Assembly (NCBI GenBank): GCA_015066225.1
Contig: SVOT01000002.1
Span: forward strand, 124,001 to 188,000
DNA: 64,000 bases
From: Oscillospiraceae bacterium
GTDB lineage: Bacteria > Bacillota > Clostridia > Oscillospirales > Acutalibacteraceae
Direction of reading: 5' to 3'
Shown here: positions 1 through 64,000 of the stretch, piece by piece
Layout: each line of letters starts with the position of its first letter
Numbering within the stretch: position 1 is the first letter of the stretch
Program-made: the position numbers and the translations under genes
The notes under the pieces: generated by a model
Told to the model about the DNA's origin: nothing
Databases searched by the model: none
Seen by the model: the letters and a program-made list of their open reading frames with translations, nothing else

Positions 1-158
1 GAAAATACAAGCCCCTTCTCAACGTTGCGGCATATCATAAAAACGAGGATATTTTCAAGCTCCCGCTGCTTCTTGACTGCATAAACGGGGATTATAAAAT
101 CTATCTTCGCCACCACCCGTACGTTCCCGCATGGGACACAATTTATTATTGCGTGTAA
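1..158 (+). CDS. C-terminal fragment, probable FkbM-family methyltransferase (5' end outside window)
   Basis: An open frame enters from the left edge (codons in phase with base 3) and stops with TAA at 156-158, giving about 52 residues. The end reads KIYLRHHPYVPAWDTIYYCV. The LRHH, then Pro/Trp-Asp-Thr, then Tyr-Tyr pattern resembles the extreme C-terminus of FkbM-type SAM-dependent methyltransferases, which often act on sugars or surface glycans. Only this tail is visible, so the family call rests on a short motif. The next promoter begins about 50 bases downstream, so this gene ends its own transcription unit. Confidence 0.5.
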   Translation, partial: KYKPLLNVAAYHKNEDIFKLPLLLDCINGDYKIYLRHHPYVPAWDTIYYCV

Positions 159-207
159 ATTCGTTCAGCGACAGAAAAATATATTTTGTGACAATTAAAA
201 AAATATA

Positions 208-236
208 TTGACTTTTTCCTTAATTATATATATATT
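208..236 (+). promoter_or_regulatory. Predicted promoter of potABCD
   Basis: TTGACT (208-213), a 17-base spacer and TATATT (231-236) form a near-consensus housekeeping promoter. The predicted start near 243 leaves an unusually long leader of about 160 nt before potA. Confidence 0.7.
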
Positions 237-242
237 TAAAGT

Positions 243-405
243 GCAAATTAAAATGTCACGGGTTCACACTTTTGGCTCCACGGACAAATCACCAATTTGA
301 AGAATTATAAGCGTTCTTTGGGTGGGTGGTTTTTTCTTTTAGAAAAAACCCGACCTTCAGCAAAACACATCATTTTGCTACAAACCATAGAGAGGGGTTG
401 CGTAA
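243..405 (+). promoter_or_regulatory. Long structured 5' leader of potA
   Basis: Between the predicted transcription start and the TTG start at 406 lies a leader with two clear hairpins. One has a 9-bp stem at 328-336/342-350 (GGTTTTTTC with GAAAAAACC). The other has a 7-bp stem, AGCAAAA with TTTTGCT, at about 359-379, just before the ribosome site AGAGAGGGG. Neither is followed by a plain terminator T-run. Length and structure suggest post-transcriptional control of polyamine uptake, but no known riboswitch class was recognised. Confidence 0.4.
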
Positions 406-1530
406 TTGTCCAACAACATTATTGATCTCAAAAACATTTCCGTTTCCTTTGATGGGGAACAAATAATTGAAAATATGAATTTATACATCCGCGACAAGGA
501 GTTCATAACCTTTTTAGGACCCTCCGGTTGCGGTAAAACAACCACGCTCAGAATTATTGCAGGCTTTCAGGAGCCCGATTCAGGCGAGGTTATTTTTGAC
601 GGCAAATTAATAAACGGTGTTCCCCCGTATAAAAGACAGCTGAACACCATTTTCCAGAGATATGCGCTGTTCCCCCACCTTAATGTTTATGAGAACATCG
701 CTTTCGGGCTGAGACTTAAAAAGACACCCGAAAAAGAGATTAAAGAGGCAGTTACGGAAATGCTTGCTCTTGTAAACCTCAAGGGCTTCGAGAGAAGAAA
801 TATTTCATCACTTTCCGGTGGTCAGCAGCAGCGTGTTGCCATTGCAAGGGCGCTTGTTGTTAAACCCCGCGTGCTTCTTCTTGACGAGCCGTTGGGCGCT
901 CTTGACCTGAAGCTTCGCAAGGATATGCAGGTTGAGCTCAAAAATATTCAGAAACGCCTTGGCATCACCTTTATCTACGTTACACACGACCAGGAAGAAG
1001 CCCTTTCAATGTCCGACACAATCGTTGTTATGGATGCAGGCGTTATTCAGCAGATTGGCACACCCACAGACATCTACAACGAGCCTAAAAACGCTTTCGT
1101 TGCGGATTTCATCGGCGAAAGCAATATTATTGAGGGTGTTATGCGTGCCGACTTTTGGGTTGAAATGGCGGGTCACAAATTCAAATGTCTTGACAAGGGC
1201 TTTGGCGTTGACGAAGAGGTTGACGTTGTTGTTCGACCTGAGGACGTTGACGTTGTGCCTGTTTCAGAGGCTATGATTTCAGGTGTTGTCACATCTACCA
1301 CATTTAAAGGCGATTATTACGAAATAATCGTTGAAATCAAGGGCTTTAAATGGATGATTGAATCAAAATACAATCAGACGGTGGGCTCAACAATCGGTCT
1401 TAACATTGTGCCCGACGCTATACATATCATGAAAAAATCAAAGTACTCCGGTCTTTACGGCGACTACAGCTCATTCAGTGAAGAATTTGAAGAGCTGTCA
1501 GATGCTTCCTATGAGGAAGAAGACGAATAA
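406..1530 (+). CDS. potA: Spermidine/putrescine ABC transporter ATP-binding protein PotA
   Basis: ATPase of the polyamine importer; powers uptake through PotB/PotC with PotD as binding protein. The 374-residue product has Walker A GPSGCGKT (38-45), signature LSGGQ (136-140), Walker B LLLDE (157-161), an H-loop in YVTHDQEEA, and a C-terminal TOBE-like region ending in an acidic tail. The [20 protein letters not shown] stretch is typical of PotA rather than other importer ATPases. The TTG start at 406 is chosen because AGAGAGGGG lies about ten bases upstream and [15 protein letters not shown] is a normal N-terminus. First gene of a tightly packed four-gene operon. Confidence 0.93.
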
Positions 1531-1566
1531 TCCCCACGGTATTTTTTCAAGAAAGGAGTGCTTTTG

Positions 1567-2421
1567 ATGAAGAATAAATCTTCACTTATGACTCGTTTAG
1601 CAGGCGCTCCGTACATTGTCTGGGCGATTATTTTCATCATTGTTCCTCTTTGTATGGTTGCCTACTACGCTTTTACAGATAAAAGCGGTGCTTTTACCTT
1701 CGATAATATGCTTGATATCGGTAAATATACCGACACAATAGTCCTTTCCGTATGGTTAGGGCTTCTTGCCACGGTTATCTGCCTTGTTATTGCGTACCCG
1801 CTTGCTATGATAATGGCAAACAAGGGTCCGAAAAAGCAAAGCACGATGACAATGATTATTATGCTCCCGATGTGGATGAACTTTCTTTTAAGAACATATT
1901 CCTGGATGACAATTCTTGAGGATAACGGCTTGCTCACAACAACAATAAACTCTGTTGTTGACGGAATAAACAAGCTCACACAATGGGGTATTGAGCCCAT
2001 TCACCTCATAAACACCCGTGGCGCAGTTGTTCTCGGTATGGTTTACAACTTCCTGCCATATATGATTCTGCCCATATACACGGTTATGTTAAAATCTGAC
2101 CGCTCTCTTATTGAGGCGGCACAGGATTTGGGCGGCAATAAATTTGACGTGTTTAAAAATGTTACCGTTCCCCTTAGTGTTCCGGGCGTTGTTTCGGGCT
2201 TCACAATGGTTTTTGTGCCCTCTGTGAGCACGTTCTACATATCACAGAAGCTGGGTGGCACGGGAACAACCCTTATCGGCGACATTATAGAAACCCAGTT
2301 CCAGACCGCATACAACTACAACTTAGGTGCATCACTTTCATTTGTGCTTATGATTCTTATATTTATATGCCTTGCGGTTATGAACAAGTTCTCTGACGAT
2401 GACGGAGGTGTTGTAATATGA
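1567..2421 (+). CDS. potB: Spermidine/putrescine ABC transporter permease PotB
   Basis: Inner membrane permease of about 284 residues with six predicted membrane segments. It carries the EAA loop, seen as EAAQDLGGNKFDVFKNVTVPLSVPG, through which PotA contacts the permease. GTG (1558) and TTG (1564) lie in frame upstream, but GTG overlaps the AAAGGAG ribosome site at 1552-1558. ATG 1567 sits nine bases beyond it and is preferred; TTG 1564 is possible. Its stop overlaps the potC start by four bases (ATGA), indicating translational coupling. Confidence 0.9.
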   Translation: MKNKSSLMTRLAGAPYIVWAIIFIIVPLCMVAYYAFTDKSGAFTFDNMLDIGKYTDTIVLSVWLGLLATVICLVIAYPLAMIMANKGPKKQSTMTMIIMLPMWMNFLLRTYSWMTILEDNGLLTTTINSVVDGINKLTQWGIEPIHLINTRGAVVLGMVYNFLPYMILPIYTVMLKSDRSLIEAAQDLGGNKFDVFKNVTVPLSVPGVVSGFTMVFVPSVSTFYISQKLGGTGTTLIGDIIETQFQTAYNYNLGASLSFVLMILIFICLAVMNKFSDDDGGVVI

Positions 2422-3245
2422 CAAGAAAAACATCTCTCGGCGGCAAGCTTTACACGGTTCTTATTTTTATTTTCCTTTATGCACCCATTGCGGTTCTTAT
2501 TCTTTTCAGCTTCAACTCCGGAAAGAGCACCGCAGTTTTTGAGGGCTTTTCTCTTCATTGGTACGAAGAGCTTTTCAGAGATGCGGCAACTCTTGCGGCT
2601 TTTAAAAACTCTGTTATTATTGCTGTTGTTTCATCAATCATTTCAACAGTTATGGGAACAGCCGCCGCAACCGCAATTTTCGGCTATAAAAATAAGCTTC
2701 TTAAAACAAGCGTAATGACAACAACAAACATCCCCATGATGAACCCCGAAATCGTTACGGGTATTGCTATGATGCTTCTTTTCGTGTTCATCGGCGGTGT
2801 TCTCGGCAAAACAGGCACCTTGGGCTTTACAACACTTATTATTGCCCACGTAACCTTTGAGCTGCCATATGTTATTCTTAACGTTCTGCCAAAGCTCAAA
2901 CAGACCGATGCCCACCTTGCCGAGGCGGCACAGGATTTGGGCTGCACACCCTTCCAGGCTTTTTACAAGGTTGTTTTGCCTGCAATTATGCCGGGTATAA
3001 TATCCGGTCTTATGATGGCATTCACTTTGTCAATCGATGATTTCATAATCAGCTATTTTGTCAGCGGACCAAGCTCGCAGACCTTGCCCATAAGGATTTT
3101 CTCGATGACAAAAAAGAAGGTTACACCCGATTTGTATGCCCTTTCAACGCTGATTTTCCTTGTTATTCTTGTTCTTCTTATTGTTTCAAATGTTGTAGCA
3201 TCAAGGGGCGACAAGAAGCTTGCTAAAAAAGGCGGTGCAAAATGA
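2418..3245 (+). CDS. potC: Spermidine/putrescine ABC transporter permease PotC
   Basis: Second permease of the polyamine importer, 275 residues, six predicted membrane helices. The EAA loop reads EAAQDLGCTPFQAFYKVVLPAIMPG, and the following SIDDFIISYFVSGP is a hallmark of PotC. It overlaps potB by four bases at its start and potD by four at its end, so the three cistrons are probably translated in coupled fashion. Nothing about length or motifs is unusual. Confidence 0.92.
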   Translation: MTRKTSLGGKLYTVLIFIFLYAPIAVLILFSFNSGKSTAVFEGFSLHWYEELFRDAATLAAFKNSVIIAVVSSIISTVMGTAAATAIFGYKNKLLKTSVMTTTNIPMMNPEIVTGIAMMLLFVFIGGVLGKTGTLGFTTLIIAHVTFELPYVILNVLPKLKQTDAHLAEAAQDLGCTPFQAFYKVVLPAIMPGIISGLMMAFTLSIDDFIISYFVSGPSSQTLPIRIFSMTKKKVTPDLYALSTLIFLVILVLLIVSNVVASRGDKKLAKKGGAK

Positions 3246-4435
3246 TGAAACGCTTTTTTTCAGTATTATTCAGCATAATTCTTCTCGCTCTTTCGGTTGT
3301 GCCCTGTTTTGCGGGTGATAAAAAGGATTATTCCCACCTTAGGGGAACAACCCTTAACGTTTACAACTGGGGCGAATATATCTCCGACGGTGCAGAGGGC
3401 TCTCTCGACGTTAACAAGGAGTTTGAAAAGCGCTACGGCATAACAGTTAACTATTCAAACTACGAAAGCAACGAAAATATGTATAACAAGCTTCAATCCG
3501 GCGGCGCAAACTATGATGTTATAATCCCCTCAGATTATATGATTGCAAAGCTCATTGAAGAGGATATGCTCGCAGAGCTTGATTTTTCAAATATCCCCAA
3601 CTACAAAAACGTTATGGAAAAATATCGGGGACTTTACTATGACCCCGAAAACAAATATACCGTACCGTACACAGTTGGTATGGTTGGGCTTATTTATAAC
3701 GCAAAAATGGTTGAAGAGGCTCCGGATAGCTGGGGGGCATTGTGGGATGAACGCTACAAGGGTGAAATCCTTATGTTCAACAACCCCCGTGATGCTTTTG
3801 GTGTTGCTCAATGCTACCTCGGTCAGAGCATTAACACAGAAAATCTTGAGGATTGGGATAAAGCCATAGAGGCTTTGAAGGAGCAAAATCACCTTGTTTC
3901 TTCCTATGTTATGGATGAAGTATTCAACAAAATGGAAAACGGTGAAGCCGCACTTGCACCATATTATGCGGGCGACTTCCTTACAATGTACGATGTTAAC
4001 CCCGACCTTGCCTTCGTTTACCCGAAGGAGGGTGTTAACTTCTTTGTGGACGCTATGTGTGTCCCCAAAAATGCAGAGAATAAGGAAGCGGCAGAGCTTT
4101 ATATCAACTTTATGCTTGAGGATGAAGTTGCCGTTGCAAACGCAAATTACATCTGCTATGCATCACCTCACGCAAACGTTCTTGAATCCGACGATTACGA
4201 TTTAAAGGGCGACCCCGTTCTTTACCCGGATGAAGAAAACACACCAAGAACAGAGATGTTTGAAAACCTCGATTACGAAACACAGAACTATATGAATATG
4301 CTGTGGAACGAGCTGAAAATTGAGGGTAACTCAAATATTGACGCATATATAGGGCTGTCAACATCACTTGTGCTTGTTGTGGTTTATTTCGTTTACAAGT
4401 TTATTAAAAAGAAAAGACGAGAAGCAATGTATTAA
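3242..4435 (+). CDS. potD: Polyamine-binding protein PotD with C-terminal membrane anchor
   Basis: Extracellular substrate-binding component (397 aa). A signal peptide occupies residues 1-24 (MMKR, hydrophobic core, CFA-G). No good lipobox is present, since VVPC lacks the usual Leu and small residue before Cys. The mature part starts with TLNVYNWGEYI, typical of PotD/PotF, followed by YDVIIPSDYMI. Gram-positive PotD is usually a lipoprotein; here the protein instead ends in a hydrophobic helix (about 368-388) followed by KKKRR (389-393). This looks like a stop-transfer anchor with the tail inside. The start overlaps the potC stop; ATG 3245 is an equally possible start. Confidence 0.9.
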   Translation: MMKRFFSVLFSIILLALSVVPCFAGDKKDYSHLRGTTLNVYNWGEYISDGAEGSLDVNKEFEKRYGITVNYSNYESNENMYNKLQSGGANYDVIIPSDYMIAKLIEEDMLAELDFSNIPNYKNVMEKYRGLYYDPENKYTVPYTVGMVGLIYNAKMVEEAPDSWGALWDERYKGEILMFNNPRDAFGVAQCYLGQSINTENLEDWDKAIEALKEQNHLVSSYVMDEVFNKMENGEAALAPYYAGDFLTMYDVNPDLAFVYPKEGVNFFVDAMCVPKNAENKEAAELYINFMLEDEVAVANANYICYASPHANVLESDDYDLKGDPVLYPDEENTPRTEMFENLDYETQNYMNMLWNELKIEGNSNIDAYIGLSTSLVLVVVYFVYKFIKKKRREAMY

Positions 4436-4441
4436 AAAAAC

Positions 4442-4471
4442 TCCGTAAGACAGACAGCGCTGTCTTACGGA
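4442..4471. terminator. Bidirectional terminator between potD and the deacetylase gene
   Basis: A 12-bp perfect stem (TCCGTAAGACAG at 4442-4453 with CTGTCTTACGGA at 4460-4471) and a 6-base loop. It is followed by TTTTTAT on the plus strand and preceded by an A-run that serves as T-run on the minus strand. Confidence 0.9.
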
Positions 4472-4475
4472 ATTT

Positions 4476-5333
4476 TTATATACCAATCTCTTTAAAAAAT
4501 TCTTCCGGTGTTTTGCCGTAGGGGCGGTTGAATCTGCCGAGCTCAAACAAACTGTCGCCAACAGAAATGGTGTTTGACTCCTCGCGGCAGGTTAGGGTGA
4601 CGGTAAAGCCAAGGCTTTTTGCTGTTTCAAGAAGTTTGTTGTTTCTTATGCCGTACGGATAGGCGAGGATTTTTGGTTTTTCACCTGTAAGGTCTTCAAA
4701 AAGGTGGTTGAATTTTTGCAGGTCATCGGTAATAGCTTTAATATATTTCTCGTTGCTTTCGCCACGGAGCTTTCCCATTCCCCGTCGGTGGCCAAGGTCG
4801 TGGAGGTCATAGGTGTGGCAACCCAATTCCACAAGGTCTTTTTTTGCAAGCTCCGCAATATCGTTTCGGTTAAGGTAAGCATAGCGGTCATCTGTTTCGC
4901 CATTCTGCGTGTAAATTTCCACAAGGGAGCCAATTATGTTGACATTTGCGGGGTAGCCGTATTTTTCCAAAAGTGGAACGACACGTGTAAGAAAGCTTCG
5001 TTCACCGTCATCAAAGGTAATAATTATGCATTTTTCGGGCAAGGTCATTTTGCCCGCAACATATTTTTCAAGGTCGCCAAAGGATATGGGGGTTACGTTC
5101 TTTTTTTTGAGATATTGAAAATCCTCCTCCAGAAGCGATGGGGGAATAACGTAATCTCCGAAAATTTTCGGGTTATCGCAAACCTGGTGATACATTATAA
5201 CAGGTATATCTGCACCGTTTTTAACCGTTGCCGCAACAGGTAATGAAACATTCACCGCAGAAAGACCGAGCAGAGCGGCGCACAAAATAGCGCAGAATAT
5301 AAAAAGCTGTCTGAAAGAAAAAATTCTGAACAT
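4476..5333 (-). CDS. Membrane-anchored or secreted polysaccharide deacetylase (NodB fold)
   Basis: 285 residues. An N-terminal hydrophobic segment (about 9-27) acts as signal peptide or anchor. The NodB domain follows: IPVIMYHQV (43-51), TFDDG (106-110, catalytic Asp and metal Asp), HTYDLH (173-178, the two metal-binding His) and AYPYG (224-228). Such enzymes remove acetyl groups from N-acetylated glycans such as peptidoglycan or exopolysaccharide; the substrate cannot be told from sequence. Divergent from lexA across a short gap holding an SOS-box-like palindrome, and convergent with potD through a shared terminator. Confidence 0.87.
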   Translation of the reverse strand: MFRIFSFRQLFIFCAILCAALLGLSAVNVSLPVAATVKNGADIPVIMYHQVCDNPKIFGDYVIPPSLLEEDFQYLKKKNVTPISFGDLEKYVAGKMTLPEKCIIITFDDGERSFLTRVVPLLEKYGYPANVNIIGSLVEIYTQNGETDDRYAYLNRNDIAELAKKDLVELGCHTYDLHDLGHRRGMGKLRGESNEKYIKAITDDLQKFNHLFEDLTGEKPKILAYPYGIRNNKLLETAKSLGFTVTLTCREESNTISVGDSLFELGRFNRPYGKTPEEFFKEIGI

Positions 5334-5375
5334 AACATCACCAAAAAAGGTATATGAAAAAATTTTTTAAAAAAT

Positions 5376-5391
5376 GCAAACAAATGTTTGC
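5376..5391. promoter_or_regulatory. LexA (SOS) box-like palindrome in the lexA promoter
   Basis: GCAAACAAATGTTTGC is a perfect hexamer inverted repeat with a 4-base centre. It resembles the Gram-positive SOS box (GAAC-N4-GTTC) with AAAC/GTTT half-sites. It overlaps the -35 element of the lexA promoter, as expected for autoregulation, and lies 43 bases upstream of the divergent deacetylase gene. Confidence 0.7.
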
Positions 5392-5417
5392 TTTTTTGGA
5401 AAAGATGTGATATTATA
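5388..5417 (+). promoter_or_regulatory. Predicted lexA promoter
   Basis: TTGCTT (5388-5393), an 18-base spacer and TATTAT (5412-5417). The -35 lies inside the right half of the SOS-box palindrome, so bound LexA would block it. Confidence 0.6.
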
Positions 5418-5455
5418 GGAAAAGAAAAGAGAAAATTTGTTCGGAGGGTGATTTT

Positions 5456-6046
5456 TTGGAGCCTATTAACGAAACTCAAAAAAAGATATATGAATTTTTA
5501 GTAGAGCGCTCGCAGGATGGTGTTCCCCCCTCGGTGCGTGAAATCGGTGCGGCTGTGGGTCTTAAATCAACGTCATCTGTTCAGGCGAATCTTGATGCAC
5601 TTGAAAAAGCCGGTTACATTATGCGTGACCCACTTTTAAAAAGGTCAATCCGTATTCTCGGCCAGGCTGAAAATATAACCCACGTACCCCTTCTCGGTAC
5701 GGTTACTGCGGGTATGCCCATTCTTGCCGTTGAACAAATTGAGGGCTACATTCCCTACACGGGAAGGGTTTCAAGAGATAAACCGCTTTTTGCTCTCAAG
5801 GTCCGTGGCGAAAGTATGCTCTGGGCGGGTATTCTCAACGGTGATATTGTTATTGCCGAGAAAACCCCCTACGCTTCAAACGGTGAGATTGTTGTTGCAA
5901 TGATTGAGGACGAGGCAACCGTTAAACGCTTTTATAAAGAAAACGGTCATTTTCGCCTGCAGCCCGAAAACGACGAGTTTGAGCCCATTATCACAAACGA
6001 GGTCGTAATTCTCGGCAAGGTTGTTGCACTTATACGATATTATTAA
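5456..6046 (+). CDS. lexA: SOS transcriptional repressor LexA
   Basis: Represses SOS genes and cleaves itself when RecA filaments signal DNA damage. The 196-residue product has an N-terminal winged helix (1-65; PPSVREIGAAVGLKSTSSVQANLDALEKAG). Its S24 peptidase domain carries the Ala-Gly cleavage bond at 85-86 (VTAGMP) and the catalytic Ser120 (GESML) and Lys157 (VKRFY) dyad. The TTG start is supported by CGGAGGGTG about eight bases upstream. A monocistronic unit, closed by a strong terminator and probably controlled by its own box. Confidence 0.95.
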   Translation: MEPINETQKKIYEFLVERSQDGVPPSVREIGAAVGLKSTSSVQANLDALEKAGYIMRDPLLKRSIRILGQAENITHVPLLGTVTAGMPILAVEQIEGYIPYTGRVSRDKPLFALKVRGESMLWAGILNGDIVIAEKTPYASNGEIVVAMIEDEATVKRFYKENGHFRLQPENDEFEPIITNEVVILGKVVALIRYY

Positions 6047-6070
6047 TATTTACGATTAAAAAATAAGGGC

Positions 6071-6104
6071 GCTGTAAAAACCTTCGTTTTTACAGCACCT
6101 TTTT
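6071..6104 (+). terminator. lexA terminator
   Basis: Stem GCTGTAAAAAC (6071-6081) with GTTTTTACAGC (6086-6096), loop CTTC, then a T-run. The opening GCTGTAAAAA recurs at other gene ends in this window. Confidence 0.9.
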
Positions 6105-6146
6105 CTATGTACCAAGTATAACACATTTTTAAAAGAAATACAAGTC

Positions 6147-6175
6147 TTGCATAACAATACTCTTTGTAGTACAAT
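6147..6175 (+). promoter_or_regulatory. Predicted promoter of the HelD-like gene
   Basis: TTGCAT (6147-6152), a 17-base spacer and TACAAT (6170-6175), about 30 bases upstream of the ATG at 6207. Confidence 0.6.
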
Positions 6176-6206
6176 TTCGATGTTCATTTAAAAGGGGGCA
6201 AAGGCT

Positions 6207-8315
6207 ATGCTTGAAAAGGATATGACAACAGAAAAGGCTTATTCTGAAAAGGTTCAGCAATTTCTTGACTTTGAAACAAAAAGACTTCAGAAGCAGATAA
6301 ACGAATACAAATCCAATATCAAGGTTCTCGGCGAGGATTTTAATATGGATAATCCTAACGGTGGTATGTACTCCGGCATGGAGCTTACCCAGACCCATCA
6401 CGAGATGGAAAAACAGATGATTTATGCCGAGGAAGCGGCAGAGAATATCCATTTTTACAGAAAATTACGTAAAGCGCCGTATTTTGCAAAGGTCACCTTC
6501 AAGCCGGAAACCGCCCCCGCCGGAAAAGATATATACATCGGCTTGCGTACCCTGCAGGAGCACGACACCTTCCGTATGCTTGTCTGTGACTGGCGAGCAC
6601 CTGTGGCGTCACTTTTCTATGAGGATTTTGACGGCACAAAAGCATTTTACAAAGCTCCAAAGGGTAACATAAACGGCGAATTGCTCAACAAAAGACAATT
6701 CAAGTTTGAAAACGGTAATCTTGTTTATTATGTTGACAGCGACGTTAAAATTGACGACGATATTTTACGTGACGTTCTTTCATCTTCATCGGGGGAGCAT
6801 CTCAAGGTTATTGTCAGCAGTATTCAAAGGGAGCAAAACAAGGTTATCCGCTATGCCGACAATCAGAATCTTTTAGTTCTCGGCCCTGCGGGAAGCGGTA
6901 AAACCTCCGTGGGCTTCCACAGGCTTGCATATCTTCTTTATCAGAACAGAACAGAGCTCTCCTCTGCTGAGATAATAATGTTTTCAAATAACGATATTTT
7001 CTCAAGCTACGTTGCGGATATTATCCCTGAGCTTGGCGAGATGCCTATAAATTATGCAAGCTTTTATTCTATTTTCGCCGCAGAATTGCCCACAATGAAC
7101 GTTGCGGACTATTACTCTTTGGCAGAAAGTGTAATCAACGGCGACACCGACAGGGAAAAATCTGCAAAAATCAAGCTCAATGGCGAGTTTATGGAGTACG
7201 TTGCCCGAAATGCCGATGACGTTGACCCGATATTCCGTGACGTTGTTCTGTTTGATGAAACAATCCTTTCCGCCGACGATATTCTCGAAAGGTTTCTCGG
7301 TGACACCGAAAACAACCTGAAAACAAGGGTGGACAGGCTGATTGTTTATGTTCAGAGCGTTGTTACCCGTTATTTTTCTGAAAACAGAGAGGCTGTTTAT
7401 AAAAAGGTGGATGCCGAAACTGAAATCGGCGACAGCACCGAAAAAGCAATGAAGAGGCTTTTGCATCTTACAAAAGCACAGGCAGAGGATATGATTCGTG
7501 ACGCAACACGCCTTGATGCTGTTGATATTTATTTCAATCTTCTTGAAGGATATGCAAAAGAAATTAATTGCCCACAGCTTCTTGAAACAAAAAACAGCCT
7601 TATGAAGGGCTACATTGAGTTCGAGGATGCCTTGGGAGCCGTTTTTGTTAAAACAGTTCTCGGCACGTGTGCAGTTCTTTCGGGTGTTAAACATATTCTT
7701 ATCGACGAGGCACAGGATTTTTCTCTTATGCAGCATAAAATAATCCTTTCAATGTTCCCGAGAGCAAGGGTTACACTTCTTGCAGATACAAATCAGGCAA
7801 TTCTCCCGGCACTTAATACAGCTAATGCGGAAATTATTGCAGACCTTTACGGCGCAAAAACGCTGAAGCTTAACAAAAGCTACCGTTCAACAAAGCAGAT
7901 TAATGATTTTGCAACGTCGATGCTGGCAGAGGATAAAAAATACGAGGTTTTTGAGCGTGATGGTGAAGATGTAAGAGAGCTGTGCGGTAAAACAAAAGAG
8001 CTTGAAGCACTTCTTTTTGAATATACGGGCATAAGCCAATCCACCTGTATTATTACAAAGGATATCGGCGATGCGCTCCGGGTTTATAAAGACCTTAAAA
8101 AGAAATTCCCCACTCTCAGACTTTGCGATAATAAATCCTGTGAGCTGTCGGACAGCCCCATTGTTATGCCCCTTGCCCTCACAAAGGGTCTCGAGTTTGA
8201 CAACGTTATTGTCTTTGATAAGGACGGCGGATTTTCGGGTAAGGAAAACGAAAAATATATGTATATGGCTTCCACAAGAGCCTTGCACAGATTATCAATA
8301 TTTAAAGCCTTATAA
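6207..8315 (+). CDS. helD: HelD-like UvrD/Rep-superfamily ATPase (RNA polymerase recycling factor)
   Basis: 702 residues. The N-terminal part (1-100) is charged and predicted helical, matching the arm that HelD inserts into RNA polymerase. CDWRAPVASLFY (127-138) is a HelD hallmark. Walker A GPAGSGKT is at 226-233 followed by SVGFHRLAYLLY, and the Walker B motif LIDEAQDFS lies near residue 500. Late SF1 motifs include LNKSYRSTKQI and ALTKGLEFDNVIVFD. HelD proteins release stalled or inactive RNA polymerase from DNA using ATP. ATG 6207 follows AGGGGG at good spacing. Flanked by terminators, so monocistronic. Confidence 0.85.
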   Translation: MLEKDMTTEKAYSEKVQQFLDFETKRLQKQINEYKSNIKVLGEDFNMDNPNGGMYSGMELTQTHHEMEKQMIYAEEAAENIHFYRKLRKAPYFAKVTFKPETAPAGKDIYIGLRTLQEHDTFRMLVCDWRAPVASLFYEDFDGTKAFYKAPKGNINGELLNKRQFKFENGNLVYYVDSDVKIDDDILRDVLSSSSGEHLKVIVSSIQREQNKVIRYADNQNLLVLGPAGSGKTSVGFHRLAYLLYQNRTELSSAEIIMFSNNDIFSSYVADIIPELGEMPINYASFYSIFAAELPTMNVADYYSLAESVINGDTDREKSAKIKLNGEFMEYVARNADDVDPIFRDVVLFDETILSADDILERFLGDTENNLKTRVDRLIVYVQSVVTRYFSENREAVYKKVDAETEIGDSTEKAMKRLLHLTKAQAEDMIRDATRLDAVDIYFNLLEGYAKEINCPQLLETKNSLMKGYIEFEDALGAVFVKTVLGTCAVLSGVKHILIDEAQDFSLMQHKIILSMFPRARVTLLADTNQAILPALNTANAEIIADLYGAKTLKLNKSYRSTKQINDFATSMLAEDKKYEVFERDGEDVRELCGKTKELEALLFEYTGISQSTCIITKDIGDALRVYKDLKKKFPTLRLCDNKSCELSDSPIVMPLALTKGLEFDNVIVFDKDGGFSGKENEKYMYMASTRALHRLSIFKAL

Positions 8316-8320
8316 AAATA

Positions 8321-8354
8321 AAGAACAGATAACCTTCACAAGTTATCTGTTCTT
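8321..8354. terminator. Bidirectional terminator between helD and the ABC exporter operon
   Basis: A 13-bp perfect stem (AAGAACAGATAAC at 8321-8333 with GTTATCTGTTCTT at 8342-8354), T-run on the right and A-run on the left. It serves both convergent units. Confidence 0.9.
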
Positions 8355-8359
8355 TTTTA

Positions 8360-10336
8360 TCAGGAGAGTTCAAACTGACCTGTATAGAGCTTGTAGTATT
8401 TTCCTTTTTCTTCAATAAGAGTATCGTGGTCGCCCTTCTCAATGATTTCACCGTTTTCAAGCACCATAATAGCATTGGAGTTTCTGACGGTGGAAAGGCG
8501 GTGGGCAATGACAAAAACCGTTTTACCCTCCATCAGCTTATCCATACCCTTTTCTATAAGTCGTTCTGTTCTTGTGTCAATGGAGCTTGTTGCCTCGTCA
8601 AGAATAAGAACAGGCGGGTCGGCAACGGCGGCTCTTGCGATTGCAAGAAGCTGGCGCTGACCCTGTGACAGGTTGGAGCCGTCACCTGTGAGCATAGTGT
8701 CGTAGCCGTCGGGCAGTCTTGTAATGAAGCTGTCTGCATTTGCTATTTTTGCCGCATTGACAATATCCTCGTGGGTTGCGTCAAGCTTGCCGTAGCGGAT
8801 GTTTTCTTCAACCGTACCTGTGAAAAGGTGGGTATCCTGAAGAACCATTGCAAGTGAACGCCGAAGGTCATCCTTTTTAATTTTCTTTATGTTTATACCG
8901 TCGTAGGTAATTTTACCCTCCTGTATATCATAGAAACGGTTAATAAGGTTTGTGATGGTTGTTTTACCTGCACCGGTTGAGCCGACAAATGCAATTTTCT
9001 GACCGGGCTTTGCATAAAGGGAAACGTTTTTGAGAACGGTCTTTTTACCATCGTATGAAAAGGTAACGTTGTGGAATCTGACGTCACCCTTGAGAAGCGT
9101 GTAGGTAACCGTTCCGTCGGCAGAGTGGGGGTGCTTCCAGGCCCAGGTGCCCGTTCGTGTTTCGGATTCGGTTACGTTGCCGTTTTCGTCAATGGTTGCA
9201 TGAACAAGGGTAACGTAGCCGTTATCCTCCTCGGGAGTTTCGTCAATAATTTCAAAAATTCTTTCTGCACCTGCAAGGGCGGCAAGAATACTGTTCATCT
9301 GCTGTGAAATCATACTGATGGGACGTGAAAACTGTCTTGTATATTGCAGGAATGAAGCAAGTGAGCCGAAAGAAAGAACACCTGCCGCACCGCCGAGAAA
9401 CAAGCCTGTAATACCGCCGGTTGCGGTATCGCCCACCTTGAGAATTATAAATGCACCTAAAGCGGCGGTAGCGGTGAAGTTGACGTAGGAAAGGTTACCC
9501 ATAATGGGCATCAGAATGCTGGCAAAGGTGTGAGCGTTTGTTGCGGCTTTTCTGTAGTTTTCGTTGATTTCATCAAAGGTTTCTTTCGTTTTTTCTTCGC
9601 GGCAGAAAACCTTTACAACCTTTGAGCCCTCAATAAGCTCCTCAATGTAGCCGTTAACTGCGCCAACAGCCATTTGCTGACGGCGGAAAAAGCCGGAGGA
9701 GCGCCCGCCGATAAATTTGATAACGTAAAGCATTACAACAAGCATTACTATGATTAAACAGGTAAGAGCGGGGCTGATATAAAGCATCATAACGAAGATG
9801 CCCACAACAGTAACAAGAGATGTAATTGTCTGAACAAGACCCTGGCTGATTGCTTCACGGATGGTGTCAACATCGTTGGTGAAACGGCTCATAAGCTCAC
9901 CGTGGGTGTGTGTATCAAAATATTTAATCGGTAAATCCTGCAAATGCTCAAAAAGGTCTTTTCTTAAAGTGTTAAGTGTGCCGTGAGAAACGTTGAGCAT
10001 AAGTCTGGAGTAGGTGTATTGAGCCACCGCACCAAGAATATAAATCACACCTAAAATGCAAAGATACTTTATAATTACCGTGAAATCCCTGCTGCCCGAT
10101 GAAAGCATATTACTGATTTCGTTAATAACGGGGCCTAAAAGGTATGTTCCTAAGATGTCTGCAACCGAACTGAAAAGAACAAGCATAAAAACCACTACAA
10201 GCAAGGCTTTTTTCTGTGTAACGTAAGAAAGAAGTCTTAAAAGAGTTTTTTTGGTGTTCTTGGGTTTTTCGAATTTCATTCTGCCGCCCGGACCGGGTCC
10301 GTTACCGTTTGAGCGTTTAACTTGTTTTTCTGCCAC
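8360..10336 (-). CDS. Heterodimeric ABC exporter, consensus-site half-transporter
   Basis: 658 residues: a six-helix type IV exporter membrane domain (about 40-360) and an NBD (about 418-650). Walker A GSTGAGKT is at 452-459, Walker B Asp580 is followed by catalytic Glu581 (LILDEATSS), and the H-loop is His612. The signature is LSQGQ (556-560) instead of LSGGQ. An extra segment of about 50 residues (369-417, with ENGNVTESETRTGTWAWKHP) lies between the domains, as in many clostridial homologues. Partner of the upstream half-transporter gene. It probably exports drugs or lipids; the substrate is unknown. The Gly-rich N-terminus is unremarkable. Confidence 0.9.
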   Translation of the reverse strand: MAEKQVKRSNGNGPGPGGRMKFEKPKNTKKTLLRLLSYVTQKKALLVVVFMLVLFSSVADILGTYLLGPVINEISNMLSSGSRDFTVIIKYLCILGVIYILGAVAQYTYSRLMLNVSHGTLNTLRKDLFEHLQDLPIKYFDTHTHGELMSRFTNDVDTIREAISQGLVQTITSLVTVVGIFVMMLYISPALTCLIIVMLVVMLYVIKFIGGRSSGFFRRQQMAVGAVNGYIEELIEGSKVVKVFCREEKTKETFDEINENYRKAATNAHTFASILMPIMGNLSYVNFTATAALGAFIILKVGDTATGGITGLFLGGAAGVLSFGSLASFLQYTRQFSRPISMISQQMNSILAALAGAERIFEIIDETPEEDNGYVTLVHATIDENGNVTESETRTGTWAWKHPHSADGTVTYTLLKGDVRFHNVTFSYDGKKTVLKNVSLYAKPGQKIAFVGSTGAGKTTITNLINRFYDIQEGKITYDGINIKKIKKDDLRRSLAMVLQDTHLFTGTVEENIRYGKLDATHEDIVNAAKIANADSFITRLPDGYDTMLTGDGSNLSQGQRQLLAIARAAVADPPVLILDEATSSIDTRTERLIEKGMDKLMEGKTVFVIAHRLSTVRNSNAIMVLENGEIIEKGDHDTLIEEKGKYYKLYTGQFELS

Positions 10337-10352
10337 GTGACCTCCTCCTTTC

Positions 10353-12152
10353 TTATTGCTCCATTTTGCCTTCTTGCTGTGAAATATATACTTCTTTGTA
10401 TATTTCGTTTCTTGAAAGCAATTCGTCGTGTGAGCCGATATCGTTTATCTGACCGTCATCTATAACAACTATTCTGTCAGCGTGCTGAACAGAGTTGATT
10501 CTCTGTGCAATTATGATTTTTGTGGTGTCGGGCAAAAGGTTTTTCATACCCTCACGGATTTTTCCGTCGGTTGCGGTGTCAACGGCGCTTGTTGAGTCGT
10601 CAAGAATAAGAATTTTCGGGTTTTTGAGGATAGCTCGTGCAATGCAAAGTCGTTGCTTCTGACCGCCCGAAACATTGACGCCGCCCTGACCCAAATCTGT
10701 CTGATAGCCGTCGGGGAAGCTCATAACAAAATCATCTGCCTGAGCAATTTTTGCGGCGGCACGTATTTCTTCAAGACTTGCGTTTTCATTACCCCAACGA
10801 AGGTTTTCTTCAATTGTACCCGAGAAAAGAATGTTTGTCTGAAGTACCATTGAAACGTTGTCACGAAGATTGTATAGCTTATAGTCCTTTACGTTTCTTC
10901 CGCCAACAAGAACCTCACCCTCGGTTGTGTCATAAAGCCTTGGTATAAGCTGAACAAGGGAGGATTTTGCGCTGCCCGTTGAACCGATGATTCCGATAGT
11001 TTCGCCCGATTTGATGGAAAGGTTAATATCTTTAAGAACCTCCCGTCTGGCATTTTTGCCGTATTTGAAGGAAACGTTTTTAAACTCTATGCTTCCGTCG
11101 TTGACAGTAAGCTTTTCGTCGGCATATGCGTCGTCAATATCAGGTGTCTCTGTGAGAACCTCGTAAACACGGTCCATAGATGCCTTTGACATAACGGACA
11201 TAACAAAAATCATCGAAATGAAAGAAAGTGATATAAAAATCTGCTGAATATATGTTATGAAGCTCATAAGATCGCCGATGAACATATTCCCGTCAATAAT
11301 GAGCTTTGAGCCAATCCAGAGAATAAGGATAATACAAGTGTAAATTGAAACAGACATTATGGGTCCGTTGAAAATTATGAGCTTTTCTGCAAAGATTGAA
11401 GCATCCTTCAGCTCGTCGTTGGAGATTTTAAATTTATCCTTTTCGTGCCTTGCACGCACAAACGCTTTTACAACTCTTGCGGCAATGAGATTTTCCTGAA
11501 TGAACGTGTTGAATTTATCGTATTTCTTAAACATTCTTTTAAAGCGCTTGTGAGCCTTGATGCCGATAAGAAGAATAAGAAAAAGCATAACGGGGGCAAC
11601 GCACATAAAAATAAGTGAAAGCCTTTTGTTTATGCTGAATGCCATAACAATTGCCATTGAGAACATAAGGGGGGAGCGTATAAACATACGAATCGCCATC
11701 ATAAAGGTGTTCTGAATCATTGTTATGTCGGTTGTCATTCGTGTTATAAGTGAGCCTGTTGAAAATTTATCAACGTTGGAGAACGAAAAATCCTGAATTT
11801 TTCGGAAAATTCCAAAGCGCAATTCTGCTCCGAAGCCCATACCCGCCTTTGCGGCAAAAAAAGCTGCAGCCGCACCGCAGGCGAGAGAAATACAAGCCAT
11901 ACCCAGCATAAGAGCACCAAGAGAGATTATAAGGTCTGTGCCCGTTTTACTTGCGAAGCCCAAAGAAATAAGAATTTCTGCAATAAAGCTATCCTTGCTT
12001 TCAAGGGGCTGGCCGCTTATGCCGCAGTCAATAATTACTGACATAAGAAGTGGTATGAGCACTTCAATAAGAACCTCTAAAACAATTGAAACAGGGGAAA
12101 GTATAGCGTATATTTTGTATTTACGGGCATAGCCCGCAAGCTCTTTAATCAT
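10353..12152 (-). CDS. Heterodimeric ABC exporter, degenerate-site half-transporter
   Basis: 599 residues: a six-helix membrane domain (about 10-320) and an NBD (353-599). Walker A GSTGSAKS is at 390-397 and the signature VSGGQ (494-498) is normal. The catalytic glutamate is replaced by Asp519 (LILDDSTSA) and the H-loop His by Gln550 (IIIAQR). These changes match the degenerate-site subunits of heterodimeric exporters such as TM287/288, whose ATP turnover happens mostly at the other site. It overlaps the MarR gene by four bases and is followed 16 bases later by the partner gene, so the three are one operon. Confidence 0.9.
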   Translation of the reverse strand: MIKELAGYARKYKIYAILSPVSIVLEVLIEVLIPLLMSVIIDCGISGQPLESKDSFIAEILISLGFASKTGTDLIISLGALMLGMACISLACGAAAAFFAAKAGMGFGAELRFGIFRKIQDFSFSNVDKFSTGSLITRMTTDITMIQNTFMMAIRMFIRSPLMFSMAIVMAFSINKRLSLIFMCVAPVMLFLILLIGIKAHKRFKRMFKKYDKFNTFIQENLIAARVVKAFVRARHEKDKFKISNDELKDASIFAEKLIIFNGPIMSVSIYTCIILILWIGSKLIIDGNMFIGDLMSFITYIQQIFISLSFISMIFVMSVMSKASMDRVYEVLTETPDIDDAYADEKLTVNDGSIEFKNVSFKYGKNARREVLKDINLSIKSGETIGIIGSTGSAKSSLVQLIPRLYDTTEGEVLVGGRNVKDYKLYNLRDNVSMVLQTNILFSGTIEENLRWGNENASLEEIRAAAKIAQADDFVMSFPDGYQTDLGQGGVNVSGGQKQRLCIARAILKNPKILILDDSTSAVDTATDGKIREGMKNLLPDTTKIIIAQRINSVQHADRIVVIDDGQINDIGSHDELLSRNEIYKEVYISQQEGKMEQ

Positions 12153-12628
12153 TTGCTGCGTCCTCCTTTGCGTTGTATTTCTGCTTTCATTTGAGAATTT
12201 GTGAGGTTTTCCGTGTCGAGATTGTTGTATAATCTCTCAAGGAAAGAACATAATAACCGACATTCTTCCTCAGAAAAGCCTTTGAACATTTCTCTATCGG
12301 TTTCGTCGCAAATGCTTCTGAACTCTGTCAGAATATTTAAACCCTTATCGGTTAAAAAAAGTCTGTTTTTTCTGATATCATCTTTGTCTGTCGAACGTGT
12401 GACGTAGCCGCTTTTTTCAAGCCGTTTTATTGACGTTGCAACACTTGCGGGGGATATATGCAAGCTGTCTGCAAGCTCCTTTTGTGTGCAGGCGGTATGC
12501 TCCTTTATATATTCCAAAATCATCGGTTGACCGTAGTAAAGACCGGCTTTCTGAGCCGATTTTGTAATATGGTAACGATGAATAAGCGAGGTGGAAATGA
12601 GCTTGTGCACCATTTCTCTGTAATTCAT
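12149..12628 (-). CDS. MarR-family transcriptional regulator of the ABC exporter operon
   Basis: 159 residues with a winged helix at about 45-115 (TQKELADSLHISPASVATSIKRLEKSGYVTRSTDKDDIRKNRLFLT). The DxRxxxxxLT wing motif is clear. MarR proteins bind palindromes as dimers and are released by small ligands. It is the first gene of the exporter operon (4-base overlap with the next gene). A perfect 16-bp palindrome lies 18 bases before the start, so autoregulation of exporter expression is likely. The ATG is preceded by GGAGG at correct spacing. Confidence 0.92.
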   Translation of the reverse strand: MNYREMVHKLISTSLIHRYHITKSAQKAGLYYGQPMILEYIKEHTACTQKELADSLHISPASVATSIKRLEKSGYVTRSTDKDDIRKNRLFLTDKGLNILTEFRSICDETDREMFKGFSEEECRLLCSFLERLYNNLDTENLTNSQMKAEIQRKGGRSK

Positions 12629-12645
12629 TAAGCTGACCTCCGAAC

Positions 12646-12661
12646 AGTTAAACGTTTAACT
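12646..12661. promoter_or_regulatory. Probable MarR operator
   Basis: AGTTAAACGTTTAACT is a perfect 16-bp palindrome directly upstream of the MarR ribosome site, in the size and position expected for a MarR dimer site. Confidence 0.65.
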
Positions 12662-12782
12662 TTTATATGATATCACTTTTCTTGGAATTATAGTTCTTAT
12701 TAGGAAAAATAACCGGTTTTTTTAAAAAATATCAAATATATAAGTTTTCGCACAAAAACCATAAATTTGCTATCTACAAATT

Positions 12783-12815
12783 CCACAAAACTATTGTGCA
12801 AATTACACAATGTGG
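12783..12815. repeat. Inverted repeat upstream of the glycogen operon
   Basis: ATTGTG (12793-12798) pairs with CACAAT (12806-12811), and CCACA (12783-12787) with TGTGG (12811-12815). It lies about 50 bases before the glgB -35 element, so it could be an operator. The rest of the 295-base gap is AT-rich without other clear features. Confidence 0.3.
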
Positions 12816-12862
12816 TCTGGAAAATTTTAACTGAGCTTTGAACAAAATATATCAAAATATTC

Positions 12863-12891
12863 TTGAAATGGGGAGTAATTTTTGTTATCAT
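12863..12891 (+). promoter_or_regulatory. Predicted promoter of the glycogen operon
   Basis: TTGAAA (12863-12868), a 17-base spacer and TATCAT (12886-12891), about 30 bases before the glgB start. Confidence 0.65.
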
Positions 12892-12923
12892 TAGAATGAT
12901 GTAATGTATTGTGAGGTGTTGGG

Positions 12924-14855
12924 GTGAAAAACGAAAACGCAAATAACTACAATGATTTTCCGCTTTATGTTTTCCATCAGGGAAAAAACTATAAGGCACA
13001 GGAGTTTCTGGGCGCTCACAAGGTTGAAGAAAACAAATATGTTTTCAGGGTGTGGGCACCGAATGCGGTGAGCGTGGCTGTCAGCGGAACGTTCAACGGT
13101 TGGGACGATAATGCGTCGCCTATGTATCGGCTCAATGATGCCGGAGTGTGGGAAGCATACGTTGAAAATGTCAAAATGTATGATGCATACAAGTTTGTTA
13201 TTGTGGCACAGAACGGAATGCGGCTTTACAAAGCCGACCCTTATGCCACCCACGCAGAAACAAGACCCGCAACGGCTTCGAAAATTTTTGAAAGCAGCTA
13301 TAAATGGCGTGACGGGGCGTGGCTCAAAAAAAGAAAAGCAACCTCCGTTTATAAATCACCGATAAATATTTACGAGGTTCATTTGGGCTCCTGGCGAAAA
13401 TATGGGGATGGAAACAATCTCAGCTACCGTGACCTTGCTAAAGAGCTTGTTGAATATGTAAAGGATATGGGCTATACCCACATTGAGATGATGCCTGTTG
13501 CGGAGCATCCCTTTGACGGCTCCTGGGGTTATCAGGTAACCGGGTATTTTGCCGTAACCTCACGCTTCGGAACACCCGATGACTTTAAATATCTTGTTGA
13601 TGAATGCCACAGGGCAGGAATCGGAGTTATTGTTGACTGGGTGCCCGCACATTTCCCCAAGGATGCCCACGGTCTTGCTGATTTTGACGGCTCTCCCTGT
13701 TACGAGTATGCCGATGTGCGAAAGGGCGAGCATCTCGGGTGGGGCACAAAGGTTTTTGATTATGGCAGAAATGAGGTCAGAAGCTTTCTTATATCAAATG
13801 CCTGCTTCTGGTTTGACGAATACCACATCGACGGCTTGAGAGTTGATGCCGTAGCGTCTATGCTCTACCTTGATTACGGCAGAGATGACGGTCAGTGGAT
13901 TGCCAACGAGAACGGCGGCAACGAAAACCTCGAGGCGGTTGCCTTTATGAAGGAGCTTAACGAAACTGTTTTCCGTGAACACGGTGATGTTATGATGCTT
14001 GCAGAGGAGAGTACCTCGTGGCCCATGGTATCAAAGCCCGTGTTTATGGGCGGTCTCGGCTATAACTTCAAATGGAATATGGGCTGGATGAACGATATTC
14101 TTCGTTACTTCTCCCTTGACGGAATATATAAAAAATTCAATCACGATTTAATAACCTTCTCGTTCTTCTATGCATTCAGCGAAAACTTCGTGCTTCCCAT
14201 TTCACATGATGAGGTGGTTCACGGCAAAGGCTCGTTGATTAACAAAATCCCCGGCAGCTACAATGCAAAATTTGCGGGGGTGAGAGCGTTTTTGGGTTAT
14301 ATGTATGCGCACCCGGGCAAGAAGCTGTTGTTTATGGGCTCGGAATTCGGGCAGTTTATTGAGTGGGACTATAAAAAAGGTCTCGATTGGCTGTTGCTTG
14401 ATTATGAAATGCACGTTCTTCTCAAGGACTACGCAAAAGCCCTTAACAAATTCTATAAAAAGAATTCCCCTATGTGGGAAATCGACTATAGCTGGGAGGG
14501 CTTTGACTGGCTTGTGAGCGATGACAACGAAAACTCCGTTATAGCCTTTACAAGAACGGATGAAAAGGGCGATATGCTCGTTGCGGTTTGCAACTTCACA
14601 CCTGTTCACAGAAAAAGCTACAAAATAGGCGTGCCCAAAAACGATGCCTATGAAATTGTTTTCAATTCGGATGCCGCAAAATTCGGCGGCTCCGGTGAGA
14701 GAATAAAGAAAACCTACAAAACCCAAAAGGGTGAAATGCACGGCAAAGCTCAGTTTATTGACTTGAATTTGCCACCAATGACAACACTTTACCTCAAGCC
14801 CAAGGCACAAGCCGACGGTGAAAAGAAAAGTGGTTGCAAAAAATCAAAGAAATAA
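12924..14855 (+). CDS. glgB: 1,4-alpha-glucan branching enzyme GlgB
   Basis: Adds alpha-1,6 branches to glycogen. The 643-residue product has an N-terminal CBM48 domain ([21 protein letters not shown]) and a GH13 barrel with [12 protein letters not shown] (nucleophile Asp), AEEST (acid/base Glu) and [12 protein letters not shown] (transition-state Asp). The all-beta C-terminal domain ends in a Lys-rich tail. The GTG start follows GAGG by a normal distance. First gene of an operon with spacers of 20 bases or fewer, or overlaps, through glgA. Confidence 0.95.
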
Positions 14856-14875
14856 TAGAAAGGAATGTGATAAAA

Positions 14876-16096
14876 ATGGCAAAAAGAACCGAATGTATTG
14901 CAATGCTTCTTGCGGGTGGTCAGGGCTCAAGGCTCGGCGTTCTCACAAAAAACATTGCAAAGCCTGCCGTGCCTTACGGCGGAAAGTACAGAATTATTGA
15001 CTTCCCCCTTTCAAACTGCGTTAACTCAGGTATTTATACCGTTGGTGTCTTAACACAGTATCAGCCCTTGGAGCTTAACGAGTATATAGGAAGCGGCAGA
15101 CCCTGGGACCTTGACAGAGCAAACGGTGGCGTTCATATCCTTTCACCGTATCAGCAGATTGAGGGTACCGAATGGTATAAAGGCACCGCAAACGCAATTT
15201 ATCAGAACATTCAGTTTATTGACAGATACAACCCTGAATACGTTGCCATCCTTTCGGGTGACCACATCTACAAGATGGATTATGCAAAAATGCTTCAGTT
15301 CCATAAGGAAAAGGATGCGGCTTGTACCATCGCAATGCTTGAGGTTCCGTGGGAAGAGGCGTCACGCTTCGGCCTTATGTTTGTTGATGATGACGGCAGA
15401 ATAACAGCCTTTGAAGAAAAGCCCAAGAATCCCAAGAGCAACAAAGCATCTATGGGTGTTTATATGTTTACCTGGGAAAAGCTCCGTCAGTATCTCATTG
15501 ATGATGAGAATAACCCCGAATCCTCAAATGACTTCGGTAAAAACGTTATCCCCGCAATGCACGAAGCGGGCGAAAGACTCTTTGCCTATGGCTTTGACGG
15601 TTATTGGAAGGACGTTGGAACTATTGACTCCCTGTGGGAGGCTAACCTTGACCTTCTTAATCCCAAGGCAAACATCGATTTGAGCGACCCCTCATGGAAA
15701 ATTTACGGCAGAGGCGGCGTGACCGCTCCCCAGTACGTTTCAGATAAAGCATCTATCGAAAATTCAATTGCGGCTGAGGGCTGTGAAATCGAAGGAAAAA
15801 TTGATTACTCCGTGCTTTTCTCAGACGTTACCGTTGAAGAGGGCGCATTTGTTGACTATTCAATAGTTATGCCCGGTGCAGTTATCAAAAAAGGTGCTGT
15901 TGTTCAATATGCAATGGTTGCTGAAAATGCAGTTATTGAAGAGGGCGCAGTGGTCGGTGAAAACCCCGAAAAATGTGACAATCTTGAAAATTGGGGTGTC
16001 AGCGTTGTTGGTGCCGGTGTTACAGTCGGCAAAAATGCCGTTGTAAAAGCTCAGTCAATGATTTCTGAAGATGTTAAGGAGGGCGAAACAGTATGA
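14876..16096 (+). CDS. glgC: Glucose-1-phosphate adenylyltransferase, catalytic subunit GlgC
   Basis: Makes ADP-glucose from ATP and glucose-1-phosphate, the committed glycogen step. 406 residues. The pyrophosphorylase signature [11 protein letters not shown] is intact, with [32 protein letters not shown] and [16 protein letters not shown] following. A left-handed beta-helix of hexapeptide repeats forms the C-terminus. In-frame start codons exist upstream inside glgB, but AAGGA lies 11 bases before ATG 14876 and [15 protein letters not shown] is a normal N-terminus. Overlaps glgD by four bases. Confidence 0.95.
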
Positions 16097-17211
16097 TGCC
16101 GAAAAATGTTTTGGGAATAATTTATTCCAACTCTTATGATGCTTCTCTCGGTTCGCTCACAGCAAGGCGAACAATGGGCTCCGTGCCCTTCGGCGGCAGA
16201 TACCGTCTTATCGATTTCGCTCTTTCAAACCTTGTTAACTGTGGTGTTGCAAAGGTGGGCGTTATCACAAACAGCAATTTCCATTCTCTTATGGACCACG
16301 TCGGAAGCGGCAGACCCTGGGACCTTTCAAGAAAGGTTGACGGTTTATTTATGCTTCCGCCCTTTACCGCAAATGCGGCAGAGCACAGCGGAAACGACAG
16401 AATAGATGCTCTCGGCAGAATTATGAGCTTTATTTCCTCTTCAAAGCAGGAATACGTTCTTCTTATGGATTCAAACTTCGTCTGCAATATGGACCTTTCA
16501 AAAATGTTTGATTTCCATTCACAGAAAAATGCAGATATTACTGTGGCTTATTCAAACGGCAAGCTCCCCGCACTTGAGAAAATGATGGCTCTCGGCCTTG
16601 ATGATAACAGCCGTATTACAAGCGTGGGCATTGATGTTAAAACCGAAAGCGACGTTAATTATGCAGTTAACACAATTCTTATAAGAAAAGCCCTTTTAGA
16701 AAGACTTATCGGCGACGCAAGAAGCTATAACCACACAAACTTTGAAAAGGATATTATCCAGAATAATGTGTCTCACCTTAATATCTATGGCTACAAGGTT
16801 GAGGGCTGGAACTGCACAATAGACAGTCTTCAGACATACTACGATGCAAATATGGCACTTCTTAATAAAGAATGCAGAAAAGACCTTTTTGCACCCGATC
16901 ACCCGATTCTTACAAAGGTCCGCAACGATATGCCTGTTGTTTACGGCCTCAATTCACAATGCCACAATTCATTGGTTGCTGACGGCTGCCAGATTGAGGG
17001 CACTGTTAAAAACTGCATCGTTTTCCGTGGTGTAAGAGTTGCAAAAGGCGCGGTTGTTGAAAACTCAATTCTTATGCAGGACGCTTTTGTAGGTGAGGAT
17101 GCAAAGCTCAATTGCGTTATTATGGATAAAAACACAGTTGTTACACCTAAGAAAAACCTTAGCGGTGACAAGAGCTATCCTCTTTATATCGGTAAGAAAA
17201 TCGTTATCTGA
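16093..17211 (+). CDS. glgD: ADP-glucose pyrophosphorylase regulatory subunit GlgD
   Basis: 372 residues, homologous to GlgC. The nucleotide-binding loop GGxGSRL is lost and reads [20 protein letters not shown], so the subunit is expected to be catalytically weak and to form a regulated heterotetramer with GlgC, as known in Firmicutes. [18 protein letters not shown] and GSGRPWDL remain, followed by a C-terminal beta-helix. It overlaps glgC by four bases (ATGA), consistent with equal production of the two partners. Confidence 0.93.
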
Positions 17212-17230
17212 CAGATTGTGAGGTGTGATT

Positions 17231-17761
17231 ATGGGATGCTGTCCCGTTTGCGGTTGCAAAACAGACGACCTTGATTTTATTACAAAAAAAATCGGCGACA
17301 AGGAGGAGAAAATCTGCTCCTTCTGCCAAAGACAGTTGGGTGGCTTTTCTGAGGGAAGTGTCCCTACCGAAGCACAGCTGAGGTGGCTTAATGCGGTCAT
17401 ATCAAAAGAGGTTGACCGCCCTGATAATATTACTTCATATCTTTTGGAATTGAACAAAAGAAATATACCGCAGGAGCCTGTTCAGGCTGTTCCGCAGGGC
17501 TTTGTGCCACAACAGCCACCAATGCAGACAGCACCGTTCAGCGTCGGTGCAAATCCTGTAGCAATTGAAGAGCTCAAGCAACGAATCACGGCGCTTGAAA
17601 ATGAAATTATTTCAATGAAGCGCAAGCAGATGATAAAAACCATTATAGAGCTTGGTGTTCCCGTGGTGCTTGCCATAATTATTGTTATCGTGTTCTTCTC
17701 AAGCGGTCTTTTCGATGCTTTACAGGATTTCACAGAAATGTTCCAATCTGATTTTATGTGA
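17231..17761 (+). CDS. Unknown zinc-ribbon, coiled-coil, single-membrane-span protein
   Basis: About 176 residues, not recognised as a named family. Visible parts in order: an N-terminal four-Cys zinc ribbon (CCPVCGC, then CSFCQRQLGG); a helical stretch; a Pro/Gln-rich linker (QEPVQAVPQGFVPQQPPMQ); a short coiled coil (IEELKQRITALENEIISMKRKQ); one hydrophobic span (about 144-163); and a short acidic tail ending SDFM. ATG 17231 is preferred over GTG 17225, which overlaps the ribosome site GAGGTG. It lies between glgD and glgA with 19-20 base gaps, so it is co-expressed with glycogen synthesis. Cytosolic ribbon and linker facing in is inference. Confidence 0.8.
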   Translation: MGCCPVCGCKTDDLDFITKKIGDKEEKICSFCQRQLGGFSEGSVPTEAQLRWLNAVISKEVDRPDNITSYLLELNKRNIPQEPVQAVPQGFVPQQPPMQTAPFSVGANPVAIEELKQRITALENEIISMKRKQMIKTIIELGVPVVLAIIIVIVFFSSGLFDALQDFTEMFQSDFM

Positions 17762-17781
17762 TTTTTTACGGAGGTTTAAAA

Positions 17782-19206
17782 ATGAAAGTTTTATATGCTG
17801 CAAGTGAAGCGTTGCCCTTTATCGCCAGCGGCGGTCTTGCCGACGTTGCGGGCTCACTTCCCCAGGCTTTAAGAAAAAGACTTATAGGCTGCCGTGTTGT
17901 TATGCCCCTCTACGACGGCATAAAGCAGGAGCTTAAGGATACAATGAAATTCATAACCAATATTTCTGTTCCCGTTGCGTGGAGAAGACAGTATTGCGGA
18001 ATTTTTGAGGCAAGAGCGGGCGGAGTTATATATTATCTTCTCGATAATCAGTATTATTTCAAAAGAGACGGTCTTTATGGCTTCTATGATGATGCCGAGA
18101 GATTTGCTTTCTTCTCAAGAGCCGTGCTTGAAATAATTCCTCACATCGGCTTCAAGCCCGATATTATCCACTGTAACGACTGGCAGACAGCGCTGACGCC
18201 GGTATACTATAGCTCGATGTATGCAAATCAGCCCGGTTACGAAAACATCAAGACAATTCTTACCATACACAATATTCAGTACCAGGGTGTTTACGGCGAA
18301 GAGCTTATTGACAACGTTGTGGGTATTGACCACGCATACAGAAGCCTTATTGAATATGACGGCAACGTTAACCTTATGAAGGGCGGTATCGAATGTGCAA
18401 ACGCTGTGAGCACAGTCAGCCCCTCTTACGCTAAAGAAATTCTTGACCCGTGGTATTCACACGGTCTTGATATGATTCTTCGTGAGCGCAGCTACAAGCT
18501 AAGAGGTATTCTTAACGGTATTGACGTTGTCAACTACGACCCCGCCACCGACAAGGATATTTTCAAAAACTACGATTCAGAAAATATGCGCGGCAAAGCT
18601 GTAAATAAAAGAGAACTCCAGAAGCTTCTGGGGCTTCCGGAGAAAAGTGATACTCCCGTTATGGGTATGGTTTCAAGGCTTGTTTCACACAAGGGTCTTG
18701 ACCTTTGCAAGGCGGTTCTTGACGAGCTTCTTTCAACTACCGATATTCAGCTTGCCGTTCTCGGCTCCGGTGAATATCAGTATGAAGAATTCTTCAGAGG
18801 ACTTGCGGAGCGCTACCCCGACAAGGTCGGACTTTGCCTTGGCTTTATTCCTGACCTTGCAAGAAAAATATATGCGGGCAGCGATATGTTCCTTATGCCG
18901 TCAAAGAGTGAGCCATGCGGACTTTCGCAGATGGTTGCACTCAGATACGGTTCTGTTCCCATTGTTCGTGAAACAGGTGGTCTTCGTGACTCCGTCAGCG
19001 ACAGCGGTGACGGCGAGGGCAACGGCTTTGTTTTCTCAAGCTACAACGCACACGATATGCTTCATGCAATAAAACGTGCAGTTCAGGGATATGCCGATAA
19101 AGACGGCTGGCAGATTCTTGTGAAGCGTGCAATGGAAAGTGACAACAGCTGGGGAAAATCTGCTAACGAATATATCAGAATGTATAAAGAAGTATTAAAG
19201 GGATGA
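17782..19206 (+). CDS. glgA: Glycogen synthase GlgA (ADP-glucose type)
   Basis: Extends alpha-1,4-glucan from ADP-glucose. 474 residues, GT5 family, GT-B fold. The N-terminus MKVLYAASEALPFIASGGLADVAGSLP carries ASGGL where E. coli has KTGGL, i.e. the ADP-glucose-binding Lys is absent, a variant I recall from other clostridial enzymes. C-terminal features include MGMVSRLVSHKGLDL and PSKSEPCGLSQMVALRYGS. ATG 17782 is chosen because ACGGAGGT is at 17769-17776; earlier starts overlap the previous gene. Its last 12 bases overlap the convergent XRE gene. Confidence 0.94.
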   Translation: MKVLYAASEALPFIASGGLADVAGSLPQALRKRLIGCRVVMPLYDGIKQELKDTMKFITNISVPVAWRRQYCGIFEARAGGVIYYLLDNQYYFKRDGLYGFYDDAERFAFFSRAVLEIIPHIGFKPDIIHCNDWQTALTPVYYSSMYANQPGYENIKTILTIHNIQYQGVYGEELIDNVVGIDHAYRSLIEYDGNVNLMKGGIECANAVSTVSPSYAKEILDPWYSHGLDMILRERSYKLRGILNGIDVVNYDPATDKDIFKNYDSENMRGKAVNKRELQKLLGLPEKSDTPVMGMVSRLVSHKGLDLCKAVLDELLSTTDIQLAVLGSGEYQYEEFFRGLAERYPDKVGLCLGFIPDLARKIYAGSDMFLMPSKSEPCGLSQMVALRYGSVPIVRETGGLRDSVSDSGDGEGNGFVFSSYNAHDMLHAIKRAVQGYADKDGWQILVKRAMESDNSWGKSANEYIRMYKEVLKG

Positions 19207-19812
19207 TTCAGGCGGCTTGATTGTGTTTGCCGTTTTTCGGATAATTCCTTCAACTCCTTTTATGACGGCCTCGATACTCTTGGGTTCGGGGCCGCCGTAG
19301 CGTCTTGCGTTAACGTTCTTTTCCGGGAAATCAGAAAGATGCATTTCTGTTATCGAAAGAGCAAGTGCCTGTGCGTGCTTGGGTTGCATTGAAAACCATC
19401 TTTTGGGGATGTAGCCCATCTGTGCGGCGGCAAAAAGAGTTCTGTAAATGGTGACAGCGTACAGTGTATCTGCAAATTCGCCCGCCTGAGCAGAGCCCGC
19501 GTTCATCCTTTCGTGTGTCATAATTGCCGCGCGGTAAATTGAGCGTGTATTGAAAACGGCATCCTCTTCCCTGTCTTCAAGGGCATCGGCGTTGAGTCCT
19601 TTTCGGCTTCCTGTTCTGCCCAGAATGTAGTCGGTTGTTACATCATAGTATTCTGCGGCACGGCATAAAAAAGCAAGGCTATATTCACGGATTCCCTTTT
19701 CATAATGGGAAAGGAGGGCTTGAGAAACGCCCAAATCTGCAGCGGCTTCTTTCTGACTTATTCCCTTTTCGGTTCTCAGTTCAACAAGTCGTTCGTTAAA
19801 TTGTTCAAGCAT
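19195..19812 (-). CDS. XRE-family transcriptional regulator
   Basis: 205 residues. The N-terminal helix-turn-helix (about 8-65) reads LVELRTEKGISQKEAAADLG, then SQALLSHYEKGIREYS, followed by the family's VTTDYILGRTG. The rest, rich in Ala and predicted helical, is probably a dimerisation or ligand domain not recognised here. The gene overlaps the glgA 3' end tail-to-tail and is divergent from the phosphatase gene. The 60-base shared region contains an imperfect palindrome that may be its operator. Confidence 0.87.
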   Translation of the reverse strand: MLEQFNERLVELRTEKGISQKEAAADLGVSQALLSHYEKGIREYSLAFLCRAAEYYDVTTDYILGRTGSRKGLNADALEDREEDAVFNTRSIYRAAIMTHERMNAGSAQAGEFADTLYAVTIYRTLFAAAQMGYIPKRWFSMQPKHAQALALSITEMHLSDFPEKNVNARRYGGPEPKSIEAVIKGVEGIIRKTANTIKPPESSL

Positions 19813-19832
19813 AAAAACACCTCGAATTATAC

Positions 19833-19851
19833 GTATTGTATAATATCATAC
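19833..19851. promoter_or_regulatory. Possible XRE operator between divergent genes
   Basis: GTATTGTATAATATCATAC is an imperfect palindrome (GTAT-N2-TAT around the centre, mirrored). On the minus strand it lies between a TTGGTG and a TATAAT that could drive the XRE gene. On the plus strand it contains TATAAT that could serve the phosphatase gene. Confidence 0.35.
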
Positions 19852-19872
19852 ACCAATAAACAGGAGAATGCA

Positions 19873-20589
19873 ATGAAAACTTACACAATTCATTTAATAA
19901 GGCACGCTTTGACTCAAGGATCAATCGACGGCAGATACATCGGTCAGACCGATGAGGATCTTTGCAAAGAGGGGATTGACCAGCTTCAGCAGATGATGCA
20001 GGATTATGATTATCCTAAGGTTGACGTGGTTTTTTCAAGCTCATTGAAAAGGTGCATACATACAGCGGCGATTTTATATCCCGACAAAACCCCTATTGAA
20101 ATGAGGGGCTTTGAGGAGTGCGATTTTGGTGAATTTGAAGGCCATACAGCAGCGGAGCTTGAAAAATATGAGGAATTCGGTCAATGGCTTTCAGGCGGTG
20201 AGGAGGCAAGACCGCTAAACGGTGAAAGCAACTCCGAATTTGCCACAAGAGTCTGCGACTGCTTTGTTAAAACCGTTGACGGTCTTATGAAGACAGGTAC
20301 GCAGAACGTTGCAATAATTACACACGGCGGAGTTATTATGAGCATACTTTCTGCATTCGGTGTGCCCGAGCTTCCTATGACGGAGTGGCTTTGCCCATCT
20401 GCTTGCGGTTATACAATTCGTATAACACCGTCATTGTGGAGTAAGATTAATAAATTTGAGGTTATAAACGAGGTTCCGGCTATGCCTCTTACATCATCAC
20501 AGGAAGAAATGCTGTGGGATTATTATGGCGAGCTTCCCGAAGAGGAATTGAACATCAATTGGGACGAAGAGGGAGACTACAATGTCTGA
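19873..20589 (+). CDS. Histidine phosphatase (phosphoglycerate mutase-like) protein
   Basis: About 238 residues. The catalytic RH motif is in HLIRHALTQGSIDGRY (Arg9-His10). Later motifs are SSSLKRCIHTA (second Arg), EECDFGEFEG (acid) and IITHGGV (second His). The family includes phosphoglycerate mutases and broad phosphatases such as the alpha-ribazole phosphatase CobC; the substrate is not evident here. ATG 19873 is preceded by AGGAG at six bases. It overlaps the following amidohydrolase gene by eight bases, so the two are coupled. Confidence 0.85.
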   Translation: MKTYTIHLIRHALTQGSIDGRYIGQTDEDLCKEGIDQLQQMMQDYDYPKVDVVFSSSLKRCIHTAAILYPDKTPIEMRGFEECDFGEFEGHTAAELEKYEEFGQWLSGGEEARPLNGESNSEFATRVCDCFVKTVDGLMKTGTQNVAIITHGGVIMSILSAFGVPELPMTEWLCPSACGYTIRITPSLWSKINKFEVINEVPAMPLTSSQEEMLWDYYGELPEEELNINWDEEGDYNV

Positions 20590-21421
20590 TTACAGAATTT
20601 TTGCAAACCACGCCCACCTTTTTCCGAAAAATACGAAGCCAAACGGCGATATAGACTGCCTCACGTCGTTAATGGACGAGTGCGGAATTGAAAAAGCCGT
20701 TTGTTTTTCTCCGTTTTGGCATCAAATGGATATGTATGCCCATACAACGGGGCAGAATCCTTGCGAATGGGTGGCAAAGGAAATAAAAAATAATTCTCGT
20801 TTTGTGGGCTTTGGCACAGTTGATTTTGACAGGCAAAACCTGAAAGAACAGGTAAAGGGAATAAAGAATCTAGGTCTTCTCGGCATAAAGATACACCCCG
20901 CCGCGCAAGAGGTAAACGTTGCCGGGAAGGAGCTTTTTGAGGTCTATGAAGAAGCTGAAAAGCAGGGGCTTTTCATATCCTTTCACACAGGGCTGCATTG
21001 GCACAGAATAGCCGACTATCAGATGCTTTTATTTGATGAGGTAGCATATAATTTCCCTGCCTTGAGCTTCAGTATGGAGCATATGGGCGGCTACAGCTTT
21101 TTCAATGAGGCATTGCTTGTTATGAACAACAACTCCCGCCGTGAGCCCGGTGAGGTTTTCGCAGGGTGGACAAGCATCGCAATGGAAAAGGATGAGTTCG
21201 GAAACACTCGCAGAGGAGCGTGGTCGATTACCGACGAACAGCTTTGTGATTTGATTTATCAGACTGGGGCAGACCACAGCATTTTCGGGCTTGACACACC
21301 CTATAAGGATGCAAAAATGATAAAGGAATCAATCGAAAGAATAAAAAATCTTCCCATATCCGAGGAAGCAAAGCACGGCATTCTCGGCGACAATCTGAGA
21401 AGAATTTTAAAAGTGGAATAA
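20582..21421 (+). CDS. Amidohydrolase-2 family metal-dependent hydrolase
   Basis: 279 residues, TIM-barrel metallo-hydrolase of the amidohydrolase_2 type. Expected metal or catalytic positions are visible: HAH near the N-terminus (FANHAHLFP), IKIHPAAQEV, FHTGLHWHR, MEHMGG, and GLDTPY near the end. Members act as decarboxylases or hydrolases of ring or lactone substrates; none can be assigned. Co-transcribed with the overlapping phosphatase gene and possibly controlled by the divergent XRE regulator. A bidirectional terminator follows. Confidence 0.83.
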   Translation: MSDYRIFANHAHLFPKNTKPNGDIDCLTSLMDECGIEKAVCFSPFWHQMDMYAHTTGQNPCEWVAKEIKNNSRFVGFGTVDFDRQNLKEQVKGIKNLGLLGIKIHPAAQEVNVAGKELFEVYEEAEKQGLFISFHTGLHWHRIADYQMLLFDEVAYNFPALSFSMEHMGGYSFFNEALLVMNNNSRREPGEVFAGWTSIAMEKDEFGNTRRGAWSITDEQLCDLIYQTGADHSIFGLDTPYKDAKMIKESIERIKNLPISEEAKHGILGDNLRRILKVE

Positions 21422-21453
21422 AAAATCAGGCACAATCAAATGTGCCTGATTTT
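21422..21453. terminator. Bidirectional terminator
   Basis: Stem AAAATCAGGCACA (21422-21434) with TGTGCCTGATTTT (21441-21453), 6-base loop, then further T residues. It lies between the convergent amidohydrolase and DUF1919 genes. Confidence 0.9.
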
Positions 21454-22095
21454 TTATTTTTCATTTTTGAGCCATTTAATGCAATCGAAATATTTTTCAA
21501 AAATCCTCGTTCCCTTGTAATCGGCGTAGCGTGTCAAATCGCCGATGGTGTCAGAGCTTTCATATCCCGGAACATATACGAATTCTTCATAAGGGCAAAC
21601 AGGATTTTTTGTGTAGCAAACCTTTCTGTAAGGGAGATTGTGGAATTTTTCAACCAATTCGTTACTCGTGAGAAAAGAATCGCAGGTCATAACAAGAATT
21701 TCTTGCTCACTGTGTTCAAGGAAACGTCGGCTTCGTCGCATCCATTGATTCTTCAGATCATCAAAATCTTTGTAGTGTACACCGTAAATTAATATACCGT
21801 TAAGGTTGGCAACCGGGTAGCCTTGTGGACTTGTTTTTTCAAAAACAGGCTCGCAGGTTAAATAATATTCGGGGTTGTTGCAAAGCTTTATAAAGTCTTC
21901 TCCGCCTATGGTAAGGTTGATTGTGGGACTTGTAAATTCTTTTCCGATATCGTGGTACAAAAGTCCGCCGATACAGTTGCTTGCAAGAATTCTTACGTTA
22001 CAATCTGCACCCTCTTTTTTCATTTTTCGCATTAAAGGATAACGCCAGATTTTCTTAACTTTATCTTTGATTTTCTTTTTTAAAGAAGCGAGCAT
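21454..22095 (-). CDS. DUF1919 protein, polysaccharide-associated
   Basis: About 213 residues. ILASNCIGGLLYHDIGKEF, followed by SPTINLTI and FIKLCNNPEYYL, matches the conserved start of DUF1919 proteins, which occur in exopolysaccharide loci and resemble glycosyl or pyruvyl transferases. The exact reaction is unknown. A basic N-terminus precedes the domain. ATG 22095 is preferred to GTG 22101 because the ribosome site GAGG is nine bases before it. It is divergent from the first EPS block, across a 204-base gap that holds the block's promoter. Confidence 0.75.
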   Translation of the reverse strand: MLASLKKKIKDKVKKIWRYPLMRKMKKEGADCNVRILASNCIGGLLYHDIGKEFTSPTINLTIGGEDFIKLCNNPEYYLTCEPVFEKTSPQGYPVANLNGILIYGVHYKDFDDLKNQWMRRSRRFLEHSEQEILVMTCDSFLTSNELVEKFHNLPYRKVCYTKNPVCPYEEFVYVPGYESSDTIGDLTRYADYKGTRIFEKYFDCIKWLKNEK

Positions 22096-22212
22096 ACACA
22101 CACCTCGAGCTAAATATTTTTATTTACAGGTAAAGTATAGAACAAAGCGCTTATAAATACAAGTTTTTTTGATAAAAAGGAGCTTTTAGGCTCACAAAAA
22201 GGTCAAATTCAG

Positions 22213-22241
22213 TTGACACAGAGTGCTTATTATTTTATACT
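22213..22241 (+). promoter_or_regulatory. Predicted strong promoter of EPS block 1
   Basis: TTGACA (22213-22218), a 17-base spacer and TATACT (22236-22241): near-perfect consensus, about 60 bases upstream of the initiating transferase gene. Confidence 0.75.
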
Positions 22242-22252
22242 ATAATAGTATA
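22236..22252. promoter_or_regulatory. Palindrome over the -10 box of EPS block 1
   Basis: TATACTATAATAGTATA is a perfect 7-bp inverted repeat with a 3-base centre, starting at the first base of the -10 element. A bound repressor here would block transcription. Confidence 0.45.
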
Positions 22253-22299
22253 TTTATAATGTATAATTGCGTTCAATATTGTCAGATGGGAGAAGATTT

Positions 22300-22941
22300 A
22301 TGTACAAGAGCGTTTTAAAAAGAGCGATAGATGTTATTTTGTCATTTTTTGCAATAGTTTTCCTTGCAGTTCCGATGCTTCTTATAGCATTACTCATAAA
22401 GCTTGATTCAAAGGGCCCCGTTCTTTTCAAGCAGGAGCGTCTCGGTCTTGGCGGCAAGGTTTATAAAATCTACAAATTCCGTTCAATGTGTGTTGGTGCC
22501 GAGCAGATGGGCACAGGCGTGTATTCAGGCGACGGTGACCCCCGGGTAACAAGAATGGGAAAAATTATGCGAGCTACAAGCATTGACGAATTGCCCCAGC
22601 TTTTGAACATTCTTAAAGGTGAAATGAGCTTCGTCGGTCCCAGACCACCCCTCACTTACCATCCTTGGAATATTGAGGACTACACAGAGGAACAGCTCAG
22701 AATGTTCGAGGTTCGCCCCGGCATAACGGGCTGGGCACAGGTTAACGGCAGAAAAACCGTTGAATGGAACAACAGAATAAGGCTAAACGTATGGTATGTT
22801 GACAACTGTTCGTTGATGCTTGATATCAAAATTCTTTTCCTCACGTTCTACAAGGTTCTCAAAAACGAAGACAACGAAAATGTCGGTGCAACGGTTGAGA
22901 GTCAAAACGAAGAAACAGCAATTGAAATGAGTGAAAAATAA
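22300..22941 (+). CDS. Initiating phosphoglycosyl transferase (WcaJ/PglC-type, monotopic)
   Basis: Transfers a sugar-1-phosphate from UDP-sugar to undecaprenyl phosphate, the first step of EPS repeat-unit assembly. 213 residues: an N-terminal re-entrant hydrophobic segment (about 11-35), then KRAIDV, GPVLFKQERLG, YKFRSM, the catalytic DE region (TSIDELPQLLNILKGEMSFVG, PRPPL) and RPGITGWAQVNGR. Length matches the minimal family without the five-helix extension. ATG 22300 is chosen (GGGAGAAG upstream); an in-frame TTG further up has no ribosome site. It opens EPS block 1, overlapping the next gene by one base. Confidence 0.92.
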   Translation: MYKSVLKRAIDVILSFFAIVFLAVPMLLIALLIKLDSKGPVLFKQERLGLGGKVYKIYKFRSMCVGAEQMGTGVYSGDGDPRVTRMGKIMRATSIDELPQLLNILKGEMSFVGPRPPLTYHPWNIEDYTEEQLRMFEVRPGITGWAQVNGRKTVEWNNRIRLNVWYVDNCSLMLDIKILFLTFYKVLKNEDNENVGATVESQNEETAIEMSEK

Positions 22942-23789
22942 TGAGCTTTATAAAGCTGATGTATATAACGAACGATACGGCAGTTGCACAAATTGCCGAA
23001 AATGCAGGTGTTGACCGTATTTTTATTGATATGGAATATATCGGCAAGGGTATCAGACAGGGTGGCATGGACACAGTTCAGAGTCACCACACCGTTGAAG
23101 ATATAAAACGAATCAGGGCGAGCATAAAAAAGGCGGAGCTTATGGTGCGGTGCAACCCCATTCACGAGGCGACGGCGGACTATTGCTCCTCAAAGCAGGA
23201 AATTGACGAGATTGTGGCGGCCGGTGCAGACATAATAATGCTGCCGTATTTTAAAACAGCCGACGAGGTCAGAAAATTTGTGGAATATGTTGGCGGCAGG
23301 GCAAAAACCTTTCCGCTTGTTGAAACGAAGGAAGCCGTTGAAAATCTTGACGAAATTCTCAAAATAGACGGCATCGACGAGATATACATAGGTCTTAACG
23401 ACCTCAGCCTGTCTTACGGCAAAAAATTTATGTTCCAGATTCTTGCTGAGGGCAAGGTTGATGAAATCAGCGAAAAGTTTAAAAGCAAGGGCATACCCTT
23501 CGGCTTCGGCGGCATAGCCGCAGTCGGTAGCGGGATGCTCCCCGGTGAAAAGGTTCTTGCCGAGCACTACCGCTTGGGGTCAACCTCGGTTATTCTTTCC
23601 CGCAGCTTTTGTAACTATGAAAAAATCGGCAAGCTTGACGAAATAAAAGATATCTTTGATTCGGGTGTAAAAGCTCTCAGAGATGAAGAAATAAAAATTC
23701 AACAGGAAGCAGATAAAGATTTTTTTGAAAACAATCACAACGACGTAAAAATCGGCGTTGAAAAAATATTATCCGTGATAGGTGGATAA
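22941..23789 (+). CDS. HpcH/HpaI-family aldolase in an EPS locus
   Basis: 282 residues with the class II pyruvate aldolase/citrate lyase beta fold: DRIFIDMEYIG, LMVRCNPI (substrate Arg), ADIIMLPYFKT, FPLVETKEAVENLDEI (metal Glu) and IYIGLNDLSLSYG (metal Asp). Relatives cleave or form 4-hydroxy-2-keto acids with pyruvate. Sitting directly after the initiating transferase and before a 2-hydroxyacid dehydrogenase, it may make an acidic decoration or precursor for the polymer. That role is inference. Confidence 0.8.
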   Translation: MSFIKLMYITNDTAVAQIAENAGVDRIFIDMEYIGKGIRQGGMDTVQSHHTVEDIKRIRASIKKAELMVRCNPIHEATADYCSSKQEIDEIVAAGADIIMLPYFKTADEVRKFVEYVGGRAKTFPLVETKEAVENLDEILKIDGIDEIYIGLNDLSLSYGKKFMFQILAEGKVDEISEKFKSKGIPFGFGGIAAVGSGMLPGEKVLAEHYRLGSTSVILSRSFCNYEKIGKLDEIKDIFDSGVKALRDEEIKIQQEADKDFFENNHNDVKIGVEKILSVIGG

Positions 23790-23790
23790 A

Positions 23791-24687
23791 ATGAACATAC
23801 TCGTAACAGGTGCGTGGGCACAGGGCAAGGAAGCAACAGAAAAACTGAATGCTCTGGGTCATAAAGCAGTTTTTATGCAGAATGAAAAGGACGAGCTACC
23901 TTGTAAAAGCGACGAAATAGACGCGGTTATTTGCAACGGCTTGTTTCTTCACCATTCCATAGATGATTTTAAAAGCCTCAGGTATATTCAGCTTACAAGT
24001 GCGGGCTATGACCGTGTCCCTATGGAAAAGGTCAGAGAGAAAAATATTAAGATTTTCAATGCAGGCGGAGTTTACAGCATCCCTATGGCGGAATATGCCG
24101 TGGGTGCCGTGTTGCAGATGTTGAAAAAATTCAGCTTTTTTGCAGAAAACCAAAAAAAACACCAATGGGTAAAAAACAGGGAGCTTGTTGAACTGAACAA
24201 CAAAACCGTGTGCATTTTCGGTTGCGGTAACGTCGGGTCCGAATGTGCAAAACGCTTTTCTGCTTTTGGTTGCAGGGTTCTTGGTGTTGATGTTTTTGAA
24301 GCTGAAAAAGAGTATTTTGAAAAAATTGTTCTTCTTGAAAACGCAAAGGACATTCTCCCCCAAGCAGACGTTGTTGTTCTCACAATGCCCTTGACAGAGA
24401 AAACACGCCACAGCATTAACAAAAGCGTTTTTTCATTGATGAAAAAGGGAGCCATTGTTGTCAATATCGCAAGAGGTGCTCTGATAGATACCGAAGATTT
24501 GATAACGGCGCTAAAAACAAGTTTAGGCGGGGCGGTGCTTGACGTTTTTGAGGACGAGCCCTTAGATGAAAATTCCCCCCTGTGGGATTTTGAAAACGTA
24601 ATAATCACACCTCACAACAGCTTTGTGAGTGATGGAAACAATAAAAGATTGTGGGATTTGATTTTCCATAATTTATCAGTTGAGTAA
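23791..24687 (+). CDS. D-isomer-specific 2-hydroxyacid dehydrogenase
   Basis: About 298 residues. NAD-binding Rossmann motif CIFGCGNVGSECAKRFSAFG, the family's Arg (NIARGALIDTEDL), Glu (DVFEDEPLDENSPLW) and catalytic His (ITPHNSFVSDGN). It reduces a 2-keto acid or oxidises the D-hydroxy acid. ATG 23791 follows AGGTGG by five bases; the aldolase gene ends one base before. The pair probably works in sequence (aldol product, then reduction). The substrate is unknown. It overlaps no later start; the next gene begins ten bases on. Confidence 0.85.
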   Translation: MNILVTGAWAQGKEATEKLNALGHKAVFMQNEKDELPCKSDEIDAVICNGLFLHHSIDDFKSLRYIQLTSAGYDRVPMEKVREKNIKIFNAGGVYSIPMAEYAVGAVLQMLKKFSFFAENQKKHQWVKNRELVELNNKTVCIFGCGNVGSECAKRFSAFGCRVLGVDVFEAEKEYFEKIVLLENAKDILPQADVVVLTMPLTEKTRHSINKSVFSLMKKGAIVVNIARGALIDTEDLITALKTSLGGAVLDVFEDEPLDENSPLWDFENVIITPHNSFVSDGNNKRLWDLIFHNLSVE

Positions 24688-24697
24688 GGTGGAAAAA

Positions 24698-25915
24698 ATG
24701 AGTAAAATTAAAGACGTTCTGCTTATAGCGAATTTCTGGCATTTTGAATTTGAAAAAAAGAGCAGCCGCTACAGAACAATGGCGGACGTGCTTTGTGATG
24801 CAGGCTATGACGTTGAGGTTGTGTCTTCAACCTTCAGACATCAGACAAAGACACAGCGTGACACAGAATACATAAAAACTCTGGAGTCTGCTTACAAGGT
24901 AACGCTGCTCAATGAGCCCGACTATAAAAAGAACGTTTCACTTCAGAGAATATACAGCCACCATTGCTTTGCAAAAGAAGTGACGAAATATCTTGAAACG
25001 AGAAAAACTCCCGATTTGATAATCTGCTCCGTTCCCTCACTTCCGGTAGGAAGTGCGGTAACAAAATTTGCAAAAGAGCACAAAATCAAAATCATAATCG
25101 ACATTCAGGATTTGTGGCCCGAGGCTTTCAAAATGGCTCTCAATATCCCTGTTGTTTCCGATGTTTTGTTTGCTCCAATGATGATGCAGGCGAATAAAAT
25201 CTACTCCCGTGCAGACAAGGTTATGGCGGTTTCCGAAACCTACGTTAAACGTGGTTTAAAGAATAATGATAACGACAAAAAAGGGCTTTCTGTTTTTATC
25301 GGTACGGATTCAAGACTCGTTGAAGAAGCTGTTGAGGGCAAGCTTTTCCAAAGAACAGATACGGATTTTTGGGTAGGGTACGTTGGTGCTCTCGGCCACA
25401 GCTATGATATCCCCACTGTTATTGATGCACTAAGAATTCTCAAAGATAAGGGCTATGAAAACATATCTTTTAAAATAATGGGCGAGGGAGTTCTTATTGA
25501 TGAATTCAAAAAATATGCTGAGGAAAAACAGGTTAACTGTGAATTTGCAGGCTTTATGGAATACGGCGAAATGATGGCAACTCTTATGGCGTGTGATTGT
25601 GCGGTGAATCCAATAATCGGCAAATCTGTTTCATCAATAATAAACAAGGTTTCAGACTATGCTATGGCAGGGGTGCCTGTTATCAACACCCAGAATTCTC
25701 CCGAATACAGGGCGCTTCTCGAAGAATATGAGTGTGGCATAAACTGTGAAAACGGCAATGCCGGGGCGATAGCTGATGCCATATTGAAGCTTTATGAGGA
25801 TGAAAATCTCAAAAAGACTATGGGCGAAAATTCACTAAGGCTTGCCAAAGAAAGATTTGACAGAGCCGTAACGTATAAAAACGTTGTGGCTTTGATAGAG
25901 GGAATGGAACAATGA
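24698..25915 (+). CDS. Glycosyltransferase family 4
   Basis: About 405 residues, GT-B fold. The N-terminal acceptor domain has FEKKSSRYRTMADVL and PDLIICSVPSLPVG, then IDIQDLWPEAFKM, common in EPS family 4 enzymes. The donor domain has GYVGALGHSYDIPTVIDAL and an E-x7-E region near NPIIGKSVSSIINKVSDYAMAG. It adds a sugar to the lipid-linked repeat unit; donor unknown. ATG 24698 is supported by AAGGTGG. It overlaps the next gene by four bases. Confidence 0.85.
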   Translation: MSKIKDVLLIANFWHFEFEKKSSRYRTMADVLCDAGYDVEVVSSTFRHQTKTQRDTEYIKTLESAYKVTLLNEPDYKKNVSLQRIYSHHCFAKEVTKYLETRKTPDLIICSVPSLPVGSAVTKFAKEHKIKIIIDIQDLWPEAFKMALNIPVVSDVLFAPMMMQANKIYSRADKVMAVSETYVKRGLKNNDNDKKGLSVFIGTDSRLVEEAVEGKLFQRTDTDFWVGYVGALGHSYDIPTVIDALRILKDKGYENISFKIMGEGVLIDEFKKYAEEKQVNCEFAGFMEYGEMMATLMACDCAVNPIIGKSVSSIINKVSDYAMAGVPVINTQNSPEYRALLEEYECGINCENGNAGAIADAILKLYEDENLKKTMGENSLRLAKERFDRAVTYKNVVALIEGMEQ

Positions 25916-26706
25916 ATTTGCAGGTTATAGTTTCCACAATGAATCAGAAGGATTACAGCCTTCTTGAAAAAATGAATATTCAGACCGACGCTGTGGTAAT
26001 TAACCAATGCGATAAAAACGAGGTTGTGGATTTTGAATACAACGGTCACAAAATCAAATGGATTTCAATGGTCGAAAGGGGCGTCGGGCTCAGCCGCAAT
26101 ACAGGTATTCTTCATTCTACGGCAGACGTTATTCTTTTTGCCGATGATGATATTACATATTGCGACGGTTATGCCGACGGTGTTCTCGGTGCATTTGAGA
26201 GAAATGATGAGGCAGACGTGGTTTGCTTCAATATAAATCTTGTGAATTCCACGAAGAATATTGGCGGCCACAGAAACAACACCGAAAACAAAAAACTGAA
26301 GGTAATAAACTCCATGCGATACGGCGCTTGCCTTATCGCCGTGAGAAGAAAAGCAATTCTCAGAGAAAGAATAATGTTTTCGCTCCTTTTCGGCGGCGGT
26401 GCAGAGTTTATGAGCGGTGAGGATTCGATTTTTGTAAAGGATTGTCACGATGCCGGGCTAAACCTTTATGCAGACACCTTCTGCCTCGGTGATGTGGATG
26501 ATTCGGGCTCAAGCTGGTTTAAGGGAATCAACGACGATTTCTTTATCCACAGGGGTATGGTTTATGCAACGGCATTTTCAAAAACCTATCCATTAATTTT
26601 TCTATATTACGCTTGGCGCAACTCTAAAATACACAAAGGCTATTCAATCAAAAAAATCTATTCCCTTTTTGTTCAGGGCAGAAAACAGATAAAAAAATAC
26701 AGATGA
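25912..26706 (+). CDS. GT-A-type glycosyltransferase (family 2-like)
   Basis: 264 residues. Starts LQVIVSTMNQKD; SMVERGVGLSRNTGI and ILFADDDITYCDGY give the nucleotide-binding core with an Asp-rich DDD metal site. GAEFMSGEDSIFVKDC carries the E-D catalytic region of family 2. It starts by a 4-base overlap with the preceding GT4 gene. Acceptor and donor are unknown. Confidence 0.78.
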   Translation: MNLQVIVSTMNQKDYSLLEKMNIQTDAVVINQCDKNEVVDFEYNGHKIKWISMVERGVGLSRNTGILHSTADVILFADDDITYCDGYADGVLGAFERNDEADVVCFNINLVNSTKNIGGHRNNTENKKLKVINSMRYGACLIAVRRKAILRERIMFSLLFGGGAEFMSGEDSIFVKDCHDAGLNLYADTFCLGDVDDSGSSWFKGINDDFFIHRGMVYATAFSKTYPLIFLYYAWRNSKIHKGYSIKKIYSLFVQGRKQIKKYR

Positions 26707-26715
26707 TAATTACTG

Positions 26716-27993
26716 ATGAAAGAATGTGAAAAAATGGCAAACGAACGTAAAGACTATAAAATAGCCGTTGCCGGCACAGGGTATGTCGGTTTATCAATGG
26801 CAACACTTTTGTCGCAAAAATACGAGGTCGTTGCAGTTGATATAATTCCCGAAAAGGTTGATATGATAAATGCGAGAAAATCACCTATTCAGGATGACGA
26901 AATAGAGCGTTTTTTTGCAGAGAAAAAGCTTAATCTCACAGCAACGCTTGACGCAAAGGCGGCATACACAGGTGCAGATTTTGTTATTATTGCGGCGCCT
27001 ACAAACTACGATAGCGAATTGAATGAGTTCAACACCTCGGCGGTCGAAGATGTTATAGAGCTTGTAATGAAATATAACCCCGATGCCATAATGGTTATCA
27101 AATCTACCATTCCTGTGGGTTACACAGAGAGAATACGTGAAAAAACCGGCAGCAAAAACATTTTGTTCAGCCCCGAGTTTTTAAGAGAGAGTAAGGCGCT
27201 CTATGACAATCTTTATCCCTCACGAATAGTCGTGGGAACAGATTTGAATGACGAGAGATTAGTCAATACAGCAAAGATTTTTGCGGGGCTTCTGGCAGAG
27301 AATGCTGTTAAAAAGGATATAGAAACTCTTTATATGGGCTTCACCGAGGCTGAGGCTGTTAAGCTTTTTGCTAACACCTACCTTGCTTTGAGAGTTTCGT
27401 TTTTTAACGAGCTTGACACCTATGCAGAAATGAAAGGGCTCAACACAAAACAGATAATAGACGGAGTTTGTCTTGACCCCAGAATAGGTCAGCATTACAA
27501 TAACCCCTCTTTTGGCTATGGCGGTTATTGTCTTCCTAAGGACACAAAGCAGTTGCTCGCAAACTATAAGGATGTTCCCGAAAACCTGATTGAAGCAATT
27601 GTCGAATCCAACAAAACAAGAAAGGATTTCATTGCCGACAGAGTTTTAAAACAGGCGGGCTACTATTCTTACGGTGAAGCCAACAGCTACGATAATTCTA
27701 TGGAAAAAATCGTGACAGTGGGCGTTTACCGCTTAACTATGAAAGCAAACAGCGATAACTTCAGACAGTCATCCATACAGGGTGTTATGAAAAGAATAAA
27801 GGCAAAGGGAGCACGAGTGGTTGTTTTCGAGCCTACGCTGACCGACGGCACAACATTCTTTGGCAGTGACGTTGTTAACGATATAGAAAGGTTTAAAGCT
27901 ATGTGCGATGTTATTGTCGCAAACAGATATAATTCGGAGCTTGACAGTGTAAAAGACAAAGTTTATACACGCGATTTATTTAACAGAGATTAA
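26716..27993 (+). CDS. ugd: Nucleotide-sugar dehydrogenase, UDP-glucose 6-dehydrogenase type
   Basis: 425 residues. Oxidises UDP-glucose (or a relative) to the uronate with two NAD. Motifs: [16 protein letters not shown] (NAD), [47 protein letters not shown] (catalytic Cys). Length and sequence fit the short E. coli-type Ugd. Neither ATG 26716 nor ATG 26734 has a strong ribosome site; 26734 (MANERKDYK) is a real alternative. Implies a uronic acid in the polymer of block 1. Confidence 0.88.
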
Positions 27994-28011
27994 TTTTTTG
28001 AAGGTAAAGAA

Positions 28012-29253
28012 ATGAAAAAACTTTTGGTAATTTCCAACGGTTGCTTCTCGTTGACTGATTCAAACGGCAGAACCCTTGAAAAACTCTTGAAAGACTATGA
28101 CCCAGAGAATCTGGCACAGGTTTTTACATACGGCACACCGGATTTTGATATGTGTGAAAATTATTACAGGGTAACCGATAAGGATGTAATAAAAGCTCTT
28201 TTTTCACGAGGGCCATGCGGCAGAGTTGTTGTGCAAGAAAAAAATGAAGTCGGTCAGGCGAATGCTGCTGTAAAAAAAGCTACAAAAAGAACTCCGTTCA
28301 GAAAGCTTGTGCGTGAATTAATCTGGCAGCTTTCAAATTGGGAAAACAAAGGGTTTTTAAAGTGGGTTGACGCTTTCAAGCCCGAAGAGATTTTGGTTTT
28401 TGCAGGCGACAGTGGTTTTTTAATGAACATAGCCCGAATGCTTGCAAAAATATACGGCATAAAAATTACTATCTACACAACAGAGGATTATTGCTTTAAA
28501 AAATACAACTATCTCACAAGAAGAAAATCCTTGTTTTACAGCTTGTTTTTCCATCAATTGAAAAGCTCATACAAAAAAGCAGAGCCCTTTGTAAAAAAAG
28601 GTTTTTTTAACACACCGCTTCTTACAAAAAGCTACGAAGAGGAATTTTCTTTCGATTGTGAATGTCTGTTTGCAAAATCAGATATTGATTTCGTTAAGGC
28701 TCAGGTGAAGGTTGACAGGGATAATATCAAGGTTTCTTATCTCGGTAACCTCGGGTTAAAAAGGCATCTGCCGTTAATTGAGATTGCAGATGCTCTCGGC
28801 GAAATTGCTCCCGGCACAAGGCTGGCAGTTTACGGCAGTGCGACAGAGGAGGTTCAAAAAGAGCTTCTGGCAAACAAGAATATAGATTATAAAGGCTTCG
28901 TGAACTATGATGATGTTGTGAAAATCATCCACAACAGCGATTTGGTTGTTCACGCAGAATATGACGAGCCCTTTAATCTTCTTGATTTAAAGGCGGCGTT
29001 TTCAACAAAGATTCCCGATAGTATATCGTCAGGAACCCCATTATTTGTTTACGCTAACGAAAATTTAGCCTGTACGGATTTTGTAATAAAAAACCAATGT
29101 GCATTCGTTGCTAAAAACAGTAGCGAACTAAAGGTCAGCCTGGAGGCAGCTCTTTTCGACAGAGAGAAAAGAGAAGTCACAATGGCACAGGCGGAAAGTG
29201 TTAAAAAAGAATTTTTTGCTTCCGAAAGGACTTTGACGGCATACTTCAACTGA
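28012..29253 (+). CDS. Divergent GT-B glycosyltransferase
   Basis: 413 residues. Starts MKKLLVISNGCFSLTDSNGRTLEKLL, resembling the acceptor domain of family 4 enzymes. ILVFAGDSGFLMNIA lies in the middle and VSYLGNLGLKRHLPLIEIADAL in the donor domain, with a late PDSISSGTPLFVYAN region. Overall similarity to standard GT4 is weak, so function is assigned from fold-like motifs and its place inside the EPS block. AAGGTAAAG lies before the ATG. Confidence 0.65.
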   Translation: MKKLLVISNGCFSLTDSNGRTLEKLLKDYDPENLAQVFTYGTPDFDMCENYYRVTDKDVIKALFSRGPCGRVVVQEKNEVGQANAAVKKATKRTPFRKLVRELIWQLSNWENKGFLKWVDAFKPEEILVFAGDSGFLMNIARMLAKIYGIKITIYTTEDYCFKKYNYLTRRKSLFYSLFFHQLKSSYKKAEPFVKKGFFNTPLLTKSYEEEFSFDCECLFAKSDIDFVKAQVKVDRDNIKVSYLGNLGLKRHLPLIEIADALGEIAPGTRLAVYGSATEEVQKELLANKNIDYKGFVNYDDVVKIIHNSDLVVHAEYDEPFNLLDLKAAFSTKIPDSISSGTPLFVYANENLACTDFVIKNQCAFVAKNSSELKVSLEAALFDREKREVTMAQAESVKKEFFASERTLTAYFN

Positions 29254-29271
29254 TGATTGGAAGGCGAATCA

Positions 29272-30477
29272 ATGAAAGTTTTACAGATAAACACAATCTA
29301 TAAAGACAAAAGCACCGGAAGAACCTGCTGGGAGCTTGAAAAAAAGCTGACAGAAAACGGTCACGAGTGTGTCACGGCGTTTGGTCACGGCAAGCATTGT
29401 TCCGAAAATACATACAGAATAAACACGGATGTTGAATATTTTTTACATAATATTTTGTCAAGAGTAACGGGGTTAGAAGGCTATTTTTCGTATTTTGCAA
29501 CAAGAAGGCTGCTAAAATTTATAAAGAAATATTCTCCGGATGTTATACATCTGAGGAATCTTCATGGACATTACTTAAATCTACCGCTGTTGTTCAGCTT
29601 TTTGGGAAAATGCAAAATCCCTGTGGTTATGCATTTGCACGATTGTTGGATTTTAACCGGAAAATGTTGTTATCCGGTTTATAAAAAGTGCGATAAATGG
29701 CAGTCACAGTGCGAAAACTGTCCGGTATGGAAAGTTTACCCTGTAAGTTATTTCTTTGATTTCAGCAAGAAAATGCACAAGGATAAGAAAAAATGGTTTT
29801 CAAAAATTGAAAAATGCACAGTTGTCGGCGTTTCGGATTGGATTGCCGGTGAAGGTAAAAAATCTTATCTGAACAGATTCCCTGTTACCAGGGTCTATAA
29901 TTGGATAAATACCGATGTGTTCCATCCTTATGAGGATGCTAAAAAAAGCGATTTTGGATTGGATGAAGACAAGTTTACGTTGGTTTTTTCAGGCGCATCC
30001 TGGGTAACGTCCCCCCAAAAAGTGGAGGATATGCTGGCTCTTGCAGATTCAATGGACGATGATATGCAAATCCTTCTTATAGGAAAAACAACCGAGGGCT
30101 TCCGTCACCCAAAAATAAAGTGTGCGGGCTTTGTGGGGGACGTTGAACAGCTTGCCAGAATGTATTCTGTTGGTGATGCTTATGTTCACGTTTCCACGGC
30201 AGACACTTTTGGCAAGGTTATTGCCGAGGCTATGGCTTGCGGTTTGCCGGCGGTGGTTTATGACAACACGGCTTGCCCTGAGCTCGTTTCAGAGGGATGC
30301 GGAGCCGCAGTGGAGCCCCACAACATAGAGCAGTTAATAAATGAGCTGCAAATAATTAAGAAAAACGGAAAAGCCTATTATTCTGAAAAATGCAAAAATC
30401 GGGTAAAAAACAGTTTTTCTTATGAAAAGAATGTTCAGCAAACATTGGAAATTTATAACGAATTGATATCAAAATAA
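29272..30477 (+). CDS. Glycosyltransferase family 4 with N-terminal Cys cluster
   Basis: About 401 residues. KVLQINTIYKDKSTGRT, VIHLRNLHGHYLNLPLL and HLHDCWILTGKCCYPVYKKC, then ENCPVW, are seen in WcaC-like EPS transferases; the clustered Cys residues may bind metal. The donor domain has LVFSGASWVTSPQKVEDML and STADTFGKVIAEAMACGLPAV (E-x7-E). ATG 29272 follows GGAAGG by seven bases; an in-frame TTG at 29257 overlaps that site. It follows the preceding glycosyltransferase gene after 18 bases. Confidence 0.85.
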   Translation: MKVLQINTIYKDKSTGRTCWELEKKLTENGHECVTAFGHGKHCSENTYRINTDVEYFLHNILSRVTGLEGYFSYFATRRLLKFIKKYSPDVIHLRNLHGHYLNLPLLFSFLGKCKIPVVMHLHDCWILTGKCCYPVYKKCDKWQSQCENCPVWKVYPVSYFFDFSKKMHKDKKKWFSKIEKCTVVGVSDWIAGEGKKSYLNRFPVTRVYNWINTDVFHPYEDAKKSDFGLDEDKFTLVFSGASWVTSPQKVEDMLALADSMDDDMQILLIGKTTEGFRHPKIKCAGFVGDVEQLARMYSVGDAYVHVSTADTFGKVIAEAMACGLPAVVYDNTACPELVSEGCGAAVEPHNIEQLINELQIIKKNGKAYYSEKCKNRVKNSFSYEKNVQQTLEIYNELISK

Positions 30478-30503
30478 AACTTATTTGGAAAAGAGAAAAG
30501 CAA

Positions 30504-31766
30504 ATGGATAATGTTTTAAGGAGAAAGGTGAACAAAAAAGGCGATCGCACAGCGATGCTTTTCATGCTGTATGCAATAATCACGATTATTGCATACACAT
30601 TACCTATGCTCAAAATAACGCTTCCTTATATGGGGGTTGCGCTGCTTCTGTTAGCGAGTTTAGCGTTTTTTATGTATAAAAATGTAAAATGGATGTATTT
30701 TGTCATTGTTTTATGCATAACTTCCGTTATTGTTATGGCGATTAATATGATGACGGGTGTGCAAGACCTTGTAGGTGCAATGAATGAAATGATAAAAAAC
30801 ATCCGATTTTTCATACCATTTCTTTGGGGCTGCTACGCAATAAAAAACTGCAACGAAAAGCAAAGGAAATTTGTGTTGATTGCTTTTGGAATATTGTGTG
30901 CATACATACTTGTAAATACTTTGCAGGCTTTGGCGGAAAATCCCACAATAGCCCGTGAGCTTGCAAAGAGCACGTCTCGTGAATCTGCTGAAAGAAATGC
31001 TTATCGAATGAATAACGTCGGGGGCTTTGAGTTCTCCTATCTTATGGGTATTGTTACGATAGGACTTGTGTGGAACAGCATAAACGCGAAAGACATAAAA
31101 CTAAGAATAGTCAGCATTGTGGCTGCCGTAATCGGTTATTATTTCATAATCCAGACAATGTACACCTTGCTTCTTATTCTTACTGTTATGGGCACAGTTC
31201 TTGTTGTTTTTTATAAAACGAAAAGCACCATAATAAGATTTTGCCTTATACTTTCGGCAGTGGCTCTGCTGTTTTTTATGGAGCCTTTCCTCAAGCTTTT
31301 GGCGGACCTTTTTTCGTTTAACTTCGGTCTTCAGGAAAAATTCACAAGCATGTATCTTGCGGTTAAATTTGATGACGTTGATATGGTTGGTTCGCGACCG
31401 GGGATGCTGAAGGCAGCCTTTCTTAACTGGACTGAACACCCATTGCTTGGCGGCAGACACGCTGTGGATTCAAACGCACACTCTCTCATAATGACATGCT
31501 TGGAAACAAGCGGTCTGGTCGGATTTGGTTTATGGATAGGCTTCTTTGCAACAGGCTGGAAAATGGTGAAAAAAGAGCTTCACAAAAAACAAATCGAGGT
31601 TGCGCTTTTCGATTGTGCAATGATATATGTTCTCGTCTTATCGTTCTTCAATCCCATTGGATATCATTTTGAAATTGTTTTCACAGCATTTTTCATAGTT
31701 CCTATATGGAGTTCACTTGTCAACACGTCCGAGGAAGCTGTGAAAATAAGGAGAAAAAGAATATGA
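30504..31766 (+). CDS. Wzy-like polysaccharide polymerase (O-antigen polymerase/ligase type)
   Basis: 420 residues with about ten to twelve hydrophobic segments, a large loop after the eighth or so containing VGSRPGMLKAAFLNWTEHPLLGG, and HSLIMTCLETSGLVGFGLWIG near the end. These are features of Wzy/WaaL-type proteins, which join lipid-linked repeat units outside the membrane. Sequence is poorly conserved in this family, so the call rests on topology, the Arg-containing loop and the EPS context. Overlaps the acetyltransferase gene by four bases. Confidence 0.75.
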   Translation: MDNVLRRKVNKKGDRTAMLFMLYAIITIIAYTLPMLKITLPYMGVALLLLASLAFFMYKNVKWMYFVIVLCITSVIVMAINMMTGVQDLVGAMNEMIKNIRFFIPFLWGCYAIKNCNEKQRKFVLIAFGILCAYILVNTLQALAENPTIARELAKSTSRESAERNAYRMNNVGGFEFSYLMGIVTIGLVWNSINAKDIKLRIVSIVAAVIGYYFIIQTMYTLLLILTVMGTVLVVFYKTKSTIIRFCLILSAVALLFFMEPFLKLLADLFSFNFGLQEKFTSMYLAVKFDDVDMVGSRPGMLKAAFLNWTEHPLLGGRHAVDSNAHSLIMTCLETSGLVGFGLWIGFFATGWKMVKKELHKKQIEVALFDCAMIYVLVLSFFNPIGYHFEIVFTAFFIVPIWSSLVNTSEEAVKIRRKRI

Positions 31767-32263
31767 AAAAGCTCTATCAGTTCTTGTTTATTTATTTTGC
31801 AAGAAAAACCCCCGAATGCTTCAGGAATTTGAGAAACTATCTTGTTAAAAAATTCATAAAATCTGCAGGAAAGAATATTAACATCGGCAGATTAACAACC
31901 ATACACAAAAACACCGAAATCGGCAACAATTCCGGTATCGGCAAGGGCTGTGTTATAAACAACGGCGTCACCATAGGTGACAATGTTATGATGGGACCCG
32001 ATGTTTTGATATATACCCAGAATCACGAAACAGGAAGAACAGATATTCCCATGTCGCAACAGGGTTTTGCGGGAATAAAGCCTGTAGTTATTGAGGATGG
32101 CGCATGGATTGGTGCAAGAGTTTGCATTTTGCCCGGGGTAACTATAGGTGAGGGCTCGGTAATCGGAGCGTGTGCGGTTGTTTCTAAAAGTGTGCCGCCA
32201 TATTCCGTTGCTGTTGGTAACCCTGCAAGAGTAGTAAAAAACAGAAAAGACACGGAGGTCTAA
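31763..32263 (+). CDS. Hexapeptide-repeat acetyltransferase
   Basis: About 166 residues. Left-handed beta-helix repeats: NIGRLTTIHKNTEIGNNSGI and GKGCVINNGVTIGDNVMMGP. The active-site region follows in QNHETGRTDIP, then VVIEDGAWIGARVCILPGVTIGEGSVIG. Typical of trimeric O-acetyltransferases (NodL/CysE/LacA type) that decorate sugars. ATG 31763 follows AAGGAG; an earlier in-frame ATG lies inside the polymerase gene. The next gene starts one base after its stop. Confidence 0.88.
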   Translation: MKKLYQFLFIYFARKTPECFRNLRNYLVKKFIKSAGKNINIGRLTTIHKNTEIGNNSGIGKGCVINNGVTIGDNVMMGPDVLIYTQNHETGRTDIPMSQQGFAGIKPVVIEDGAWIGARVCILPGVTIGEGSVIGACAVVSKSVPPYSVAVGNPARVVKNRKDTEV

Positions 32264-32264
32264 T

Positions 32265-33224
32265 ATGGAAAAATGGAAAATTGATGTGGCGGTTTTGTGC
32301 ATATTTTTTGCCCGTCCCGAGCAATTTGAAAAAACCTTTGAGCAGGTGAGAAAGGCTCGCCCAAGAGTGCTTCTTCTGTGGCAGGATGGCCCCCGAGAGG
32401 GTAGACAGGATGATATTGAGAATATCGAAAAATGTCGCAAAATTGCAGAAAATATCGACTGGGAGTGCGAGGTTCACCGCAACTATCACGATAAAAATAT
32501 GGGTTGCGACCCCTCAACCTTCTATTCTCACAAATGGGCCTTTTCTATTGTTGACAAGTGCATTGTTCTTGAGGATGACCTTGTCGCATCGCAGTCATTC
32601 TTCCCGTTCTGCAAGGAGCTTCTCGATAAATACGAAAATGACCAGCGTGTTGACAGAATATGCGGCACGGTTTTGCCCGGTCAATATGACGTTCCAAATG
32701 ACTACCTTTTTGCAACCTTCGGCAATTCCTGGGGATGGGCAACCTGGAAAAGGGTTGCTGACCGTTGGGAAGAAGATTATCAGTTCATGGATGACGAATA
32801 TGCCGTGAAATGTATGAGAGGGCTCCAGAAAAATCTTGATGCTCACCTCGGTTGGGAGCAAAGATGCTTGAAGTATAAAGCACAGGGTGTTCCCTATTGG
32901 GAGTTTATTATCGGTGCCGAAACACTTCTTAACGGTGGCTTGATTATATACCCCAGAGTTAATATGATTTCGAACGTCGGTCTTTCGGAAAACTCCACCC
33001 ATGCACCGGGAGAGCTCTCCCTTTTGCCTAAAAAGGTTCAAAAATATTTTAATACAAAAACATATGATTTGGATTTCCCCTTGAAGCACCCGAAATATAT
33101 AATTGCCGATACAGGCTATTATGAGGCTTGTAGGCTCGTTAACGAGGGAACAAGAAAAGAAAAAATCCAGATGCTTGTTGAACGTGTTATTCTCAAAATC
33201 AAGAAGACTTTAAAAATAAAATGA
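32265..33224 (+). CDS. GT-A glycosyltransferase with EDD motif (HlpA-like)
   Basis: 319 residues. VAVLCIFFARPEQFEKTFEQV starts the fold; NMGCDPSTFYSHKWAFSIVDKCIVLEDDLVASQSFFPF contains the EDD metal site. GNSWGWATWKRVADRWEEDY and GAETLLNGGLIIYP follow. This arrangement occurs in bacterial relatives annotated as glycosyl transferase or HlpA. A paralogue with the same order of motifs lies at 49980-51161. The C-terminus is Lys-rich, consistent with membrane-surface binding. Confidence 0.75.
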   Translation: MEKWKIDVAVLCIFFARPEQFEKTFEQVRKARPRVLLLWQDGPREGRQDDIENIEKCRKIAENIDWECEVHRNYHDKNMGCDPSTFYSHKWAFSIVDKCIVLEDDLVASQSFFPFCKELLDKYENDQRVDRICGTVLPGQYDVPNDYLFATFGNSWGWATWKRVADRWEEDYQFMDDEYAVKCMRGLQKNLDAHLGWEQRCLKYKAQGVPYWEFIIGAETLLNGGLIIYPRVNMISNVGLSENSTHAPGELSLLPKKVQKYFNTKTYDLDFPLKHPKYIIADTGYYEACRLVNEGTRKEKIQMLVERVILKIKKTLKIK

Positions 33225-33232
33225 GGTAAAAA

Positions 33233-34147
33233 ATGATTCGTTTACCGTATAAGTGGCGCAGACCCGAGGGTGTAAAAAAAGGCATCCCAAAGCTCAGAGC
33301 AGTTCACTACAAATTGGATTGTCTGTTAGAAAACCTCTATATCCGCCTTGCACCGTTGCCGAAAAGCGGCGTTAATAAAGAAAAGCGTGATGTTAAAGTA
33401 ACTGTTTCTTTAACGTCCTTTCCAGCACGTATTCATAAAACTTATTTCGGCATAAAATCTCTGATGCTTCAGACATACAAAGCGGATGAAATAATAATCT
33501 GGCTTGCAGAGAGTCAGTTCCCCGGTAAGGTTGTTCCCAAAGAGCTTGAAAAGCTGGTGGAAAGCGGTCTTACTATCCGTTGGTGCGAGGATTTGCGCTC
33601 GCATAAAAAATATTTCTATGCACTTCAGGAACAGCAGGAAAACCAGGTTATTATTACATACGACGACGACATTATTTATGAAGCCGATTCAATAGAAAAG
33701 CTCATAAAAGCACACAAACAATACCCCGATTGCATAATCTGCAACCGAGGTCACGAAATAGTGTTTAATGAAGACGGAAGCTTGAAACCCTATAAGGATT
33801 GGAGCATACATTCACCCATAGGTGTTAACGAGCCCACGCTTCTGCTTGTTCCGTCAACGGGTAACGGTTGTCTTTACCCCTATGGCGTTATGCCTGAGGT
33901 TACTTTTGATTGGGAAAAGGCAAAAGAAAACGCATATTCTGCCGATGATATCTGGATGCGCTTTTGCAGCCTTCAGAATGGTGTAAAGGTGGTAAAAACT
34001 CTTGAAACCATAGCAATTCTCTGCAATGTTTGGGGCAGCCAGGAGCAGAGTCTTACCAGCGTCAATGATTTACAGGGCGAAAACCAAAGAGTGCTTGAAC
34101 GCCTTTTAAAGCTGTTTCCCGATACTTTTAATAAAGAGGGTAAATGA
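33233..34147 (+). CDS. GT-A-type glycosyltransferase, YDDD motif
   Basis: 304 residues. DVKVTVSLTSFPARIHKTYFGIKSLMLQTYKADEIIIWLAESQF is the GT-A start and VIITYDDDIIYEADSIEKLI the metal site. GNGCLYPYGVMP and YSADDIWMRFCSLQNGVKV form the acceptor side. Similar proteins occur in EPS loci of many Firmicutes without assigned specificity. AGGT lies ahead of the ATG. It overlaps the next gene by four bases. Confidence 0.75.
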   Translation: MIRLPYKWRRPEGVKKGIPKLRAVHYKLDCLLENLYIRLAPLPKSGVNKEKRDVKVTVSLTSFPARIHKTYFGIKSLMLQTYKADEIIIWLAESQFPGKVVPKELEKLVESGLTIRWCEDLRSHKKYFYALQEQQENQVIITYDDDIIYEADSIEKLIKAHKQYPDCIICNRGHEIVFNEDGSLKPYKDWSIHSPIGVNEPTLLLVPSTGNGCLYPYGVMPEVTFDWEKAKENAYSADDIWMRFCSLQNGVKVVKTLETIAILCNVWGSQEQSLTSVNDLQGENQRVLERLLKLFPDTFNKEGK

Positions 34148-35259
34148 TGTTTTACATATCTTATTATACAACGCCTGATGATGCCAGAAAAAGCTCACCT
34201 GCGGCAAATGCCAAAACGCTGTCTGTTGCAAAAAGCCTGGCATCAAACGGAATCGACGTGGAGATTTTATCCACCTGCACAGTTGCCTCAAAGGGTAAAT
34301 TCATCAAAGGTCGCAGGTTTAAAGTTGATGACGGAATTGTGTGCAGACAGTTTTCGCTGTTTAATACAGGATTTGGTCCTTTTAGGCGACTGCAATATAT
34401 TCTTGCCAATATGAGATTGTTTTTGGTTTTGCTTTTTAAAGCCAAAAAAGGGGAAAATGTTTTATTTTATCACGCAATAGAAAGAATACAGCCGATTTTG
34501 TTGGCAAAAAAGCTTAAAAAATTCAGACTCGTTCTGGAGGTTGAGGAAATATATAATGATTCGTTATCTATCACGGCAAAAAATGCTGCCGATGAATTGA
34601 AATGCTTTGCATGTGCAGATTCCTATATTTTCCCGACTGCGCTTTTAAACGAAAAAATCAATCCCACAGGGAAACCGTTTGCGGTTATTCACGGTACTTA
34701 TGAGGTTGAGCCTGTTGTGGCAACACCTGATAATGACCATATCCATATTGCCTATGCAGGCACACTTAACCCTCTTAAGGGTTGCGCTGAGGCCATTGAT
34801 GCGGCAGAGTTTCTGAACGAAAAATACCATTTGCATATTCTGGGCTATGGTACACCCGACCAAATAGAAGAAACAAAAAGCCATATTGAAAAAATAAAAG
34901 AAAAAACCACCTGCAAAATCACTTTTGAGGGGTTGCTGTCCGGTAAAGAATATATCGCATTTTTGCAAGGATGTCACATTGGGCTCAGTCCGCAGAATCC
35001 CGATGCAAAATTCACAGACACGTCGTTTCCCTCTAAAATTCTCTCGTATATGTCAAACGGCTTACAGGTTGTCAGCATAGAAATACCTGCAATAAAAACA
35101 TCGGACGTTGGTGAATATATTCACTATTTCAACGAGCAAACACCCCAAAATATTGCGCAAGCGATAAAAAGTGTTGATTTGAAAAACGTTGTCGATACAA
35201 GAGAAATTATTTCAACGCTCAACAAGAAGTTTAAAGAAAAAATAAAAGAAATTTTATGA
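34144..35259 (+). CDS. Glycosyltransferase family 4
   Basis: 371 residues, GT-B fold. MFYISYYTTPDDARKSSPAANAKTLSVAKSL forms the acceptor domain start; LVLEVEEIYNDSLSITAKNAADE sits in the middle. The donor domain has HIAYAGTLNPLKGCAEAIDAAEFL, HILGYGTPDQIEETK and LSPQNPDAKFTDTSFPSKILSYMSNGLQVV, the last holding the nucleotide-sugar contact region. ATG 34147 is an alternative start directly after. Probably coupled to the preceding gene by the 4-base overlap. Confidence 0.82.
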   Translation: MMFYISYYTTPDDARKSSPAANAKTLSVAKSLASNGIDVEILSTCTVASKGKFIKGRRFKVDDGIVCRQFSLFNTGFGPFRRLQYILANMRLFLVLLFKAKKGENVLFYHAIERIQPILLAKKLKKFRLVLEVEEIYNDSLSITAKNAADELKCFACADSYIFPTALLNEKINPTGKPFAVIHGTYEVEPVVATPDNDHIHIAYAGTLNPLKGCAEAIDAAEFLNEKYHLHILGYGTPDQIEETKSHIEKIKEKTTCKITFEGLLSGKEYIAFLQGCHIGLSPQNPDAKFTDTSFPSKILSYMSNGLQVVSIEIPAIKTSDVGEYIHYFNEQTPQNIAQAIKSVDLKNVVDTREIISTLNKKFKEKIKEIL

Positions 35260-35275
35260 ACCAACAGGAGAAATA

Positions 35276-36796
35276 ATGAACAGCTCAAAACAAATTAAAC
35301 TCGGTGCAATGATTTCATATATTGCCATATTTGTAAACATTGCGGCAATGCTTATATATACGCCGTGGATGAAAAACCAGATAGGTATGGCAAACTATGG
35401 TCTTTATAACCTTGCCCACTCCTTCATAACAATGTTTTTGATGGATTTCGGCATAGGTGCGTCTGTTGCCCGTTTTGTTGCAAAATACAGGGCAGAAAAC
35501 AACCTTGAAGCCGTAAACAAGCTGATGGGTATTGTTACAAAAATTTATATAGCTATTGACTGTGTTATTGCTTCGTTATTTGCTGTTTTGTACTTTTTTA
35601 TTGATAGAATCTACGACGGTCTTACCGCTGCAGAGGTTGTTCAGTTTAAAGAACTTTATCTTGTTATAGCTCTTTTCAGCATAATTTCATTCCCCTTCAC
35701 TACGTTGAGTGGCGTGTTTAACGCTTATGAAAAATTTGTTCATTTAAAGCTGTGCGATTTGGGACAAAAGCTTCTCAGCATCGCTTTAATTGTTGCGGCT
35801 CTTCTTATGGAAATGGGCGTAACTGCAATGGTTCTTGCCAACACTGTTGCAAGCGTGTTTTTTATATTTGTAAAGCTGTATTTAATAAAGAAAAATACTC
35901 CTGTCAGACCGAAACTAAAAGCCAAAGACAAGCAAATGCTCAAGGAAATTTTCGGCTTTTCCGTATGGGTTATGATTCTCGGTGTTGCCCAAAGGCTGAC
36001 TTATAATATTGCGCCGTCAATTCTCGGCGTTGTTTCAAACAGCACGGAAATTGCACTTTATTCACCGTCGTCTGCTATCGCAGGCTATTTCTACACCTTT
36101 GCAACTGCCATAAACGGTCTGTTTCTTCCCACAATTTCAAGAAAAATCGCTCAGAAAAAAGAGGACGATATTCTGCCGTTGATGGTTCTCGTGGGCCGTT
36201 TTCAGGTTGTTGTTCTCGGTCTTTTGTGGGCGGGCTTTATATCTGTGGGCCGAGATTTTATGGTGCTCTGGATGGGAGAGGAATTCTTGCCTGCATATTA
36301 TTGCACAATTATTCTCGCCTTCCCCACCATTTTCGAGTATTCTCAGCAAATTGCAAACACAACAATTCTTGCTAAAAATAAAGTCAGATATCAGGCAATC
36401 GGCTTGTTGGGCACGGCGGCACTTAATGTTGTGATATCGTCTTTGCTTTCAAGCAAATTCGGCGCCGTGGGTGTCAGCCTCGGTATTTGCATAACTGCGT
36501 TCCTTAACTTGATTTATATAAACATTGTTTATTATAAGGTGCTTAAAATCAACATTTTTGAATTCTATAAAAAATGTTATGTCAGCATCATACCGCCCAT
36601 CGCAATAACTGTTGCCGCCTCCTTTGGAGTGTCAAAGCTTATTCCGCAGGCTTCCTGGTTTGCAGTTGCTGCAAAAGGAATTGTTGCCGTTGGTGTTTTC
36701 TTCCTTTGCGTATGGGTTTTCCATATTAAAAAAAGCGAGAAAAAAGAGGTTCTCGAAATGGGGAAAAGTTTAATCAGAAAGGTAGTTAAACGATGA
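35276..36796 (+). CDS. Wzx-type oligosaccharide flippase (MOP superfamily)
   Basis: 506 residues with about 14 hydrophobic helices. MISYIAIFVNIAAMLIYTPWMKNQIGMANYGLYNLAHSF and MDFGIGASVARFVAKYRAENN are typical of PST/Wzx flippases, as is the FPFTTLSGVFNAYEKFVHLKLCDLGQKL region. It moves the completed undecaprenyl-linked repeat unit across the membrane. AGGAG lies before the ATG. It overlaps the final gene of block 1 by four bases. Confidence 0.88.
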   Translation: MNSSKQIKLGAMISYIAIFVNIAAMLIYTPWMKNQIGMANYGLYNLAHSFITMFLMDFGIGASVARFVAKYRAENNLEAVNKLMGIVTKIYIAIDCVIASLFAVLYFFIDRIYDGLTAAEVVQFKELYLVIALFSIISFPFTTLSGVFNAYEKFVHLKLCDLGQKLLSIALIVAALLMEMGVTAMVLANTVASVFFIFVKLYLIKKNTPVRPKLKAKDKQMLKEIFGFSVWVMILGVAQRLTYNIAPSILGVVSNSTEIALYSPSSAIAGYFYTFATAINGLFLPTISRKIAQKKEDDILPLMVLVGRFQVVVLGLLWAGFISVGRDFMVLWMGEEFLPAYYCTIILAFPTIFEYSQQIANTTILAKNKVRYQAIGLLGTAALNVVISSLLSSKFGAVGVSLGICITAFLNLIYINIVYYKVLKINIFEFYKKCYVSIIPPIAITVAASFGVSKLIPQASWFAVAAKGIVAVGVFFLCVWVFHIKKSEKKEVLEMGKSLIRKVVKR

Positions 36797-37704
36797 TTGA
36801 TTTCAAAAAAGACGTTGCCTTGGTTGTTTCGAGCTGTGACAAATATGAGGATGCTTGGTATCCATATTTCGAGCTTGTGAAAAAATATTGGCCCGAGCGT
36901 CCTGAAAAAATCTTTCTTATTACCGAAACAAAGGGTTATTCTCATCCCGGTCTTAATGTAATATCCTGCAAATTCGGCAAAGAGGTAACTTGGAGCGAAA
37001 GACTTTATAAAACCCTCGAAAAGGCGGGCACAAAGTATATTGTTTTTTCTCTTGAAGACTTCTTTTTGCTTGATTATGTCAAGCAGGACAGAATAGAAAA
37101 ATGTATCGAATGGATGGAAGAAGACGAAACAATAGCAGAATGCAGACTTCATTCGTCTGAATATGAGGGGCTTATTGAATCAGAAAAATATGCACCCTTC
37201 AGAATTGCAGAGAGCGACACACCATACAGGCTGGATACTCAGGTTGCTTTGTGGAACAGAGAAGCCCTTATGAGCTTTGTTGATTTGTCTGAAAATCCTT
37301 GGCAGTTTGAGGGTGACGGCACCAAAAGAATAAAGGATACAGACAAGAAATTTCTTTGGCTTTACAGCGAGGATCCTTACAAACTTGAGGATAAAATTTT
37401 CCCATACAGAATTTATCAATGGTTTGGTCACGGCATTGCGTGGGGTCATTGGTTGTGGGAAAACAAAAAGTGGTTCAAACAAAACGGAATAAATGGTGTT
37501 AAATATTACAGGCTGGGCGTTCTTTCTGAAAGAACGGTTAAATTGCGCTTTAAACACCTGTATTTATACAACAGAGGCCCTAAAAAGTGGGAAAAATTGA
37601 TAGCCCCTCTTTGGCGAGAAATTATACGTATCAGAAAAATAAAATCCAACATTATGGTTTCGGGTCTCAAGGAAGGGCTCAGACAGAGCTGGAAGCAGAA
37701 ATAA
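36793..37704 (+). CDS. Unknown EPS-locus protein, possibly a glycosyltransferase
   Basis: 303 residues. VALVVSSCDKYEDAWYPYFELVKKYWPERPEKIFLITET looks like a GT-A nucleotide-binding start, and YIVFSLEDFFLLDYV gives an acidic site (EDF) where family members have DxD or EDD. The Trp-rich end (YQWFGHGIAWGHWLWENKKWF) is distinctive. I do not recognise a named family; a sugar transferase is likely from context only. Last gene of EPS block 1, followed by a strong terminator after three copies of a TAAAAC hexamer (37703-37723). Confidence 0.6.
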   Translation: MIDFKKDVALVVSSCDKYEDAWYPYFELVKKYWPERPEKIFLITETKGYSHPGLNVISCKFGKEVTWSERLYKTLEKAGTKYIVFSLEDFFLLDYVKQDRIEKCIEWMEEDETIAECRLHSSEYEGLIESEKYAPFRIAESDTPYRLDTQVALWNREALMSFVDLSENPWQFEGDGTKRIKDTDKKFLWLYSEDPYKLEDKIFPYRIYQWFGHGIAWGHWLWENKKWFKQNGINGVKYYRLGVLSERTVKLRFKHLYLYNRGPKKWEKLIAPLWREIIRIRKIKSNIMVSGLKEGLRQSWKQK

Positions 37705-37721
37705 AACTAAAACTAAAACTA

Positions 37722-37755
37722 AACCCCTCTTGTTCGGTTGCGAACAAGAGGGGTT
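37722..37755. terminator. Bidirectional terminator closing EPS block 1
   Basis: A 15-bp perfect stem (AACCCCTCTTGTTCG at 37722-37736 with CGAACAAGAGGGGTT at 37741-37755), loop GTTG. It lies between convergent genes. Confidence 0.9.
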
Positions 37756-37762
37756 ATTGTGT

Positions 37763-39043
37763 TTAATGGCCAAGAATAAATCTGTCAACAACAACACCGA
37801 GGCGTGTGTCGATGAATTTCTTTTTGAGCTTTTCTTTTCTCGTTTTCGGGAGGGGTGCAGGGGACTTAACAACAAATCTCTGCATATCTCCGTCATCAAG
37901 GGTGAAGGGCTGTGCCATTAATATGCCACCCTTGCCCTTAACCTGAAAACGCACATAGCAGGAAATATCATCCTTGAAATCCGCAAGGTTAATAATCGAG
38001 GTTATTTCGCCTTGAACTTCAACATCATCGGATTTTATGATTTTTCCGTCGGCAATCCATTGAATTGAGGTGCAGCTTTCTGCCTTTACGGTGATGGTAT
38101 CATTTTCGTCATCTACATTGATTTTGGTAACCACAGGCACGTCACCCTCAGCCCTGAAATCCTCGCCTAACTCCAATTTTGCGTGGCGGGCAACAGCAAA
38201 GAATGTGCCCGTTTCCATTGCTTTTCTGAAGATTTCTTCATTATATTCGGGAAGAACGAAGTCCATAAACGCTTCGTCTGCGTGCTTTGTTTCGTGGGCA
38301 TCGCTGTTGCCGAAGCCCCATACGCTGCGCTTACCCTCGGGTATAAGCCTTTTGAGAAGATTATCCCACAAAATTCTGTCGCAGTAGTTGACAATATCGT
38401 AAAGATTGAGGACTTCAATTCCCAGACAAGAGGGATATTTTCTTAAAATATCGGCAAAAAAGGCGATGTTTTCTTCTTTGTCGGCACAGTCGGGGTATTT
38501 AATCGCCTGCAACCAATCGGTGGGATGGTTGATGTGTGAAAGTCCACCGCTTTCGTGTATTTTTCTGACGGGTGTTTCAAAGTCGTTTTCTTTACCACAT
38601 ATATTCTCGGTTCTGTCGTCGGTAAAGTAACCGTTTACGTGGTTTTTAACAAGAGTGAGCATATTTGCTTCAATAGCGTTTGTAACGCTATTCATACCCC
38701 TCTGTTTTGTTCTTTTACCTGCGGGGGTTTTATATGTACCGTCAAGAATTTCCTTGTATTGCTCGGTTGTTATATGCCTTCTTTTGCCGTGCCAGAGATT
38801 CTGAAATTGATAAAGGGGAACAAGAGTGGGCTCCTGATCCCAAGGCTTTCCGAGAAGTCCGTGCTCCGCAAAGGCGAGAATATCAAAATCAAGGTCATAG
38901 AAGGCGTTGATCATTGTGACCATATCTTCATTTGCGTCGCTGTAGGTTGAGTGGGTGTGAAGATTGGTTTTGTAATGATTTTCTTTGTTGCCTATAAGGC
39001 CTTCAACACTTTTGTATGGATTGGAGATTTTATAAATGCTCAT
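37763..39043 (-). CDS. PHP-domain metal-dependent hydrolase with C-terminal beta domain
   Basis: 426 residues. PHP motifs: TNLHTHSTYSDANEDM (HxH), FAEHGLLG, GGLSHINHPTDW and GFGNSDAHET. Family members are phosphoesterases or nucleases with three metal ions. After about residue 290 an all-beta region follows (ITVKAESCTSIQWIADGKII, YVRFQVKGKGG), suggesting an added Ig-like domain. No signal peptide is visible. AGAGG precedes the ATG. It is the last gene of a minus-strand operon, 11 bases after tadA-luxS. Confidence 0.8.
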   Translation of the reverse strand: MSIYKISNPYKSVEGLIGNKENHYKTNLHTHSTYSDANEDMVTMINAFYDLDFDILAFAEHGLLGKPWDQEPTLVPLYQFQNLWHGKRRHITTEQYKEILDGTYKTPAGKRTKQRGMNSVTNAIEANMLTLVKNHVNGYFTDDRTENICGKENDFETPVRKIHESGGLSHINHPTDWLQAIKYPDCADKEENIAFFADILRKYPSCLGIEVLNLYDIVNYCDRILWDNLLKRLIPEGKRSVWGFGNSDAHETKHADEAFMDFVLPEYNEEIFRKAMETGTFFAVARHAKLELGEDFRAEGDVPVVTKINVDDENDTITVKAESCTSIQWIADGKIIKSDDVEVQGEITSIINLADFKDDISCYVRFQVKGKGGILMAQPFTLDDGDMQRFVVKSPAPLPKTRKEKLKKKFIDTRLGVVVDRFILGH

Positions 39044-39054
39044 AAATCAACCTC

Positions 39055-39993
39055 TTAATATATCATATCGGCAGTTGTCCAGCCTTTGAGAACCTCAGCC
39101 TGGTCAGCCGCTTCTTTTTTTGCACCGTCAAGGTCGTGGTCACGGTAGTTGCCGCATTCAACAGCACTCACACCGGGAACATCGCCCTCAAAATCCTTGA
39201 TAAAATCAAAAGCCTGCTGTGTCAGCTCAAGGGCTTGCTTATGGGTTATGCCTGTTGTGAGAAAATAGAAGCCTGTTCTGCAGCCCATAGGTCCGAAATA
39301 AACAATGTTATTTTTCAACTTACTGTTGCGAACATAGGTTGCAAAAAGGTGCTCAACTGTGTGAATTGCGCCGTTTTCCATAACCTCCTCAACATTGGGG
39401 CGGCGGGTTCTTATATCGTATGTAACAACGTCACCGTCAATTCGGGAGATGTACATTCCCCTCAAAAGCTTTGTGTGGTCAACATTGAAGCTGTCAATTC
39501 TTTCCATTTGTGTATTCTCCTCATTATGTTTTGCTGTAATTTTATTTTTGTTCCGAAGAGCTTCGAAAAATGATGTCAGAACGTCGGCACAGTCCTCTTC
39601 CATAAATCCGCCAAGGTATGTTGGTCTGAAGCTGAAATCAGAGTTGAAAAGATTTACAACCGAGCCACAGGCACCGTTCTTTTTGTCGTATGCACCAAAA
39701 ATCACGTTTTTAATACGTGAATTGATAATTGCTCCCGCACACATGGGGCAAGGCTCAAGGGTTACATACAAATCACATTCCCAGAGCCGCCAACCGCCAA
39801 GTCTTTTGCAAGCCTCGTTAATAGCTTCAATTTCGGCGTGGCAAAGAGCATTTCTATTTTTTTCACGGCGGTTCTTACCCCTGCCGATGATTTTATCACC
39901 GATTGTGACAACTGCCCCCACGGGGACTTCACCGTCACAGGCGGCTTCTTTTGCAAGGCGCAAAGCCTCAAGCATAAAACATTCTTTGTTCAT
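39055..39993 (-). CDS. tadA-luxS: In-frame TadA-LuxS fusion: tRNA adenosine deaminase plus S-ribosylhomocysteine lyase
   Basis: One 312-residue frame. Residues 1-150 are TadA, which makes inosine at tRNA wobble position 34: HAE at 52-54 (zinc His, proton-shuttle Glu), PCPMC at 81-85 (zinc Cys82, Cys85), and the normal C-terminal helix (DVLTSFFEALRNK). Residues 163-312 are a full LuxS, which splits S-ribosylhomocysteine to homocysteine and the autoinducer-2 precursor: HTVEH (zinc His211, His215), CRTGFY (catalytic Cys238) and Cys280 (zinc). The join of about 12 residues (KITAKHNEENTQ) is where tadA should stop. Met163 is a typical LuxS N-terminus with its own ribosome site. No ribosome site precedes the tadA ATG, one base after the upstream stop. 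Confidence 0.9.
   Translation of the reverse strand: MNKECFMLEALRLAKEAACDGEVPVGAVVTIGDKIIGRGKNRREKNRNALCHAEIEAINEACKRLGGWRLWECDLYVTLEPCPMCAGAIINSRIKNVIFGAYDKKNGACGSVVNLFNSDFSFRPTYLGGFMEEDCADVLTSFFEALRNKNKITAKHNEENTQMERIDSFNVDHTKLLRGMYISRIDGDVVTYDIRTRRPNVEEVMENGAIHTVEHLFATYVRNSKLKNNIVYFGPMGCRTGFYFLTTGITHKQALELTQQAFDFIKDFEGDVPGVSAVECGNYRDHDLDGAKKEAADQAEVLKGWTTADMIY
39505..39521 (-). promoter_or_regulatory. Internal ribosome site and start codon for LuxS
   Basis: On the minus strand AGGAG (39521-39517) is nine bases before ATG (39507-39505), which encodes Met163 of the fused frame. The resulting MERIDSFNVDHTKLL is a standard LuxS start, so free LuxS of 150 residues may be made as well. Confidence 0.65.
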
Positions 39994-39994
39994 A

Positions 39995-41203
39995 TCAATA
40001 AGCTGTGGGCGTTGTTGAAAGACCTGAAATTGCTTCTATTGCGAAAATGACTATGGCAATTACCATAGCAGGTGTACCAAAGAATTTACCTACCTTTGTG
40101 GAGGTCTGGAGCTCTGTGCCGATTCCTCTGTCGTTTAGTATGTTTTCTTTTTTGAAGCGTGCCATATAAAGAATAAAGCAAAGAATGCCAAGGCATATAC
40201 CGCCGACCATAACAGCCGAATAGAAGGTGTTTGCGGCATCCTCGCTTACAAAAGCCATAAGAACGGATGAAACGCAGGATACACTGTTCATTAATGCGTG
40301 AATAATAACGCCCACCCAAATGCTGCCGGAGGAAATTACGGCATAGCCCAAAAACAGGCCGCAAAGAATTGCAAAGGGCATCTGCACGGCGTTGCCGTGG
40401 AAAATACCGAAAAGCAGAGCTGTTGTGATTATGGCAAAAGCGTTGCCGTATTTTTTCAGCGCGCTGAGAAGAACGCCTCTGAAAGCGTATTCCTCAACAA
40501 GTGGAGGGATAATTGCCGTTGCCACAAACATTAAAACAGCGTCGAAAACGGTTTCGGGGTGTTCAATAGCAGAATAATCTGAATAAATGCCTATCATTTC
40601 GGCAAAAATGCGCAAAAAGGTTGTGACGTAGTTTGCAAGCAGACAACCCGCAAAGCCGATAAATACAAGTAAAAATGCCTTGATGGGGTTTTGTGGCTTT
40701 TCGTATGCAATAGCAGGCTTTACAGGTGTTTTTCCCAACATTTTTGAAAGAATAAAGAAGGGCAAACCGATTGAAAATAATGAATAGAATACGTAAAACC
40801 CGGTGCTGAAGGTGAAGCTTTCGTTATAAAGCTTGTTGAGAGAAGGCACCCAAAAAACAAAGCCGGTAACAGTTGCCAAAGCAAGAAGAATCAATAGTGT
40901 TACACCCGTGAAATTTCCGACACGGTTAAGAATTTTTGAATGCTTCGTTCTTTCAATGTGATACTGGCGGCGTGCATCTATATATTGCTGGTTTACAAAG
41001 GGTTGTTGAACGCCGTAATGGTATTGAGGAACATATCCCGGATTTGTATATGACGTCTGAGCCGTGTTGCCGGGTGGGGTGGGTTGCGGCTGCGAAAAAG
41101 CGGGCTGATATACCGGTGGCATTTCAGCAGGCTGTTGAACAGGCGTAGCCTCAGGATTAGGTGTTGTGTTAGATATGTTTTCGTTCTGGGGTATATTATC
41201 CAT
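39995..41203 (-). CDS. CPBP-family intramembrane metalloprotease
   Basis: 402 residues. A long Pro/Gln-rich cytoplasmic N-terminus (1-80) precedes about eight membrane helices. Conserved CPBP motifs: PPLVEEYAFRGVLLSAL (EExxxR, near residue 237), LFGIFHGN (second His region) and VIIHALMNS. Relatives include Rce1 prenyl-protein proteases and bacterial proteins linked to bacteriocin immunity or peptide processing. Its target is unknown. First gene of a three-gene minus-strand operon with tadA-luxS (one base apart) and the PHP gene; GGGAGAG lies before the ATG. Confidence 0.87.
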   Translation of the reverse strand: MDNIPQNENISNTTPNPEATPVQQPAEMPPVYQPAFSQPQPTPPGNTAQTSYTNPGYVPQYHYGVQQPFVNQQYIDARRQYHIERTKHSKILNRVGNFTGVTLLILLALATVTGFVFWVPSLNKLYNESFTFSTGFYVFYSLFSIGLPFFILSKMLGKTPVKPAIAYEKPQNPIKAFLLVFIGFAGCLLANYVTTFLRIFAEMIGIYSDYSAIEHPETVFDAVLMFVATAIIPPLVEEYAFRGVLLSALKKYGNAFAIITTALLFGIFHGNAVQMPFAILCGLFLGYAVISSGSIWVGVIIHALMNSVSCVSSVLMAFVSEDAANTFYSAVMVGGICLGILCFILYMARFKKENILNDRGIGTELQTSTKVGKFFGTPAMVIAIVIFAIEAISGLSTTPTAY

Positions 41204-41240
41204 AACTTTCTCTCCCGTAAAGATAAAACGCTTTTATAAA

Positions 41241-41269
41241 ATTATAACAATTATTTCGTCAAATATCAA
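41241..41269 (-). promoter_or_regulatory. Predicted promoter of the CPBP / tadA-luxS / PHP operon
   Basis: On the minus strand TTGATA (41269-41264), a 17-base spacer and TATAAT (41246-41241), ending 37 bases before the ATG. Confidence 0.7.
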
Positions 41270-41313
41270 CTGATAAATTGTGTACACGGTATTAATTTTT
41301 ACAATATGTAGTG

Positions 41314-41342
41314 TTGCGAAAAAAGTTAAAACAATGTATAAT
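41314..41342 (+). promoter_or_regulatory. Predicted promoter of zapA-dut-mnmE
   Basis: TTGCGA (41314-41319), a 17-base spacer and a perfect TATAAT (41337-41342), divergent from the minus-strand operon promoter. Confidence 0.7.
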
Positions 41343-41379
41343 TTTAGAAACGAGAAATTAACTGTTAAGGTGATATATT

Positions 41380-41745
41380 ATGGAAAAAATGACACATAAG
41401 CTCAACATTGCTCGCGAGGAATACCGCATCGTATCAGAGGAATCACCCGAATATATGAAGGAGTTGGCGCATGAGGTTGACCTGAAAATGGCGGCTGTTC
41501 TCAAAAATGCGAAAATTTCCACAACTCAAGCGGCTGTTCTTGTTGCCTTGCAATATGCAAATGAAGCAAAAAAACATGGCGGCGATTCAGACAATCTTCG
41601 TTCGGAGATCAAGGCTTGCCTTGAGGACTGTGCACAGGCTAAAAGCGAGCGTGACCTTTATAAAAGGGAGCTTGAAAGGCTCAAAGCCCAGATTGAAGCA
41701 AACGGCGGCATTGACGTAAAGCCCGAAAACAGACTTTGGAGATAA
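41380..41745 (+). CDS. zapA: Cell division protein ZapA
   Basis: 121 residues. The N-terminal globular domain (HKLNIAREEYRIVSEESPEYMKELAHEVDLKM) is the ZapA fold that binds and bundles FtsZ. A central helix (ISTTQAAVLVALQYANEAKK) and a C-terminal coiled coil (SERDLYKRELERLKAQIEANGG) support dimer and tetramer formation. AAGGTG precedes the ATG; a second ATG at 41389 is less likely. Followed at two bases by dut. Confidence 0.85.
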   Translation: MEKMTHKLNIAREEYRIVSEESPEYMKELAHEVDLKMAAVLKNAKISTTQAAVLVALQYANEAKKHGGDSDNLRSEIKACLEDCAQAKSERDLYKRELERLKAQIEANGGIDVKPENRLWR

Positions 41746-41747
41746 CT

Positions 41748-42191
41748 ATGGATATTTTGAAAATAAAAAAAGTCAGAGAGAATGCAAAAATACCCACAAG
41801 GGCAACACCCGGCAGTGCGGGTCTTGATTTATATGCTTGTATTGATGAGCCCATTACACTCGGTAAAGGCGACAAGGCGTTGATTCCTACAGGTGTTGCC
41901 ATTGGTCTTGATGATCCGCATTATGCGGCGTTTATTCATTCAAGAAGCGGTCTCGCAATAAAGCAGGGGATCGCGCTTCTCAACTCCGTGGGAGTTATTG
42001 ACAGCGACTACCGTGGTGAGGTTTGTGTGGGTGTAATAAAGCTCACAGACGGTCCTTATACAATTCAGCCCTTTGAAAGGGTTGCTCAGATGGTTATAAA
42101 ACCCGTTGAGCTTCCCGAAATTGTTGAGGTTGCGGAGCTTGACGAAACCGACAGGGGTGCAGGCGGCTTCGGCTCAACAGGTAAAAAATAA
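41748..42191 (+). CDS. dut: dUTP diphosphatase (dUTPase)
   Basis: Hydrolyses dUTP to dUMP, preventing uracil incorporation and feeding thymidylate synthesis. About 147 residues with all five motifs of the trimeric family: PGSAGLDLYA, HSRSGLAIK, GVIDSDYRGE, ERVAQMVI and the C-terminal RGAGGFGSTG arm. ATG 41748 is preferred, with GGAG six bases before it inside the zapA end. Standard length. Confidence 0.95.
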   Translation: MDILKIKKVRENAKIPTRATPGSAGLDLYACIDEPITLGKGDKALIPTGVAIGLDDPHYAAFIHSRSGLAIKQGIALLNSVGVIDSDYRGEVCVGVIKLTDGPYTIQPFERVAQMVIKPVELPEIVEVAELDETDRGAGGFGSTGKK

Positions 42192-42197
42192 TTGATG

Positions 42198-42217
42198 GGT
42201 GCGGCTATGGCCGCGCC
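42198..42217 (+). other. GC-rich hairpin between dut and mnmE
   Basis: GGTGCGGC (42198-42205) pairs with GCCGCGCC (42210-42217), with one G-U type pair and loop TATG. There is no T-run, so it is more likely an mRNA stability or processing element than a terminator. Confidence 0.35.
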
Positions 42218-42238
42218 ACAAATTAGGGGATAATAATT

Positions 42239-43609
42239 TTGTCTACTATTGCAGCGATTGCAACCGCACAGGCGGCGGCAGGTCTCGGAACAATTAAAAT
42301 ATCGGGTGAAGAAGCTCTGTTGATTGCTGACAGGGTTTTTTCTTGCGTTGGAGATAAAACGCTTCGGAATGCCAAAGGCTACACCGCATATTACGGCAAG
42401 GTTCACGATGGCGACACACCGATAGATGATGCTGTGGCTTTGGTGTTCAGGGCGCCCAAAAGCTACACGGGTGAAGATGTTGTTGAGCTCAGCTGTCACG
42501 GTGGCTTGTTTGTTTTACAGCGAGCTCTCAGAGCAGTTTTTAATGCTGGTGCAGTACCTGCAGAGGGTGGCGAGTTTACAAAAAGAGCCTTTCTTAACGG
42601 CAAAATGGACCTTTCTGAGGCGGAGGCGGTAATGTCGCTTATTTCTGCTTCCGGCGAGGATGCAAGAGCCGCAACCCTCAATGCACTTGACGGTGCTCTC
42701 AGCCGTGAAATAGCAGAATGCAGAGATGAGCTTGCAAAAACAGCTGCCTTCCTTGCGGCGTGGGTGGATTATCCCGATGATGAAATTCCTGAGCTGACGG
42801 ATGAGCAGATGGGTGCAACAATTGGTGATGTAAAAAACAGACTTCAGAAGCTATTATCGGGCTTTGATGCAGGGCAGGCTATTCTTGAGGGAATAGACAC
42901 CGCCATAATCGGCAGACCCAATGTGGGCAAATCAACCTTACTTAACGCCCTTTCGGGCAGAGAAAGAGCCATTGTTACCTCCGTTGCAGGGACAACCCGT
43001 GACGTGCTTGAAGAAACCGTAAGGGTCGGTAATGTCACGTTGCGCCTTGCGGATACGGCAGGCATACGCTACGATACAGATGACGAAATTGAAAAAATCG
43101 GTGTTACAAAAGCCCGCGAAAGATTTGATAGGGCGGGACTTGTGTTTATGGTTCTTGATGCCGAGCAGGAGCTCACAGGCGACGATGAAGCGTTGCTCGA
43201 GCTTTGCAAATCAAGAAACTCTATTGTTATTGTCAACAAGACCGATAAAGAAAAAAATCTTTCACTCGACAGAGTGAAAGAAATTGTGGGGCATAATTAT
43301 ATCGTTGAAATATCGGCAAAAAACAACATAGGTCTTGATTTGCTTTCAGAAACAGTTGAAGCTGTTGTAGGAACAGCAGGCTTTGATCCATCTGCCCCCC
43401 TTATAACTACTGAGCGTCAACGATCCTGTGTTGTAAAAGCCGTTGAAAATCTCGCCGAAGCCCTCGGTGGCATAACCATCGGCATCACTCCTGATGCTAT
43501 CAACGTTTGCCTTGACTGTGCCGTTGAGAATTTATGCGTTTTGACAGGCGAGAAAGCAACGGAAACAATAGTCAACGAGGTCTTCAAAAACTTCTGTGTC
43601 GGCAAATAA
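42239..43609 (+). CDS. mnmE: tRNA uridine-5-carboxymethylaminomethyl modification GTPase MnmE (TrmE)
   Basis: With MnmG it modifies wobble uridine 34 of certain tRNAs. 456 residues. The N-terminal formyl-THF binding domain (TIAAIATAQAAAGLGTIKISGEEA) is followed by helical regions around the GTPase domain: GRPNVGKSTLLNAL (G1), TSVAGTTRD (G2), DTAG (G3), NKTD (G4). The C-terminus is FCVGK with the catalytic Cys. TTG start supported by AGGGGA eight bases upstream. Together with the nearby TadA, the window holds two tRNA wobble-base modifying enzymes. Confidence 0.95.
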   Translation: MSTIAAIATAQAAAGLGTIKISGEEALLIADRVFSCVGDKTLRNAKGYTAYYGKVHDGDTPIDDAVALVFRAPKSYTGEDVVELSCHGGLFVLQRALRAVFNAGAVPAEGGEFTKRAFLNGKMDLSEAEAVMSLISASGEDARAATLNALDGALSREIAECRDELAKTAAFLAAWVDYPDDEIPELTDEQMGATIGDVKNRLQKLLSGFDAGQAILEGIDTAIIGRPNVGKSTLLNALSGRERAIVTSVAGTTRDVLEETVRVGNVTLRLADTAGIRYDTDDEIEKIGVTKARERFDRAGLVFMVLDAEQELTGDDEALLELCKSRNSIVIVNKTDKEKNLSLDRVKEIVGHNYIVEISAKNNIGLDLLSETVEAVVGTAGFDPSAPLITTERQRSCVVKAVENLAEALGGITIGITPDAINVCLDCAVENLCVLTGEKATETIVNEVFKNFCVGK

Positions 43610-43692
43610 TTTGGTGCATTTGATGTTTTTTGCCAGCTTGACGTAATCTTTTACGCCATCGGGGCAGAGAAAAAGCCAACTGCATCCAAATT
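43608..43692. repeat. 85-bp structured palindrome between mnmE and the PI-PLC gene
   Basis: Outer arms AATTTGGTGCA (43608-43618) and TGCATCCAAATT (43681-43692) are inverted repeats apart from one extra base. Inside, CGTAA and TTACG form a hairpin (43631-43646 region), and a T-run plus GCC pairs roughly with GGC plus an A-run. It may act as terminator for both convergent genes or be a small MITE-like insertion. Confidence 0.4.
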
Positions 43693-43708
43693 ACATTTGA
43701 TTCAGTTG

Positions 43709-44599
43709 TCATTTTTCTTCAATTTTAAAATTACTGTTAATTATTTCATTAATGAACGTTTCGGTTGGGTAATCCATGATTATCCAACCGTATTTTTTAT
43801 TGCGCTGAAGAACACTGCTCTTTAACCTTTTGTTAATGTATTTCGCCGTGATTTTTGGGGTGAAAAGTCCTGTTGTTGAAGAGAAAAAGCTGATAATTGC
43901 CCCTTGTGCTTCGGGCGGGTTTTGAAGGAATGGCGTGATTGCTTTTTCCCATTTTTCACGGGGATTAAGCCTGTACATATCCTGTACAAGGCAAGTCGTT
44001 TTTTCCGATTTTTCATACTCGGAAATGCTGAATTTTTCAAAAATTTTACCTTTGAATTTCTCCTGATAAGGCCATTTTGTAAGGTCTATTCCGGTGTCTT
44101 TAGATTTATAAAAATCGTTGTCAAAGTGGTTGCAGCGACTCAGCAAAACGAGCCTTGAGCGAACCTCACCAAGGTTAGGAAATGCGTTTTTGGTGTACCA
44201 AAATCGGTCGTTTACAAAGGTATTAAAAAACAAGTCAAAGGTTTTTTCGTCACCCTCACCGTCGTCTCTTTTGAAAGAAAAAAGGATGGTTTCAGAGGGG
44301 TTTTCGCAAAGAAATTTTTTGCAATCATCAAGAACGGTGTCAAGGCGCAAAGCCTCGTTGTTTTCAGGGCTTCTGCAATTTGCTATTGCGTGAACTGCTA
44401 TAAGAGCATCGCCTTTTTTTTCGACACGGATATCGAGAAAACGCACACCCGCACAAAGCTGTTCATAAACTGTTTTGCTTTGGCAATTTGAGAAAAATCC
44501 GAAGTCTGCTTTTTTTGCACAGCTGTTATGTGTACCGGGCAGATTAATATCAGATATGATGGTGTTATCATCTATTTTTTCCATCCAATTGGTTTGCAT
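43709..44599 (-). CDS. PI-PLC X-domain phosphodiesterase-like protein
   Basis: 296 residues. LPGTHNSCA (His24) and IAVHAIANC (His70) supply the two catalytic His of phosphatidylinositol-specific phospholipase C, with GVRFLDIRV between them and FSFKRDDG after. The barrel continues through WIIMDYPTETF at the end. Bacterial PI-PLCs are normally secreted; here no signal peptide or membrane span is seen. Either the substrate is intracellular or export is unconventional. GGGGGG-type ribosome site before the ATG. Convergent with mnmE, divergent from EPS block 2. Confidence 0.83.
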   Translation of the reverse strand: MQTNWMEKIDDNTIISDINLPGTHNSCAKKADFGFFSNCQSKTVYEQLCAGVRFLDIRVEKKGDALIAVHAIANCRSPENNEALRLDTVLDDCKKFLCENPSETILFSFKRDDGEGDEKTFDLFFNTFVNDRFWYTKNAFPNLGEVRSRLVLLSRCNHFDNDFYKSKDTGIDLTKWPYQEKFKGKIFEKFSISEYEKSEKTTCLVQDMYRLNPREKWEKAITPFLQNPPEAQGAIISFFSSTTGLFTPKITAKYINKRLKSSVLQRNKKYGWIIMDYPTETFINEIINSNFKIEEK

Positions 44600-44743
44600 A
44601 GTCCGCCCCCCTTTGTTTCGTTTGAGTTGATTTTAATATACATAAATTGTTTTGTCAACGACACAAATAAGGAAAATTTTCTCTTTATAGTAAATAAAAC
44701 ATATATATGGCAAAAAATGCAAGGAATAACAGGGGCGTTTCTA

Positions 44744-44772
44744 TTGCTTTTTTTCTTGTTGTGTGGTAGAAT
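44744..44772 (+). promoter_or_regulatory. Predicted promoter of EPS block 2
   Basis: TTGCTT (44744-44749), a 17-base spacer and TAGAAT (44767-44772), 52 bases before the first start. Apart from this, the 225-base gap shows only AT-rich sequence. Confidence 0.55.
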
Positions 44773-44824
44773 TTACGATGTATGATTGTGGGCGTATGCC
44801 ATTATTTATTAAGGAGTGAATGTT

Positions 44825-46771
44825 TTGAGCTTTCTTGAGAAGACAGGAACACTGATAAAAAGACACATAAAAATAGTTCTGGCTTTACTTGATATAATTT
44901 CTGTTTTATCTGCAACGGCTTTCTCTGCAACCTTGAAATACGATGCGGTACGCCGTTTGCCGGTTTGGTTTACGGACCATATCCTTGTGGTTCTTGCTGT
45001 GGACCTTATTGCTATGCTTGCCTTGTTTATGGTTTGCAGAGTTTATAAAAGAATGTGGCAGTATTTTGTTGCCACGGACTATGCAAAGCTCAGCCTTGCG
45101 TTCTTTGCTTCAAAACTCGTAACGTTTTTTGCGTCAATTTTTATCTGGATTGATGCTCCCAGAAACTTCTTTACCTGGTTTGCGTTGTACGTAACAATCC
45201 AGTATTTCCTCATAATGGTTTCCAGAGGAGGTATTCTTCTCGGCTACAATTTCTGGCGAATGAGAATTATTGCTGAAAGACCCGTTGAAGAAACAAGAAA
45301 AAAACGGGTTATGATAATCGGTGCAGGTAATGCGGCAAAAAGAGTTATTGAAGAGCTCAGAGGTGTTAAAAACGTCAACCGATATAACGTTGTTGCTCTT
45401 ATAGATGACAATAAAATCAAGCATAACAGTTACTTGTTCGGTGTGAAGGTTTACGGTGGCAGAGACGTTATTATAAAAACCGCTCAGGAGCTCGATATTG
45501 ACGAAATTTTCTTCGCAGTGCCCTCTGCCGGAGAAAAAAGCAAAAAAGAAATTCTCGAAATCTGTAACAAAACAGGCTGTGTTTTGAAGATTCTTCCCCT
45601 TATTTCTGATTTGCAGAATGACGACAAAGCAGAAATAAAAATCAGAAAGGTTGATTATACCGACCTTTTGGGAAGGGAGCAAATAAAGCCCGATTTAACA
45701 AAGGTTTTTGATTTGCTCAGAAATCACACAATTCTTGTCACAGGCGGTGGCGGCTCAATCGGCAGTGAGCTTGTTAGACAGATTGCAAAAAGCGGTGTTG
45801 CAAAAAGAATACTCATTCTCGATATTGCTGAAAACGGTGCATACGATATTCAGCAGGAAATCCGCAGGAATTATCCCGATGTTGAATTAAAGGTGCTTAT
45901 CGGCTCCGTTCGTGACGAAAAGAGGCTTTGTGATATTTTCGAGGAGTACAAGCCCAGCTTTGTTTATCATGCCGCGGCTCACAAACACGTTCCCCTTATG
46001 GAGGACAGCCCCAAAGAGGCTGTTAAAAACAATATTTTCGGCACGTATAATCTTGCAAAAACCGCATCGAAATACGGTGTGAAGCGTTTTGTTATGATTT
46101 CAACCGATAAAGCGGTTAACCCCACAAACGTAATGGGTGCAACAAAGCGTGTTTGCGAAATGATTGTGCAATCCTTCAATAAAAAATCCGACACTGATTT
46201 TGTTGCTGTTCGTTTCGGTAACGTGTTGGGCTCAAACGGTAGCGTTATCCCGCTTTTCAAGGCCCAGATTGAGGCAGGCGGCCCCGTAACCGTTACCCAC
46301 CCCGACATCATTCGTTATTTTATGCTCATACCCGAGGCAGTTTCACTTGTTCTTCAGGCCGGCGCCTACGCACAAGGTGGCGAGATATTTATTCTTGATA
46401 TGGGCTCGCCCGTTAAAATCAGGGAGCTTGCAGAGAACCTCATCCGCCTTTCCGGTCATATTCCCGGTGAAGATATTGAGATTAAATATACCGGTCTTCG
46501 TGACGGTGAAAAGCTGTATGAAGAGCTTCTTATCAGCGAAGAGGGCATACAGAAAACACAAAATGACCTTATCTATGTTGCAAGACCTATGGAGTTTGAC
46601 AGCGAAAAGCTTTTCAGAAAGCTTGACGAACTCAGAAATATGATTGAAAATGCATCTCACACAGAGGTTGTAGATGTTATAAAAGAGCTTGTACCCACAT
46701 TCAAGCCAAATAATGTATCCTTTACACACAACGAGGATGAAGAAAAAGAGGCAGAGGAAGTCTGTGTTTGA
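44825..46771 (+). CDS. Membrane nucleoside-diphosphate-sugar 4,6-dehydratase (CapD/WbpM/FlaA1 type)
   Basis: About 648 residues. Four N-terminal membrane helices (about 15-120), a first Rossmann-like domain (RVMIIGAGNAAKRVIEEL) and a C-terminal SDR domain (LVTGGGGSIGSELVRQIA). The catalytic site is of the Ser-Met-Lys kind (STDKAVNPTNVMGATKR), known for WbpM-like enzymes. It converts UDP-GlcNAc to the 4-keto-6-deoxy sugar used for aminosugars. TTG 44825 is preferred, because in-frame GTG 44816 overlaps the AAGGAG ribosome site. First gene of EPS block 2. Confidence 0.9.
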   Translation: MSFLEKTGTLIKRHIKIVLALLDIISVLSATAFSATLKYDAVRRLPVWFTDHILVVLAVDLIAMLALFMVCRVYKRMWQYFVATDYAKLSLAFFASKLVTFFASIFIWIDAPRNFFTWFALYVTIQYFLIMVSRGGILLGYNFWRMRIIAERPVEETRKKRVMIIGAGNAAKRVIEELRGVKNVNRYNVVALIDDNKIKHNSYLFGVKVYGGRDVIIKTAQELDIDEIFFAVPSAGEKSKKEILEICNKTGCVLKILPLISDLQNDDKAEIKIRKVDYTDLLGREQIKPDLTKVFDLLRNHTILVTGGGGSIGSELVRQIAKSGVAKRILILDIAENGAYDIQQEIRRNYPDVELKVLIGSVRDEKRLCDIFEEYKPSFVYHAAAHKHVPLMEDSPKEAVKNNIFGTYNLAKTASKYGVKRFVMISTDKAVNPTNVMGATKRVCEMIVQSFNKKSDTDFVAVRFGNVLGSNGSVIPLFKAQIEAGGPVTVTHPDIIRYFMLIPEAVSLVLQAGAYAQGGEIFILDMGSPVKIRELAENLIRLSGHIPGEDIEIKYTGLRDGEKLYEELLISEEGIQKTQNDLIYVARPMEFDSEKLFRKLDELRNMIENASHTEVVDVIKELVPTFKPNNVSFTHNEDEEKEAEEVCV

Positions 46772-46806
46772 CAAGATAAACAGTTTCTCGGAAAGGAAGT
46801 GAATTT

Positions 46807-48033
46807 ATGAGTCTGGATGTTTTATTTTTGGGAAGACTTTTTCCCCGTGAAAAAGAACGTGAAATCAAAAGTAAAATGAAAACCGGTTTGCAGGATGCTG
46901 CTAGCGTTCTTCAATGGAATATAATCGATGGGTTTGAAGAAAACGGTATGGGCGACATAAAAATTGTTAATTATCTTCCTGTTGATGCATACCCTAACGG
47001 GTACACCGATAAATTTATTGAAGGTTTTTCTTTTGACCACACAGGAAAGGGAAATTTCGATGACGTTAACGTTCATTGTTGCAATATTTTCGGTATTAAG
47101 AGATTTATAAATGTTTTTTACTTCAAAAAGTATGTAAAGAAGTGGGCCGGGCAGAGGTCAGATAAAAAGAAGGTGTTGTTTTCTTATACCGCCAACTCGA
47201 TGTTTCTGACGCTTGCAAAAATGGCAAAGCAAATAAACCCGGATGTAACTATTGCGTGCCTTATTGCGGATATACCCGAATATTCAACAACTACACCACC
47301 AACGGGTGCAAAAAAGCTTTATCACGATTTTGAAGTCAGAAGATGCGAAAAGCTTTATGGTGTCGTTGATAGATACGTTTTGCTTACCAAGCAGATGGCA
47401 CAGAGATTGAAGCTGACGGCACCCTTTGTGGTGATGGAGGGAATAGCCACCACAAAATCAACAGGGGTTAATGAAGCTATATCAGAAGACCTTAAAAATA
47501 AAAAGTATATATTATACTCTGGCTTGCTGAACGAAAAATTCGGCATAAGAATACTTCTTGATGCTTTCGGGATGGTTCGTGATTCTGAGTTGAAGCTTGT
47601 TTTGTGCGGTTCAGGCGATGCAGAAGAGCTTGTGCGGGAGAGGGTAAAGGCTGACGAAAGAATCAGTTTTCTCGGCAGGGTTGACAGAGAAATTGTTCTT
47701 GCGTTACAGAAAAATGCAACAATCCTTGTTAATCCGAGACAGAATAACGAGGATTTTACAAAATACAGCTTCCCATCAAAAAATCTTGAATATTTATCTT
47801 CGGGCGTTCCCGTTATAGCATACAAGCTTGACGGAATCCCCGATGAATACGATGAATTTATTATCTACCCTGAAAATGATTCGGTCGATGCGTTGCATAA
47901 AACGATAAAGACTCTGTCAGAAATGACGGATGAAGAGCGAAGGTGTATCGGCGACAAAGCCCGTTGCTTTGTTGTTGAAAACAAAAATAAGAATACGCAG
48001 GCTCAAAGAATTTTTGAGTTTATTGAAAAATAA
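46807..48033 (+). CDS. Glycosyltransferase family 4
   Basis: 408 residues. Starts SLDVLFLGRLFPREKE; VTIACLIADIPEYSTTT lies in the middle. The donor domain includes KKYILYSGLLNEKFGIRILLDAF, LVLCGSGDAEELV and LVNPRQNNEDFTKYSFPSKNLEYLSSGVPVI (E-x7-E equivalent region). GGAAAGGAAG precedes the ATG. It adds a sugar to the second repeat unit; specificity unknown. Starts 35 bases after the dehydratase gene. Confidence 0.83.
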   Translation: MSLDVLFLGRLFPREKEREIKSKMKTGLQDAASVLQWNIIDGFEENGMGDIKIVNYLPVDAYPNGYTDKFIEGFSFDHTGKGNFDDVNVHCCNIFGIKRFINVFYFKKYVKKWAGQRSDKKKVLFSYTANSMFLTLAKMAKQINPDVTIACLIADIPEYSTTTPPTGAKKLYHDFEVRRCEKLYGVVDRYVLLTKQMAQRLKLTAPFVVMEGIATTKSTGVNEAISEDLKNKKYILYSGLLNEKFGIRILLDAFGMVRDSELKLVLCGSGDAEELVRERVKADERISFLGRVDREIVLALQKNATILVNPRQNNEDFTKYSFPSKNLEYLSSGVPVIAYKLDGIPDEYDEFIIYPENDSVDALHKTIKTLSEMTDEERRCIGDKARCFVVENKNKNTQAQRIFEFIEK

Positions 48034-48059
48034 GCAGAATTTGTTAGGAGTATATTATA

Positions 48060-49379
48060 ATGGGTGTGTCACGTTCTTTGTTGAAACAACCTTATAATAC
48101 AATAGCATACAGATTACTGATTGTGTTAATTTGGACACAGTATACGGTTTTGAATTTTATCAAAGCAGTTGTTGAAAGAATCCCGTATATTGGTTCCTTG
48201 TCGACAATTTTTATTCCTGTGTGCATTATTTTGGCAACTATGGCAGCGATGCCATGGTTTTTGAGGCGTGTCAGGGGTTCTGATGTATTTTTCTATTGGT
48301 TTTTTGTTTTGGTAGTTCTTATCTCTGTCTGCATTCATTTTAATAACAGAGTATTTTTTAAAGAAGATTGGTTCAGTATTTTGATTGCATCTGTTCCAAT
48401 GTATTTTGTAGGCACGGCATTTTCATTCAGGACTTGTTCCAGAGATTTATTTTGGTGTTCTGCCGTTGGTGTTGTTTGTGTTCTTGTTTACAGAATATAT
48501 TTGTTGAATTCCGGTGCAATCTTGGAAGCGGATGATATGGATGCAGCATATAAGCTGTTGCCCAGTGTTATGTACCTGATATGCTACGCTTCCGTTAAAA
48601 AGCAAAAGCTGTATTGGGCAATTGCAATTGCAGCATTACCGGTGTTGTTTATATTTGGTACACGAGGACCGATAATCTGTGCATTGGTTTTCTTTATGAT
48701 TTTAGTGTTTATCGATGTTACAAGAACACGAAATATAAAGAAGTTCTTCTTGCTCTTTGTTGTGCTGTCAATAATTCTTTTGGTTGTTGCAAACGAAGCA
48801 CTTTTCTTGAGAATTGTTTCGGCTGTCGCCAATGTGTTTGAAAGAGTTGGTTTCAGCACCCGAGTTTTCGATTTCTTTATTTCCGGCAATGTTTTAGAGA
48901 GTAAGGGCCGTGAATACCTGATAGAAAATGCAACGGAAGCAATAATCCGAAACCCGATTATCGGCTACGGCTTTATGGGCGACAGATATCTTCTTGGCTT
49001 CTATGTTCATAACATATGGCTTGAAGTATGGTGTCATTTCGGTATTGTTGCGGGCACGCTGCTGCTCATAGCTATGATAGGATTAGTTTTGTTTGCGTTA
49101 ATAAAAAGCAGACACTCAAGAGATTTCAAGTTTTTGCTTATGCTGGCGTGCCTGGTGTTTATTAAGTTGTCGCTTTCGGGTAGCTACGTTTTTGAACCTT
49201 ATTTATATTTGATGCTGGGCTTTAGTGTGGCGATTATCAGAAAACCGCGGTATTTTTACAGATACCGTCGAAACCATTACCACCATCACCGTGACAGCTA
49301 CTATTCGGAGGAAAAGAAGTATGAAGAAGCGTTTGAAGATGCTTTTAATTCGGTTGAAGAATTCAAAGAAGAAGGTTAA
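48060..49379 (+). CDS. Wzy-like polymerase / O-antigen ligase family membrane protein
   Basis: 439 residues, about ten hydrophobic helices. [14 protein letters not shown] and [39 protein letters not shown] match the Wzy_C type pattern, in which an Arg/Gly loop and a His-Asn pair precede the late helices. The C-terminal tail is unusual: [15 protein letters not shown] followed by Glu-rich [13 protein letters not shown]. The acetyltransferase start lies inside its last 59 bases. Confidence 0.8.
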
Positions 49380-49968
49380 ATTCGAAAACGGCAGCAGCGT
49401 TACCGTTCAATCTGTTTTTGAGGGTCATAACTATATCGGCAAATATACCACTTTTAACGGCGAGATGGGATATGGCTCATACATCGGAAGCAAATCCGCT
49501 GTCCGTGGCAAAATCGGAAGATTCACGTCGATTTCCGATAGTGTAAATGTAGTTAACGGCTTGCATCCGTCGAGTCAGTTTGTTTCAACCCATCCGGCAT
49601 TTTACAGCACAGGCAGTTGTGTGGGTTTGAGCTTTTGTAACGAAAATCAATTTGATGAATTCAAATATGCAGACGAAGAAAATAAGTATGATGTTATCAT
49701 AGGAAACGATGTCTGGATCGGCTACGGTGCAACAATCCTTGCAGGAGTTAAAATCGGCAACGGCGCAATAATCGCCGCCGGTGCAGTTGTTACCAAGGAT
49801 GTTGAGCCCTATGCCATAGTGGGTGGCGTACCGGCAAAAACCATAAAATATCGCTTCAACGAAGAGGAAATTGACGAATTAACAAGGCTTTCGTGGTGGG
49901 ATAAAGATATATCGTGGATAAAAGCTAACGGAAAGAATTTTTCATCTTTAAAAGAGCTTGTTGGATAA
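49321..49968 (+). CDS. CatB/Vat-type hexapeptide O-acetyltransferase
   Basis: About 215 residues. A basic N-terminus is followed by beta-helix repeats ([39 protein letters not shown] with the [13 protein letters not shown] active-site loop). It ends [37 protein letters not shown] and [12 protein letters not shown]. Xenobiotic or sugar acetyltransferase family; EPS decoration is likely from context. ATG 49321 with CGGAGG nine bases upstream lies within the polymerase gene in another frame, a 59-base overlap. Confidence 0.88.
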
Positions 49969-49979
49969 AGGAGTAATCT

Positions 49980-51161
49980 ATGCTTTGCGAAAACAAAAAA
50001 ACAGCTGATATATGTGTGATTGCCGTGGGGTATAACCGTCCCGATGCAATGCAGCGTTTACTTAATTCAATAGCTGAAGCGGATTTTGAAAATGACTGTG
50101 TAGATTTGCTCATAAGCATTGACAAAGGTCAACGTCAGGCTGAGGTAATGGCAGCTGCAGAAAGCTTCGTTTGGCATAACGGTAAAAAAACCGTAAGGAC
50201 TTTTGAGGAGCGCCAAGGGCTCAGACAGCACATTATAAAATGCGGTGATATGGCACTTGAATATAAAGCGGTTGTTATTTTAGAGGATGACATAACCGTG
50301 TCAAAAGGCTTTTACAGCTATGTCAAGCAAAGCGTTGGTTTTTATGATTGTGATGAAAAAATCGGCGGAATATCTTTATATAAGCATTGTTTCAATGTTT
50401 GTGCAGGCCACTTTTTTGAACCGGAATTCAACGGCTATGATACTTATTTAATGCAATTTGCCCAATCGTGGGGGCAGTGCTGGACAAGCTCAATGTGGAA
50501 AAAATTCAAAGAGTGGTATCTTCTTAACGAAAAAGACTTTTTTGAAAAAGAGAATAAGCTTTTTGATAAAATACCCGATTATATTCTTCATTGGGACAGC
50601 AGGTCCTGGATGAAGTATTACATGGCTTATATTGTCGAAAATGATTTGTACTATGTTTACCCGCACCATTCCTTAACAACAAATCATTCAGAATCCGGCG
50701 AGCACAACGATGCTGCAAATAGCGATTGTCAGGTGTCTTTGGCGTCATCATCTATGAAATATCGTTTTCCTGATTTTTCTCAGGCGGTAAAATACGATAT
50801 TTTTATGGAACGCCAATTCTATACCGTGAAAGGCTTTGAGGATAAAAAAGTAATACTTGATTTGTACGGAATAAAAAAATGCTTTGACAATGCCGATATT
50901 CTTGTGTCATCAAAGCCAAGACCGTTTAAAGCTATAGCACAATGGAAATTAAAATACCGTCCCCACGAGTGCAACTGCTCTTGCCCGGAGGAGGGCTTTG
51001 GGTTGTATGTGTATGATTTACATAGCCCGGCAGAATGCAATCAGAAATCAACACAGGTAATGAGGACAAGCTACGATGTGCGTGCAATTACCTGGAAAAA
51101 GCTTTTAAAAGTCGGCGCGGAACGTTTTAGTGCCGCCTTAAAGAATAAGGTAAAAAAATAA
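49980..51161 (+). CDS. GT-A glycosyltransferase with EDD motif, paralogue of the gene at 32265
   Basis: 393 residues. ICVIAVGYNRPDAMQRLLNSI begins a family 2-like fold; EYKAVVILEDDITVSKGFYSYVKQ gives the EDD site, and QFAQSWGQCWTSSMWKKFKEW parallels SWGWATW in the other block's enzyme. The C-terminal third contains clustered Cys (HECNCSCPEEG) that could bind metal. Two bases separate it from the next gene; AAGGAG is ahead of the ATG. Confidence 0.75.
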   Translation: MLCENKKTADICVIAVGYNRPDAMQRLLNSIAEADFENDCVDLLISIDKGQRQAEVMAAAESFVWHNGKKTVRTFEERQGLRQHIIKCGDMALEYKAVVILEDDITVSKGFYSYVKQSVGFYDCDEKIGGISLYKHCFNVCAGHFFEPEFNGYDTYLMQFAQSWGQCWTSSMWKKFKEWYLLNEKDFFEKENKLFDKIPDYILHWDSRSWMKYYMAYIVENDLYYVYPHHSLTTNHSESGEHNDAANSDCQVSLASSSMKYRFPDFSQAVKYDIFMERQFYTVKGFEDKKVILDLYGIKKCFDNADILVSSKPRPFKAIAQWKLKYRPHECNCSCPEEGFGLYVYDLHSPAECNQKSTQVMRTSYDVRAITWKKLLKVGAERFSAALKNKVKK

Positions 51162-51162
51162 G

Positions 51163-52338
51163 ATGGGAATAAATAATCAAAAGGTCCTTGTTTTCACCTC
51201 GGGCTATGGCACCTCTGCAAACGGCATTTGCGCAGAAGCTCTCGTCGCCGAAATGGAAAGCAAAGGGGCACAGGTTTTTGTAATCAGCTTTGATTGTGAA
51301 GAAAAGGAATATGAGTCTGACAATATCAAATCTGTTTTAAACAAACATATTGACAAAAAAAGTCAAAAAAGCTTTGTGGCAAAGCGCATCAACCTGTTAA
51401 AAGAAATGCTTTTGCACAGCAGAACACCTAAATATAACAAGGAAGCCGTTAAAAATGCGGTAGGCTTTGCCGAAAAGCTTAACGAAACAGTTGGTTTCAA
51501 TAAAGTTGTTAGCGTGTATTTCCCTGTTGAGGCAGTAATCTCCGCCTACAAACTAAAAAAATCAAATTCAGCCCTGAAATTTGTGATTTACGAGCTTGAT
51601 TCCGTTGCAGACGGGATATTGGGCGGCTTAAAATTCGGCGGCTACATCATAAACGCATACAAGCATCTGCTTGAAAAAATCTATAAATACGCAGATTTAA
51701 TTATGGTGCATAAATCCCACAAGGAGTGCTGGTTGGAAGAGCACGGCACGCATAAAAGCAAGCTTGTTGTAACAGACCTTCCAATATTATGTGCCCCGGC
51801 ACACACCGAAAAAAGCAAAGACAATTCCTGTTGCAGCTTTCTTTATGGCGGCACATTGGATTTTTCATATCGCTCACCGGAAAAAATGCTGGATAGCTTG
51901 AATGAGCTTGAGCTTTCTGAGAGAAAAATTGATTTTTACAGCAAGGGCTGTGAAAGCTTGTTAAATGAACTTAACGATGACACTATTCGTGTTCACGGCT
52001 ATGTAGGTAAGAATGAGCTTAACAGGGCTATCAATGAGGCTGACTTTTTGCTCAGTATAGGTAACGCCGTTTCAAACAGCTTGCCGTCAAAAATCATCAC
52101 ATATATGTCATACGGTAAGCCTATTATTCATTTTTCGTTGCAAAAAAATGATGTTTGCGCAGAATATCTTGAAAAATACCCCTTGGCTTTTGTGGTGGAA
52201 AAAGGCAGTAATCCGCAAAGTGCACTGAGTGAGTTTGTTAAAGCCAATATGGGCAAAACCGTTGAATTCGGTGAGGTTTGCGAGCTGTTTCCGATGAATT
52301 TGCCCGAATATAGTGTAAAGTACATTTTAGAACAGTAA
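51163..52338 (+). CDS. Glycosyltransferase family 4-like
   Basis: 391 residues, GT-B fold. VLVFTSGYGTSANGICAEALVAEM starts the acceptor domain and FVIYELDSVADGILG lies mid-domain. The donor side has CSFLYGGTLDFSYRSPEKMLDSL, RVHGYVGKNELNRAINEADFLLSIGN and SNSLPSKIITYMSYGKPIIHF. Lower similarity to textbook members, but the domain order is clear. It follows the preceding glycosyltransferase with one base between stop and start, so translation is coupled. Confidence 0.78.
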   Translation: MGINNQKVLVFTSGYGTSANGICAEALVAEMESKGAQVFVISFDCEEKEYESDNIKSVLNKHIDKKSQKSFVAKRINLLKEMLLHSRTPKYNKEAVKNAVGFAEKLNETVGFNKVVSVYFPVEAVISAYKLKKSNSALKFVIYELDSVADGILGGLKFGGYIINAYKHLLEKIYKYADLIMVHKSHKECWLEEHGTHKSKLVVTDLPILCAPAHTEKSKDNSCCSFLYGGTLDFSYRSPEKMLDSLNELELSERKIDFYSKGCESLLNELNDDTIRVHGYVGKNELNRAINEADFLLSIGNAVSNSLPSKIITYMSYGKPIIHFSLQKNDVCAEYLEKYPLAFVVEKGSNPQSALSEFVKANMGKTVEFGEVCELFPMNLPEYSVKYILEQ

Positions 52339-52351
52339 AAGAGGTGAGAAA

Positions 52352-53809
52352 ATGGCGGCAAAAAAGGAAAATGTGATAACCAGCTTATTCTGGAGCTTTT
52401 TTGAAAGAGTTGGCAGCCAGGGTATAGGCCTTGTGATTTCTGTTATTCTTGCCCGCCTTGTTTCTCTCGAGGATTATGGTGTTATTGCAGCAGCGCAGAT
52501 ATTTATCCAGCTTGCTACGGTGTTTGTTTCCGGTGGCTTCGGCAATGCGCTGATACAGAAAAAGGATGCAACAGATAAAGATTATTCTACAATGTTCTTT
52601 TTTAATATTGTGTTCTCTTTGTCAATGTACGGTATAATATTTGTTTCTGCTCCCGCAATAGTGACAATTCTTAACAAGTCCTATGATTATGATTTGCTTG
52701 TAAAGGTTATACGTGTGCTTGGAATCGGAGTAATTCTTTCGGGCTATGAATCATTCTATCGGGCGCTTTTAACAAAACAACTATTTTTTAAAAAACTTTT
52801 TAAGCTCTGCATAACGGGAATAATTATTTCCGCAACTGTGGGCATAACGATGGCGTATAACGGCTATGGTGTATGGGCACTTGTAACGCAAAGCTTGCTT
52901 TCTTTGTTTCTTAACTGTGTTTTGTTTACAGCTTCTTCAAGGTGGAAGCCAAAGCTTTATTTTTCATTTAAACGCTTCAAGCCGATGTTTTTGTTTGGGG
53001 TCAAGCTGATGCTTTCAAGCTTGTTTATAACCGTTTATGCGGATTTAACGAGTCTTGCAATTGGTAACAGATATTCCAGCGAGGATCTGGCTTTTTATAA
53101 AAAAGGGGTTAACTTCCCTAAAATGCTTGTTCTGAATATTATCACTGCAATTAACACGGCGTTGTTTCCGGTTATGTCAAAGATGGATAATATCGATGAA
53201 CAAAAAACACTTGTCAGAAAGTTTAATCGGCTAAGTGCTTTTATAATTACTCCAATGATGCTGGGGTTTGCGGCAGTAGGCGGCGCGTTTATTGAAATCG
53301 TGCTGACAGAAAAATGGCTGCCCTGTGTAATGTTTTTGCAAATAACGTGTATTAACTACGCAATTCAGCCAATAGGAATGTCAAGCTTGCAATATCTGAA
53401 GGCATCCGGTAGGGCTACCGAGTATTTAGTGCTTGATATAATAAGAAAAATTGTCGGGGTTGTGTTGTTGGGCTTGGCTGTTGCTCTCAACAAAGGAATT
53501 TGGCTTATTGCCATGTCTGAGGTAGCAGCGAATTTTATAGCAATCTTTATAAATATGTATCCCGGCAAAAAACACATAGGCTACACAATAAAGGAACAGG
53601 TTACAGATGTTTTGCCAAAGTTTATTTTGGCGGGCGCAATGTTTGGTGTGGTTTATGTCTTGAACAATTTAGGCTTGAACCTTTATCTGAAAGTAGCGTT
53701 GCAAATATCCGTGGGAATTATTGTTTATCTCTCAGGGGCAAAGCTTCTTAAAATGAAAGAATTGGATGAAATAATTCTTTTGGCCAAGGGCGTTTTAAAA
53801 AAGTCATAA
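52352..53809 (+). CDS. Wzx-like polysaccharide flippase (second copy, MOP superfamily)
   Basis: 485 residues, about 12-14 hydrophobic helices. The N-terminus (VITSLFWSFFERVGSQGIGLVISVILARLVSLEDYGVIAAAQIF) is characteristic of WzxC/TuaB-type flippases, a different branch from the flippase at 35276. Exports the lipid-linked repeat unit made by block 2. GAGGTGAG precedes the ATG. Confidence 0.88.
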   Translation: MAAKKENVITSLFWSFFERVGSQGIGLVISVILARLVSLEDYGVIAAAQIFIQLATVFVSGGFGNALIQKKDATDKDYSTMFFFNIVFSLSMYGIIFVSAPAIVTILNKSYDYDLLVKVIRVLGIGVILSGYESFYRALLTKQLFFKKLFKLCITGIIISATVGITMAYNGYGVWALVTQSLLSLFLNCVLFTASSRWKPKLYFSFKRFKPMFLFGVKLMLSSLFITVYADLTSLAIGNRYSSEDLAFYKKGVNFPKMLVLNIITAINTALFPVMSKMDNIDEQKTLVRKFNRLSAFIITPMMLGFAAVGGAFIEIVLTEKWLPCVMFLQITCINYAIQPIGMSSLQYLKASGRATEYLVLDIIRKIVGVVLLGLAVALNKGIWLIAMSEVAANFIAIFINMYPGKKHIGYTIKEQVTDVLPKFILAGAMFGVVYVLNNLGLNLYLKVALQISVGIIVYLSGAKLLKMKELDEIILLAKGVLKKS

Positions 53810-53831
53810 AAAGTTAAAAACTTAAATAATA

Positions 53832-53837
53832 TATAAT
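53832..53837 (+). promoter_or_regulatory. Possible internal -10 element before capE
   Basis: A perfect TATAAT sits 18 bases before the capE ATG in the 45-base AT-rich gap, but no good -35 lies 17 bases upstream. An extra start for capEFG is only possible. Confidence 0.25.
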
Positions 53838-53854
53838 TCTTTGGAGGAATAAAT

Positions 53855-54901
53855 ATGTCATTATTTACAGGAAAAACTCTTATGATTACCGGCGGAACAG
53901 GTTCTTTCGGTAATGCAGTTCTCAACCGTTTTCTTGAAACAGATATCGGTGAGATTCGTGTTCTTTCGCGTGATGAAAAGAAGCAGGATGATATGCGTCA
54001 CGAGTTTCAGGCAAAAATGCCCGAGGTTGCTGAAAAAATAAAATTCTTTATCGGTGACGTTCGTGACCTTGCATCGGTTAAAAATGCAATGCATGGTGTT
54101 GATTATATCTTCCATGCAGCGGCTCTCAAGCAGGTGCCCTCTTGCGAATTTTTCCCCATTGAGGCAGTAAAAACAAATGTTATCGGCACAGAAAACGTGC
54201 TCACAGCGGCTATTGATGCAGGGGTTAAGACCTGTATTTGCCTTTCAACAGACAAGGCGGCATACCCCGTTAACGCAATGGGCACGTCAAAGGCTATGAT
54301 GGAAAAGGTTATTGTTGCAAAAAGCAGAACAGTTTCTCCCGAGAGTACAAAAATCTGTTGCACACGTTACGGCAACGTTATGTGCTCAAGAGGCTCCGTT
54401 ATCCCTCTTTGGATTGAACAGATTAAACAGGGCAAGCCCATCACTATTACAGAGCCCTCAATGACACGCTTCATTATGTCACTTGATGAGGCTGTTGACC
54501 TCGTTCTTTTTGCATTCGAAAACGGCATTTCAGGTGATATCCTTGTTCAGAAAGCACCCGCTTGCACCATCGAAACACTTGCAAAAGCCGTTACAGAGCT
54601 TTTCAACCCCGAAACAGAAATTAAGGTTATCGGTATCCGTCACGGCGAAAAAATGTATGAAACTCTTCTCACTAACGAAGAATGTGCAAACGCTATCGAC
54701 ATGGGCGATTTCTACCGCGTTCCCAGTGACAAGCGTGGCCTTAACTATGATAAATACTTCAAAGAGGGCGACACAGAGCGTGCAAAGCTCAGCGAATTCA
54801 ACTCCAATAACACAGACCTTCTTGATGTTGAGCAGGTAAAGGAAAAGCTCCTTTCACTTCAATACATCAGAGATGAGCTTGCTTCCTGGGAGAAAAAATA
54901 A
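53855..54901 (+). CDS. capE: UDP-GlcNAc 4,6-dehydratase / 5-epimerase (CapE/FnlA type)
   Basis: First enzyme of UDP-N-acetyl-L-fucosamine synthesis. 348 residues, extended SDR: MITGGTGSFGNAVLNRFL (NAD), IGDVRDLASV, and the Ser-Met-Lys type site STDKAAYPVNAMGTSKAMMEK. AAALKQVPSCEFFPIEA is typical of CapE/WbjB/FnlA. GGAGG precedes the ATG. Its stop overlaps the capF start by one base. Synteny with capF and capG makes the pathway assignment firm. Confidence 0.92.
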   Translation: MSLFTGKTLMITGGTGSFGNAVLNRFLETDIGEIRVLSRDEKKQDDMRHEFQAKMPEVAEKIKFFIGDVRDLASVKNAMHGVDYIFHAAALKQVPSCEFFPIEAVKTNVIGTENVLTAAIDAGVKTCICLSTDKAAYPVNAMGTSKAMMEKVIVAKSRTVSPESTKICCTRYGNVMCSRGSVIPLWIEQIKQGKPITITEPSMTRFIMSLDEAVDLVLFAFENGISGDILVQKAPACTIETLAKAVTELFNPETEIKVIGIRHGEKMYETLLTNEECANAIDMGDFYRVPSDKRGLNYDKYFKEGDTERAKLSEFNSNNTDLLDVEQVKEKLLSLQYIRDELASWEKK

Positions 54902-56100
54902 TGAAAATTCTTGTTACGGGTGCAAAGGGCTTTGTAGGCAAAAATCTTTGTGCCGCACTTAAAAATGTTCGTGACGGCAAAGACAAGACAAGAGGAATCG
55001 GCACCGATATCGAAATTTTCGAATACGATATCGACACCGAAAAGAGCCTTCTTGATACATATTGCAAGGAAGCGGATTTTGTTTTTAACCTTGCAGGTGT
55101 AAACCGTCCTCAGAATCAAGAGGAATTTATGGCGGGCAATTTCGGCTTTGCTTCAACTCTTCTCGATACCTTGAAAAAGCATAATAACACTTGCCCCGTG
55201 ATGCTTTCAAGCTCTCTGCAGGCTACGCTTATCGGCAGATACGCTGAGGGTGATTACGGCAAAAGCAAAAAAGCAGGTGAAGACCTTTTCTTTAACTATT
55301 CCGAAGAAACAGGCGCAAGGGTTTATGTTTACCGCTTCCCCAATCTTTTCGGCAAATGGTGCAGACCAAACTATAATAGCGCTGTTGCCACATTCTGCAA
55401 CAATATCGCCAACGATTTGCCCATTCAGGTTAACGACAGGGCAATAGAGCTCACACTTCTTTACATAGACGACCTTGTTGACGAAATGTTTGCAATTCTC
55501 AGGGGGATGCCCCACCGTTGCGAGTTTGACGGACTTAGTGAGGTTCAAAAAGCAGACGGCAAGTTCTGCTATTGCCCCATAACCCACAAGGTTACTCTCG
55601 GCGAAATTGTTGACTTGCTCAATCAGTTTAAAAATCAACCTGCAACCTTGTTGATGCCCGAGATACCCTACAACTCATTTGCAAAGAAGCTTTATTCGAC
55701 ATATCTTTCTTATCTTCCCAAGGAAAAGGTTTCTTTCCCGTTAAAAATGAACGTTGACCCAAGAGGCAGCTTTACTGAGCTTATAAAATCCGAAAAATGC
55801 GGGCAGATAAGTGTCAACATTTCAAAACCCGGCATAACAAAGGGCCAGCATTGGCACAACACAAAATGGGAATTCTTTATTGTTGTTTCCGGTAAAGGTC
55901 TTATTCAGCAAAGGAAAATTGATTCCGATGAGGTTCTCAATTTTGAGGTCAGCGGCGAAAAAATCGAGGCTGTTCATATGCTCCCCGGCTACACCCATAA
56001 CATAATAAACCTTTCAGACACAGAGGATCTGGTTACTGTTATGTGGGCTAATGAGCAGTTCGACCCGGATAAGCCCGACACTTTCTTCGACCCGGTGTAA
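54901..56100 (+). CDS. capF: UDP-FucNAc-pathway reductase/epimerase with cupin domain (CapF/FnlB type)
   Basis: 399 residues. N-terminal SDR (KILVTGAKGFVGKNLCAAL; GDYGKSKKAGEDLFF with Tyr-x3-Lys) and C-terminal cupin (about 285-399; GITKGQHWHNTKWEFFIVV with metal-binding HxH). This SDR-plus-cupin pairing defines CapF/FnlB, which epimerises and reduces the CapE product towards UDP-N-acetyl-L-talosamine. It acts between CapE and CapG. The following 140 bases hold a palindromic element before capG. Confidence 0.92.
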   Translation: MKILVTGAKGFVGKNLCAALKNVRDGKDKTRGIGTDIEIFEYDIDTEKSLLDTYCKEADFVFNLAGVNRPQNQEEFMAGNFGFASTLLDTLKKHNNTCPVMLSSSLQATLIGRYAEGDYGKSKKAGEDLFFNYSEETGARVYVYRFPNLFGKWCRPNYNSAVATFCNNIANDLPIQVNDRAIELTLLYIDDLVDEMFAILRGMPHRCEFDGLSEVQKADGKFCYCPITHKVTLGEIVDLLNQFKNQPATLLMPEIPYNSFAKKLYSTYLSYLPKEKVSFPLKMNVDPRGSFTELIKSEKCGQISVNISKPGITKGQHWHNTKWEFFIVVSGKGLIQQRKIDSDEVLNFEVSGEKIEAVHMLPGYTHNIINLSDTEDLVTVMWANEQFDPDKPDTFFDPV

Positions 56101-56108
56101 ATTTGGAT

Positions 56109-56190
56109 AATTTTGCCCACAGCATCGCTTCGGCTCCGGGCGGTATAAAAATACAGCACCGTTCGCCTCATCTTCGCTGTGAACAAAATT
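56109..56190. repeat. Palindromic element between capF and capG
   Basis: Outer arms AATTTTGCCCACAGC (56109-56123) and GCTGTGAACAAAATT (56176-56190) pair except for two central bases. An inner GTAT-AAAA-ATAC hairpin (56143-56154) and GGGCGG/CCG...CGCC pairings add structure. The element is GC-richer than its surroundings; the rest of the gap carries only the capG ribosome site AAAGGA. Confidence 0.5.
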
Positions 56191-56240
56191 CTCGCAAATT
56201 CACCTAACCCCTCATTAATATATATGAAAGGATTAAAGAA

Positions 56241-57425
56241 ATGGACATTAAACTTGATTATTCAGATGTTTCTTTTAAAAATAACGGCAAGCTCAAGCTT
56301 CTTATAATCGTTGGCACACGTCCCGAGATTATAAGGCTTGCGGCGGTTATCAATAAATGCAGAAAATATTTCGATTGTGTTCTTGCCCACACCGGTCAGA
56401 ACTATGACTACAACCTTAACGGCGTTTTCTTCAAGGATTTGAAGCTTGAAAACCCCGAGGTTTATATGGACGCCGTGGGTGATGACCTTGGTGCAACCGT
56501 CGGCAACATCATTAACTGCTCATACAAGCTTATGGCACAGATAAAGCCCGATGCATTGTTGATTCTCGGTGATACAAACTCCTGCCTTTCTGCAATTTCT
56601 GCAAAAAGACTTCATATCCCTGTTTTTCACATGGAAGCGGGCAACCGTTGTAAGGACGAGTGCCTCCCCGAGGAAACAAACAGAAGAATCGTTGACATTA
56701 TCTCAGACGTTAACCTTGCATACAGCGAGCACGCAAGAAAATATCTTCACGAATGCGGTCTTCCTAAAGAGCGTGTTTACGTTACAGGCTCGCCTATGGC
56801 AGAGGTGCTTCACGAAAATCTTGCCGACATTGAAAAGTCAGATATCCTCACAAAGCTTGGCCTTGAAAAGAAAAAATACATTCTTCTTTCTGCCCACAGA
56901 GAAGAGAATATCGACACAGAAAAGAACTTCCTTTCACTTTTCAATGCTATCAATAAAATAGCAGAAATGTACGATATGCCCATTCTTTATTCTTGTCACC
57001 CCCGTTCAAGAAAGAGATTGGAGCAAAGCGGCTTTCAGCTCGACAGCAGAGTTATTCGCCACGAGCCCTTGGGCTTCCACGACTACAACAATCTTCAGAT
57101 GAACGCTTTTGCCGTTGTTTCAGATAGTGGAACTCTTCCCGAGGAATCAAGCTTTTTCACCTCAATCAACAGACCATTCCCCGCTGTTTGCATCAGAACA
57201 AGCACCGAGCGCCCCGAAGCACTGGACAAGGCTTGCTTTGTTCTTGCAGGTATTGATGAAAAATCATTGGTGCAGGCGGTTGAAACTGCGGTATCAATGA
57301 ACGAAAACGGTGACTACGGCATTCCCGTGCCCGATTATGTTGAAGAAAACGTTTCAACAAAGGTTGTTAAACTTATCCAAAGCTACACAGGAGTCGTAGA
57401 TAAAATGGTTTGGAGAAAATTCTGA
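56241..57425 (+). CDS. capG: UDP-N-acetylglucosamine 2-epimerase family enzyme (CapG/FnlC type)
   Basis: 394 residues. GTRPEIIRLAAVI, AHTGQNYDYNLN, LGDTNSCLSAI, HMEAGNRC, LSAHREENID and SDSGTLPEESSF are hallmark motifs of the WecB-like 2-epimerase family. Following capE and capF, it should convert UDP-L-TalNAc to UDP-L-FucNAc. Last gene of EPS block 2. A 9-bp hairpin (57418-57438) spans the stop codon. Confidence 0.92.
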   Translation: MDIKLDYSDVSFKNNGKLKLLIIVGTRPEIIRLAAVINKCRKYFDCVLAHTGQNYDYNLNGVFFKDLKLENPEVYMDAVGDDLGATVGNIINCSYKLMAQIKPDALLILGDTNSCLSAISAKRLHIPVFHMEAGNRCKDECLPEETNRRIVDIISDVNLAYSEHARKYLHECGLPKERVYVTGSPMAEVLHENLADIEKSDILTKLGLEKKKYILLSAHREENIDTEKNFLSLFNAINKIAEMYDMPILYSCHPRSRKRLEQSGFQLDSRVIRHEPLGFHDYNNLQMNAFAVVSDSGTLPEESSFFTSINRPFPAVCIRTSTERPEALDKACFVLAGIDEKSLVQAVETAVSMNENGDYGIPVPDYVEENVSTKVVKLIQSYTGVVDKMVWRKF

Positions 57426-57438
57426 TTCTATCAGAATT
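57418..57438 (+). other. Hairpin over the capG stop codon
   Basis: AATTCTGAT (57418-57426) and ATCAGAATT (57430-57438) form a perfect 9-bp stem around a 3-base loop. The stop TGA lies inside the left arm. There is no strong T-run, so it may protect the mRNA 3' end rather than terminate. Confidence 0.5.
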
Positions 57439-57454
57439 GTGAGTTTTGCGTTAC

Positions 57455-57483
57455 TTGACTTTCACAAATAACTGTGATACACT
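57455..57483 (+). promoter_or_regulatory. Predicted promoter in the capG-57608 gap
   Basis: TTGACT (57455-57460), a 17-base spacer and TACACT (57478-57483). The next strong signal downstream is a terminator only about 30 bases later. Confidence 0.55.
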
Positions 57484-57515
57484 CAAGTTGCGGCATAAAT
57501 GAATAAGGGGCTTTT

Positions 57516-57546
57516 AAAACGGTGTCGCATTGCGTCGCCGTTTTTT
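57516..57546 (+). terminator. Terminator-like hairpin upstream of the 57608 gene
   Basis: AAAACGG (57516-57522) with CCGTTTT (57538-57544), an inner CGC-ATT-GCG, and a T-rich end. It would stop transcripts from the promoter at 57455 after roughly 55 nt, or close EPS block 2. Confidence 0.7.
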
Positions 57547-57607
57547 GATTTTTTAAAAGAGAAAAATATTGCATATGTCGTAATATAACTTATTGCGGAG
57601 GGTTTTT

Positions 57608-58375
57608 ATGAAAAAGAAGATTTTAGGAATAACAGTTGTTATTGTCATTTTACTTGCTGCTGTGATAGTGGTATTTCCGTTCACTAAAATGTATTGGCAG
57701 ATAAGTGAAACGCCTGCGATTCTTTTGTCGGGTGAGCAAAAGCTCAGTGCGTATATTCCAAGAATTGGCTTATCAGAGGATGAAAAACAATCCCTGACCG
57801 ATAAATTAACAGATGTTGCGGATGATTTTTACAAAGAAAACGGTTTTGTGAATTATGAATCGGTTTCACCCAAGTGTGAGCTTGTTGAAACGGGCTACAA
57901 AAAGGCGGGTTATGATTTGATTGATGAAGCAAGCGGTGCCTTCTGGCGAGTAACCGTGTGGAACGAAAACGGTCAATACAATTACGAAGTAAACAAAACC
58001 AAAGAGCTGGAGTTTAAAAGAGAAGAACTGCTCTTTGTGAACAAAGCACTCGAAACAGATAAAATCAGTATGACAGTTAAGTTCGGTGAAAAAATCCAAA
58101 AGGAAAATCCCGATTGGCGTGCCGAAGCAACCACAAAGGATGAGCATATTATACGCTCGGTGTTGTCTGCAGTCGAAACGGCTCAGCTAAAGCCCGTGGA
58201 GTCGGCTGATTCTGTTGACAGCTGGTTAGCAGAGGTGCTTGTTCAGGGCGAAAACGGTGAATGCTCTGTAAAAATCGGTGAAAAGAACGTTCAGATAAAC
58301 GACAAAATATACAGCATAGCAGACGGTGCGGTTTACAGAGGCGCTGCATTTGTGTTCCCTGAGCTGCAGAAATAA
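57608..58375 (+). CDS. Hypothetical protein with N-terminal membrane anchor
   Basis: About 255 residues, family not recognised. KKK then a hydrophobic span (about 5-25) gives a single anchor or uncleaved signal. The rest is hydrophilic and mixed alpha/beta (LSAYIPRIGLSEDEKQSL, GAFWRVTVWNENGQYNYEVNKT, SVKIGEKNVQINDKIYSIADGAVYRG), likely outside the cell. ATG 57608 follows GCGGAGGGT. It sits alone between a terminator and the promoter of the oxidoreductase gene; its own promoter is not clear, so readthrough is possible. Confidence 0.7.
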   Translation: MKKKILGITVVIVILLAAVIVVFPFTKMYWQISETPAILLSGEQKLSAYIPRIGLSEDEKQSLTDKLTDVADDFYKENGFVNYESVSPKCELVETGYKKAGYDLIDEASGAFWRVTVWNENGQYNYEVNKTKELEFKREELLFVNKALETDKISMTVKFGEKIQKENPDWRAEATTKDEHIIRSVLSAVETAQLKPVESADSVDSWLAEVLVQGENGECSVKIGEKNVQINDKIYSIADGAVYRGAAFVFPELQK

Positions 58376-58394
58376 AAATATAGCTCGGTTTTTG

Positions 58395-58423
58395 TTGACA
58401 AAGTGACTAAAAAATCATATCAT
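58395..58423 (+). promoter_or_regulatory. Predicted promoter of the oxidoreductase gene
   Basis: Perfect TTGACA (58395-58400), a 17-base spacer and TATCAT (58418-58423), 34 bases before the ATG. Confidence 0.75.
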
Positions 58424-58457
58424 TGTAGAAGAATATCGTTTCTCCGGATGTGATTTT

Positions 58458-59513
58458 ATGAGATATGCGCTTATCGGCTGTGGCAGAGTTGCCCCGAGCC
58501 ATATAAAAGCGGCAAAAGAGAACAACCTTTCAATAGTTGCGCTTTGTGATATTGACATAGCCAAGGCAGAGGCCTTTGCCGAAAAAAATTCAATAGAAAA
58601 TCCGTTGATTTTTTCCGACTACAAAAAGCTTGTTGATGAGGTTAAGCCCGATTTCGTTGCCATAGCAACAGAAAGCGGCGTTCACGGCGAAATAGCCGAA
58701 TATTGTGCTTTGCAGGGCGTTAACTTCCTTGTAGAAAAACCGATGGCTATGGGTATTTGTGAGGCAGACAGAGTTATTGCGGCTGCAAAAAAGACAGGCG
58801 TTGTAGCAGGTGTGTGCCACCAGAACCGTTTTAATATAGCAGTGCAGGAATTAAAGCGTGCAATTGATTGCAACAGATTCGGCAGGCTTTCTCACGGGAG
58901 CGTGCATATACGCTGGTGCAGAAAAGAGGATTACTACAAGCAGGATTCCTGGCGTGGCAAATACGCAAGCGATGGTGGTGCATTGATGAACCAATGCATT
59001 CACGGCATTGATCTTCTTCGTTGGGTGATGGGTGACGAGGTTGAGTCTGTTTACGGCTCAACAAGAAACCTTCAACACCCTTACATAGAGGCGGAGGATA
59101 TCGGTGTTGCTGTTGTGAATTTTAAAAACGGCGCAGTTGCAACCATTGAGGGTACTGTGAATACCCTCGACAACCTTGAAGAAACTCTGTGCGTTTTCGG
59201 CGAATACGGAATGGTGCGCCTTGGCGGAATGAACGCAAGCACAGTTGACGTGTGGGATTTCAAGGATGAAGAAGCCGCAGATGAAGACAGGCGCTTTATT
59301 GAAGAAAAAGCCCCGAATGTTTACGGTAATGGTCACACAAGCCTTTATCTCGATTTTGTTAATGCAATAAACGAAGGCAGACAGCCTTATGTTGATTTGG
59401 CTGCAGGCAAAAACGCTCTTGAGATTGTTCTTGCAATATACAAAAGCCAGAAAACAGGTGAAAAGGTTAAATTGCCGTTGACTGATTTTAAGTCAAGCGA
59501 TATGTTAGAATAA
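58458..59513 (+). CDS. Gfo/Idh/MocA-family NAD(P)-dependent oxidoreductase
   Basis: 351 residues. Rossmann domain MRYALIGCGRVAPSHIKAAKEN, VEKPMA with the conserved Lys, and a C-terminal beta-sheet domain with GGALMNQCIHGIDLLRWVMGD carrying the catalytic His region. The family oxidises or reduces sugars and sugar nucleotides; WlbA/WbpB-type UDP-GlcNAcA 3-dehydrogenases are among its closest-looking members. This is only a suggestion, prompted by the nearby EPS genes. Its 3' untranslated region carries a copy of the repeat described at 59517. Confidence 0.87.
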   Translation: MRYALIGCGRVAPSHIKAAKENNLSIVALCDIDIAKAEAFAEKNSIENPLIFSDYKKLVDEVKPDFVAIATESGVHGEIAEYCALQGVNFLVEKPMAMGICEADRVIAAAKKTGVVAGVCHQNRFNIAVQELKRAIDCNRFGRLSHGSVHIRWCRKEDYYKQDSWRGKYASDGGALMNQCIHGIDLLRWVMGDEVESVYGSTRNLQHPYIEAEDIGVAVVNFKNGAVATIEGTVNTLDNLEETLCVFGEYGMVRLGGMNASTVDVWDFKDEEAADEDRRFIEEKAPNVYGNGHTSLYLDFVNAINEGRQPYVDLAAGKNALEIVLAIYKSQKTGEKVKLPLTDFKSSDMLE

Positions 59514-59516
59514 TTA

Positions 59517-59656
59517 AAGGGGCTGTAAAAAAAGCGCAGACCACACAAAACTATATAAATAAAGGGACTTTTATTAGGTTTAAAGCCTATAAAAGTCCTA
59601 TTTTTTAATAAAGAACTAAATTCTTGTGTTTTGTGCTACAAACAAACCTCGCCACT
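59517..59656 (+). repeat. 3'-UTR structured repeat, copy A
   Basis: About 140 bases starting three bases after the oxidoreductase stop, with AAGGGGCTGTAAAAA then GCGCAGACC. It closely matches the reverse complement of 62285-62422. Structure: inner hairpin 59565-59598 (GGACTTTTAT with ATAAAAGTCC) followed by TATTTTTTA, nested in an outer stem CACAAAAC (59544-59551) with GTTTTGTG (59628-59635). The remaining gap (59657-59756) has further hairpin-forming sequence (CAAAAACAAG with CTTGTTTTTG) and a T-run near 59734. Confidence 0.8.
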
Positions 59657-59756
59657 CGACGTACCTTTGTACGCCTTCGGGCAAACAAAAACAAGTCTGA
59701 AGCCTTGTTTTTGCTCGGTTTGTCCGTTCTGCATCTTTTTTTCCTATCCCCTGAAA

Positions 59757-59794
59757 AGGAGCTGTAAAAAAACGAACGTTTTTTTACAGCTCCT
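59757..59794 (-). terminator. metF terminator
   Basis: AGGAGCTGTAAAAAAACG (59757-59774) pairs over 18 bases with 59777-59794. On the minus strand a TTTT run follows directly. It again contains GCTGTAAAAA. Confidence 0.85.
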
Positions 59795-59798
59795 AATT

Positions 59799-60659
59799 TT
59801 ATAATAAGCCTTTAATGCTTTCAGTGATTCTTCTTGCGATATAGGGGTTGTTCATTGTGTAAATATGTATGCCGTCCACACCGTTTGAGATAAGGTCAAC
59901 AATCTGGTCAACAGCAAATGCAATGCCTGCATCCACAAGGGCATCGGGGCGGTCCTCATACTTCTGAATCATTTTAACAAATTTTCGTGGAAGGCTTGCA
60001 CCGCACATTGAAACCATACGCTCAATCTGATTTTTGTTTGTAACGGGCATTATCCCTGCCGAAACGGGCACATTAATGCCCGAATAATCGCAACGCTCCA
60101 TAAAACGGTAAAAATATGAGTTGTTGAAAAACAACTGTGTAACAATGCTTTGTGCGCCGCACTCCACCTTGTTTTTAAGATTCTGGATATCAACCTTGCC
60201 GCTTGGAGCCTCGAAATGGGTTTCGGGGTAGCCCGCAACAGAAACACCGAAATCACCCTTTGAATGAATGTATGAAACAAGCTCGTTTGCATATCTGAAA
60301 TCTGTTTTGGGCTCAAAATCAGGAGTTTTGTCGCCTCTTAGAGCGAGGATGTTTTCGATGTTGTTTGCTTTCAATTCATCAAGAACACGGTCAACGTCTG
60401 CCGTTGTGCTGTTTACACAGGTAAGATGCGCCATTGCCTCAATGCCGTATTTGTTCTTTATTAGCGAGGCGATGTCGCAGGTGAAATTGTTTGCCGCCGA
60501 ACCGCCTGCGCCATATGTTACGCTGATGTAATCCGGGCGAAGATTCTGAAGCTCTGCGATTGTGCTGTAAACGGTTTCGAGGGAGCCGGTCTTTTTCGGG
60601 GGGAATACCTCAAAGGAAAGAACAGTTCTGTCGCCGTTAAAAAGTGACTCAATTTTCAA
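59799..60659 (-). CDS. metF: Methylenetetrahydrofolate reductase MetF
   Basis: Reduces 5,10-methylene-THF to 5-methyl-THF for methionine synthesis. 286 residues, TIM barrel: LSFEVFPPKKTGSLE (catalytic Glu), DYISVTYGAGGSAAN, MAHLTCVN, NILALRGD (FAD/folate Asp), FGVSVAGYPETHFEA and IVTQLFFNN. Length is typical of the FAD-only bacterial enzyme. It follows xylB after 13 bases in the same direction, a pairing with no obvious metabolic logic. Confidence 0.93.
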   Translation of the reverse strand: MKIESLFNGDRTVLSFEVFPPKKTGSLETVYSTIAELQNLRPDYISVTYGAGGSAANNFTCDIASLIKNKYGIEAMAHLTCVNSTTADVDRVLDELKANNIENILALRGDKTPDFEPKTDFRYANELVSYIHSKGDFGVSVAGYPETHFEAPSGKVDIQNLKNKVECGAQSIVTQLFFNNSYFYRFMERCDYSGINVPVSAGIMPVTNKNQIERMVSMCGASLPRKFVKMIQKYEDRPDALVDAGIAFAVDQIVDLISNGVDGIHIYTMNNPYIARRITESIKGLL

Positions 60660-60673
60660 AATTAAACCTTCTT

Positions 60674-62200
60674 TTATAAAGCTGCAAGCTCTTTAAAATT
60701 GTTTTTGAGTGAAGAGTATAAAGAGCTGTAAAGCTTGTGATATTTTCTGTAAAGATATGTGTTTTCGTTGTTGGGGTATGTAATAGACGGAAGTGATGAA
60801 ATCATAGCCTTGCAGGCAGTTTTTACATCGGGGTAAAGCTTTGCACCAACAGCGGCGAGAATGGCAACACCGAGAGCCGCCGCATCTGCCGAATCTGCAG
60901 TTTCTACATTGATGCCGAAGGTGTCGCAGACCATACCCTTCCAAAGGTCGCTACGGCTGCCGCCACCGCAAAGAAGCATTGCTTCGGGTTGGATATTCAT
61001 TTCGTGAAGAACACAAAGGCAATCGTAAAGTGAATATGTAACGCCCTCCATCACCGCACGAATAAAATGGGCTTTTTTGTGCATTGCAGACATACCAAAG
61101 AACACGCCTCTGCAATCGGGGTCAAGGTGAGGTGTGCGTTCACCCATAAGATAGGGGAGATAGAGAAGATTTTCACAACCGATGGGAATTTCGCTTGCCA
61201 TATTATCGGTTATCTGGTAAACGGGCTTGCCTGTTTCAAGAGCCTGCTTTGCTTCCTTGAAGCAGAATTGATTTTTGAACCATTGAAGAGAAAGCCCGGC
61301 ACCCTGTGTAACACCCATAACGTGCCAAGCACCGGGAACGGCACAGCAGAAGGTGTGCACTCTGCCCCTTGAATCAATAACGGGTGAGTCTGTGTGTGCG
61401 AAAACAACGCCCGATGTTCCGATAGTTGTAAAAGCCTTACCCTCTTCGCAAACACCCATACCGATAGCCGCCGCCGCATTGTCACCTGCGCCGCCAACAA
61501 CAGCAACATTTGTTGTAAGGCCGGTTTTTTCGGCTGTCAGACTGTCTATATAGCCTGTTACCTCGGGGGATTCGTAAACCTTGGGTAGATATTCTTCCTT
61601 TATTCCCACGGCATCAATCATAACATCAGACCATTTTCTGTTTGGGACATCGAGAAGCTGCATACCCGAAGCGTCAGAAACCTCTGTTGCAAAAACACCT
61701 GTCAGACGAAAACGCAGATAATCCTTCGGTAACATTATATGACGGCATTTTTCGAAAATTTCGGGCTCGTTATTTTTAACCCAAAGTATTTTTGAAGCTG
61801 TGAAGCCTGTGAGAGCGGGATTAGCGGTGATGCTTATGAGTGTGTCGTGGCCAAGCTTATTTGTGATCTCCTCGCACTCCTTTGCGGTTCTCTGATCGCA
61901 CCAGAGAATAGCAGGGCGCAGAACACGGCAGGCTTCATCAAGTATAACAAGGCCATGCATCTGACCCGAAATGCCAAGAGAAACGACATCCTCTTTATTA
62001 ACACCGCTGTGTGAAACAACAAAGCTGATAGTTTCAATGGCGGCATTGTACCAATCTGCAGGGTTTTGCTCTGCCCAGCCGTTCTGTGGCTGAAGCATTT
62101 CGTATTCGCAGCTCTTTGATGCAATTCTTTTACCTGTTTCGTCAAACAAAACTGTTTTTGTTGCAGAAGTGCCAAGGTCAACGCCGATAATGTATTTCAT
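60674..62200 (-). CDS. xylB: Xylulokinase (FGGY family)
   Basis: Phosphorylates D-xylulose to xylulose-5-phosphate for the pentose phosphate pathway. 508 residues, FGGY actin-like ATPase: VDLGTSATKTVLFDE (phosphate 1), SLGISGQMHGLVILD (sugar contact, typical of XylB), ILWCDQRTAKECEEI, GAGDNAAAAIGMGV and LCGGGSRSDLWKGMVCD (adenosine). GAAAGGA precedes the ATG. No xylose isomerase or transporter gene is nearby. Confidence 0.92.
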   Translation of the reverse strand: MKYIIGVDLGTSATKTVLFDETGKRIASKSCEYEMLQPQNGWAEQNPADWYNAAIETISFVVSHSGVNKEDVVSLGISGQMHGLVILDEACRVLRPAILWCDQRTAKECEEITNKLGHDTLISITANPALTGFTASKILWVKNNEPEIFEKCRHIMLPKDYLRFRLTGVFATEVSDASGMQLLDVPNRKWSDVMIDAVGIKEEYLPKVYESPEVTGYIDSLTAEKTGLTTNVAVVGGAGDNAAAAIGMGVCEEGKAFTTIGTSGVVFAHTDSPVIDSRGRVHTFCCAVPGAWHVMGVTQGAGLSLQWFKNQFCFKEAKQALETGKPVYQITDNMASEIPIGCENLLYLPYLMGERTPHLDPDCRGVFFGMSAMHKKAHFIRAVMEGVTYSLYDCLCVLHEMNIQPEAMLLCGGGSRSDLWKGMVCDTFGINVETADSADAAALGVAILAAVGAKLYPDVKTACKAMISSLPSITYPNNENTYLYRKYHKLYSSLYSSLKNNFKELAAL

Positions 62201-62238
62201 AAAACCATCCTTTCGTGCTTCATTTTGTATATGGGTTT

Positions 62239-62267
62239 ATTTTACACTTAATTTTTGCGATGTACAA
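62239..62267 (-). promoter_or_regulatory. Predicted promoter of xylB-metF
   Basis: On the minus strand TTGTAC (62267-62262), a 17-base spacer and TAAAAT (62244-62239), 38 bases before the xylB ATG. Confidence 0.5.
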
Positions 62268-62284
62268 GAGTTTTTCAAAAAATA

Positions 62285-62422
62285 AGTGGTGAGGTTTGTT
62301 CGTAGCATAAAACGCTGAATTTTCTGTTTCTATAAAAATTGGGACTTTTACAGGCTTTGTTACCTGTAAAAGTCCCTTGATTTATATGGTTTTATGCGGT
62401 CTGCGCTTTTTTACAGCCCCTT
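62285..62422 (-). repeat. 3'-UTR structured repeat, copy B
   Basis: Reading on the minus strand, the repeat starts with the last two bases of the pnp stop codon (TAA-GGGGCTGTAAAAA-GCGCAGACC). Inner hairpin 62341-62376 (GGGACTTTTACAGG with CCTGTAAAAGTCCC) and outer stem GCATAAAAC (62305-62313) with GTTTTATGC (62389-62397). Compared with copy A, both stems differ at bases that change in pairs. Confidence 0.8.
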
Positions 62423-64000
62423 AGTTTCTTCTGTCTCTGTTGAAGTTTCTTCTGGGGCGTCTTTCTCTTTCGGGCTCGTCGTCGTTTTCGGGAACAAGAC
62501 CTTCAACTTCGATAAGAGCATCTCTTCTTGAAAGATTGATTCTGCCCTGGTCATCGATTTCAGTAACCTTAACAATTACTTCGTCGCCAACGTTTACGCA
62601 GTCTTCAACCTTCTCTGTTCTCTTAACGTCAAGCTTTGAGATATGAACAAGACCCTCTTTGCCGGGAGCGATTTCAACGAATGCACCGAAGGACATAAGT
62701 CTTGTAACAACACCCTTGTAGATTGCACCAACCTCGGGGTCGTTTGCAATAGTGTTGATGATGTCAAGAGCACGGTGTGCATCGTCAATGTCAACTGCTG
62801 TAACGAAGATTGTTCCGTCTTCTTCAACGTCAACCTTACAGTTACACTCAGCACAGATTTTCTGAATAACCTTACCCTGTTTGCCGATAACGTCGCCGAT
62901 TTTCTCAACATCAATTTTTGTTGTGAGAAGCTTGGGAGCGTATTTTGAAAGCTCTTTTCTGGGCTCTGCAATAACGGGGCACATAATTTCATCGAGGATA
63001 TACATACGTGCTTTGTATGTTTTCTCGAATGCTTCCTTGATAATTTCGGGTGTAAGACCGTGAACCTTGAGGTCCATCTGGATAGCGGTGATACCGTTCT
63101 TTGTACCTGCTACCTTGAAGTCCATATCGCCGAAGAAGTCTTCAAGACCCTGAATATCAACCATTGTCATAAAACGGTCGCCTTCAGAAATAAGACCGCA
63201 GGAGATACCTGCAACGGGAGCCTTGATGGGAACACCTGCTGCCATAAGAGCAAGAGTTGAACCGCAGACTGAGCCCTGTGATGTTGAACCGTTTGAAGAA
63301 AGAACCTCAGAAACAACACGGATTGTGTAGGGGAATTCTTCCATTGAGGGGATAACGGGGAGAAGAGCTCTTTCAGCAAGAGCACCGTGACCGATTTCAC
63401 GTCTGCCGGGGCCTCTTGAGGGCTTTGTTTCACCAACAGAGTATGAGGGGAAGTTGTAGTGGTGGATATATCTCTTTTCAACGTCTTCGTCGATACCGTC
63501 GAGCATCTGAGCGTCACGTGCAGTGCCGAGAGTTGCGATTGAAAGAACCTGAGTCTGACCACGGGTAAACATACCTGAGCCGTGTACTCTTGAGAGAAGG
63601 TCAACCTGAGCGTTGAGGGGACGGATTTCGTCGATGCCTCTGCCGTCTACACGCTTGCCCTCGTCAAGGAGCCAGCGGCGAACAACAAATTTCTGGAGCT
63701 TGTAAAGGCAATCCTCGATTTTGTCTGCCTCTTCGGGATATTTCTCATCGAACTCTGCGTGAACAGCATCATAGATGGGAAGAAGTCTTTCGTCACGGAT
63801 TCTCTTGTCATCTGTGTCAAGAGCCGCTTTAACGTCGTCAATAGCAAATGCTTTGATTGCTTCGAAAAGCTCTTCAGAGGGGTCGTTTGATTCGAAGGGG
63901 ATTTTCTCTCTGCCGATTTCAGCAACAATGCCCTTGATGAATTCAACAATTTTCTTGTTTTCTTCGTGAGCAAACATAATACCGTCGAACATAACCTCGT
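62421..64000 (-). CDS. pnp: Polyribonucleotide nucleotidyltransferase (PNPase), 5' end outside window
   Basis: 3'-5' phosphorolytic exoribonuclease of RNA decay. At least 526 residues are visible; the frame stays open past ATG 63992 to the window edge. The first visible residues correspond to the end of the N-terminal RNase PH domain (MFAHEENKKIVEFI). Next come the helical linker, the second RNase PH domain (GTRDAQMLDGIDEDVEKRY, SYSVGETKPSRGPGRREIGHG, ISCGLI, GDMDFKVAGTKNGITAIQMD), KH (KIGDVIGKQGKVIQKI), S1 (GAIYKGVVTRLMSFGAFVEIAPGKEGLVHIS) and an Arg-rich tail. Confidence 0.95.
   Translation of the reverse strand, partial: EVMFDGIMFAHEENKKIVEFIKGIVAEIGREKIPFESNDPSEELFEAIKAFAIDDVKAALDTDDKRIRDERLLPIYDAVHAEFDEKYPEEADKIEDCLYKLQKFVVRRWLLDEGKRVDGRGIDEIRPLNAQVDLLSRVHGSGMFTRGQTQVLSIATLGTARDAQMLDGIDEDVEKRYIHHYNFPSYSVGETKPSRGPGRREIGHGALAERALLPVIPSMEEFPYTIRVVSEVLSSNGSTSQGSVCGSTLALMAAGVPIKAPVAGISCGLISEGDRFMTMVDIQGLEDFFGDMDFKVAGTKNGITAIQMDLKVHGLTPEIIKEAFEKTYKARMYILDEIMCPVIAEPRKELSKYAPKLLTTKIDVEKIGDVIGKQGKVIQKICAECNCKVDVEEDGTIFVTAVDIDDAHRALDIINTIANDPEVGAIYKGVVTRLMSFGAFVEIAPGKEGLVHISKLDVKRTEKVEDCVNVGDEVIVKVTEIDDQGRINLSRRDALIEVEGLVPENDDEPERERRPRRNFNRDRRN

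Follow-up and report, generated by a model that had tools for sequence, protein, structure and literature searches.

A tadA-luxS fusion gene with a retained internal luxS start, conserved in a bacterial genus and predicted to give two products

In the window, i.e. the whole 64-kb stretch of DNA analysed here, tadA and luxS form a single open reading frame, and the same arrangement is found in other genomes of the genus. The fusion of TadA and LuxS is real. The one gene probably gives two products, a TadA-LuxS fusion, which would be the sole form of TadA found, and a free LuxS, translated from a luxS start kept inside the frame. An essential decoding enzyme is here joined to an unrelated enzyme of the methyl cycle and of signalling, both being homodimers, and the old start is retained within the gene. 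We know of no pathway step shared by the two activities.

Layout of the fused frame

The open reading frames of the window place tadA-luxS on the minus strand, from 39993 to 39055, as 312 codons followed by a stop. The features of the region are reported below, with residue numbers referring to the fused protein.

39055..39993, minus strand: fused tadA-luxS frame; the same open frame is present in 12 of 22 genus genomes
39553..39993, minus strand: TadA part, residues 1-147, identified by motifs, Pfam, structure alignment and model
39832-39840 and 39739-39753, minus strand: TadA zinc motifs HAE (residues 52-54) and PCPMC (residues 81-85)
39508..39552, minus strand: linker, residues 148-162, 15 codons, stop-free in fused species
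39517..39522, minus strand: Shine-Dalgarno-like GAGGAG ahead of the internal luxS ATG, translated in the fused frame as Glu-Glu
39505..39507, minus strand: internal in-frame ATG (Met163), the normal luxS start, retained by 11 of the 12 genomes with the fusion
39055..39507, minus strand: LuxS part, residues 163-312 and stop, identified by profile matches and residue alignment
39349-39363, 39280-39282 and 39154-39156, minus strand: LuxS HTVEH (residues 211-215), Cys238 and Cys280
39995..41203, minus strand: gene for a CPBP/Rce1-like membrane protease, upstream of tadA and ending one base short of its ATG
37763..39043, minus strand: downstream gene with an HTHSTYSD motif, whose start lies 11 bases beyond the luxS stop
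41241..41269, minus strand: promoter-like site before the CPBP gene, matching 11 of 12 consensus bases, with TG before the second hexamer
37722..37755, no strand assigned: terminator-like hairpin of 15 pairs after the downstream gene, a consensus match only

A sequence-only reading had proposed a complete TadA followed without a stop by a complete LuxS. The frame was confirmed to be open, both domains were matched, and HAE, PCPMC, HTVEH, Cys238 and Cys280 all lie at the residues where they had been placed. The catalytic and zinc residues of both halves, held to be intact, are present in the window gene, and both sets are kept in 11 of the 12 fused species. The claim of a single joined product stood only in part: the fusion is real and conserved, but the internal luxS start, with its ATG at codon 163 and GAGGAG before it, had been missed, so that LuxS is probably also made as a separate protein.

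Identity of the two halves

Residues 1-147 match a TadA-type deaminase domain (Pfam, 136 bits against a cut-off of 27), which contains the HAE and PCxxC motifs for zinc binding and catalysis. The best-scoring deaminase equivalog for this half is the NCBIfam TadA model NF008113, at 136 bits, below its cut-off of 150. Residues 3-156 align to the solved TadA 7cph with an E value of 2.5e-44; among solved structures, TadAs are the nearest. Because of this best equivalog and these nearest structures the first half is named TadA, with reserve for the missed equivalog cut-off. An AlphaFold2 model, based on TadA rows only (31 of 77 named TadA stretches), has high confidence in the TadA half and is confident for most of the linker, through which the last predicted helix (residues 132-168) runs; the LuxS half is poorly modelled, because the alignment contained no LuxS rows.

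E. coli TadA is described as an essential homodimer in PMC3711424. In the genome of the window, whose assembly is listed as 95% complete, no second TadA was found beyond a weak 54-residue deaminase match. The gene for the substrate, tRNA-Arg(ACG), is present (G000:C6:53813-53886), as detected by ARAGORN, which was run on 30 of the 43 tRNA matches of this genome.

Residues 165-299 match Pfam PF02664 with 167 bits (cut-off 27), and the NCBIfam model for S-ribosylhomocysteine lyase, NF002604, scores 174 bits, above its cut-off of 158; LuxS proteins are the nearest solved structures for the second half. In a residue alignment using 50 of the 85 rows found, the others being repeats or unlabelled, the window protein has HxxEH, the metal-binding cysteine, Phe7, and also Cys84, Ser6 and His11 (B. 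subtilis numbering), the last three of which we take to be characteristic LuxS residues. HxxEH, the metal ligands, Glu57 and Phe7 follow PMC2656534, which also places the LuxS active site between the subunits of the dimer, the partner chain supplying a Phe. A second LuxS was not found in the genome of the window. A Pfs-type nucleosidase (TIGR01704), the enzyme preceding LuxS, was matched in all 22 genus genomes, above cut-off in 21, by a model that also matches 12 of 14 control genomes and is not strictly specific.

Distribution of the fusion

One open frame runs through both proteins in 12 of the 22 genus genomes, namely G000, which holds the window, and G003, G004, G006, G007, G008, G012, G013, G014, G016, G017 and G020; the other fused genes are 57-85% identical to the window gene. 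In five species (G002, G011, G015, G018, G021) luxS comes immediately after tadA and a stop separates the two, while in three (G009, G010, G019) the genes lie apart. Neither gene was found in G001 and G005, whose assemblies are 81-82% complete.

These counts bear on the nature of the lost stop. A sequencing or assembly error, or a stop lost in one strain, was excluded, as 12 separate genomes carry the fusion, and the probability left to an assembly or sequencing artefact is negligible. A stop in related genomes, which the sequence-only reading had named as the sign of such an error, does occur in the sister group of five species, yet the open fusion is common to 11 species besides that of the window. 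In G006 two equal-scoring copies of the fusion lie on contigs C29 (L011) and C54 (L120), probably as a result of assembly redundancy.

The database search proposed for the TadA-LuxS architecture found no fusion outside the genus among the matches listed. In 398 genomes of the family, seven of them belonging to the genus, the full-length fusion was seen only in five genus members, and in 398 genomes of the phylum only in the genome of the window, in both cases among the stronger matches, those listed; among weaker matches no such fusion would be expected. Outside the genus, a long linker would split such a fusion into a pair of adjacent matches in these searches. No LuxS was found at 80 loci with the TadA pattern, among the matches listed in a scan possibly not including the relatives of the window. 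At one locus of another genus (L155, G045:C18, 1770-3167), luxS lies on the opposite strand, about 250 bases or less after CPBP-tadA.

Genomic context

A distance of one base from the CPBP stop to the tadA start suggests translational coupling; the CPBP gene probably heads the operon and gives rise to this coupling. CPBP adjoins tadA in 19 of 20 genomes, the twentieth, G021, having a short contig. Within the genus, CPBP proteins are 31-46% identical to that of the window, against 63-86% for TadA, yet the position of the gene is kept. The downstream gene has no Pfam match and is presumably PHP-like, as judged from its HTHSTYSD motif.

The promoter-like site before CPBP is a consensus match only. 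The region contains 10 promoter-like sites, no more than the 7.8 expected by chance (sd 3.0) would allow; terminator-like sites number 8, against 4.1 by chance (sd 2.0). On the same strand, within tadA-luxS, a weak terminator-like site (39720-39702) lies in tadA, and a promoter-like match of 9 out of 12 bases lies at the tadA start. Because of these two sites other transcripts of tadA-luxS are possible.

The linker and the open frame

Linker length ranges from 14 to 16 codons, and linker sequence varies, among the 11 fused species that carry the internal Met. No stop occurs in any of the 11, and all length differences are of whole codons; the same linkers, read in the other two frames, contain stops in 3 and 8 of the 11 species. 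Neutral simulations, run at the linker's own rate or at the third-position rate, with the branch lengths that ran off for G006 and G004 capped at 0.5 or 1.0, gave an expectation of stops in 5.2-5.9 of the 11 species, which are related and not independent, and a probability of 0.001-0.004 for none. At half rate, stops were expected in 3.6-4.6 of 11, and their absence had a probability of 0.02-0.04 (0.004-0.08 for single settings).

In the five unfused sister TadAs the stop comes six codons beyond the Leu-Arg that ends the last helix, while the fused proteins run for 14-16 codons to the luxS ATG; the fused linker is therefore longer than the unfused tail. Taken with moderate confidence, these patterns suggest that the joined frame is under selection.

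The most recurrent linker residues, Lys/Glu-Glu-Asn, are the translation of the Shine-Dalgarno-like site. Given a short linker, rich in lysine and of variable sequence, and a CPBP-type protease gene directly upstream, the joined protein might be cut in the linker to give separate enzymes. CPBP, however, lies beside tadA in unfused species too, and its presence is therefore no sign of processing; moreover, no conserved cleavage motif was seen in the fusion alignment, and the predicted TadA helix extends through the linker. Cleavage is, on this evidence, very improbable.

The internal luxS start

The ATG at codon 163 and a Shine-Dalgarno-like site, lying within -15 to -9, are found in 11 of the 12 fused genomes. 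The site is weak in G007; in both G006 and G007 it is nearer the ATG, although still present. The pairing energy at the junction ATG averages -8.25 kcal/mol, versus -3.2 at other in-frame ATGs, and none of 20000 random draws was as low as the junction mean, the species not being independent. Ranked by Shine-Dalgarno strength, the junction ATG is the best in-frame ATG in 6 of the 11 species, and the second or third in the other 5. Eight luxS starts of unfused relatives have similar values, from -6.8 to -11.4 kcal/mol; tadA starts show almost no Shine-Dalgarno pairing (+3.4 to -4.3). Since the luxS start and the site before it are kept in 11 of 12 genomes, LuxS is probably also made separately from the internal start.

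The G016 fusion and alternative readings

The one fused copy without the internal start is that of G016, in which the frame is still open. Only this copy lacks Ser6, Phe7, His11, Glu57 and Cys126, present in 49 of 49 other aligned LuxS; of 36 columns invariant in the other sequences it has changed in 15 and kept 21, and it scores 82.5 bits as LuxS, versus 178 for a second copy in the same genome. This second luxS, on contig C126 (L037, L154), is of a different type, has all catalytic residues and groups with the LuxS of G045, from another genus of the family; the G016 assembly is listed with 4% contamination, and the C126 gene may be foreign. The fused LuxS half of G016 may be either a structural relic or a product of slow decay. 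G016 was not accepted as proof of a retained scaffold, as the 21 of 36 invariant columns kept also fit slow decay.

Two alternatives to a gene with two products have to be weighed against these data. It may be that the joined protein alone matters, the internal luxS start being a relic of the former gene pair. The conserved frame and linker length would agree with this, as would G016, open without an internal start; however, the Shine-Dalgarno-like site and the ATG are kept in all 11 other species, despite strongly varying linker residues, which makes a dedicated fusion unlikely. Alternatively, the loss of the stop may have been harmless, with the LuxS from the internal start doing the work and a tolerated read-through form not under selection. 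The conservation of the internal start is consistent with this, as are the half-rate probability for the absence of stops and the decaying LuxS tail of G016, seemingly tolerated by its TadA; but about half of the linkers should by now contain a stop, and neither the whole-codon length differences nor the excess of the fused linker over the unfused tail would be expected. A harmless loss is accordingly given a small probability.

The two-product reading remains the probable one, although the stop at the same place in the sister clade of five counts against it. An ordinary tadA-luxS pair would have become a two-product gene by losing the intervening stop. Ribosomes would enter at tadA, probably via re-initiation after CPBP, and read-through across the linker of 14-16 residues would give a TadA-LuxS fusion of about 35 kDa; other ribosomes would initiate at luxS itself, using the Shine-Dalgarno site and ATG that it has kept, and produce free LuxS of about 17 kDa. 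TadA halves would pair, allowing the editing of tRNA-Arg(ACG), and LuxS halves would pair mutually or with free LuxS. In the latter case free LuxS could cap the fusion, preventing the polymer chains that two homodimer-forming halves might build. Both proteins, their ratio and the capping are predictions drawn from the sequence.

A more speculative extension, to which we attach little probability, would make the LuxS half an assembly or sensing domain of TadA: mixed dimers of fused and free LuxS would set the assembly state of TadA, S-ribosylhomocysteine turnover would feed into the decoding of arginine CGN codons, and the half found in G016, devoid of catalysis, would be structural only.

Evolutionary history

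Trees were built on five linked proteins other than LuxS, chosen because rpoB is missing from 6 of the 22 genus genomes. The genome of the window, although listed as 95% complete, is among the six without an rpoB match. In the five-protein tree the 17 species with adjacent or fused genes form one clade (support 100/99). With G004 left out, the remaining 11 species with the fusion are monophyletic (support 73/90, not starred), while a single clade of all 12 fused species was not rejected (p-AU 0.063). On this tree the fusion needs two changes, either a gain and a split or two gains.

In the LuxS tree G004 groups with G009 and G019, in which the genes are apart (support 72), and this tree weakly favours a separate gain of the fusion in G004. 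The fused half of G016 has a long branch beside G007, G014, G003 and G000 (support 96), unlike in the five-protein tree, which places G016 at the base; the LuxS of G010 falls outside the genus. Genes for dUTPase and ZapA face CPBP-tadA also in G009 and G019, where luxS is elsewhere; G010 has CPBP-tadA without dUTPase and ZapA in the 16 kb examined. Because the dUTPase/ZapA-CPBP-tadA block is present in species with luxS elsewhere, luxS would most simply have moved in behind tadA.

The genus contains every stage: genes at separate sites, neighbours divided by a stop, fusions with an internal start, and a fusion whose LuxS half has lost catalytic residues. It provides a natural series for studying why operon neighbours fuse, whether an internal start makes the fusion of two homodimers tolerable, and what becomes of a domain once its activity has been taken over elsewhere.

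Comparison with known systems

A literature search, covering few subscription papers, found no description of a TadA-LuxS fusion, in line with the sequence-only reading, to which none was known. A paper on rumen AI-2 that combines LuxS and domain architecture was discarded, as its available text concerns receptors and not a fusion.

Separate tadA and luxS genes, which species of the same genus also have, encode proteins to which both halves are related over their full length, with the usual zinc and catalytic residues retained; the differences are the missing stop between them and a TadA found only with a LuxS tail. Ordinary fusions of operon pairs, as in bifunctional enzymes, join adjacent genes through the loss of a stop. 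The loss of the stop between neighbours is common to the present case, in which, however, each partner is a homodimer and the former ribosome-binding site survives inside the frame.

An endolysin gene that encodes two polypeptides (PMC9430671) offers a published parallel to this genetic layout. It gives a full-length protein and its C-terminal part, the latter from an in-frame internal start, with one shared stop, and the short and long forms can co-assemble, as is only predicted for LuxS. The endolysin combines catalytic and wall-binding domains, whereas tadA-luxS joins two independent metabolic enzymes and its second product is predicted. Neither the parts nor the coding trick is new; their combination appears to be.
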